From positions 1-29,936 of the IMG/VR virus record IMGVR_UViG_3300048797_000131: 29,936 nt of DNA; one strand, given 5' to 3'. Numbering within the stretch: position 1 is the stretch's first letter; the number at the start of each line of letters is the position of its first letter. The notes beneath the pieces are model-generated. The model saw nothing but the letters and a program-made list of their open reading frames with translations, was not told the DNA's origin and did not search any database. Source of the stretch: a virus. The position numbers and the translations under genes are program-made. This document shows positions 1 through 29,936 of the stretch, in pieces.

Positions 1-1791
1 ATCGCCTGGGTCACCATGGACCCGACCGGCATCCTGTCCGTCGCCATGGCGGTCGAGAACTACGTTCCTAGCTTGGTGGACCATGAGCAACGGATCGACA
101 ACATCGAGACGTTCGATGACACCGTTGGCCCGGAGCTAACCAACCTCAAGACCTCACTGGCCAACCTTGCGGCATCCCTGCAAGGGCTGGCTACCAACCG
201 GGACTTGGTGCTCGCCTACGCGGACATCGCCCGGCTCAAGGCGCTGGCCAGCCTGCCGGCGGTCTACTCTGACTATTCGGCTGACGAGTTCCTGACCTAT
301 GACTTCTCGGACCTCACGGATTTGACCTTCCTCGCGACGGTCGATGAGGGCGTCCGCTTCTCGCCGGAGGCAATTCATCAGGCGGAGCTGTCCATCTACT
401 CCGGGCTGGACCCTGGGGCGACCCTGATAGGCGGCTTCTTGCTGCCGAAATATAACCCGGCGCTGCGCTTGGCGAGTGTCGGCGGAATTGGCACCTTGAA
501 TATCAGCCAATACGGCTACCAGACCAGCGCCCTCGTCCAGAAGCACATGAGCCGGAAGCGCACCCGGTACGGCGGGGAGCTGACCGTTTGCACCAACGGC
601 GCCTTCTGGCAGTCGGGAACCTACAACCCGGTGACCCACATTTTCACCCGGCAGGGTGAGACGTTCGTGGTCCTGGACCCGGCGCTGGCGCAGATCAATC
701 ACCGCATGATCCGGCTCCAGGAATACTGGATCGACACCTATCAGGTTCCCTATTGGGAGTGGGTGGTCACCCCTCACACCGTCTACGGGGCGACCATGGG
801 GCAGACGTGGCTCAACTCGCATGACGGGTGGCTGGTCCAGGTCGGGCTATACCTCGGGGCGCTGGCGGCGGCCGGGGACATCACTATCGACATCTGCGGG
901 GTTACCCCGAACGGCGCCCCGGACCCTGGCAACGTCATTCAGCACGTAGTCGCGGTACGGGCCGGGCTGGTGGCCAACGCCCTCAACATCATTGCCATCC
1001 CGGCCACCTTCCTCGCGGCCGGCAACCGCTACTCGATGATCCTCACGGCCGGCGGCGCTCACTTCATTTCCTACGGCGCCGCAAGCACGACCATCGAAGG
1101 CACGATGTTCTATTCGACGGACGGGCTGTTCTACGCCGGGGACATTGCCCACGCGCTTTGCTTCAACCTGTACTTCGCGTCATTCGTCGCTGCCCGGCAG
1201 TCGATCAACATGGCCGGGCTGGAGCTGTCCGGCGGCATCGCCAAGATCGACATTCTGGCGGAAATGGTCGAGCCGGCGGCGACCGCCCTGGTGTGGGAAA
1301 TTCAGCTCGGCGGGCCAACCGGCGCCTGGACGGCGCTCACCGACTTGAACCCCGGCGCCCTGGTCGGCCTTCCGCCCTTGATCCCTCTCCGGGCGACCTT
1401 CCTGGGGACCAGTGACATCGCGCCGGGCATAGCCTTGACCGGCTCACAGGTGACCATCAGCCGGCCGAGGACGGGCTTCCTGCACCTGTCCTTGCCCCGG
1501 CTGCCGGCGGCGCCCACCAGCTCGATCAAGGTCATTGCCCGCCTGGAGCACTGGAAATCGGTCGCGGACGGTGGCCATCACACCATGACGGCAACCATCC
1601 TGCCGTTCGGTGCGGGGGCCAATTCGTCGCCCGTGATCGCGGACCAGAAGCTGGACGCCTTTACTACCTTGCGGACCATGACGTTCACCATGGAGGCGCC
1701 CACCAGCAACTTCCGCATCGAAATGGACGGCATCACGACCACCCCTCTGGACGTGTTCCACGTCGCGGAGCGGGTGGACATTGAGGCTTAA
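1..1791 (+). CDS. DUF4815-type phage tail protein (5' end outside window)
   Basis: The frame is open from the first base, so the first ATG at 16 is probably internal and the gene likely starts upstream. The protein matches the DUF4815 pattern as I remember it: an ADIARLKALASLP segment, a VCTNGAFWQSGTYNPVT segment, a LQEYWIDTYQVPYWEWV segment, and a long beta-rich region near GMTFYSTDG-like text (MFYSTDGLFYAGD). DUF4815 proteins occur in phage tail regions, usually beside tail fibres, and are thought to belong to the baseplate or fibre network. The next two genes follow within 20 bases, and the fibre gene is the second of them, which fits a distal-tail role. The exact function is unknown. Confidence is good for tail protein and moderate for the family. 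Confidence 0.7.
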   Translation: MAWVTMDPTGILSVAMAVENYVPSLVDHEQRIDNIETFDDTVGPELTNLKTSLANLAASLQGLATNRDLVLAYADIARLKALASLPAVYSDYSADEFLTYDFSDLTDLTFLATVDEGVRFSPEAIHQAELSIYSGLDPGATLIGGFLLPKYNPALRLASVGGIGTLNISQYGYQTSALVQKHMSRKRTRYGGELTVCTNGAFWQSGTYNPVTHIFTRQGETFVVLDPALAQINHRMIRLQEYWIDTYQVPYWEWVVTPHTVYGATMGQTWLNSHDGWLVQVGLYLGALAAAGDITIDICGVTPNGAPDPGNVIQHVVAVRAGLVANALNIIAIPATFLAAGNRYSMILTAGGAHFISYGAASTTIEGTMFYSTDGLFYAGDIAHALCFNLYFASFVAARQSINMAGLELSGGIAKIDILAEMVEPAATALVWEIQLGGPTGAWTALTDLNPGALVGLPPLIPLRATFLGTSDIAPGIALTGSQVTISRPRTGFLHLSLPRLPAAPTSSIKVIARLEHWKSVADGGHHTMTATILPFGAGANSSPVIADQKLDAFTTLRTMTFTMEAPTSNFRIEMDGITTTPLDVFHVAERVDIEA

Positions 1792-1808
1792 CCGAGAGGA
1801 GACACCTA

Positions 1809-2000
1809 ATGGCGACGACGCCGACCTATGACCCGGCGCTTTGGTACAGCGTCAAAGTCAACCGCTACGTGCCCGACGTGCGGGGGCAGAGCTTCCGGCC
1901 GAAGGATGACTACACCCTCAAGGGGGACGTGGTCGCGGAGCTTGGCGACGCGGTTGCGACGGCCATCCCGGCGGATCACATGAACCGCCTAACCAAGTGA
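1809..2000 (+). CDS. Small hypothetical tail-region protein (63 aa)
   Basis: This is a compact protein starting MATTPTYDPALWYSVKV, with a GAGGAGA ribosome-binding site 5-6 bases before its ATG. It has no membrane segment or cysteine. It sits 17 bases after the DUF4815 gene and 7 bases before the TTG start of the fibre gene, so it is surely co-translated with distal-tail genes. A fibre-associated or connector role is a guess from position only. I do not recognise the family. Confidence 0.6.
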   Translation: MATTPTYDPALWYSVKVNRYVPDVRGQSFRPKDDYTLKGDVVAELGDAVATAIPADHMNRLTK

Positions 2001-2007
2001 GGCTCCC

Positions 2008-5000
2008 TTGCGCCGCTTCGACGCCTACCGTCTCACGGACGGCGACAACATCGGTGACCCGCGTGTCCTGAATGCCCGCTTCGACGACGTGGACGGGCGC
2101 CTCGCCCAAGTCGAAGCGATTTCCATAGACGCGGACGCGGCCATCGCGGCGATAACGGCGACCGGGCTCCAGCGCCTCAACGACGCGCTTGCCCCGGCCT
2201 TCGCAGAGGCCGCCGCCCTGGCTGACGTGGGGGTGTGGTTCTCGGCCCATTCGACGACGGACAACGTGGTCGAAAACGGCATCAAGATCTTCCAGCTCGA
2301 CGAAGTGGACCGCCAGCGGTTCGCGCCGGCAGCTTACCTAGCCATGTTCGGCGCCACTGATGTGACCAAGGCGATGATGGGCGCCCTGGTGTCCTACGAC
2401 CGGACCACGGGCACGCTAACGGTGAACGTGGACCGCTCGGCCGGCGGCCCGAGCTACAATGACTGGAATATCTCGGCCGCGTCTGCGACCGACTACGCTA
2501 CGGCGGCCGAGGAGGCGGCAGCCAGTGCGGCGGCTGCGGCGGCCAGCTTGGCTCTTGTCGTCAGCGACAAGACGGACGTTGTGAACTACCTGGACACCGC
2601 CCTCTCGGCCCGCAATGACGCGGAAGCCGCGCGGGATGAGGCGACGGCAGCGGTCGCGTCCATTGCCGCCGATGCCGCCTCGGCGGCCTCGGACGCGGCG
2701 GGTGCGGCGACCTCGGAAACCAACGCCGGCATTTCGGAGGCGGCAGCTCTCGCCAGCTCCACCGCGTCAACGGCCTCGGCCGCCAGCGCCGCTAGCCATG
2801 CGGCCGACGCCCTTGCTTCTGACACTTCGGCTGCCGGCCATGCTTCGGCCGCTGCCGCTTCCGACACCTCGGCAGCGGCGCACGCCACCGCTGCCGGCGC
2901 TTCCGACACCTCAGCGGCCGGGCACGCCACCGCCGCCCTCGCCTCGCAGACGGCGGCGGCGGGCAGTGCGACCGCTGCGGCCGGCTATGAGGCGGCGGTG
3001 GTCGCGGCGGGTGCGAGCTACGGGCAAATCTGGCTAGGCGCCCATGCCACGGACCCGGTTCTCGACAACGTCGGCGGGGCGCTTGTCCAGGGGGCGGCCT
3101 ACCTAAACACGACCACCGGCTATCTCAAATACTATTTGACGGGCGCGTGGACGAACGTGGTCGTGCCCACAGGCTCGTCAGTGCTCTCCGCCTTCGGGCG
3201 TACCGGGGCAGTCGTCGCGGTGGCGGGGGACTACACCACTGCCCAAATCTCGCGCTCGGCGGTCGGCGGCATCGCCGGCATCACGACGGAGCTGGCGCTT
3301 GTAGACCTCAAGGCGCAGATCGACACCAAGCAAGCCGCTGCGGCGCTCACCGCCTATGGGCTCACCCTGGTGGGGCTCGCGGACGCCTCGGCGCTGCGGA
3401 CCAACCTCGGGCTGGTCATAGGAACCGACGTCCAGGCGTATGACGCCGAGCTGGCAGCTCTGGCCGGGCTCGTCTCGGCAGCCGACCGTCTGCCCTACTT
3501 CACCGGCTCCGGGGCCGCCAGCCTCGCCGTCTTCACGGCGGCCGGGCGGACCCTGGTTGCGGGAGCGGACGCCTCGGCGCAGCGGACCACCCTCGGCGTC
3601 CGCCCTGGGACCGACGTTCAAGTCTACAACGCGACCCTAACCAGCATTGCCGCCCTCGGCAGCGGGGCGGACAAGTTCGCCTACACGACGGCGCCCAACA
3701 CGTGGGCGGAAGGAAGCATGACGGCCGCCGGGCGGGCCATAGCGGCGGGCGCCAGCGCGGCGGCGCAGCGAACGACGCTCGGGCTGGTCCCCGGAACCGA
3801 TGTCCAAGTCTTTGACGCGACCCTCACGTCCCTGGCGGCCCTGGGGACGGGCGCTGACAAGCTCGCCTACACGACCGGGGTGGACGTATGGGCGGAAGCG
3901 TCAGTCACGTCAGCGGGGCGCTCTGTGCTGGCGGCGGCCAATGCAGCGGCGATAGTCACCTTCCTGGGGCTCGGGATAGGCTCCGCCGTCCAAGCCTATG
4001 GCGCCGGGCTCACCCCGCTTGGTGGGCTAGTCTCGGCGGCGGATCGCGTCCCGTACTACACCGGGAGCGGGACGGCTGACATCGCCGCCTTCACGGCCGC
4101 CGGCCGAGCTCTGGTGGGCGGAGCCAGCGCGGCAGCGCAGAGGACGACGCTTTCCCTGGTCCCCGGCACCGATGTCCAGGCTTATGACGCGACCTTGCTC
4201 TCCATCGCGCTCCTCGGGACCGGCGCTGACAAGCTGGCCTACACGACGGGCGTTGATACGTGGGCGGAGACGGGCCTGTCCTCTGTCGGGCGGACCTTGA
4301 TTGCCGGCGGCAGCGCCTCGGCCATGCAGGGCACGTTGCTTCTGACGCCGGGGACTTACACCCAAGCCTATGACGCCACCCTCACGGCGATTGCGGCTCT
4401 CGGGACGGCTGCCGACAAGCTGGCCTACACCACGGGGATAGACACATGGGCCGAGGCGGCGTTCACCGCCACCGGCCGGTCGATTGTCGCGGGCGCCAAC
4501 GTGGCGGCGGTCCAGGGCACGCTCTCGCTTACGCCGGGCACCAACGTCCAGGTCTACGACGCCACCTTGACCGCCATTGCCGCCCTGGGGACGGCGACGG
4601 ACAAGATGATCTACACGACCGGGGTCGATACGTGGGCGGAGCTGGCGGTCGGGGCGACCGCGCGGACCTTCCTTTCAGGGGCGTCAACGACCGCCATGCG
4701 GTCCACCCTAGGCGTCGCCATCGGGGCGGACGTGCAAGCCTATGACGCCACCTTGCTCTCGATTGCCTTATTGGGCACGGGTGCGGACAAGGTGGCGTAT
4801 GCGACGGGCGTCGATACGTGGGCAGAGGCCACGTTCAACGCCCTCGGCCGGTCCCTCGTGGGCGCCGCCAGCGTGGCGGCAGCGCAGACCGCGCTCACCC
4901 TGGTCCCCGGAACCAACGTCCAGGTCTACGACGCCACGCTCCTCTCGATTGCGCTCCTCGGGACGGCGGCCAATAAGCTCGCCTACACGACCGGCGTTGA

Positions 5001-5376
5001 CACATGGGCGGAGACGGGCCTGTCCGCCCTCGCCCGGAGGCGTCTCGCCAAGGTTGTCACCTCAGTGGCGTCATCCGCCACACCGGGGCCGAACTGTGAC
5101 ACAGACGAGCTTTATGAGCTGACGGCGCTGGCGGCCGGGGCGACCTTCGCCGCGCCGACCGGCTCGCCCGTGGACGGCGAGATCCTTCGTATCCGGATCA
5201 AGGACAACGCCACGGCGCAGACCTTGGCCTTCAACTCAGGCGCGGGCGGCTATCGCGCCGGCACCGACCTCGCGCTGCCGACGACGACGGTTCTTTCCAA
5301 GACCATGTATCTCGCCTTTCAGTATAACGGCGCGGACAGCAAATGGGACTACGTCGCGCAAGTCGGGAACATCTAA
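2008..5376 (+). CDS. Tail fibre protein with nine 62-residue repeats
   Basis: This 1122-residue protein starts at a TTG, six bases after a GTGAGG ribosome-binding site. The start is supported by the MRRFDAYRLTDGDNIGDP opening typical of fibre N-termini. Residues about 1-150 are likely the particle-binding part. Residues about 165-335 are alanine-rich with recurring SDTSAAGHA units, a probable trimeric coiled coil or helical shaft. Around 339-385 is the IWLGAHATDPVLDN and AAYLNTTTGYL segment seen in many phage fibres, followed by an FGRTGAVVAVAGDYT motif. Nine 62-residue units then run from residue 467 to about 1010. The last 110 residues are beta-rich (EILRIRIKDNATAQTLAF). It lies downstream of the DUF4815 gene, where P2-like phages keep their H fibre gene. 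The role is host recognition; the receptor is unknown. Confidence 0.85.
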   Translation: MRRFDAYRLTDGDNIGDPRVLNARFDDVDGRLAQVEAISIDADAAIAAITATGLQRLNDALAPAFAEAAALADVGVWFSAHSTTDNVVENGIKIFQLDEVDRQRFAPAAYLAMFGATDVTKAMMGALVSYDRTTGTLTVNVDRSAGGPSYNDWNISAASATDYATAAEEAAASAAAAAASLALVVSDKTDVVNYLDTALSARNDAEAARDEATAAVASIAADAASAASDAAGAATSETNAGISEAAALASSTASTASAASAASHAADALASDTSAAGHASAAAASDTSAAAHATAAGASDTSAAGHATAALASQTAAAGSATAAAGYEAAVVAAGASYGQIWLGAHATDPVLDNVGGALVQGAAYLNTTTGYLKYYLTGAWTNVVVPTGSSVLSAFGRTGAVVAVAGDYTTAQISRSAVGGIAGITTELALVDLKAQIDTKQAAAALTAYGLTLVGLADASALRTNLGLVIGTDVQAYDAELAALAGLVSAADRLPYFTGSGAASLAVFTAAGRTLVAGADASAQRTTLGVRPGTDVQVYNATLTSIAALGSGADKFAYTTAPNTWAEGSMTAAGRAIAAGASAAAQRTTLGLVPGTDVQVFDATLTSLAALGTGADKLAYTTGVDVWAEASVTSAGRSVLAAANAAAIVTFLGLGIGSAVQAYGAGLTPLGGLVSAADRVPYYTGSGTADIAAFTAAGRALVGGASAAAQRTTLSLVPGTDVQAYDATLLSIALLGTGADKLAYTTGVDTWAETGLSSVGRTLIAGGSASAMQGTLLLTPGTYTQAYDATLTAIAALGTAADKLAYTTGIDTWAEAAFTATGRSIVAGANVAAVQGTLSLTPGTNVQVYDATLTAIAALGTATDKMIYTTGVDTWAELAVGATARTFLSGASTTAMRSTLGVAIGADVQAYDATLLSIALLGTGADKVAYATGVDTWAEATFNALGRSLVGAASVAAAQTALTLVPGTNVQVYDATLLSIALLGTAANKLAYTTGVDTWAETGLSALARRRLAKVVTSVASSATPGPNCDTDELYELTALAAGATFAAPTGSPVDGEILRIRIKDNATAQTLAFNSGAGGYRAGTDLALPTTTVLSKTMYLAFQYNGADSKWDYVAQVGNI
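3406..5037 (+). repeat. Nine tandem 186-bp coding repeats in the tail fibre
   Basis: Units begin at exact 186-base steps from 3406 (3406, 3592, 3778 and so on to 4894); the ninth is cut short near 5037. A typical unit reads LxLVPGTDVQAYDATL, then SIAxLGTGADKLAYTTG, then VDTWAE, then GRxLxAGASAAAxRTT. Units 1 and 4 share a variant middle (GLVSAADR-PY-TGSG) that is absent from the others, which points to duplication of a multi-unit block rather than one unit at a time. Confidence 0.9.
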
Positions 5377-5378
5377 AG

Positions 5379-5816
5379 ATGAAAACGTTTCGATCAAAGC
5401 AAGAGTGGTCGCCCGATACGTGCGGATGCACCTTCGAGCAGACGTTCGAGTATGAAGACGATCCGCAGCGGACCAAGCCCGGCGTCTTCGTCGAGCACAG
5501 GCTGGTGACCCGCTGCGCGCATCACGCGCCGCATAGCGAGGAAGGCGTGGCAGGGGAGAACTACGTCAAGAACGTCGCGCTCACGCTGCTCACGCAAGAG
5601 CACGTTGGAGCGGACGGGAAGCCGGTCCTCGATGTAACCGAGCATGACTGGCACATGGACGCTGCGAGGACGATCCACATCATCCCGCACCCCGATATGC
5701 CGGCTGACAAGGTTGACGCCTTCGCCGCCAAGTGGGAGGCGCTGACTTCGCACCCGCTAGAAAAGCCGTGGCCGAGCGTTTGGCTAGGACACAAGGTGAG
5801 CGTCGCGCGTGTCTAA
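5379..5816 (+). CDS. Hypothetical protein (145 aa), distal tail region
   Basis: The chosen start is the ATG at 5379, two bases after the fibre stop codon. An upstream in-frame start at 5343 would lie inside the fibre gene and is less likely. The protein opens MKTFRSKQEWSPDTCGCTFEQTF and has four cysteines/histidine-rich stretches, including CGC near residue 16 and CAHHAPH in the middle, which could bind a metal. No membrane segment is seen. It overlaps the next gene by eight bases. Both this gene and the next use more A/T-ending codons than the rest of the tail block, suggesting shared recent acquisition. Function unknown. Confidence 0.65.
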   Translation: MKTFRSKQEWSPDTCGCTFEQTFEYEDDPQRTKPGVFVEHRLVTRCAHHAPHSEEGVAGENYVKNVALTLLTQEHVGADGKPVLDVTEHDWHMDAARTIHIIPHPDMPADKVDAFAAKWEALTSHPLEKPWPSVWLGHKVSVARV

Positions 5817-7047
5817 ATCCCTGCTCTTGGCTAGCCCCGGCACTAGCAAAGCGAACGCGGTCGTTTTTGCCGGCATCGGGTGCTCGAACGTCGATCAGCA
5901 GACGAACGGCACAGTCGAAGCCGACATGAAATATCGGGTTCGCGCGCCGGGCACGGTGCGGAACCTTTGCGTTCGGACGGCCGCGACGACGGCGGGCGGC
6001 ATCACTGTCCTCAGCCGCAAGAACGGCGCGAATGGCAATCTGACGGTGACGATCAACACGTCGAGCAGTGGTTTTTTCAGCGACACGGTGAACGCGGACA
6101 CTCTCGCAGCCGGCGACGATTTTTGCTGGAGCTGGAATGACACGAACGGCCAGCCGGCCACGATCACGGCAGAGTTTGATCCGACCGGCGCCCAAGTATC
6201 GTTTTTGGAAAGCGTGTCCGGTGGCGCGTCGGGAGCTGGCGAGGCTATCACGACCGCATCATCAACCCGCTACCAGTCGTTTGGAGGGGCGGTCTGCGGG
6301 TCGGCCGATATTATTACGACCGAAGCTAATGTCCAATCCAAAATGCGCGCGGCCGGTACAGCGTCACATCTTCAAGCCTTTGTCCATGCAAATGCCCGCA
6401 CGACGACGACGACGATCAACTATCGCAAGGGCGGGGTTATCGGCGCACAAGTCTTGACGATTGGCAGCACAGCGTCGGGGCTTTTTGAGGACACCACGCA
6501 CACTGATGCGGTCGCGTCCGGTGATCTTATCAGCGCGGGAGTTGTGACGCTGACAGGCACGGCCAGTCTAGCGTTGAGCCGAGTTGGAATTCTCATAACA
6601 TCGAACAACGAGAGCATCGACTTAATCGGGCAGACGGGCTTTCCCCCAGGCGCTGGAGCGAATTTCTACACATATATCGGAGGCCGCTCGACGGGCGGCG
6701 GGACGATGTTGACCACCGAAAGCGGTGCTCGCGCACAGGTTCCTTTTCCCGCGTCCTTTAAGAACATGCGTTGTTATGTGCAGGGGACGCAGGAGAGCAG
6801 CCCCGGAACACTGAAGTTTCGCAAGAACGCCGCAGCGGCCTTGCAGACGGTCACTCTGACGGCAGCGACAAGTGGGTGGTTTGAGGACGTGACGAACACG
6901 GACACGCTCAATGCTCTAGACGACTGTGACCTTGCCTTTACCTATGGCGGCGGGGCGAACGGGCCGTTCATTTCTTCGTTGGGCGTGACGATGGTCGGGC
7001 CGGTGACGGTCCAGGGCGGTCAAGGCCGCATGTTCGCAGCGTTTTGA
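5809..7047 (+). CDS. Three-fold repeated structural protein, candidate tail tip/receptor-binding protein
   Basis: The start is a GTG at 5809 giving MSKSLLLASPGTSK and overlapping the previous gene by eight bases. The 412-residue protein is three diverged units of about 133 residues. Each has an RK-motif block at residues about 70-103, 206-240 and 338-371 (RKNGANGNLTVTI..SGFFSDTVNADTL; RKGG..SGLFEDTTHTDAV; RKNA..SGWFEDVTNTDTL), preceded by a block resembling KYRVRAPGTVRNLCV. The units are rich in beta-strand-forming residues and glycine. There is no signal peptide or membrane segment. GC is lower than in neighbours; I counted 32 of 60 in 6541-6600. Its place after the fibre suggests a tip or decoration protein. 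Function is inferred from position only. Confidence 0.6.
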   Translation: MSKSLLLASPGTSKANAVVFAGIGCSNVDQQTNGTVEADMKYRVRAPGTVRNLCVRTAATTAGGITVLSRKNGANGNLTVTINTSSSGFFSDTVNADTLAAGDDFCWSWNDTNGQPATITAEFDPTGAQVSFLESVSGGASGAGEAITTASSTRYQSFGGAVCGSADIITTEANVQSKMRAAGTASHLQAFVHANARTTTTTINYRKGGVIGAQVLTIGSTASGLFEDTTHTDAVASGDLISAGVVTLTGTASLALSRVGILITSNNESIDLIGQTGFPPGAGANFYTYIGGRSTGGGTMLTTESGARAQVPFPASFKNMRCYVQGTQESSPGTLKFRKNAAAALQTVTLTAATSGWFEDVTNTDTLNALDDCDLAFTYGGGANGPFISSLGVTMVGPVTVQGGQGRMFAAF

Positions 7048-7061
7048 GAGAGAGGCATCAG

Positions 7062-7337
7062 GTGAGTGAAAAAGTAAACGGCCACGGCGCCTTGCCGCCG
7101 GCTCCCGCGCCGCAGCTCGCGCCGCCGATCCAGGCGCTGATTAACGAGCTCACCATCCAGCGGGACATGATGGCGCAGCGGGCGGCTACCTTCGCCATGC
7201 GGCTCGCGGCGCTGGAGGCCGCGCTGATGGCGGAGCGGGGCATCAACACGGAATTGGGCGGGCGCCTCGCGACGCTGACGCGGGAGCTGGACGCCCTGAA
7301 ACCGCCGGCCGATGACAGGCCGGCCGCTGGAGAGTAA
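7062..7337 (+). CDS. Small coiled-coil hypothetical protein (91 aa)
   Basis: I place the start at GTG 7062 (MSEKVNGHGALPP), which has an AGAGAGG ribosome-binding site; an in-frame TTG at 7044 would overlap the previous stop codon. After a proline/alanine-rich N-terminus, the segment LINELTIQRDMMAQRAA and the following residues to about 80 form a long amphipathic helix, likely a coiled coil. It is ten bases from the next gene in the same direction. In many phages a short helical protein lies before the sheath gene, but I do not recognise this family. Confidence 0.6.
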   Translation: MSEKVNGHGALPPAPAPQLAPPIQALINELTIQRDMMAQRAATFAMRLAALEAALMAERGINTELGGRLATLTRELDALKPPADDRPAAGE

Positions 7338-7346
7338 GGTCACCCC

Positions 7347-7559
7347 ATGGCAGCCACCCTTTCGACCACCTTGCAGACCGTCCTCGCGGATGGCGTGGGC
7401 AGCATTGCGGTGACGCCCATAGTGCCGGACGGGGACCACTTCGTCCGCGAAATCCGGGTGATGACGGATGACACCGAGCCGGTCCCGCTTTTCATCCTGA
7501 GGCTCCGCGCAACCACTGCTCTGGAGCTCGATTTGACCACCCCACCGTTGAGCTTCTGA
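7347..7559 (+). CDS. Small hypothetical protein (70 aa)
   Basis: The ATG at 7347 follows a TAAGGT ribosome-binding site. The 70 residues (MAATLSTTLQTVLADGVG onward) are mostly beta-prone with a central DGDHFVREIRVMTDD segment. There are no cysteines or membrane helices. It sits in the tight run of three small genes between the lower-GC distal-tail protein and the sheath, so it is probably a minor tail component or assembly factor. The family is not recognised. Confidence 0.6.
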   Translation: MAATLSTTLQTVLADGVGSIAVTPIVPDGDHFVREIRVMTDDTEPVPLFILRLRATTALELDLTTPPLSF

Positions 7560-7572
7560 GGAGCGAGAGCCC

Positions 7573-7800
7573 ATGCCGTTTTACATCATGCGCAGCGGAG
7601 CGGACGGCAAGCCGCAGTATGCGGAGATCGTCGATGGCGTCTTCACCTGGACGCCGGACAAGGACCAGATGACGGTCTGGAACCAACGGCAGAAGGCGGA
7701 GAACATCATCGCGTCGCAGACGGCGAGCGGCGTTATCAAGGACATTGACAAAGCGGTGGCGCGCGAGCGTCCCGACCAACCCGGCGGAGAAACCTCATGA
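7573..7800 (+). CDS. Small hypothetical protein upstream of tail sheath (75 aa)
   Basis: The gene has an AGGAGCGAGAG ribosome-binding site and an ATG at 7573. The protein starts MPFYIMRSGADGKPQYAEIV; its second half (NQRQKAENIIASQTAS) is helical and charged. Its stop overlaps the sheath start by four bases (ATGA), so the two are translationally coupled. That coupling suggests a partner of the sheath or tube, but no family is recognised. Confidence 0.6.
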   Translation: MPFYIMRSGADGKPQYAEIVDGVFTWTPDKDQMTVWNQRQKAENIIASQTASGVIKDIDKAVARERPDQPGGETS

Positions 7801-9641
7801 CGCAGCCCACCTTCGGCTTTACCATCGAGAGCGTACCGGAAGAAGCACGCCCGGCTATCTATTCCGACATGAGCGTTGTCGGGCTGGTGGGCACGGCTCC
7901 CAATGCGGACCCGTCCAAGTTTCCACTCAACGTTCCGGTTCACATGTTCTCGAACGACGCGGCGATGCAGTTGTCGCTCGGGACCGGCGGGACCCTGCTT
8001 GACGCCGTCCAGGCGGTCAACGACCAGCTCGCGGATTTTCAAGTGGCCGCCCGGACCGTGATTGTGCGGGTCGCGGCAGACGTTGACCCGGACGTGGAGC
8101 TGGCCAACGTCCTCGGCAATGAGGACGTGTATTCTGGGATCTATGGGCTTCTCAGGGCCGGCGTCTCGCTTGGCGTCATTCCGCGCCTGATCGGCGTCCC
8201 CGGCTACACGGTCCAGCACTTGGTTGAGCCGGGAACGGTCCTAGTCACGTCGGGTCCCAAGGCCGGCGGCAACACCGGGACCGGGCTCTTGACCCTGGTC
8301 GCGGGTGACGGCTCCCACGGGGTTGGCGTCCAGCCGGGCACCTATCAGGTCCGCTGCATCGGCGGGGCAGCCGCCGCGACCTCGGCCGCAGTGGCCGGCG
8401 GCGGCAACGGCACGATCACCATGGCCGCCCCCTCGGCGGTCGGCAACGCCAAGCTCGGGGACTGGCGCTTGACCTGCATCGCGACGGGCGTCAACGGCGG
8501 GACCTTCCAGGTTGAGGACCCGGACGGCATCACGCGCGGCGTGGTCGCGGTTGGGACGCCGTTCAACGGGGACATCAAGTTCACGATCAATGACGGCTCG
8601 GCGGACTTCGTGCTCGGTTCCGTCTTCGTGGTGACCGCCGCTCCGGCGGTCCCTGCCGGCGGTGGCGTGTTCAGCGTGCGCCGGCCGGACGCGACCATGG
8701 GCGCCAACGCGACGGAGGGCGTCGCCTACACCGGCCAGATCAATTTCACGATAGCGGCCGGCGGGACGGAGTTCATCGTCGGGGATGGCTTCGACGTGGT
8801 TGTAGCCGTGACTTCCGGGCTGGCGGACGCCAACGTCATCGTCGCGGCCCTGGACGGCATCCTCAACCGGCTTCTCGGCGTTGCGGTTGTCGATGGCCCG
8901 TCTGACAGCATCGAAACCTATCAGGCGTGGCGGCAGACGATCTCCTCAAAGCGGATCATCCCGTGCGCCATGGCGGTCAAGTTCGGCATCTATGCGGACA
9001 TCAAGCCGATGAGCCCGCGCGTCCTTGGCCAGATCGTCTCGGTTGATTTCGAGAACGCCGGGCGGCCGTTCCACTCCGCAGCCAACCGGCCGCTGGCGAA
9101 CATCGTCGGCCCGAACCGGGACGTGGACTTCAACCTTCTGGACGGCGCCACCGAGGGACAGGTGCTCCTCGCCGCCAACGGCGGGATCGTGGTCCGGGGC
9201 GAAATGGGTGTCGAGAACGCCATTGCGTCCGGCGGCTTCATCTACGTCGGGACCGACACTTGCAGCGAAGACCCGCTATGGACGTTCTACCATGAGGTTC
9301 GCGGGCGGGACTTTATCCACCTCGCCTATCTGAGGACGCTCCGCTACTACCTGGGGCGCTTCAACATCACCGGGCAGGCGATCCAAGCCGTGGTCAACAC
9401 CATGGCGTTCATCCTCCGGGACCTCAAAGCGGACAACGACATTCTTGGCTACCGGATCAGCTTCACCAAGGATGAAAACTCGCCTGAGGAGCTGCGCCTG
9501 GGGCACTTCATGATCGACTTCGCGGCCGAGGAACCGCCCGTGCTGCGGTTGATCGGCATCAAGTCCGCGAGATACCGGCCGGCCCTGGACACTCTGATGA
9601 CCGACCTCATGGCACAAGTGGACCTCCAGGCCGCCGCGTAG
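7797..9641 (+). CDS. Contractile tail sheath protein (P2 FI-like) with inserted decoration-type domain
   Basis: This 614-residue protein forms the contractile outer tube that drives injection. The N-terminal part (MTQPTFGFTIESVPEEARP, then SVVGLVGTAPNA) and the C-terminal part (YYLGRFNITGQAIQAVVN, LGYRISFTKDENSPE) match the sheath family, and the tube gene follows directly, as in P2. Residues about 158-337 are an extra module not needed for the sheath core. It contains two copies of a sequence like RLTCIATGVNGGTFQVEDPDG followed by IKFTINDGSADFVLGSVF, a pattern I know from head decoration proteins. One copy appears nested inside the other (see findings). The insertion probably faces outward on the sheath surface. 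The start overlaps the previous gene by ATGA. Confidence 0.9.
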   Translation: MTQPTFGFTIESVPEEARPAIYSDMSVVGLVGTAPNADPSKFPLNVPVHMFSNDAAMQLSLGTGGTLLDAVQAVNDQLADFQVAARTVIVRVAADVDPDVELANVLGNEDVYSGIYGLLRAGVSLGVIPRLIGVPGYTVQHLVEPGTVLVTSGPKAGGNTGTGLLTLVAGDGSHGVGVQPGTYQVRCIGGAAAATSAAVAGGGNGTITMAAPSAVGNAKLGDWRLTCIATGVNGGTFQVEDPDGITRGVVAVGTPFNGDIKFTINDGSADFVLGSVFVVTAAPAVPAGGGVFSVRRPDATMGANATEGVAYTGQINFTIAAGGTEFIVGDGFDVVVAVTSGLADANVIVAALDGILNRLLGVAVVDGPSDSIETYQAWRQTISSKRIIPCAMAVKFGIYADIKPMSPRVLGQIVSVDFENAGRPFHSAANRPLANIVGPNRDVDFNLLDGATEGQVLLAANGGIVVRGEMGVENAIASGGFIYVGTDTCSEDPLWTFYHEVRGRDFIHLAYLRTLRYYLGRFNITGQAIQAVVNTMAFILRDLKADNDILGYRISFTKDENSPEELRLGHFMIDFAAEEPPVLRLIGIKSARYRPALDTLMTDLMAQVDLQAAA

Positions 9642-9671
9642 GCTCGGCCGCAACCTCGAAAGGGCTGACCC

Positions 9672-10214
9672 ATGGCGAACACCGTTTACATGATGACCGC
9701 CGCAAACCTGTTCTGCGGCGATGCCGACCCTACCAACAGCAAGCATCTGACGCTCACCGAGTTGAAGCTGCCGCTGTTGCAGGCCATCCACGTCGATCAT
9801 CACCCCGGCGGGTCGAAGGTGGCGGTCGAGATCGAGGTTGGCATCCAGAAGTTCACGCCGACCTTCAAGCTGGCCGGCTATGACCCGGACCTGTTGATCC
9901 AGTTCGGCTTGAGCGGCAAGAAGAAAAACATCTACACCGCCTATGGTGTGGTCGAGGACTTGCGGACTGGCCTCAACATCGAGGCCAAGGCCATCTTTGA
10001 GGCGAAGCTCGGCAAGCTGGACCCTGGGGCCTTCACGCGGGGAAACAAGCTGGAGCACGACTACGCTCTCAATGAAGTCGTCCACTACGAGATATGGTTC
10101 GACGGCAAGGAAAAAGTCTTTTGGGACTTCTTCCTCAACGCGTGGCGGGTCAACGGGGTGGACGAGCAGGCGGACGCCAACCGCATCTTGCGCATCCCGG
10201 CCGCTGCGGCCTAG
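9672..10214 (+). CDS. Major tail tube protein (P2 FII-like)
   Basis: This 180-residue protein polymerises as the inner tube through which DNA passes. It opens MANTVYMMTAANLFCGDAD and contains the tube-family features HHPGGSKVAVEIEVGIQKF, FKLAGYDPDLLIQFGL and VVHYEIWFDGKEKVFWDFF. Length agrees with P2 FII-type tubes. An AAAGGG ribosome-binding site precedes the ATG. It lies 30 bases after the sheath and about 100 bases before the chaperone gene, the canonical order. The hairpin at 10250-10285 lies in that gap. Confidence 0.9.
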   Translation: MANTVYMMTAANLFCGDADPTNSKHLTLTELKLPLLQAIHVDHHPGGSKVAVEIEVGIQKFTPTFKLAGYDPDLLIQFGLSGKKKNIYTAYGVVEDLRTGLNIEAKAIFEAKLGKLDPGAFTRGNKLEHDYALNEVVHYEIWFDGKEKVFWDFFLNAWRVNGVDEQADANRILRIPAAAA

Positions 10215-10249
10215 AGACACCACGCGCCCATCAAGCGCACGGTAGGAGG

Positions 10250-10285
10250 CCGCCGGCCGGGGCTCGTGGAGAGACTGGCCGGCGG
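10250..10285 (+). terminator. GC-rich hairpin between tube and chaperone genes
   Basis: Perfect nine-base arms CCGCCGGCC (10250-10258) and GGCCGGCGG (10277-10285) enclose an 18-base loop. Only a weak TGCTGTTT follows, so this is at best a partial terminator or an mRNA-stabilising hairpin. Its position would help lower downstream expression relative to sheath and tube, which are needed in many more copies. Confidence 0.45.
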
Positions 10286-10312
10286 TGCTGTTTCAGGGAA
10301 AGGGCGAAAACC

Positions 10313-10648
10313 ATGGCCACCGCGCCAGTCACTTACACGCTTAAAACTCCGCTCCAGGACGCCGACCGGACGGTCACCACGTTGACCTTCGCTCCGCGCC
10401 TGGACATCGAAATGATCGAGACGCTGGTTGATGACTTGGGCATCAAGTTCGACCTGGACACCGGAAAGATGCTGCCCGGCCAGAAGGTCACCATGCGGGA
10501 CACGCGCCGGCTGATGGCGGTCCTCTGCGACGAGCCTTTTGATCTTCTCGGCCGTCTGACACCGGAGGACTATTCCGGCATAGCGACCGTTATCGGCCCT
10601 TTGTTGCAAGGGCTACAGGCCACGGCGGCAGCTCCGCCGACATCATAG
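10313..10648 (+). CDS. Tail assembly chaperone, short form (P2 gpE-like)
   Basis: The ATG at 10313 is the likely start; longer in-frame extensions run back into the tube gene. The 111-residue protein (MATAPVTYTLKTPLQDADRT) has the beta-then-helical plan of P2 gpE family chaperones, with VTMRDTRRLMAVLCDEPFD and LTPEDYSGIATVIGPLL near the end. It should bind the tape measure protein while the tail tube is assembled. Position between tube and tape measure is the universal place for this gene. A CCCTTTG slippery site at 10597 lets a share of ribosomes make the longer form. Confidence 0.8.
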   Translation: MATAPVTYTLKTPLQDADRTVTTLTFAPRLDIEMIETLVDDLGIKFDLDTGKMLPGQKVTMRDTRRLMAVLCDEPFDLLGRLTPEDYSGIATVIGPLLQGLQATAAAPPTS

Positions 10649-10830
10649 GCGTCCACCAGCTGATCGCCTTTTGGGCTAGGTACGGGGACACCATAGTCGC
10701 GGAGACGGCGCACTTTCTGGCGACGCCCTATCCCGCGCTCCGGCGGGAGCCGCTTGAGCGGCTGATCCGAATGCACCGGGAAGCCGTCCGGCTGTCCCGA
10801 GTTCTAGCGGGAGAGAACCCCGATGGCTGA
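10313..10830 (+). CDS. Tail assembly chaperone, -1 frameshift product (P2 E-E'-like)
   Basis: After codon 97 (TTG at 10601-10603) a -1 shift opens a frame that starts GTT at 10603 and runs 75 codons to a TGA at 10828-10830. The added part reads VARATGHGGSSADIIGVHQL, then IAFWARYGDTIVAETAHFL, then a basic, helical end (LERLIRMHREAVRLSRVLAG). The total is about 172 residues. The -1 frame is closed upstream by a TGA at 10540, so the slip must occur between there and 10648. The extension overlaps the tape measure start by eight bases. P2 E/E' and lambda G/GT use the same strategy. The short form alone would leave about 170 bases uncoded, which supports this reading. Confidence 0.8.
10597..10603 (+). 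promoter_or_regulatory. Programmed -1 ribosomal frameshift heptamer CCCTTTG
   Basis: The zero-frame codons are GGC CCT TTG, so the heptamer is C-CCT-TTG and fits X-XXY-YYZ exactly. After slipping, the tRNAs re-pair on CCC and TTT. It lies 45 bases before the zero-frame stop and is the only good heptamer I find between 10541 and 10648. Confidence 0.75.
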
Positions 10831-13588
10831 GCTGACCTCTGCCCTGGTTATCCAACTGATCGACCAAGTGACCGCGACGGCCGAGAAGGTCACTGCGGCG
10901 CTCAACAAAATGGGGACGGCCGCGCAAACCATTGGCGGCCCGGCAGCGGTCCAGCACACCAGCGCGTTCGCCACTCAGCTCGGCCGGGTCCAGTCCGCCT
11001 TCGTGGGGATGCAAGAGGCGCAACAGAACCTCCTCGGCGCTATCGGCTCTTATTACATCTTGAAAGAAGCCATCAAGGAGCCGGTCGCAGCCGCCCGCGA
11101 GTTTGAGGGCGCCCTGGTGGACTTGCAGAAGCGCCTCGGCCTGATCGGCGGCACGGTGACCATGCGTGGCATCCGTGACGAAATCGTCGGCATCTCGCAA
11201 CAGCTCGGCATTGCTGAGCCGGAGCTGGCGAAGATGTACGCCACGCTCTACTCCGGCGGCGTTCCGCTGGAGCGGATCAAGGACATGACGGTCCAGTTCG
11301 GCAAGTGGGCCATCGCCTTAAACGTGCCGGCGGGGGAGCTGGCGAGCCAGCTTCTTGAGGTCAAGCACGCGGCCAACCTAAGCGACCAGGAGCTGACCAG
11401 CCTAGTCAACACGACGACGCTATTGCACAACAAGACGGGCGTAGCGGCAGCGGACCTTATCGAGATAGTCCGCACGGTTGGCGCCTTCAACAAGATCGCC
11501 GGCTTGAGCACCGACGAGACGGCGGCCCTGGGGGCGGCCTTCGAGCGGACCGGGCTTTCAACCGGACAAGCCACGACCACGATGAGCTATCTAACCAAGG
11601 TGCTCACCGCCGGCTCCGGCGCAACCAAGGATCAAAAGAAGTACCTTGAGGAGCTTGGCTTCTCCGCCGAAGGGCTGGCGGCGTCCATGCAGAAGGACGC
11701 CATCGGCACGATCCAAGACTTCATTGGTCACCTCGCGCAGATGCAGAACAAGGAGCTGCTGGCGACCGCGTTGACGCACCTGTTCGGCGCGGGCGTCCGG
11801 GGCGCCAGCAAGAGCATCGCGGACAGCATCGGCAACTTTCAGCTTTTCACCGAGACGCTGGACCAGCTCCAGAACCCGGCCCGCGCGTCGGCCGCGCAAG
11901 ACGCCTTCGCCAAGCAGATCGCGACCTCCGGCTTTGCCATCGACAAGTTCATGAATTCCGTGAAGGACCTCACGGCGGCCCTTGGCTCCGGGCTGGTCAA
12001 GGTCCTCGGGCAAGCCAGCGGCGCCCTGGGGCCGCTCATAGACGCAGCCACCCGTCTGGTCGAGAAGTTCCCGGAAGCGACCGGCATCCTCCTCGGCGTG
12101 GCCGCCAGCTTCGTGGTCTTGAGCATTGGCGCGTCTCTGGCGAACTACGCCTTCCGGGGCGCGGTGCTGGCCTTTGAGGCGTTGAAGCTGGCGCTCCTAC
12201 CTATTCAGCTCGCGCTCACCGGGCTGGCGTGGCTCATGGGCACCACGGTGCTCGCAGTCGGCGCCCTGGTGGGCGTCGTCGTCTTCGCGGCCGTCGCCAT
12301 CTACCGCAGTTGGGACAAGCTCTCCAAGGACCTGAAAGAGATTTTCACCGGCAACCCGTTCCTCGGGCTGCATCACTTTATTTACGACCTCGGCCAAGCG
12401 TTTGCCAACCTCGCGCTCGACGTTCTCAATTATGCAAACGACATTTTCAAGGGGCTGACCGGCATCGACTTGAGCAGCGTCATCCGGGCGTTCGTGGCCA
12501 TGGCCGGCAAGTTTGTCGATGTCGGCATCGCCTGGGGCAAGGCCATTGTGACCGGCATCCTCCAGGGCATTGCGGACGCGGCTGTCAGCCTCGCCCAAGC
12601 CGCCAAGGACGCCATCATGAACCCCGGCGGCGTCCACGCCGTGCCGAACATGCCGCAGACGGGCGGCGTCCACTTGCTGCCCAACGGGACCTTCGGCGCT
12701 CTCCCTGGCCGTGCTGCCGGCGGCCCGGTCTATGCCGGACAGAGCTACATGGTGGGCGAGAAGGGGGCGGAGACGTTCGTGCCGGACGTGTCCGGCCGCA
12801 TCTTCCCCAAGGGGCACGTGACGGGCGCCAGCGTCATGGCGGACCTCATCAAGCTCGGCTGGACGAAGGACGAGGCGGCGGCAGCGGCCGGCGTCGCCAT
12901 GGGCGAGAGCACCATGCGGCCGGGCGTGGTCAACTCGGTAGGCGCGACCGGCTTGTTCCAGATGCTTTCATCCGACCGCAAGGGTGGGATGCTGCGCTTC
13001 GCCGCCGCGACTAACCGCAAGTGGGACGATCCGCACATGCAGGCCGAGTGGTACAACCTGGAGCGAACCGGCGGGTCTGTGAAGTACGGCGGCTCGGACG
13101 AGCGCGCCAATTTCCGGCGGGCGCTCCGGGGAGGCGAGGCCGGGCAGATGTCAGCCAATCTTGAGGCCCTGGTCCAGCGGCCGGGCGGTGGCATCGCCCA
13201 AGGCATGGGGCCGGGGCTCGCCAGCTCCGCGCGGGCCTGGAGGGACGCCTACAAAGAGGGCGACGTCGGCCCGAACATAGCGGACTACTCCCACGGCGCC
13301 GGCAAGTCGCACGCCTTCGCGTCCATTGGCGGCCCTGGTGGCGTCGGCGGCCGTGGCGGCCGCGCCGGAGGCGGCTCGGGGCTCGCCGGCGGGGTGACGG
13401 CCGGCGGCGGCGAGGGCGGCCCGTCCACCATGCACACGTCAGTCGAGGGCGTCAGTCTGACCCTCAACTTCTATGGGGACTTCGGCAACCCCGAGGACAT
13501 CGCCAACACGGTGCGGGGCAGCCTCAACCAGTATGTGACGGACACCTTCCAAGGGGTGTACTCTGACACCGGCCTTCGCTTCACGTAA
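10823..13588 (+). CDS. Tail tape measure protein with C-terminal tail lysozyme domain
   Basis: The 921-residue protein sets tail length and probably helps the genome cross the envelope. Residues about 85-300 resemble the TP901-type tape measure core (REFEGALVDLQKRLGLIGG, SQQLGIAEPELAKMYATLY). Residues about 411-497 hold several hydrophobic helices (GILLGVAASFVVLSIGASL; LAVGALVGVVVFAAVAIY). Residues about 668-790 look like a phage tail lysozyme domain (LIKLGWTKDEAAAAAGVAMG, then ESTMRPGVVNSVGATGLFQM), with the E of GES as probable catalytic glutamate. A glycine-rich linker (about 833-868) leads to a conserved-looking C-terminus. The lysozyme would open peptidoglycan locally during injection. 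The ATG lies inside the end of the E' frame, so the two are coupled. Confidence 0.88.
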   Translation: MAELTSALVIQLIDQVTATAEKVTAALNKMGTAAQTIGGPAAVQHTSAFATQLGRVQSAFVGMQEAQQNLLGAIGSYYILKEAIKEPVAAAREFEGALVDLQKRLGLIGGTVTMRGIRDEIVGISQQLGIAEPELAKMYATLYSGGVPLERIKDMTVQFGKWAIALNVPAGELASQLLEVKHAANLSDQELTSLVNTTTLLHNKTGVAAADLIEIVRTVGAFNKIAGLSTDETAALGAAFERTGLSTGQATTTMSYLTKVLTAGSGATKDQKKYLEELGFSAEGLAASMQKDAIGTIQDFIGHLAQMQNKELLATALTHLFGAGVRGASKSIADSIGNFQLFTETLDQLQNPARASAAQDAFAKQIATSGFAIDKFMNSVKDLTAALGSGLVKVLGQASGALGPLIDAATRLVEKFPEATGILLGVAASFVVLSIGASLANYAFRGAVLAFEALKLALLPIQLALTGLAWLMGTTVLAVGALVGVVVFAAVAIYRSWDKLSKDLKEIFTGNPFLGLHHFIYDLGQAFANLALDVLNYANDIFKGLTGIDLSSVIRAFVAMAGKFVDVGIAWGKAIVTGILQGIADAAVSLAQAAKDAIMNPGGVHAVPNMPQTGGVHLLPNGTFGALPGRAAGGPVYAGQSYMVGEKGAETFVPDVSGRIFPKGHVTGASVMADLIKLGWTKDEAAAAAGVAMGESTMRPGVVNSVGATGLFQMLSSDRKGGMLRFAAATNRKWDDPHMQAEWYNLERTGGSVKYGGSDERANFRRALRGGEAGQMSANLEALVQRPGGGIAQGMGPGLASSARAWRDAYKEGDVGPNIADYSHGAGKSHAFASIGGPGGVGGRGGRAGGGSGLAGGVTAGGGEGGPSTMHTSVEGVSLTLNFYGDFGNPEDIANTVRGSLNQYVTDTFQGVYSDTGLRFT

Positions 13589-13602
13589 CCAGGGAGAGCG
13601 CC

Positions 13603-13827
13603 TTGACCGCTAAAGCCTCAATCGCCCGCACCGTCCACTTTCACGACGCCGGGCAGCATCAACCCTATGCGGCCCTGGTGACCGCACTGGCTGATGACAC
13701 CGGGCTCACCGTCCACCTCAAGGTGAGCCCGCCGCTTGGCAGGGACTTCATCGAGACGAAGGTCCCGCACCGCTCGCAGACGGACAAAGAGCGGTTTTGG
13801 GACTGGCCGCCTCGCGTCGAGGAGTAA
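13603..13827 (+). CDS. Small hypothetical tail-module protein (74 aa)
   Basis: The start is TTG at 13603 with a GGGAGAG ribosome-binding site five bases before it. The protein opens MTAKASIARTVHFHDAG and ends KERFWDWPPRVEE; it is beta-prone and has no membrane helix. It lies between the tape measure and the gpU-like gene, with 14-base and 6-base gaps. P2 itself has no gene at this point. Function unknown. Confidence 0.6.
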   Translation: MTAKASIARTVHFHDAGQHQPYAALVTALADDTGLTVHLKVSPPLGRDFIETKVPHRSQTDKERFWDWPPRVEE

Positions 13828-13833
13828 GCGCCC

Positions 13834-14256
13834 GTGCTCATGCAGCTCGGCCCTGTCAAGTTTCAGGTCGCCCCGTTCAACATCACGGAATATGACCACG
13901 ATCATTCCGGGGATTGGGTGGAGAAGCCGGTCCTCGGCGTCATGCCACCGCTGGAGTTTGTCGGCGCGGCGATAGAGCGGTGGAACCTCCAGGCGAAGCT
14001 GTTCCCCGTTCGCTTCGGCGGGCTCCCGGACCTGGACCAGCTCCAGGCGGCAAGATCCTCAGGGCTGCCGCAATACCTCATGAGGGGTGACGGCGTTCCG
14101 CTCGGGTGGGTGGCAATCGAGAAGGTCACCGAGAAGAACACCTATCTGGACCGTCACGCCATCGGCGCCATTATCGCGGTGGACATCGCCCTCAAGCGGG
14201 CGAGCAAGCCGGCGGCCGGCCTGTTCTACTCGATCATATCCGGGCTCCTCAGATGA
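13834..14256 (+). CDS. Tail terminator/completion protein (P2 gpU-like)
   Basis: This 140-residue protein resembles P2 gpU, which caps or completes the tail. Family-like features are MQLGPVKFQVAPFNITEY near the start, PVRFGGLPDLDQLQAARSSG in the middle, and GVPLGWVAIEKVTEKNTYLD. GTG at 13834 has a GAGGAG site at good spacing; ATG at 13840 is an alternative start two residues in. The stop overlaps the gpX-like start by ATGA. Order T-U-X-D matches P2. Confidence 0.8.
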   Translation: MLMQLGPVKFQVAPFNITEYDHDHSGDWVEKPVLGVMPPLEFVGAAIERWNLQAKLFPVRFGGLPDLDQLQAARSSGLPQYLMRGDGVPLGWVAIEKVTEKNTYLDRHAIGAIIAVDIALKRASKPAAGLFYSIISGLLR

Positions 14257-14492
14257 CGACGGTTTTTGAGACAGTCACCATTGCCGGCGAGGATCTGACC
14301 GTCAGCAAGATCATCTGGCGCCGGTTCAAGCGGGACATGCCGGGGCTCGCGGAGCGGGTCTATGACGGCAACTATGGCCTCGCGGACCTGGGGCCGATCC
14401 TTCCGCTCGGGACCGTGTTCAAGCTGCCGATAGACGCGCCGAGGCCGGTCATCATCCTGCCCACGCTCCAGCTCTGGCCGCCGGGCTCATGA
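14253..14492 (+). CDS. Tail protein X (P2 gpX-like)
   Basis: The 79-residue protein starts at ATG 14253, overlapping the upstream stop by four bases; longer in-frame versions run through the gpU gene. It carries the gpX/LysM-like pattern: LTVSKIIWRRFKRDMPGLAE, RVYDGNYGLADLGPILPLGT and the closing hydrophobic strand VIILPTLQLW. P2 gpX is a tail assembly protein of this size found between U and D. The stop overlaps the next start by ATGA. Confidence 0.8.
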   Translation: MTTVFETVTIAGEDLTVSKIIWRRFKRDMPGLAERVYDGNYGLADLGPILPLGTVFKLPIDAPRPVIILPTLQLWPPGS

Positions 14493-15766
14493 GCCAAGCG
14501 GCGTTCTCCGTCAACGTCGGCGGCACCAACATCACGGGGAACGTCGGCGACATTCTCATTTCGATTGCCGTCAACCTGTACGTGGGCACCCACGGGGACA
14601 CGGCGACCATCGTGATTGATGACAGCTATGGCCGCGTGCTTCTGCCCGGAGGGAACGCGGCGTGTGTCATATCCCTCGGCTGGAAAGAGGGCGGCATCCG
14701 CGAAGTCTTCTCCGGCAACATCGACAAGGTCATGTCTATAGGCGGTCGGGGTGGCGGGCGGACGCTGCGGATCACGGCGCACTCATTCAACACCGCCGGC
14801 CCGGCGAAGCAACCGCAACAGCGGCACTTCGACAACAAGCCGATCAAGAGCATCCTCGAGGAAGCCGGCAAGGTGGCTGGCATCATGGGCGTCAAAATTG
14901 ATCCCGGCCTCGGCAGCATCGTTCGACCCTATGTCGCGATGGCAGACGAGAGCTTCCTGCACCTGGGGGAGCGGCTGGCGCGGGAGATCGGCGGCAACTT
15001 CAAGGTCAGTGGCGGGCAGGCGCAGATCACCGCGAGGACCGGGACCTTGGCCGGGTCCGTGACGGCCGCCTGGGGCGACAACCTGCACACCTGGGAAATC
15101 GTGCCCAAGGCGGGGCGGCCGGCGTTCGGGGCAGCCATCGCGCGATACTATGACCGGCTCAAGGGCACGACGGTCGATGTCAAGCGGCGGGCGGTCCCCA
15201 ACGCTAACGCCGTCTATGCCCACCGCTGGCTCAAGGCCCATCATCCCGCCGATCCGGGGATGACGGCCGCGCAGAAGGCGGGCACAGACGGCTCGTTCAC
15301 GCCGTTGCAGCGTGAGCAGAACGCCGCAGCGGACGCCGCCGGAGCGGCCGGCGGGGATGCTGCCGCGCGGGTCGCGGCGGCCGACGCTGCCGGCGGCGGG
15401 GCAGCGACGGCCGGCGGAGCTGGTGGCGGGGACCCGGCGACCACCGAGCCGGACATGCAAGCCGAGAGCGACGCGTCCACGTCCATTCACGACGAGGGCA
15501 CCGGGACGGTGACCATTGAGGGCAACGTTGACGCCGTTCCCGATGGGACGTGCGTTGTGACCGGGACGCGCGACGGGGTGGACGGCAGCTATCGGATCGA
15601 CGGGGTGACCCACACCCTGGACCGGGCGAGCGGCTTCAAGACCTCGATGCTGCTCAAGCAACCGGGCGGCGGCGCCGGGACGGACAGCCGGGCGCTGGAC
15701 TTCGCGGACGCCGCGACCGCCGGCAACCTCATTCCCACCGACGCGGGCTCCAACTTTCCCGGCTGA
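14489..15766 (+). CDS. Tail hub protein (P2 gpD-like, 'late control D' family)
   Basis: The 425-residue protein matches the gpD family, which forms the hub joining tube and baseplate spike. Matching features are the early beta region (FSVNVGGTNITGNVGDILIS), VFSGNIDKVMSIGGRGGGRT, PIKSILEEAGKVAGIMGVKI and ADESFLHLGERLAREIGGNF. Residues about 275-325 form an alanine/glycine-rich low-complexity insertion (AAADAAGAAGGDAAARVAAA), followed by a beta domain ending near LDRASGFKTSML. The historical name comes from P2 gene naming; transcription control is not implied. It ends the + strand tail block. Confidence 0.82.
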   Translation: MSQAAFSVNVGGTNITGNVGDILISIAVNLYVGTHGDTATIVIDDSYGRVLLPGGNAACVISLGWKEGGIREVFSGNIDKVMSIGGRGGGRTLRITAHSFNTAGPAKQPQQRHFDNKPIKSILEEAGKVAGIMGVKIDPGLGSIVRPYVAMADESFLHLGERLAREIGGNFKVSGGQAQITARTGTLAGSVTAAWGDNLHTWEIVPKAGRPAFGAAIARYYDRLKGTTVDVKRRAVPNANAVYAHRWLKAHHPADPGMTAAQKAGTDGSFTPLQREQNAAADAAGAAGGDAAARVAAADAAGGGAATAGGAGGGDPATTEPDMQAESDASTSIHDEGTGTVTIEGNVDAVPDGTCVVTGTRDGVDGSYRIDGVTHTLDRASGFKTSMLLKQPGGGAGTDSRALDFADAATAGNLIPTDAGSNFPG

Positions 15767-15847
15767 TCGCGAATTCCTCTGGCTGCATTGCAGCGGGGCA
15801 CACGGGCAGAATTTACTAAAACGTCCCACGCGCGTCTGTTCAAGTGG

Positions 15848-15867
15848 CCAGCTACTAGCCTAGCTGG
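15848..15867. repeat. Inverted repeat CCAGCTA-N6-TAGCTGG
   Basis: Perfect seven-base arms at 15848-15854 and 15861-15867 flank CTAGCC. It lies 82 bases after the tail hub gene. With no T-run it is not a classic terminator; it may be a protein-binding dyad or a 3' mRNA hairpin. Confidence 0.5.
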
Positions 15868-16028
15868 ACGCCGGCCGACGCGTCACCGCGCGGGCCTGGG
15901 GCAGGGCGGGGCATCCCGAGCGGGGAGAACCGGGCTCCGCCTGGACCAGGGCACGCGATCTGCCATTGCAATTCCATTGTCATTCCCATGGTTGCAGCGG
16001 ATCACCACGGAACGGGGCAAGGCGTACC

Positions 16029-16045
16029 AAATGCACAAATCAGTG
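16029..16045. promoter_or_regulatory. Operator-like site, left copy
   Basis: The 17-base site AAATGCACAAATCAGTG is repeated 40 bases downstream with one change. Its half-sites are TGCAC and GTGAA (one mismatch from GTGCA), with a six-base spacer. The 40-base offset places the two sites on roughly the same helix face. Confidence 0.5.
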
Positions 16046-16064
16046 AATAAATTCGGCGGGCCTA

Positions 16065-16093
16065 TTGCAAATGCACAAATCCGTGCATATATC
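16065..16093 (+). promoter_or_regulatory. Promoter-like site for the small-gene operon
   Basis: TTGCAA (16065-16070) and TATATC (16088-16093) are separated by 17 bases; each hexamer matches four of six consensus positions. The operator TGCAC-N6-GTGCA fills the spacer. The first gene downstream starts at 16651, which would leave a leader of about 550 bases. Confidence 0.45.
16072..16087. promoter_or_regulatory. Operator-like palindrome TGCAC-N6-GTGCA, right copy
   Basis: A perfect dyad with five-base arms lies in the spacer of the promoter-like site, where a bound dimeric repressor would block RNA polymerase. It belongs to the repeated 17-mer AAATGCACAAATCCGTG (16069-16085). The cognate protein may be one of the phage HTH proteins; this is inference. 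Confidence 0.5.
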
Positions 16094-16160
16094 TGGAGTG
16101 GAGCAAGGGCAAGCGGGGCCACCAAAAACCTCCCCCCGAAACTCCAAAGTTCACCGGCAT

Positions 16161-16188
16161 CACTCCCACCGCCCATAGGTAGGGAGTG
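16161..16188 (+). repeat. Inverted repeat CACTCCC-N14-GGGAGTG
   Basis: Perfect seven-base arms (16161-16167, 16182-16188) would form a hairpin in a leader transcript. No T-run follows. Confidence 0.4.
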
Positions 16189-16324
16189 CGGGCACACCAC
16201 CCTAGAAAGAGGCGTCAAGACCTCAGCAATGGTGCCGCGCAAGACAAGCCCCCCCTGGAGTGAGTGCCGCGCAACATCGCGCGACTGGCCAGCGCGCTAG
16301 GGCCTGCCAAGGTAGCAAATAAAG

Positions 16325-16343
16325 CCGGACGGTTTCCGCCCGG
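16325..16343 (+). repeat. Short hairpin CCGGACGG-TTT-CCGCCCGG
   Basis: Eight paired positions with one A/C mismatch and a three-base loop. TTCACT follows, too weak for an intrinsic terminator. It is part of the structured leader. Confidence 0.35.
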
Positions 16344-16418
16344 TTCACTGCATCAAGGACCACCCGCCAGCGGCAAGCGCCGGTAACTGGCCGGTTTGAT
16401 CCCTTCCACTTAAACCAG

Positions 16419-16440
16419 GGCCGGGCGGCAATGCCCGGCC
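16419..16440 (+). repeat. Hairpin GGCCGGGC-N6-GCCCGGCC
   Basis: A perfect eight-base stem with a GGCAAT loop, placed directly before the left arm of the long inverted repeat at 16443. There is no T-run. Confidence 0.45.
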
Positions 16441-16442
16441 AT

Positions 16443-16545
16443 GATTGCATCAGCGAGCCGGCTCGGCGCATCCCGCACGAAAATGCTGGCCGGGTTGGAA
16501 CCGCTCCGGGTGGTCACCCGTGCGAGCCGGCTCACTGATGCAATC
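16443..16545. repeat. Long inverted repeat with 22-base arms
   Basis: Arms at 16443-16464 and 16524-16545 are reverse complements except for one base. Each arm combines GATTGCATCAG or its complement with the self-complementary decamer GAGCCGGCTC. The 59-base interior contains another dyad, CGGGTG-GT-CACCCG (16507-16520). As RNA this would form one large stem; as DNA it offers three dyads in 100 bases. Confidence 0.7.
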
Positions 16546-16619
16546 GCCGCACGCTGCGGCCCGAACGGATGGCGGCGCCACCGTGGCGGCCGGGGACACT
16601 TTGAGCCCCGGCGCCGAAA

Positions 16620-16635
16620 CCTTAACCCTGTCCCC
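16620..16635 (+). repeat. Leader repeat CCTTAACCCTGTCCCC, copy 1
   Basis: It lies 15 bases before the TTG start at 16651, just ahead of a GAAAGGAA ribosome-binding site. A near-identical copy with one extra A occurs at 18304-18320 before another gene of the same operon. Confidence 0.55.
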
Positions 16636-16650
16636 CGAAAGGAAACTCCC

Positions 16651-16893
16651 TTGAACACCCCTCGCGTTACTGCGGCCCTCGCCAACCAGTCGGGGCAGCT
16701 CCGCACAATCCTCCAGATCTTCATCGACGCCGTGAAAGCCGGCGGCGAGGTTGGCGCACCCGGCGGCGTCCTTTACTCCGCCGTCATGGACAAGATGTCG
16801 CTCGGGCAGTTCGAGCAGATCATGTCCGCCCTGGTCCAGACCGGGAAGGTTCGCAAGTCCGGCCACGTTTACCACTGGCTGGCAGACCTATGA
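16651..16893 (+). CDS. Small winged-helix-like hypothetical protein (80 aa)
   Basis: I choose the TTG at 16651, preceded by a GAAAGGAA ribosome-binding site. A longer frame from 16441 would run through the inverted repeat and codes for arginine-rich sequence. The protein opens MNTPRVTAALANQSGQLRTI and has helices followed by FEQIMSALVQTGKVRKSG and HVYHWL, a layout like a winged-helix wing (the GKVRK..H..W strand pair). DNA binding is plausible but not shown. It is the first gene of the fourteen-gene run and overlaps the next by ATGA. Confidence 0.6.
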   Translation: MNTPRVTAALANQSGQLRTILQIFIDAVKAGGEVGAPGGVLYSAVMDKMSLGQFEQIMSALVQTGKVRKSGHVYHWLADL

Positions 16894-17192
16894 GGACCCT
16901 GCAAGGCGGCGACCGGGTGTCCGTGTGGCTAGACCACGCGGCGGTCGGTTGCGGCTTTCGCCGGTTCACCGTGCTGACGGTGGGCCGGCGGTGGGTCAAG
17001 CTCCTCTACCTGCCCACCCTGGCCACGGTTGACCAGGACCGCGCGGAGCTGGAGCGGAACCGGACCCTGACGCTGGTCGAGAGCGACCGGCGGCAGTTGA
17101 AGCGCCTGATCCGGCGCACCCTGGTAGAGCGCAACGCCTTCGGGCTGCGCACTGCCGCCAAGACGGCGAAGGCCGTCCTGGCCAACCTTTGA
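16890..17192 (+). CDS. Hypothetical basic protein (100 aa)
   Basis: It starts in an ATGA overlap with the previous gene. The first 45 residues (GDRVSVWLDHAAVGCGF, then TVGRRWVKLLYLP) suggest a small SH3-like beta barrel; the rest is strongly basic and helical (DRRQLKRLIRRTLVERN). That combination suggests nucleic-acid binding. No family is recognised. Confidence 0.55.
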   Translation: MRTLQGGDRVSVWLDHAAVGCGFRRFTVLTVGRRWVKLLYLPTLATVDQDRAELERNRTLTLVESDRRQLKRLIRRTLVERNAFGLRTAAKTAKAVLANL

Positions 17193-17203
17193 GGAGAAAC
17201 CCC

Positions 17204-17407
17204 GTGCGTGTTTTTAAGACGATCCTCGGATTGGCCGTCGCGGCGCTGGTCATTGGCGCCTTGGCCAACGCGTACCATAAAGACCTCGATTTCCAGGCGT
17301 GTCAGAGCGAGATGATCGCGGCGTGGCCGGACGACGCCGGCCGCGCGTATGACCGCTGCAACGTTGACCCGGCGCTCTGGCGCGCGATGGTCAAAGCCGA
17401 CCGGTGA
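17204..17407 (+). CDS. Small single-pass membrane or secreted protein (67 aa)
   Basis: I choose GTG 17204 (MRVFKTILGLAVAALVIGAL), six bases after GAGGAGA; an in-frame TTG at 17189 overlaps the upstream stop. Residues about 5-23 form a hydrophobic helix behind a short positive N-terminus, so the protein is anchored in the inner membrane or exported. The remaining 44 residues hold two cysteines (QACQSEM and DRCNVD), which could pair by a disulphide in the periplasm. Function unknown; an envelope-acting role is possible. Confidence 0.6.
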   Translation: MRVFKTILGLAVAALVIGALANAYHKDLDFQACQSEMIAAWPDDAGRAYDRCNVDPALWRAMVKADR

Positions 17408-17411
17408 CGCC

Positions 17412-17675
17412 ATGATCCACGTGAACATCTACGAAATCAGTCCGGCCGGCGAGGAGACGCTTACCGGGTCCGCTATCCCGCTGGCAGACGTGCTGCCGGA
17501 GCTGGACGAGCGGATCGAGGCCGTCAACGCCCTGCAATCGGCCGGGCGCTTTTGGGGTGGCGGCGGCGCCGCTCCCCGCTTCCTTCTAACCCGCGTCGCG
17601 GCTCCGCAACGGCGCCCCGACCAGACCGCGAACATCAACGCCCTGATGGCGAAGATGTACCCCGGCATCAAGTGA
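17412..17675 (+). CDS. Hypothetical protein (87 aa)
   Basis: The ATG at 17412 is four bases after the previous stop and is more likely than the in-frame start at 17349, which lies within the previous gene. The protein opens MIHVNIYEISPAGEETLTG with a beta-strand character and has a central GGGG-containing loop (RFWGGGGAAPRFLLTRV). No family is recognised. It is part of the closely packed operon. Confidence 0.5.
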   Translation: MIHVNIYEISPAGEETLTGSAIPLADVLPELDERIEAVNALQSAGRFWGGGGAAPRFLLTRVAAPQRRPDQTANINALMAKMYPGIK

Positions 17676-17681
17676 GGTCCC

Positions 17682-17885
17682 ATGGTCACCGACATTGACA
17701 CTGCCCGGTCCTACGCCACTGAGGCGCGGCTTAACCGGGCGCTCACCAAGATCGGGCTGGCGGAAGCCCGCCCGATCATCGTTCGCAACCGGGCAGGGCG
17801 GTGGACCGCCGTGTTCGGGTGGAACCTGTCCGGCATCGGCGCACCGATGGTGATTGCCCACGCCGGCTTCAAGGTCATCAACTGA
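17682..17885 (+). CDS. Hypothetical protein (67 aa)
   Basis: A small protein with an N-terminal helical half (TEARLNRALTKIGLAEARP) and a beta half (RAGRWTAVFGWNLSG, then MVIAHAGFKVIN). The ATG at 17682 has a GTGAGGT ribosome-binding site. Proteins with this general layout recur in alphaproteobacterial phages as I recall, but no function is known to me. Confidence 0.55.
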   Translation: MVTDIDTARSYATEARLNRALTKIGLAEARPIIVRNRAGRWTAVFGWNLSGIGAPMVIAHAGFKVIN

Positions 17886-17895
17886 GGAGACTGCA

Positions 17896-18093
17896 ATGTT
17901 CGACAAGATCGGACCCGGCGACCGGGTCACCATCCTTACCCCGCACGGGCAAGAGCGCACGGGCAAGGCCGTGATGCTCGGGCCGGCCGGGTGGGTGCTC
18001 AACATGGGCGGCCGACACGGCACGCCCGCCGTCGCCACCCCGGAGCGGGTGGTCAAGGTGGTCAAGGCCCGGCGCCCTGGTCCCCGCATCTGA
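17896..18093 (+). CDS. Small SH3-like hypothetical protein (65 aa)
   Basis: The ATG at 17896 follows a GAGGAGA site; an earlier in-frame start at 17854 overlaps the previous gene. The text MFDKIGPGDRVTILTPHGQE, then GPAGWVLNMGGRHGTPAVA, looks like a small beta barrel, a form I recall in many prophage hypothetical proteins. The C-terminus is basic (VVKVVKARRPG). Function unknown. Confidence 0.6.
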   Translation: MFDKIGPGDRVTILTPHGQERTGKAVMLGPAGWVLNMGGRHGTPAVATPERVVKVVKARRPGPRI

Positions 18094-18102
18094 GGAGCTG
18101 CA

Positions 18103-18303
18103 ATGTTCACCCTGAAAATCAACACCGACAACGCCGCCTTTGAGGGTGACCGCGACGCAGAGGTTGCGCGCATCCTCAAGGTGGCGGCCGATTGCGTCCT
18201 TCTTGGCCGAGCCGATGGCATCCTCCGGGACGCCCTTGGCAACTCGGTCGGGACGTTCCGCATGACGGGCACACCGGCACGGCCGCCCGTCATCAACCGC
18301 TGA
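18103..18303 (+). CDS. Small conserved phage hypothetical protein (66 aa)
   Basis: The gene begins after a GAGGAG site. MFTLKINTDNAAFEGDRDAE, then VARILKVAADCV and a glycine-rich DALGNSVGTF end, follow a pattern I recognise from small proteins in many phages (TDNAAF, ARIL, GN.VG.F). No function is known to me. It lies just upstream of the second copy of the CCTTAAACCCTGTCCCC leader repeat. Confidence 0.65.
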   Translation: MFTLKINTDNAAFEGDRDAEVARILKVAADCVLLGRADGILRDALGNSVGTFRMTGTPARPPVINR

Positions 18304-18320
18304 CCTTAAACCCTGTCCCC
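18304..18320 (+). repeat. Leader repeat CCTTAAACCCTGTCCCC, copy 2
   Basis: It lies in the 29-base gap before the ATG at 18333 and starts one base after the previous stop. It matches the copy at 16620-16635 apart from one inserted A. The AGGAG ribosome-binding site follows directly. Confidence 0.55.
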
Positions 18321-18332
18321 AGGAGAACCATC

Positions 18333-18689
18333 ATGAGCAGCAACAGCAACATCTACCGGCTGGTCGATCACGGCTATCCGTTCAAGAAGATCATGAACGG
18401 CAAGCATTGGGTGGGCCGGGTCTACCGGCACGCCGACACTGGCCGCTACCACGGCAAGATCAACGCCAAGGTGGGCGGCGGCTTTGAGGTTGAGGCGGCC
18501 ACCGAGGCGGCGGCCTTCAATGAGGTTGTCTCCCGCGTGTTCGGCTTCACGAGCGCGGCGGAAATGGACGCCCACAACGCGGCCGTTCGCGCCAAGAACC
18601 GGGGCCACCGCGCCGAGGTCAAAGACTTGGCGAACCGGCTGATGGGCGGTGACTTCACCGTCCTGGACCGCCTGTTCGACAAGTCATGA
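18333..18689 (+). CDS. Hypothetical protein (118 aa)
   Basis: The ATG at 18333 has an AGGAG site; a longer frame from 18192 overlaps the previous gene. The protein opens MSSNSNIYRLVDHGYPFKKI, then KHWVGRVYRHADTGRYHGKI, with a mixed beta N-terminal half and a helical C-terminal half (AAEMDAHNAAVRAKN). It is basic and has no cysteine. Its stop overlaps the next start by ATGA. The family is not recognised. Confidence 0.55.
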   Translation: MSSNSNIYRLVDHGYPFKKIMNGKHWVGRVYRHADTGRYHGKINAKVGGGFEVEAATEAAAFNEVVSRVFGFTSAAEMDAHNAAVRAKNRGHRAEVKDLANRLMGGDFTVLDRLFDKS

Positions 18690-19180
18690 CCATGAGCGCC
18701 CTCGCCCTGGTCCCGGAGCTGGAGGCGTTAGAAGCGACGCCCCCACCCCGCCGCACCGTGAGCCAGCCTGGAGACATGCTGGCCTTCGCACTGGCCGGCA
18801 ACGCGACCTTCACCCTTGAGGGCCGCACCCGCCGGTTCACGTACCGTGTCCGCCTTGAGCCCGACAAGCGGCAACTGTTCTTTGTGAGCGTCCTAACCGG
18901 CGCCGACAATGAGAACGCTTACGCTTACCTGGGGACCGTGGCGAACACGCCCTCGCACCTGTTTTCCCATGGGCGCAAGTCCAGGATCACGAGGGACGCG
19001 CCAAGCGCGCGAGCCTTCCGGTGGTTCTGGTACGCGTTGACCAGTGGGAACGCCGAGCACCTGGACCAGATGCACTTCTGGCATGAGGGGCGCTGCGGCC
19101 GTTGTGGCCGCAAGCTCACCGTGCCGGAGAGCCTGGAGCGGGGGATCGGTCCCGAATGCGCGGCGGCAATGGCCGCCTGA
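18686..19180 (+). CDS. DUF6011-like protein with C-terminal zinc-binding motif
   Basis: The 164-residue protein ends with EGRCGRCGRKLTVPESLERG and GIGPECA, which matches the DUF6011 pattern: cysteines at about 137, 140 and 158, with H129 or H133 as a possible fourth zinc ligand. The N-terminal part (FTLEGRTRRFTYRVRLEP, FFVSVLTGADNENAYAYLG) is beta-rich. DUF6011 is common in phage and mobile-element proteins of unknown function, often fused to a variable N-terminal domain. It starts in an ATGA overlap with the previous gene. Confidence 0.7.
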   Translation: MTMSALALVPELEALEATPPPRRTVSQPGDMLAFALAGNATFTLEGRTRRFTYRVRLEPDKRQLFFVSVLTGADNENAYAYLGTVANTPSHLFSHGRKSRITRDAPSARAFRWFWYALTSGNAEHLDQMHFWHEGRCGRCGRKLTVPESLERGIGPECAAAMAA

Positions 19181-19192
19181 AAAGGAACACCC

Positions 19193-19429
19193 ATGAGCAC
19201 CCGTCCACTGATGGCGACGGACCTTCTCAAGGTCCAGCACGCCATGAACCCCGCCTCGAAAGTTTGGCCACGCTGGCCAGATGAAATCAAGGCGCAGAGC
19301 GTCAACCCACGCGATTGGATCATCGAAGCGTCCAGGCGTCAGCTCCGGGGCGTCCAGCGCCTTCCGGGCTCGACGCTATGGCCGCCAGAGGCGCCAGTCG
19401 AGATCCTCAACCGAAAGGAACCGTCATGA
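19193..19429 (+). CDS. Hypothetical protein (78 aa)
   Basis: The ATG at 19193 follows AAAGGAA. The sequence has many prolines and five tryptophans (SKVWPRWPDEIKAQ, STLWPPEAPVEIL), so it may be a binding peptide rather than a globular domain. Its stop overlaps the next start by ATGA. Not recognised. Confidence 0.5.
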   Translation: MSTRPLMATDLLKVQHAMNPASKVWPRWPDEIKAQSVNPRDWIIEASRRQLRGVQRLPGSTLWPPEAPVEILNRKEPS

Positions 19430-19908
19430 CTATCATGGTAGGCACTCCCTACTTTTTCAGCCGCCGAGGCGCTGACGCGTACTACCTCGGCCAAGGCGAG
19501 GACAGTGACGCTGTGGGCCGCAAGCTGGCAGCTCACGAAATCCACATAGGCCGCCCGCCTCTCAAGCCGGGCGAGCGGGCGTTCCTAATAGACGAGGGCA
19601 CCCGGTGGGCGGTCAGTGACCAGCCGGAGACGGTGCGCCTGTCGAAGCACGCCATCACCCGGCTGGTCGAGATGGCACGCGGAGCACAAGCGGATCGCCG
19701 CCGGTCACCGGACGGCCGCGCCGAGCAGTGGTTCATGAGCGGGACCGGCCACCGCGTGGCCACCTCTGCCATCAAGACCATGCGCGAGCGCGGCCTTATC
19801 TTCACCCACTATCCGCCCGGTCAAGGGACCGCCGGCATCACGGACGAGGGCCGAGCCTTCCTCCGGGCGCTATACGGCACGGACCAGCCAGAGGAGAGCA
19901 AGCTGTGA
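19426..19908 (+). CDS. Hypothetical protein with winged-helix-like C-terminus (160 aa)
   Basis: The ATG at 19426 overlaps the previous stop; a longer in-frame version from 19315 runs through that gene. Residues about 1-65 are beta-prone (TPYFFSRRGADAYYLGQGE). Residues about 75-150 carry LSKHAITRLVEMARGA, SAIKTMRERGLIFTHY and TDEGRAFLRAL, the helix-turn-strand plan seen in winged-helix domains that end in EG..AL. A regulatory role within the operon is plausible. It is coupled to the next gene by GTGA. Confidence 0.55.
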   Translation: MTIMVGTPYFFSRRGADAYYLGQGEDSDAVGRKLAAHEIHIGRPPLKPGERAFLIDEGTRWAVSDQPETVRLSKHAITRLVEMARGAQADRRRSPDGRAEQWFMSGTGHRVATSAIKTMRERGLIFTHYPPGQGTAGITDEGRAFLRALYGTDQPEESKL

Positions 19909-20123
19909 AAAAAGCACCCCGCATCCCCGGCGCCGTGTTCACCGCGTGGCTTGAGCGCATGGGGTGGAGTGACCTTGACGCTGCTACCCGCCTGGGGTGC
20001 GGTCGCAACAGCATCCGCGCATGGCAGCGCCAAGGCATCCCGGTCTATGTGAGCCTCGCATGTGCGGCGCTCGAAGCCGGCGGCCCGGTGGCTGCCGGCT
20101 TGCCAGAGGAGACACCAGCATGA
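19905..20123 (+). CDS. Cro-like HTH protein (72 aa)
   Basis: The GTG at 19905 overlaps the previous stop by GTGA; a longer frame from 19728 is the shadow of the previous gene. The protein contains FTAWLERMGWSDLDAATRLG, then CGRNSIRAWQRQGIPVYV, which fits a helix-turn-helix where LDAATRLGCGRNSIRAW is the binding unit, as in small phage Cro/C1-type regulators. It could bind the TGCAC-N6-GTGCA operators upstream of this operon; that link is inference. It overlaps the next gene by ATGA. Confidence 0.65.
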   Translation: MKKAPRIPGAVFTAWLERMGWSDLDAATRLGCGRNSIRAWQRQGIPVYVSLACAALEAGGPVAAGLPEETPA

Positions 20124-20335
20124 AACCTATCTCGAAAGCCTGCAAGGCGCACACCAAGCACGACGGCTCATGGTGGATCAAAGACGCGGCGGGCATCCCG
20201 CTCTGCCGCGTCTGCGACCGTTGCGAGGCCACCAAGCGGGCCACCTATGACCCGGCCATCTTCAACGGTGGCAGCGTCTACGCGGTGACCGGCGAGGAAA
20301 TGGACATCGGGCTCATGCCCGGTGGAGACTACTGA
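20120..20335 (+). CDS. Small zinc-ribbon-like hypothetical protein (71 aa)
   Basis: It starts in an ATGA overlap with the HTH gene; the frame upstream to 19997 is a shadow. It has a CRVCDRCEATKRATYDPAIF stretch plus an earlier CKAHTKHDGSWW, giving four cysteines and histidines able to hold a metal ion. I recall similar small proteins (R..CDRCE..K...YDP.IF) in phage genomes, function unknown. Confidence 0.6.
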   Translation: MKPISKACKAHTKHDGSWWIKDAAGIPLCRVCDRCEATKRATYDPAIFNGGSVYAVTGEEMDIGLMPGGDY

Positions 20336-20345
20336 GGAGAACAGC

Positions 20346-20498
20346 ATGAAGCGGGTTATCAACCGAGTAGTCCGCCGGCCGGAGTTCGACCGCAAAATCC
20401 GCGCCCGCGAGTGGAGCGTGGTCGCGGCGCTGGTTGACGGCGTCACCAGGGTCAAGGTCCGCCGGACGGGGAACGTCCTGACGATCAGGGTCAAGTGA
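20346..20498 (+). CDS. Very small basic protein (50 aa), last gene of the operon
   Basis: The ATG at 20346 follows a TGAGGAGA ribosome-binding site and the frame runs 50 codons to TGA at 20496-20498. The protein (MKRVINRVVRRPEFDRKIRA, ending VKVRRTGNVLTIRVK) is highly basic and beta-prone. It fills the space between the previous stop and the strong terminator, with the same spacing habits as its neighbours, which makes it a likely real gene. Possibly nucleic-acid binding; unknown. Confidence 0.55.
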   Translation: MKRVINRVVRRPEFDRKIRAREWSVVAALVDGVTRVKVRRTGNVLTIRVK

Positions 20499-20500
20499 GA

Positions 20501-20528
20501 GGCGGTCCTTCGGGGCCGCCCTTTTTTT
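20501..20528 (+). terminator. Intrinsic terminator ending the small-gene operon
   Basis: GGCGGTCC (20501-20508), a TTCG loop closed by C-G, and GGGCCGCC (20513-20520) form an eight-pair stem with one G-T pair, followed by seven Ts (20522-20528). It starts two bases after the last stop codon. Confidence 0.9.
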
Positions 20529-20544
20529 GCTCACGCGAGCCATG

Positions 20545-20570
20545 AAAAAAGGCCGGCATCGCTGCCGGCC
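20545..20570 (-). terminator. Intrinsic terminator for leftward transcription
   Basis: GGCCGGCA-TCGC-TGCCGGCC (20551-20570) is preceded on the + strand by six As (20545-20550). Read leftward it is a perfect eight-pair hairpin followed by six Us. It would stop transcripts arriving from the right, which would be antisense to the lysis cassette. Confidence 0.7.
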
Positions 20571-20640
20571 GAGGTTTCCCTTATTCCAGTGAACCGGGCG
20601 AACCTACAGGGAGCCCCGTCAGCGCGTCAATCCAAGACGG

Positions 20641-20689
20641 GCGCTAGGGTGGTAGCTCCCCTCTCAATTAGACGAGAGGGCGGTGGCGC
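20641..20689 (+). other. Structured element upstream of the lysis cassette
   Basis: CCCTCTC (20659-20665) and GAGAGGG (20674-20680) form a seven-pair hairpin inside an outer stem GCGCTA/TGGCGC (20641-20646 with 20684-20689). It lies 73 bases before the endolysin ATG, in a 260-base gap with no gene apart from the two terminators. It may be a 5' UTR element controlling lysis gene translation. It is not a tRNA. Confidence 0.35.
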
Positions 20690-20761
20690 CGCGCCGGCCT
20701 CTCGCTTGAAATTTCCCCGCTTAGATTGCCAGCTCCGCGCGAGAGGCATACAAGGCGGTTC

Positions 20762-21682
20762 ATGGCATCAGATCGCAAGACGTTTTTCGATCACGTCCGC
20801 GCCACTTTGTTCGCTGGCTCATTGTCGGTGGAGCAAGTGGCCGGCATGGCGGCGCTTCTCGACTATTGGGAGAAGACTTACCCCTCCGGGCCGCGAGCTT
20901 TCATCAGCTACATCATGGCGACCGTCTATCACGAGACGGGCCGCATGATGGTCCCGGTGCGGGAAGGCTTCGCCAAGACGGACGCCGAGGCGGTTGCCTA
21001 CGTCCGCCGGCAGGGCTACGCCTACGCCAAGGTCGGCAAGTTCGGCTTCGTCGCCTACGGGCGAGGCCGGGTTCAGACGACGTGGGACGCCAACTATGCC
21101 AAGGTCGCGAAGCGGTTCAACATCGACTGCACCGCCCGCCCGGACCTTCTACTTGACCCGGTCGTTGATGCTGCGGTGGCAGTGACCGGCCACGTGGAGG
21201 GCATCTGGACCGGACGCAAGCTGTCCCTCTATTTCGGCCCGAACAAGTCCAACCCGGACGGCGCCCGTGGCATCGTCAACGGCACGGACAGGGCCGCGAT
21301 GATCTCCGGCTACTTCCTCAAGTTCGATGACGCCCTGGCTGCGGCAGACCGCGCCTATGTCGCTGGTGTTCCCGTGCCGCCGCCGCCGGCCACGCTTCTC
21401 CCCGAGCCGATAGCGGTCCACCCCGCGCCGAAGCCGAAGCCACCGCTTACTCCCAAGCAAGCGGCGGGTTCTGGCGCCGGAGCTGTGATCGCCGTGGCAG
21501 CCACGGTGGCGGCCGTCCAGAGCCCTGACCTGCTCTGGTACGTGTTGCCCGCCGCTGCCGTGGCGCTCGGCGGGCTGGCCATCGCCTTCCGCCGGCAGCT
21601 AGGCGTCATGCTGTCCAGGCCGGCTCCGGTTGCCCAAGTCCCGAGGCCGCTCATTCCACCCCCGACCGTGGTGCGCAAATGA
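20762..21682 (+). CDS. Endolysin, GH19-like, with C-terminal membrane hairpin
   Basis: The ATG at 20762 follows AAGGCGG at good spacing; an upstream TTG at 20726 is unlikely. The 306-residue protein has a catalytic domain of about 200 residues with ISYIMATVYHETGRMM (probable catalytic E58) and FVAYGRGRVQTTWDANY, matching GH19 chitinase-like phage muramidases that cut peptidoglycan. A proline-rich linker (about 203-232) then leads to two hydrophobic segments, about 235-253 and 258-276, and a proline-rich tail. The hairpin would tether the enzyme to the inner membrane, unlike most soluble endolysins of this type. There is no N-terminal signal or SAR segment. It overlaps the next membrane gene by ATGA. 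Confidence 0.8.
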   Translation: MASDRKTFFDHVRATLFAGSLSVEQVAGMAALLDYWEKTYPSGPRAFISYIMATVYHETGRMMVPVREGFAKTDAEAVAYVRRQGYAYAKVGKFGFVAYGRGRVQTTWDANYAKVAKRFNIDCTARPDLLLDPVVDAAVAVTGHVEGIWTGRKLSLYFGPNKSNPDGARGIVNGTDRAAMISGYFLKFDDALAAADRAYVAGVPVPPPPATLLPEPIAVHPAPKPKPPLTPKQAAGSGAGAVIAVAATVAAVQSPDLLWYVLPAAAVALGGLAIAFRRQLGVMLSRPAPVAQVPRPLIPPPTVVRK

Positions 21683-22002
21683 CGATGACCGCCATCCTGA
21701 TAGGCGTCTTCCTGGTCATCAACGTCTGGCTGATCTGGACCTTCGTCCGGGACTACGCCCGCGCCACCGGGACGCCCTGGCAGCGGATGGTCGCAGCCGG
21801 ACAGGAGAGCGTCACGATCCTCTGGTCCAAGGTGCTCATGCTTCTCGGCGCCTTGAGCGGCCTGATCGTCAAGGCGGCGGACTACCTGGGGGACACGGGG
21901 CTCTCGACGCAGCTCCAGGCGCTCCTAAAGCCTGAGTACGTCGGCGCCTTCGTGGTCCTGGTGGCCGTCATCACGATCTACGCCCGCAAGCGGACCCTCT
22001 GA
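21679..22002 (+). CDS. Small three-helix membrane protein, holin candidate (107 aa)
   Basis: It starts in an ATGA overlap with the endolysin gene. Hydrophobic segments are at about 5-23 (ILIGVFLVINVWLIWTFV), 47-65 (ILWSKVLMLLGALSGLIV) and 86-102 (VGAFVVLVAVITIYA), with a short basic tail ARKRTL. The size, three-segment plan and place beside the endolysin fit a class I-type holin, but I do not recognise the family. The next gene overlaps by TGATG. Confidence 0.6.
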   Translation: MTMTAILIGVFLVINVWLIWTFVRDYARATGTPWQRMVAAGQESVTILWSKVLMLLGALSGLIVKAADYLGDTGLSTQLQALLKPEYVGAFVVLVAVITIYARKRTL

Positions 22003-22520
22003 TGGGCGGCCTGCTAGGCATTTTCCTTTCGTGGTTCGGAGCCGGGCCGCTCGGCAAGATCATAGACGGCATCAACACGGCCAACCGTGACGCGCTCAAC
22101 GCCAAAACCCTCGAGGAGAAGATCGCCGCGAACGAGCGCGGCGACCGTCTCCGCGCCCAATACGCCGACATCGCCAACGCCAGAAGCAACGTGTCCACGC
22201 TCCCTTGGTGGGCGGCGACCATCTTCGTCATGCTGGCCTTCCCCTTCGCCGTCCACGCCATGCTTATCGGCATCGGGACTTTTTGGGTGGCTCCGGGAGA
22301 TTGGAACCCGACTTGCGTCAATGACCTGTCCGTCCGAGCCGGGTGCTACGTGGACGGCCACGGCTGGCTCGAATGGACGCGGCACATTCCGCCCTTCCCG
22401 AAGCCGTTCGACACCCGCGAGGCCGACGTGTTCAACTTCTTCTTCGGTGCGTCCGTGGGCCTTGGCGTAGCCGGCGCGGCCGTCAAGGTCGCCAGCATCC
22501 TCAAACGAAAGGCGCCTTGA
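22002..22520 (+). CDS. Membrane protein of the lysis cassette, holin-like (172 aa)
   Basis: The protein opens with an amphipathic to hydrophobic segment (GLLGIFLSWFGAGPLGKII), then a charged helix (EEKIAANERGDRLRAQY), a strong membrane helix at about 67-92 (LPWWAATIFVMLAFPFAVHA) and a last one near residues 142-165 (FNFFFGASVGLGVAGAAVKV). The loop between them has two cysteines (NPTCVNDL, AGCYVDG) that could be periplasmic. I recall similar LPWWA..F..PFA proteins beside endolysins in alphaproteobacterial phages. Role likely holin or lysis accessory. It starts in a TGATG overlap with the previous gene. Confidence 0.6.
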   Translation: MGGLLGIFLSWFGAGPLGKIIDGINTANRDALNAKTLEEKIAANERGDRLRAQYADIANARSNVSTLPWWAATIFVMLAFPFAVHAMLIGIGTFWVAPGDWNPTCVNDLSVRAGCYVDGHGWLEWTRHIPPFPKPFDTREADVFNFFFGASVGLGVAGAAVKVASILKRKAP

Positions 22521-22690
22521 TGGACCTAATCATCATCATCGTTGTGATCCTGCTACTGACCGGCGGCGGCGGCTATGCCGGCTATCGGCGCGGCGGCTAC
22601 GGCGGCGGGCTCAACATCGTGTGGGTGCTGGTCATCATCCTGGTCGTGTTTGCCTTGCTCCAGCACGGCGGCTTTCACCGCTTCTACTGA
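22520..22690 (+). CDS. Small two-helix membrane protein, DUF3309-like (56 aa)
   Basis: The ATG at 22520 overlaps the previous stop by one base (TGATG). The protein starts MDLIIIIVVILLLTGGGGYA, then YRRGGYGGG, then a second hydrophobic helix NIVWVLVIILVVFALLQHGG. The helix-GYxxGG-helix plan resembles DUF3309. Its last seven bases overlap the end of the opposing gene at 22684. A role in lysis is inferred from position. Confidence 0.6.
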   Translation: MDLIIIIVVILLLTGGGGYAGYRRGGYGGGLNIVWVLVIILVVFALLQHGGFHRFY

Positions 22691-23262
22691 TCCGAGCCGA
22701 CGTGCTCATGCCGCTCCTCAAGCGGCAGCCGGGGGCGCCGGAGGAAGGCATAGGCCGAGCCGATACCGACCGCGATGCCGATGACGGTCCCCAAGACGTT
22801 CCATAGCCACTCGGCGCCCTGCCCTCGGCCGAGGGCGTTGCCCACTTCCGTTTGCAGCGCCTCGATCTTGGCAGCGTTCGACACCGTGAGCGGTGTGCCG
22901 GCGCTTTCGATCTTGGCGACCCGGTCCTTCAAGTCATTCGAGTTGATGACGATGCCGTCCACCTTGGCATTGATGCCGTCGATCAGCGTAACGCGCTCGC
23001 TGATGGCTTGCCGGGCGTCATTGGAGTTCTTGTTGTCAATGAGGCTCTGCGCCGAGAACGTCTGAAACTCCCGCCGCAGCTCGTCCAGCTTGTCGTCCTG
23101 GACCTTCTGCGCCGTGATGATCTCCCGGCGGAGAACGTCCACGTCAGTTTCAGCGTTGCCGACGTTGGCGGACGCGGCGGCGATCATGGTGGGGGTGGGG
23201 GCGGCGTGGGCTGGAGTGCCGAAGGCCAAGAGGGCAGCTACGGTTAGGGCGCGCATCATCAT
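22684..23262 (-). CDS. Secreted coiled-coil protein with C-terminal membrane helix, spanin-like candidate
   Basis: The 192-residue protein starts MMMRALTVAALLAFGTPAHA and has a cleavable signal peptide ending AHA. The middle (about 40-140) is a long charged helix (DVLRREIITAQKVQDDKLDE; AKIEALQTEVGNALG), probably a coiled coil. A membrane helix near residues 152-172 (LWNVLGTVIGIAVGIGSAYA) is followed by a basic tail. A coiled-coil rod in the periplasm held at one end in a membrane fits a spanin-type role. It faces the lysis cassette and shares seven bases with it. There is no lipobox cysteine, so it is not a classical o-spanin or u-spanin. Three ATGs in a row leave the exact start open. Confidence 0.55.
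   Translation of the reverse strand: MMMRALTVAALLAFGTPAHAAPTPTMIAAASANVGNAETDVDVLRREIITAQKVQDDKLDELRREFQTFSAQSLIDNKNSNDARQAISERVTLIDGINAKVDGIVINSNDLKDRVAKIESAGTPLTVSNAAKIEALQTEVGNALGRGQGAEWLWNVLGTVIGIAVGIGSAYAFLRRPRLPLEERHEHVGSDQ
22709..22727 (+). terminator. Weak hairpin after the lysis cassette
   Basis: TGCCGCT (22709-22715) and AGCGGCA (22721-22727) form a perfect seven-pair stem with a five-base loop, 19 bases after the last lysis-gene stop, inside the 3' end of the opposing gene. No T-run follows, so it is at best a partial terminator. Confidence 0.3.
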
Positions 23263-23347
23263 GGGAGCAAGATCCTCTGTTGCTCATATAGTGGGGCGGT
23301 GATACACGGGCACTCGCTATCTCTCGGGACAGGGATCAGCAAGCGGG

Positions 23348-23384
23348 GCGGCCGGACCCGCGCAACAGTCGCGGTTCCGGCCGC
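23348..23384 (-). terminator. Hairpin directly after the YiiX-like hydrolase gene
   Basis: GCGGCCGGA (23348-23356) pairs with TCCGGCCGC (23376-23384), and an inner CCGCG/CGCGG stem extends it; only a small loop remains. It abuts the stop codon at 23385-23387. There is no T-run on the leftward side, so it may act as a Rho-assisted or stabilising 3' hairpin. Confidence 0.45.
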
Positions 23385-23864
23385 TCAGTGCGCCCTCAAG
23401 GCGCTGCAAAGAAACATGCACATATCGACGGTCACCCGGTTCGACGGAGTGACCAGCTTGGCGACCAGCCCACACCCCTGGACGGCCGCCGTGATGGCTT
23501 CTGAGCAAAACCAGCTATCATTCTCTCGCCAGTTGCGCTCGAACGCGAAGGCGAGGATGGCCGTCAAGTCATACGGCTTGCCGAGCTGCCCGATCAGGAA
23601 GTCATAGAACGCCTTCTCCTGGTCCGGGGTGGCCACCAGCTCCATGACTAGCGTCCGCGAGAACGGGGCGTAACCCGCCGGCCGGATCAACAGGCCACCG
23701 CGCCGGGTCACCCCCTGCCCGTCCACGCCCGGCGTTCGCCACCGCGCGCCGATGAGCCGGCCATCGGGCAGGATGGCGTCCACGTGGCTCGCCCACCCGT
23801 GTTCGTAGAACCGGATGATCCAAGCGGCCGGATTGCCTTGAGTGGCGAACTGGAGCCGGATCAC
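23385..23864 (-). CDS. YiiX/permuted papain-like hydrolase (159 aa)
   Basis: The GTG at 23864 (MIRLQFATQGNPAAW) overlaps the upstream stop by GTGA; the longer in-frame reading to 24434 is a shadow of neighbouring genes. The sequence fits the YiiX/NlpC-P60 permuted fold: FYEHGWASHVDAILPDG with H27, GKPYDLTAILAF, and NDSWFCSEAI with nucleophile C120. In this family the order is His first and Cys last. These enzymes cut amide or ester bonds of peptides or lipids. Here it is coupled to a DUF6527 gene. Substrate unknown; a cell-wall amidase or a lipid hydrolase are both possible. Confidence 0.7.
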   Translation of the reverse strand: MIRLQFATQGNPAAWIIRFYEHGWASHVDAILPDGRLIGARWRTPGVDGQGVTRRGGLLIRPAGYAPFSRTLVMELVATPDQEKAFYDFLIGQLGKPYDLTAILAFAFERNWRENDSWFCSEAITAAVQGCGLVAKLVTPSNRVTVDMCMFLCSALRAH

Positions 23865-24199
23865 TTGATCTCCCCCTTCTGAATGTAGCCATGCCACCCG
23901 CAGCCGGCGGCCGGCTTGCCGTCGTCCGTGTGCGTCTTGCAGTTGATCGAGGGCGAGAAGGTGGGCTCTGTGACATTGCCGTCCCAATCCCACATGGCCG
24001 GCTTGCTCTGGCCGGGGACCCGGCGGGCGACGGCGCCGTTGCCGAGGTCCGCGCCGACGATCAAGAGGCCGTCGCACTTGTTGCCCGGCTGGCGCGGGCA
24101 CTTGAAGCCGAACCGGCACGGCTTGACGCCGGCCGCCAGCTCCGCAGCCGTGAGCCAGTGATAATCGAGCCCTTGAAAAAAGACTTTGGCGGCGGTCAT
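23861..24199 (-). CDS. DUF6527-like metal-binding protein (112 aa)
   Basis: MTAAKVFFQGLDYHWLTAAE starts at ATG 24199. The C-terminal half has the DUF6527 pattern WDWDGNVTEPTFSPSINC and GCGWHGYIQKGEI. Cysteines at 28, 34, 42, 87 and 100 plus H103 could hold one or two zinc ions. DUF6527 is a phage and mobile-element family of unknown function. Its GTGA overlap with the YiiX-like hydrolase gene suggests a two-protein unit. A palindromic site lies just upstream of the start. Confidence 0.7.
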   Translation of the reverse strand: MTAAKVFFQGLDYHWLTAAELAAGVKPCRFGFKCPRQPGNKCDGLLIVGADLGNGAVARRVPGQSKPAMWDWDGNVTEPTFSPSINCKTHTDDGKPAAGCGWHGYIQKGEIK

Positions 24200-24206
24200 A
24201 GCGCCA

Positions 24207-24224
24207 ACTATAGCGCGTGATAGT
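24207..24224. promoter_or_regulatory. Operator-like palindrome upstream of the DUF6527 gene
   Basis: ACTATAGCGCGTGATAGT is an 18-base imperfect palindrome with outer arms ACTAT/ATAGT and a CGCG centre. On the leftward strand it contains TATAGT, seven bases before the ATG, so a transcript would have almost no leader. A clear -35 was not found. Confidence 0.4.
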
Positions 24225-24334
24225 CTCGCCGTCGCGCCGAGGCCGGGAGCTGGAGGTTAGCTCGCCCTTTCCACCAGCTCCGGGCTTACGACGCCGGGGC
24301 GGCCCGGTCCTCTCGGACGGGCCGCCCTTGCCTG

Positions 24335-24508
24335 TCAGTGCATCAGGTGGCGCACGGCCGGGTCTTGAGCCACCCCGAACACCAGGATGGCCAGAATAAA
24401 GGTCACGACCGCCCACACCAGGACCACCGGCCACACGGGCCGGCGAGGAGGGGCGCCGTCGTCATTGTTGGCATCCGGCCAGCCGCCCCGATCATTCTTG
24501 TCAGCCAC
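24335..24508 (-). CDS. Small single-pass membrane protein (57 aa)
   Basis: The GTG at 24506-24508 overlaps the end of the upstream gene by eight bases, so it is translationally coupled. The protein begins with about 22 charged and polar residues (MADKNDRGGWPDANNDDGAP), then a hydrophobic helix (VWPVVLVWAVVTFILAILVF), then a short tail ending AVRHLMH. This looks like a type II or tail-anchored inner-membrane peptide of the phage early block. Function unknown. Between it and the DUF6527 gene, at about 24246-24334, are hairpin-forming GC-rich sequences with no gene. Confidence 0.55.
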   Translation of the reverse strand: MADKNDRGGWPDANNDDGAPPRRPVWPVVLVWAVVTFILAILVFGVAQDPAVRHLMH

Positions 24509-24818
24509 CGCCAGCCCCGATCTTTCGGATGGCCGCTAGAGCCGGGTGCGGCTTCTCCGCAGTCCCCGGCGTGTCCCCGAACTCGCCCTTGACGAACGCC
24601 TCCTCGTCCACGATGCCGGCCACCCGGAGGGCTGTCGCGTGCTCGGCGCCCGCCGCGTCACGCGGCAGGGCGTCCGCCTCGCCGGCCGCCGAGCACGTGC
24701 GGATGACTTCCTCCCATTGCGCGATCTTGTGCCGGTAGAACGATATGGCTGCCTCGGCCATGGTTATCATGATCCGCGACATCTTCGCGGTGTTGGGGTG
24801 AACGTCCTGAATGTCCAT
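24501..24818 (-). CDS. Hypothetical protein (105 aa)
   Basis: The ATG at 24818 follows GAGGAGA on the leftward strand. The protein (MDIQDVHPNTAKMSRIMITM, then RHKIAQWEEVIRTCSAAGEA) is helical and mostly acidic to neutral, ending in a glycine-rich tail. No family is recognised. It is coupled to the membrane peptide downstream. Confidence 0.55.
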   Translation of the reverse strand: MDIQDVHPNTAKMSRIMITMAEAAISFYRHKIAQWEEVIRTCSAAGEADALPRDAAGAEHATALRVAGIVDEEAFVKGEFGDTPGTAEKPHPALAAIRKIGAGGG

Positions 24819-24836
24819 GCTGCTTTTCTCCTCGGG

Positions 24837-25277
24837 TTAAAACGGTACGTCTCTGGCCAGCTCCTCGGCCGTGAACGTTTCGTCAGTCCGCCTGTCGGGT
24901 GGAGCTGGCGCGGGCTCCGGCTGCGCAAGTTCAGCTAGACGCCGGGTGACCAGGGCCGGCTCACCCGGAGGCGGGTCGATCAGCTCCACGTGATCCGGCG
25001 GCGCCATGGCCGCCCGCAAGCTAGCGGCCTCGGCGTCCAGGCGGGCGACCTGATCCGCGTAGCCGTGCCGGGCATAGGCGATTTCTTTGAGCCGGAATTC
25101 ACCCACCGCCCGCTGCTCGTCCGGGGTTAGCTCCCCGACCTGGACCCGCATTAGAAAGGCCCGGACCTCTTTGAGCTGGCCCGTTAGCCAGCGGACCTCC
25201 GGGTCCGGGCCTTCTTCATTGGCAGAGTTGAACCGCTCCACGGCGGCGATAAGCGTATCGAAGCCTCGATCAACCAT
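24837..25277 (-). CDS. Hypothetical helical protein (146 aa)
   Basis: The ATG at 25277 shares one base with the upstream stop (TGATG); a longer frame to 25322 is a shadow. The protein (MVDRGFDTLIAAVERFNSAN) is helical, with a heptad-like middle section (GYADQVARLDAEAASLRAAM) and a proline-rich C-terminus (AQPEPAPAPPDRRTDETF). I do not recognise a family. Its chain position suggests co-expression with DNA-metabolism genes. Confidence 0.55.
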   Translation of the reverse strand: MVDRGFDTLIAAVERFNSANEEGPDPEVRWLTGQLKEVRAFLMRVQVGELTPDEQRAVGEFRLKEIAYARHGYADQVARLDAEAASLRAAMAPPDHVELIDPPPGEPALVTRRLAELAQPEPAPAPPDRRTDETFTAEELARDVPF

Positions 25278-25651
25278 CAGTCCGCCCCTCCCCCACCATC
25301 TGGCGGCATGGGGCCGCGCCACCGCTCCAGGGCGTCATCCCCGAACAGCTCATGCGCCACGGCGGTGGCCGAGACGAGGGCCGCCGCTGCCGGGTCCGGT
25401 TGGACGCCGGAGCCGCCGCTGACGACCCGACCCGCGAGGTTACGCTGCCGCTCCTCGGCCAGCTTGTCCTCAAAGGTCCCGCCGTTGAGGTAGTGGACGA
25501 TGGTTGCGACGTAGGCGTCCGCCTCCCAATTCGGGCAGGCGACGCCCGTCCGCACCTGAAACAGGGCGCGGCCGTCACGGTTAACTATGCGGCCTGGGGC
25601 CACCGTGTAGCGCGGTGGCCGAGGTCGCGGGGTGTCCCAATCCTTGCTCAT
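25277..25651 (-). CDS. Hypothetical protein (124 aa)
   Basis: It starts at ATG 25651 in a TGATG overlap. The sequence (MSKDWDTPRPRPPRYTVAPG, then VRTGVACPNWEADAYVATIV) includes one cysteine, an ALFQVRTG strand and a HYLNG helix, with an alanine-rich second half. The part NRDGRALFQVRTG and VHYLNGG reminds me of small phage proteins of unknown role. No function can be stated. Confidence 0.55.
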   Translation of the reverse strand: MSKDWDTPRPRPPRYTVAPGRIVNRDGRALFQVRTGVACPNWEADAYVATIVHYLNGGTFEDKLAEERQRNLAGRVVSGGSGVQPDPAAAALVSATAVAHELFGDDALERWRGPMPPDGGGGAD

Positions 25652-26001
25652 CAGTCCGGGACCTTGACCTTGTCGGGGTTGGCCGCCTGCCACCGCACGA
25701 AGTCCAGCCGGTGGTCGGCAGCGTCCGCGAGCTTCTGGTGGCTGGCGCCGAGCTGGCTTGCTTGCTCCAGCCAGCTATCAATCGCGTAGACCGCCGCCTT
25801 GTCCTGTCCTCGCAGCCGGAAGACTGGCTCACCGGGCGACGGCTCCGCCATGTCGAGGTAGGCATGGATCAGGGCGAACAGCTCCGGGCTGCCGCCTTCC
25901 TCGAAGATCACGTCGTCGATGGTGACCTCCCCGTCCTGGTGGACGAAGTGATGGGTCACCCCGTCCGGGCCGGTGACCATGAAATTGAAGTCCCGCAACA
26001 T
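25651..26001 (-). CDS. Hypothetical acidic protein (116 aa)
   Basis: The ATG at 26001 (MLRDFNFMVTGPDGVTHHFV) overlaps the upstream stop by one base; a longer frame to 26064 is a shadow. The first 40 residues look like a beta hairpin (THHFVHQDGEVTIDDVIFEE), the rest is helical (KAAVYAIDSWLEQASQLGAS). The protein is acidic overall. Not recognised. Confidence 0.55.
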   Translation of the reverse strand: MLRDFNFMVTGPDGVTHHFVHQDGEVTIDDVIFEEGGSPELFALIHAYLDMAEPSPGEPVFRLRGQDKAAVYAIDSWLEQASQLGASHQKLADAADHRLDFVRWQAANPDKVKVPD

Positions 26002-26183
26002 CAGCGTTTCCCCTTCTTGGTTTCCTCGGGAGCTGCCCGCTTGGCAGCCTCGACAAATAGACACGCGTCATTGAGATGCCCCAAGTAGTCACCCCGCTTG
26101 GACTTGGGGATCGCCTTGTAAATCTCCTCAATGGTTGCCAGCGTCGCGGTGGCTTCCTCTTTAGTGAATTCCCCTTGCGCCAT
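26001..26183 (-). CDS. Small hypothetical helical protein (60 aa)
   Basis: The ATG at 26183 follows a GAGGAAGG site. The whole chain is helical and charged (MAQGEFTKEEATATLATIEE, ending AAPEETKKGKR), suiting a small adaptor or inhibitor. It lies four bases from the end of the annealase gene and begins the run of TGATG-coupled genes. Not recognised. Confidence 0.55.
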   Translation of the reverse strand: MAQGEFTKEEATATLATIEEIYKAIPKSKRGDYLGHLNDACLFVEAAKRAAPEETKKGKR

Positions 26184-26186
26184 GGG

Positions 26187-27575
26187 TTAACCTTCCTCTC
26201 CTGGCTCACGCTCCCCGGCGTCGAAGCCGGCTCGCCACTGGTTGACTTGATCCGCCGAGTAGCCCGGCAGGGCTGCCCGCCTGGAGCGGCCGGCAGCTCG
26301 CGCCGCCCGTCCCTTGTCGAACGCGTCCATGAGGGCCGGGTCCGCCCGTCTGGCGGCAAGTAACGGCTCCTCTGCAACTTCTGGCTTGCGTTCCTCGAGG
26401 GCGGCCTTCTCCTTCCCGGCCGCCGGAGCGCCCGGTTTCCCTCCCTCACCCTGTTTTTGGGCAGGCGCCGGGGCGCCCTGCCCCGTCTGCTCGCTTTGAG
26501 CCGTTGCCTGCCCGGTAGCACCGGGTCCGGCCTCAGACGCGCCCTTGGGGCTCCCTGGGGCCGCGCCGGCCGCTGGCAGCTCGCCAGTTTTCAGGTCCGC
26601 CCCGGCCTCGGCGGCGGCTGCCGCCTTGGCGAAGGTATCCAAGGCCGCCGTTCCGCCGGCCTGGACCGCGCCGGCTGTCTTGGCGTCCGCTTCTTTTGCC
26701 GCTTGGCCATCCTCGCCGCCCTCACCGCCTCCGGCTTCCTGGTCCGCGAGCCCGACCACCGCCTGCCCTACCGGCGGACAAAGCTCGTCCCACGTGGCCA
26801 TCTCGTCCGCCACGCTGGCACCCATGGCCATCACCCGCGCCACGTCCTTCGCCCGCCACTCACCGATCTTGCGGCCGACCACCGCCTCCACCCGCGCGAG
26901 GGCGAAGTTCAAGTCCTCAAAGCGCGAGGCCAGCTTGTCCCGGTAGGCCGGCAGCTTGGCCTCATACTTCTTGATGTTGCTGTCCTGCGCTTGCTCCAGG
27001 GCGAACCGCGAGTAGTCCGCCAGCGCATTGGTGACGATGTTGCGGATGGCCTTCGACGTTCCGATCTGGAACGCGATGTCTAGGCTGCGCTCGGCGTCCG
27101 TCTTGATGCCCTTCTGCCCCATGCGCTGCCGGTAGGGCCGGCTCATGGACGTGCCGGTCTGCAAGTCAATGAACCGGGCGTACAAGATCCAGTAGCTCCC
27201 CAGGTCCTCAACCTCGTCGATCTGCACGTCGCAGTTTCCGAACTCCCGGACCACCGCATTGGCGCCCTTGATGGTCAGCCCCTCCACCCACTTGACCCGC
27301 GTCTTTTTCTGTTTCGTCTCCGGGTCCTTGTAGGTTTCATTGACCGGCCAGCGGTAGTACCACTCGTCTCCGGCCGCCTCGGCGAGCTGAGAGAGCGCCC
27401 GCAACACCTTGGCGGGCTCGCGGTCCCGGACCACCAGTTGCGCGCCCCATATCCGGCGCCCGACGCCCCGCTGCTCGGTGCGGGTCACTTCCCGGCCGGT
27501 CGCTTCCCGCTCTTGGGTGGCGAACACGTCCAGCAAGTTCTTCCTGTCTTCCAAGTCGTCGTCTACGTTCGACAT
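26187..27575 (-). CDS. Probable single-strand annealing protein (Sak3/Rad52-like candidate)
   Basis: The 462-residue protein has a core at about residues 40-270 with KWVEGLTIKGANAVVREFGN, DLGSYWILYARFIDLQTGTS, and ERSLDIAFQIGTSKAIRNIV. I recall this plan (G.(S/T)I..A.A....G..., then a basic region, then R..I) from phage single-strand DNA annealing proteins of the Sak3-like group. Residues about 290-462 are alanine, glycine, proline and glutamate-rich low complexity, with a basic end, as in many SSB-like tails. A YqaJ exonuclease gene lies directly upstream in the same operon, the usual pairing for phage recombination. The family assignment is from memory and needs a search. Confidence 0.6.
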   Translation of the reverse strand: MSNVDDDLEDRKNLLDVFATQEREATGREVTRTEQRGVGRRIWGAQLVVRDREPAKVLRALSQLAEAAGDEWYYRWPVNETYKDPETKQKKTRVKWVEGLTIKGANAVVREFGNCDVQIDEVEDLGSYWILYARFIDLQTGTSMSRPYRQRMGQKGIKTDAERSLDIAFQIGTSKAIRNIVTNALADYSRFALEQAQDSNIKKYEAKLPAYRDKLASRFEDLNFALARVEAVVGRKIGEWRAKDVARVMAMGASVADEMATWDELCPPVGQAVVGLADQEAGGGEGGEDGQAAKEADAKTAGAVQAGGTAALDTFAKAAAAAEAGADLKTGELPAAGAAPGSPKGASEAGPGATGQATAQSEQTGQGAPAPAQKQGEGGKPGAPAAGKEKAALEERKPEVAEEPLLAARRADPALMDAFDKGRAARAAGRSRRAALPGYSADQVNQWRAGFDAGEREPGEEG

Positions 27576-27579
27576 AAGG

Positions 27580-28557
27580 TCAGCCTTCTCGTTTGATACG
27601 GAGCACGCGCCGTGAGGACGGCGCCACCTCGTAACCTTTGCGTTGCTCCAACCGCCAAGTCATGCGCCAGCCCGGCAGCCTTGCCACGCTGGCGTCTGCT
27701 ATCTCGGCCATGAGGATGGTCTTGATCCGGTCCACCTCGGCCTTCGCGTTCTTTTCTTCGAGCTCCAGGCGCTCTTTGATTTCGAGCAACGCCTGGAGCC
27801 CCACGTCTGCCGGCAGAGGCTTCTCCACCTTGGCCAGCTCCGGGTCCGGCAGGGCGTACATCGCCTTGATCGTCTCCAGATCCTCGCTGGCGCGGAGCCG
27901 GGGCCGGCGACCGGCGTCGAAGTCACGCCAGAACGTCTCCGCCTCGGCTGTGACCCGCTCCCACGCGCCGGGGTGTAGCGGGACCTCAAGCACCATGAAG
28001 TCGCCCTTGAACTCGCTGATGACCAGCGGGGCTACCGCACACCAGGACGCACCGACCAGCTCGGCATAGGTGAGGACCTGGAGTTGATGCTGGAGGGGGA
28101 CGGTCACCGGGATAGCGTCACTGTCATCCTCCGGGTCCGTGTGCTCCCAATCACGGCGGAACACGGACAGGGCGACCACCTTGAAGTCTACGATGCCGAA
28201 GCCGGGACGCTTCGGGTCGATGGCCACAAGGTCCGGCGTGCCCCCCAGGCGGCGCTCGCGGTCCCGGAGGAACACCCGAGCCCGCCGGATCGTCCAGGCG
28301 GGCTCGGTGTCCTTCAAGGCTTCCACGGCCGCCGGCTCGAACCACGTGCCGCGCCGCATGATGTCCGTCTGCGCCTCGGGCATGAGCCGCCCGGCCTTTT
28401 CCGCCCACACCTTGAGCGGGGTCGAGTAGCCGACACCGCAGACGGCCGCCACGTCCGAGCCGGTCAAGACTTCCCGGCGCCAGCCGAGCCATTCTTGCCG
28501 GTCCCGGATCGGCAACAGCTCGGTTGACTTGGGGATGGTCAGCGCGCGGCTGGCCAT
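27580..28557 (-). CDS. YqaJ-family viral exonuclease
   Basis: The 325-residue protein matches the YqaJ/lambda-Exo nuclease fold: EWLGWRREVLTGSDVAAVCG, then RRGTWFEPAAVEALKDT, then LGGTPDLVAIDP with D109, GIVDFKVVA with D124 and K126, and PLQHQLQVLTYAEL with glutamines near 156-160. It degrades one DNA strand to expose tails for the annealing partner encoded four bases downstream. Residues about 255-325 are a helical, basic tail (RLELEEKNAKAEVDRIKTIL). The XRE regulator gene ends one base upstream of its start. Confidence 0.85.
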   Translation of the reverse strand: MASRALTIPKSTELLPIRDRQEWLGWRREVLTGSDVAAVCGVGYSTPLKVWAEKAGRLMPEAQTDIMRRGTWFEPAAVEALKDTEPAWTIRRARVFLRDRERRLGGTPDLVAIDPKRPGFGIVDFKVVALSVFRRDWEHTDPEDDSDAIPVTVPLQHQLQVLTYAELVGASWCAVAPLVISEFKGDFMVLEVPLHPGAWERVTAEAETFWRDFDAGRRPRLRASEDLETIKAMYALPDPELAKVEKPLPADVGLQALLEIKERLELEEKNAKAEVDRIKTILMAEIADASVARLPGWRMTWRLEQRKGYEVAPSSRRVLRIKREG

Positions 28558-28558
28558 C

Positions 28559-28921
28559 CTACGCCGGCACCTGGACGAGCAAGTCTAGGATCACGTCCAG
28601 CGCGCGGCGGGCGGGAGCGGGGAGCTGCCCCGCCTTACGTGCGATGTCATAGTCCAGGCGGGTCACTAGAGCGCCCGGTGGGACGGCCGCTTCGTCATAG
28701 AACCACGCGACCGGCTTACCGGTCAGCTTGGCGGCCACGACCAGCCGGCTCGGCGCGATCCGGTTGGTGCCCTTCTCGTACTTTTGCACCTGTTGAAAGG
28801 TGACCCCGAGGGCGACCGCAACCGCGCTCTGCGATATGCGCGCTTCGAGGCGGGCCATCCGTAGGCGACCGCCCACGGCGATATCAACCGGGTCCGGCCC
28901 GGCCTTACCTGCAACGTTCAT
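28559..28921 (-). CDS. XRE-family transcriptional regulator
   Basis: The 120-residue protein carries an N-terminal helix-turn-helix: RLRMARLEARISQSAVAVAL, then GVTFQQVQKYEKGTNRIAPS. The TFQQVQKYEKG form is typical of alphaproteobacterial XRE regulators. The C-terminal half (KPVAWFYDEAAVPPGALVTR) may form a dimerisation region. An AGAGAGA ribosome-binding site precedes the ATG. It is next to the exonuclease and could control the early operon or lysogeny. Tandem hairpins occupy its upstream region. Confidence 0.85.
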   Translation of the reverse strand: MNVAGKAGPDPVDIAVGGRLRMARLEARISQSAVAVALGVTFQQVQKYEKGTNRIAPSRLVVAAKLTGKPVAWFYDEAAVPPGALVTRLDYDIARKAGQLPAPARRALDVILDLLVQVPA

Positions 28922-28953
28922 GATGTTCTCTCTCTAGGGTTGGGACAGGATCA

Positions 28954-28990
28954 CCCCGAGCTGCCGGTGCGTCCACCGGCAGCCTCGGGG
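28954..28990. repeat. Strong hairpin 1 upstream of the XRE gene
   Basis: CCCCGAG (28954-28960) pairs with CTCGGGG (28984-28990) and CTGCCGGTG with CACCGGCAG inside. CTTTTAG follows on the + strand, giving a terminator-like form in the rightward direction. It is one of three tandem hairpins in the 166-base gap. Confidence 0.6.
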
Positions 28991-28998
28991 CTTTTAGT

Positions 28999-29032
28999 CC
29001 GAGGGGGCCGGTACGTCTCCGGCTGCCCTCGG
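28999..29032. repeat. Strong hairpin 2 upstream of the XRE gene
   Basis: CCGAGGG (28999-29005) pairs with CCCTCGG (29026-29032); inner CCGG/CCGG pairs extend it with small bulges. The linker to hairpin 1 is A-rich on the leftward strand (ACTAAAAG). Confidence 0.55.
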
Positions 29033-29042
29033 TAGTCACGAC

Positions 29043-29061
29043 CCCGCCACTGATGGGCGGG
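29043..29061. repeat. Short hairpin 3 upstream of the XRE gene
   Basis: CCCGCC (29043-29048) pairs with GGCGGG (29056-29061). CGGCCGTTTTC follows on the + strand, a weak U-run. It lies 27 bases from the end of the DUF932 gene. Confidence 0.45.
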
Positions 29062-29087
29062 CGGCCGTTTTCATGTGGACAGGGCGG

Positions 29088-29936
29088 CTACGCGACCTTG
29101 TCCAAGAGCTTGCCGGCGATCCGCTCCAGGTCCAGGCGCACGTCGGTGTTCGGGACCTCGCGCGCATTCGCCGTGATGGCTTGCGAGAAATCCCACACGG
29201 TCCTTACCGGGTGGCCTTCTTCCTTCTCGCCCGTCTCCAGTATGGCCATGGCCCGCTTCCGGGACAGGCCGCGCTCGTTCAAGAACTCGATGGCCTTTTC
29301 CTGGGTCTCGGCCACGACGGCTTCCTTGGCCTTGGCGACGCCCTCAACCAGCAACTTGCTGGAGCCCTCGGCGTAGCTCTCCAGGGCCGGCCTGATCTCC
29401 TCGATGAAACGCGTCGGGGCATATTTCGTGTGACGCATTTCGATCTCTTGGAAGCCTTCGACGCCCCACAGGTTCCGGTTCATGCAGACGCCGCGAAGAT
29501 AGAAGGCCGCCAGCCGGAGCAAGCGCGCCCCGACCTCGCTGTTGGAGACATAGAAGCCCCGGAACATCAGGTCCGGGCTGCCATCCTTGAGCAAGCCGAC
29601 CTGGACCGGGTTGCGGTCATCAACCAGGAACATGAACACGTCGCAGTCGGACGCGTAGAGGGTAGTGCTGTCCAGGGTGACAGGCGCTTCCGGGTTGTAG
29701 GTGTGATTGCTCCAGTTCATCACGCCGGGGATTTTCCAGCGATGGGAGCCGCGCCCATTGCCGGCGACTTGCTGGACGGCCGCGACCACTTCATGGTCGT
29801 AGATCCGCCCGTACCCTTCCGACGTGCCGGCGAGAAGCTGGTCACCGCTCCCGTAGCACTTCAAGTCCTCTGACGCCCGGTTGTACCTCATGCCGTAGGC
29901 GAGGGCGTCCACGACAATCTGCGAGGGCAAGGTGCG
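29088..29936 (-). CDS. DUF932-family protein (5' end outside window)
   Basis: The frame is open to the window edge and a TTG near 29930 is unlikely to be the true start, so the N-terminus is missing. The visible 280 residues match the back part of DUF932: VVDALAYGMRYNRASEDLKC, TSEGYGRIYDHEVVAAVQQV, LVDDRNPVQVGLLKDGSPDL, and RGFYVSNSEVGARLLRLAAF. DUF932 proteins occur in phages and plasmids; their function is unknown, with some links to DNA metabolism or anti-restriction context. It is on the same strand as the recombination genes. It may be the first gene of the visible early block. Confidence 0.7.
   Translation of the reverse strand, partial: RTLPSQIVVDALAYGMRYNRASEDLKCYGSGDQLLAGTSEGYGRIYDHEVVAAVQQVAGNGRGSHRWKIPGVMNWSNHTYNPEAPVTLDSTTLYASDCDVFMFLVDDRNPVQVGLLKDGSPDLMFRGFYVSNSEVGARLLRLAAFYLRGVCMNRNLWGVEGFQEIEMRHTKYAPTRFIEEIRPALESYAEGSSKLLVEGVAKAKEAVVAETQEKAIEFLNERGLSRKRAMAILETGEKEEGHPVRTVWDFSQAITANAREVPNTDVRLDLERIAGKLLDKVA

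Follow-up and report, generated by a model that had tools for sequence, protein, structure and literature searches.

The stretch of viral DNA analysed here, hereafter called the window, comprises the 29,936 bases of IMG/VR virus record IMGVR_UViG_3300048797_000131 and carries a tail sheath gene on its forward strand (Table 1). In PHROG this open reading frame matched the family annotated 'tail sheath'. The pyocin R2 sheath PA0622 matched the encoded protein by sequence with an E-value of 9e-15, and the pyocin R2 sheath chains were the top Foldseek matches of its predicted structure, with TM-scores of 0.80-0.81 when normalised to the pyocin chain. A Pfam search of the protein matched no sheath model. 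A first-pass annotation, made from the DNA letters alone, had proposed a tail sheath, and the PHROG family together with the pyocin sheath, by sequence and by fold, bears this identity out. The sheath gene is followed downstream by a tail tube gene (9672-10214, PF04985) and then by a tape measure gene (10823-13588, PF10145). No head genes were recognised in the 29,936-base record.

Several other forward-strand reading frames accompany these genes. A tail-fibre-type frame of 1122 aa with a TTG start (2008-5376) contains nine repeat matches to each of the tail fibre families phrog_24210 and phrog_2631. A 412-aa frame 5' of the sheath (5809-7047) has at least two repeats around the motif G[FW]F[SE]D...NxDTLxAxDD, and no confident family was found for it in Pfam or PHROG. 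Two small frames (about 7347-7557 and 7573-7800) lie directly upstream of the sheath; the first ends in LDLTTPPLSF, similar to the LNITTPTLSF that ends a frame upstream of the sheath of the relative L003. A small tail gene precedes the tape measure (about 10313-10648) and is followed by a longer, overlapping reading frame that stays open to about 10826. This arrangement resembles the tail chaperone pairs made by frameshift and may be one of them; no clear slippery site was identified in the overlap. The tape measure protein includes a Phage_lysozyme2 domain at residues 671-754 (E 3.8e-9).

Sheath residues are numbered as the position in the reading frame minus 16. The alignment with the pyocin sheath pairs residues 7-143 and 348-572 of the window protein and leaves residues 144-347 with no pyocin counterpart. 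Since the pyocin chain has nothing between the two matched blocks, about 200 residues are inserted at a single point, which agrees with the earlier claim that a unit had been inserted into the sheath. The insert sits in one loop, 3' of PGYTVQH and 5' of the helix that begins ANVIVAAL.

Table 1 Features of the tail sheath gene in the window.
Feature	Positions	Strand	Basis
Tail sheath gene	7797..9641	+	614 aa, stop included; phrog_23, E 6e-42; pyocin R2 sheath by sequence and fold
Sheath core, N-terminal part, residues 1-141	7797..8219	+	Aligns with pyocin sheath 6-139 and with insert-free sheaths
Whole insert with linkers, residues ~142-344	8220..8828	+	No counterpart in pyocin sheath, L003/P0004 or other no-insert sheaths
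A1, strands 1 and 2 of outer module A, residues 158-194	8268..8378	+	Module HMM 2-34, 7.5 bits; 0/2000 shuffles; predicted strands
B, complete inner module, residues 202-282	8400..8642	+	Module HMM 4-83, 85.3 bits; seven predicted strands
A2, later strands of outer module A, residues 286-337	8652..8807	+	Module HMM 31-83, 49.5 bits; predicted strands
Sheath core, C-terminal part, residues 345-614	8829..9638	+	Residues 348-572 correspond to pyocin sheath 139-354, i-Evalue 1.3e-10

Two nested modules in the sheath insert

A profile of 85 positions for a module of about 85 aa was built from 96 sequences of IMG/VR relatives. Its seed was a consensus written by the analyst, and the profile was later rebuilt from matches; a search with the module consensus gave 252 places in IMG/VR, 80 of which were kept. 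Against this profile the insert matched in three pieces, A1, B and A2 (Table 1), with A interrupted by B at about profile position 31 and B itself uninterrupted. As read from these matches, the insert is one complete module inside another of the same family. The first-pass annotation had placed the pieces at residues 158-190, 203-281 and 288-337, with the complete unit sitting inside the split one, and both the ranges and the nesting stand, since the complementary matches to A1, B and A2 are found in the window sheath and, in the same order, in 11 further full-length sheaths (L214-L221, L223, L224 and L228). A partial sheath (L222) also has this order. Within the set, L216 comes from the same phage as L203, L223 resembles L224, and L226 is a fragment that lacks A1. 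The relatedness of the two units was evident when the joined pieces of A were aligned with B: the local score was 93, and none of 2000 shuffles was as high (shuffled mean 33, SD 6).

A1 is weak alone in the window sheath, and its weight comes from the relatives. Its low score there, together with an alignment to B that is not above chance by a simple method, would suit an insert consisting of B and a truncated second copy (A2), preceded by a glycine-rich linker. Yet the A1 segment, at 12.4 bits, reaches a score attained by 0 of 2000 shuffles, and 0 of 500 shuffles scored as high in each of 12 other nested proteins, in which A1 matches the very part of the module that is missing from A2. In 111 sheaths without the nested insert, the A1 score was 4.7 bits at most. 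Aligned sheaths conserve an A1 sequence of approximately GGNTGxGxLTLAS...GVYQVRCIGG, including the GVYQVRC-type residues, and A1 is predicted to form strands. Further, when the outer pieces are joined into A, those from 11 sheaths and from one head protein copy (that of contig G011, described below) fall into one clade with 98/98 support. The conserved residues, the shuffles and this clade rule out a mere linker, the shuffles and the 111 control sheaths rule out low complexity as the source of the nest, and an insert without nesting is left with hardly any probability. The sequence order alone would also be compatible with two interleaved domains, in which A1 pairs with the second half of B and the first half of B pairs with A2. 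B alone, however, fully matches single modules of decoration proteins, and the outer halves joined as A make up the single clade just mentioned; such crosswise pairing is very improbable as well.

The nested order is also seen in structural prediction. The AlphaFold2 model of the whole sheath had a mean pLDDT of 79.8, with values of 60-92 in blocks of the insert, and the insert modelled alone was confident and all-beta (pLDDT 86.7, pTM 0.70). Strands were predicted at 164-167 and 181-189 in A1, at 209-214, 221-231, 234-240, 246-251, 255-257, 260-264 and 276-284 in B, and at 291-295, 315-320 and 331-338 in A2. With two strands in A1, seven in B and the remainder in A2, B occupies the loop that joins the second strand of A to the third, which accords with the nesting claimed for the sheath. 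The completeness of B, with the sequence match, leads to the inference that A1 strands pair with A2 strands. The best Foldseek match of the insert in the PDB was the flagellar junction protein FlgL, a weak match covering about one unit (E 2.7e-3, probability 1.00), and among viral models there was one match at E 1.3e-4. The insert also resembled, weakly, the fold of the 774-aa tail sheath of Microcystis phage LMM01 (BFVD Q2L551; probability 0.94, E 4.5e-2), which may itself carry a related domain. No Ig-like Pfam family matched the window sheath or the module; FlgD_ig was matched below its cut-off in the relative L214 only.

No homologue of the module was found by sequence among solved structures, and no family covers it in the copies of Pfam and PHROG that were searched. 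The window insert had no match in the phage collection at E 1e-5. The L216 insert gave only partial-length matches there, never reaching 80%, and the collection accordingly yielded no nested unit. A tblastn search of the phage collection with the module consensus likewise gave no match, perhaps through low-complexity masking, and the same consensus did match in viral_contigs. A search centred on Hyphomicrobium (class and order, 782 genomes) listed reading frames of 212-368 aa, none of them sheath-sized.

Occupancy of the sheath loop and selection on the insert

More than 100 sheath relatives found with a sheath profile have either no insert or an unrelated insert at the same site. In most the loop measures 24-25 residues and is empty. 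Others carry an unrelated insert with GSGY-like repeats, in a region of 100-112 residues; Klebsiella phage KA2-1 and Achromobacter phage Mano repeat the GSGY units at this place in differing number. A group of 586-588-aa sheaths (L016, L017, L018, L019, L021 and L022) has a longer insert of different sequence in the same loop. The module was not found in the no-insert sheaths, the GSGY-insert sheaths or the L016-L022 type.

The rates of synonymous and nonsynonymous change were compared by the NG86 method in the phages L216 and L218, whose sheath proteins are 97% identical. dN/dS was 0.024/0.310, or about 0.08, in the insert and 0.0125/0.513, or about 0.02, in the core. Judged from this single pair, the insert is under purifying selection and about threefold less constrained than the core.

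These observations bear on the possibility that the insert is a neutral product of recombination, collected by an insertion-tolerant loop as a mobile module with no function of its own. The loop is indeed empty, filled with GSGY repeats of varying number or filled with A and B, depending on the phage, and head decoration genes are likewise found with or without the module. Against this, 12 full-length sheaths whose overall identity to the window sheath is 42-51% all retain the A/B arrangement, the dN/dS of the insert is low, and a neutral stretch of about 200 aa in so abundant a structural protein would be expected to degenerate or disappear. Neutrality is therefore considered unlikely.

The module in head decoration and other virion proteins

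Unit B matches a 'head decoration protein' of Pseudomonas phages (E 1e-5), which upholds, by comparison with decoration families, the relation to head decoration proteins suggested in the first-pass annotation. Many proteins of the lambda gpD type (PF02924, phrog_49; for example those of Pseudomonas phage Lodos and Cyanophage Cy-LDV1) carry the same module of about 85 aa. In the Cy-LDV1 protein, residues 3-205 span positions 2-116 of the PF02924 profile with the module inserted, and the same is seen in L225 (residues 12-308 against 7-113), L227 (4-319 against 2-116) and L163 (5-298 against 2-101). Because the PF02924 core flanks the module in these proteins, the module is an insertion inside the core. 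Four gpD-type proteins (L225, L227, L163 and L275) were found to contain the whole nested unit; the reading frames of L225 and L227 stand between an S49-type protease frame and a capsid-type frame, the neighbours having been identified by eye. Two decoration-type frames, L206 and L165, have two modules in tandem, each scoring about 101-108 bits, an arrangement unlike the nest.

The module also occurs outside gpD. It is C-terminal in a cement-type capsid protein of Phage WC36-2, after the cement-type domain, and in Bhz54 and the related Ab19 it lies at the N-terminus, ahead of a phrog_687 part. The module is therefore accessory and is not the capsid-binding fold. The further suggestion that a capsid-type surface domain had been placed on the sheath needs correction in this respect, as the shared part is the accessory module inside the gpD core; the window sheath has the module without that core, and PF02924 matched neither the sheath nor the insert.

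Nine contigs with nested sheaths were searched whole for PF02924, and a match was found in eight. The module lies within the PF02924 frame in six of these (G005, G006, G008, G010, G011 and G012), the match in G011 being weak at 16.6 bits, while G004 and G009 have a 136-aa gpD frame without the module although their sheaths have the nest. In G011 the nested unit is present in both a 324-aa head frame and a 641-aa sheath frame. The two copies are 62% identical over 183 aa, and the head copy is 66-67% identical to the sheath copies of L216 and L222. In the tree, A of the G011 head copy joins the sheath A group and its B joins the sheath B group, each inside the sheath sequences, so that the nest moved as one piece. 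The identities and these placements show that the nest has been passed whole between head decoration and sheath genes; a single surface cassette thus seems to be exchanged by phages between their heads and tails. As to the earlier suggestion that the nest was made on the sheath, the nest is present there but was not necessarily made there, the same nest being found in gpD-type head proteins.

Age and origin of the nest

A of the window is about 30% identical to its own B and 69-70% identical to A of L214, the highest value against the A of any other phage. With identities of up to 70% between A units and about 30% between A and B, the nest must be older than the split of these phages. Trees in which A and B of the window were forced to be sisters gave p-AU values of 0.043 and 0.025, and together with the identities this rules out a recent self-duplication in the window. 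When all nested A and B units were constrained to one clade, p-AU was 0.165 with the head-protein copies included and 0.113 with doubtful rows left out. The first-pass annotation had described the domain as duplicated within itself. That A and B belong to one family is confirmed and a recent duplication is excluded; p-AU values of 0.11-0.17 neither show nor reject an ancient one, and these trees do not settle between an ancient self-duplication and the insertion of a relative from another branch of the family.

Three other tree-based suggestions were set aside. An apparent rejection of a common origin of the sheath A and B units (p-AU 0.0023 and 2e-66) was confounded by head-protein copies that fall inside those groups and had been left outside the constraint. 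One tree suggested independent nesting in L163, and one clade was not rejected (p-AU 0.43). Exchange of B between sheath lineages was also suggested by trees, and again one clade was not rejected (p-AU 0.23 and 0.36).

A broader proposal is that the nested pair is a mobile cassette that shuttles whole between head decoration and sheath genes, so that one phage shows the same binding surface on capsid and tail, and that the loop of A serves as a standing dock for exchange of the inner module. This proposal is put forward tentatively, as somewhat more doubtful than probable.

Proposed function of the insert

The explanation favoured here, and considered fairly probable as a whole, is a two-domain accessory cassette on a contractile sheath. 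Module A is set into a loop of the sheath core that tolerates insertions, and module B, of the same family, into the loop of A between strands 2 and 3, as the sequence, the 11 further full-length sheaths and the predicted secondary structure show. Head decoration proteins of the lambda gpD type harbour the nested unit within their chain as well, and identity and tree show that it has moved whole between head and sheath genes. By analogy with known sheaths, the core would assemble and contract as usual and every subunit would show an A/B pair on the outside of the tail. Added domains of known sheaths lie away from the tube, and for Ig-like sheath domains a role in adhesion or stability has been proposed (PMC9230969). 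Phage virion proteins of many kinds commonly include Ig-like modules, which are associated with weak binding to surfaces (PMC7602432). The A/B pair may accordingly serve as an additional surface patch whose numerous weak contacts engage glycans of the cell surface or other ligands, either from the tail only or from tail and head together, a role for which belief and doubt are about equally balanced.

The pair might instead act as a stabiliser, A and B of one subunit touching neighbouring subunits and reinforcing the extended sheath. Such a role was proposed for domain II of phage 812 and has been discussed for sheath additions generally (PMC9230969), and purifying selection on the insert would fit it. 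Most close relatives, however, have no insert or an unrelated one at this place, so the site does not need A and B, and the same unit occurs in gpD-type head proteins, where contacts between sheath subunits cannot be the selected property. Stabilisation of the sheath is thus given little probability, and the presence of the unit in head proteins favours display over sheath-specific cementing.

A module inserted in its own relative, in a nest that has moved whole between proteins of an icosahedral head and of a helical tail, is a clear case of two-level domain insertion, and it marks both the sheath loop and the module loop as insertion points accepted by evolution. It further indicates a family of modules for which the searched copies of Pfam and PHROG contain no model. 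Since gpD proteins and sheaths occur with nothing, one module or the nest, they offer a natural comparison for the role of such modules on the virion surface.

Comparison with known systems

Inserts of GSGY repeats, as in Microcystis phage Mae-JY30, KA2-1 and Mano, share the site and the sheath family with the window insert; their repeat sequence is unrelated and arranged in tandem, whereas the window insert is nested. Multi-domain sheaths such as those of T4 (gp18) and phage 812, and types 2 and 3 in general, resemble the window sheath in having a conserved core to which beta domains have been added on the side away from the tube, and some of their added domains are built from two regions of the chain, as here (PMC9230969). 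In the window sheath, by contrast, a second member of the same family interrupts the added domain, and the pair is shared with head decoration proteins; a text search of PMC9230969 found no mention of such a nest. Promiscuous Ig-like modules, known from T4 Hoc and from a survey cited in PMC7602432, are likewise small beta domains found in unrelated head and tail proteins of the virion, and weak binding to surfaces has been proposed for them. The window module differs from these in having no Pfam Ig match, and its nearest solved fold is, weakly, part of FlgL. Accessory beta domains on phage virions are already known.
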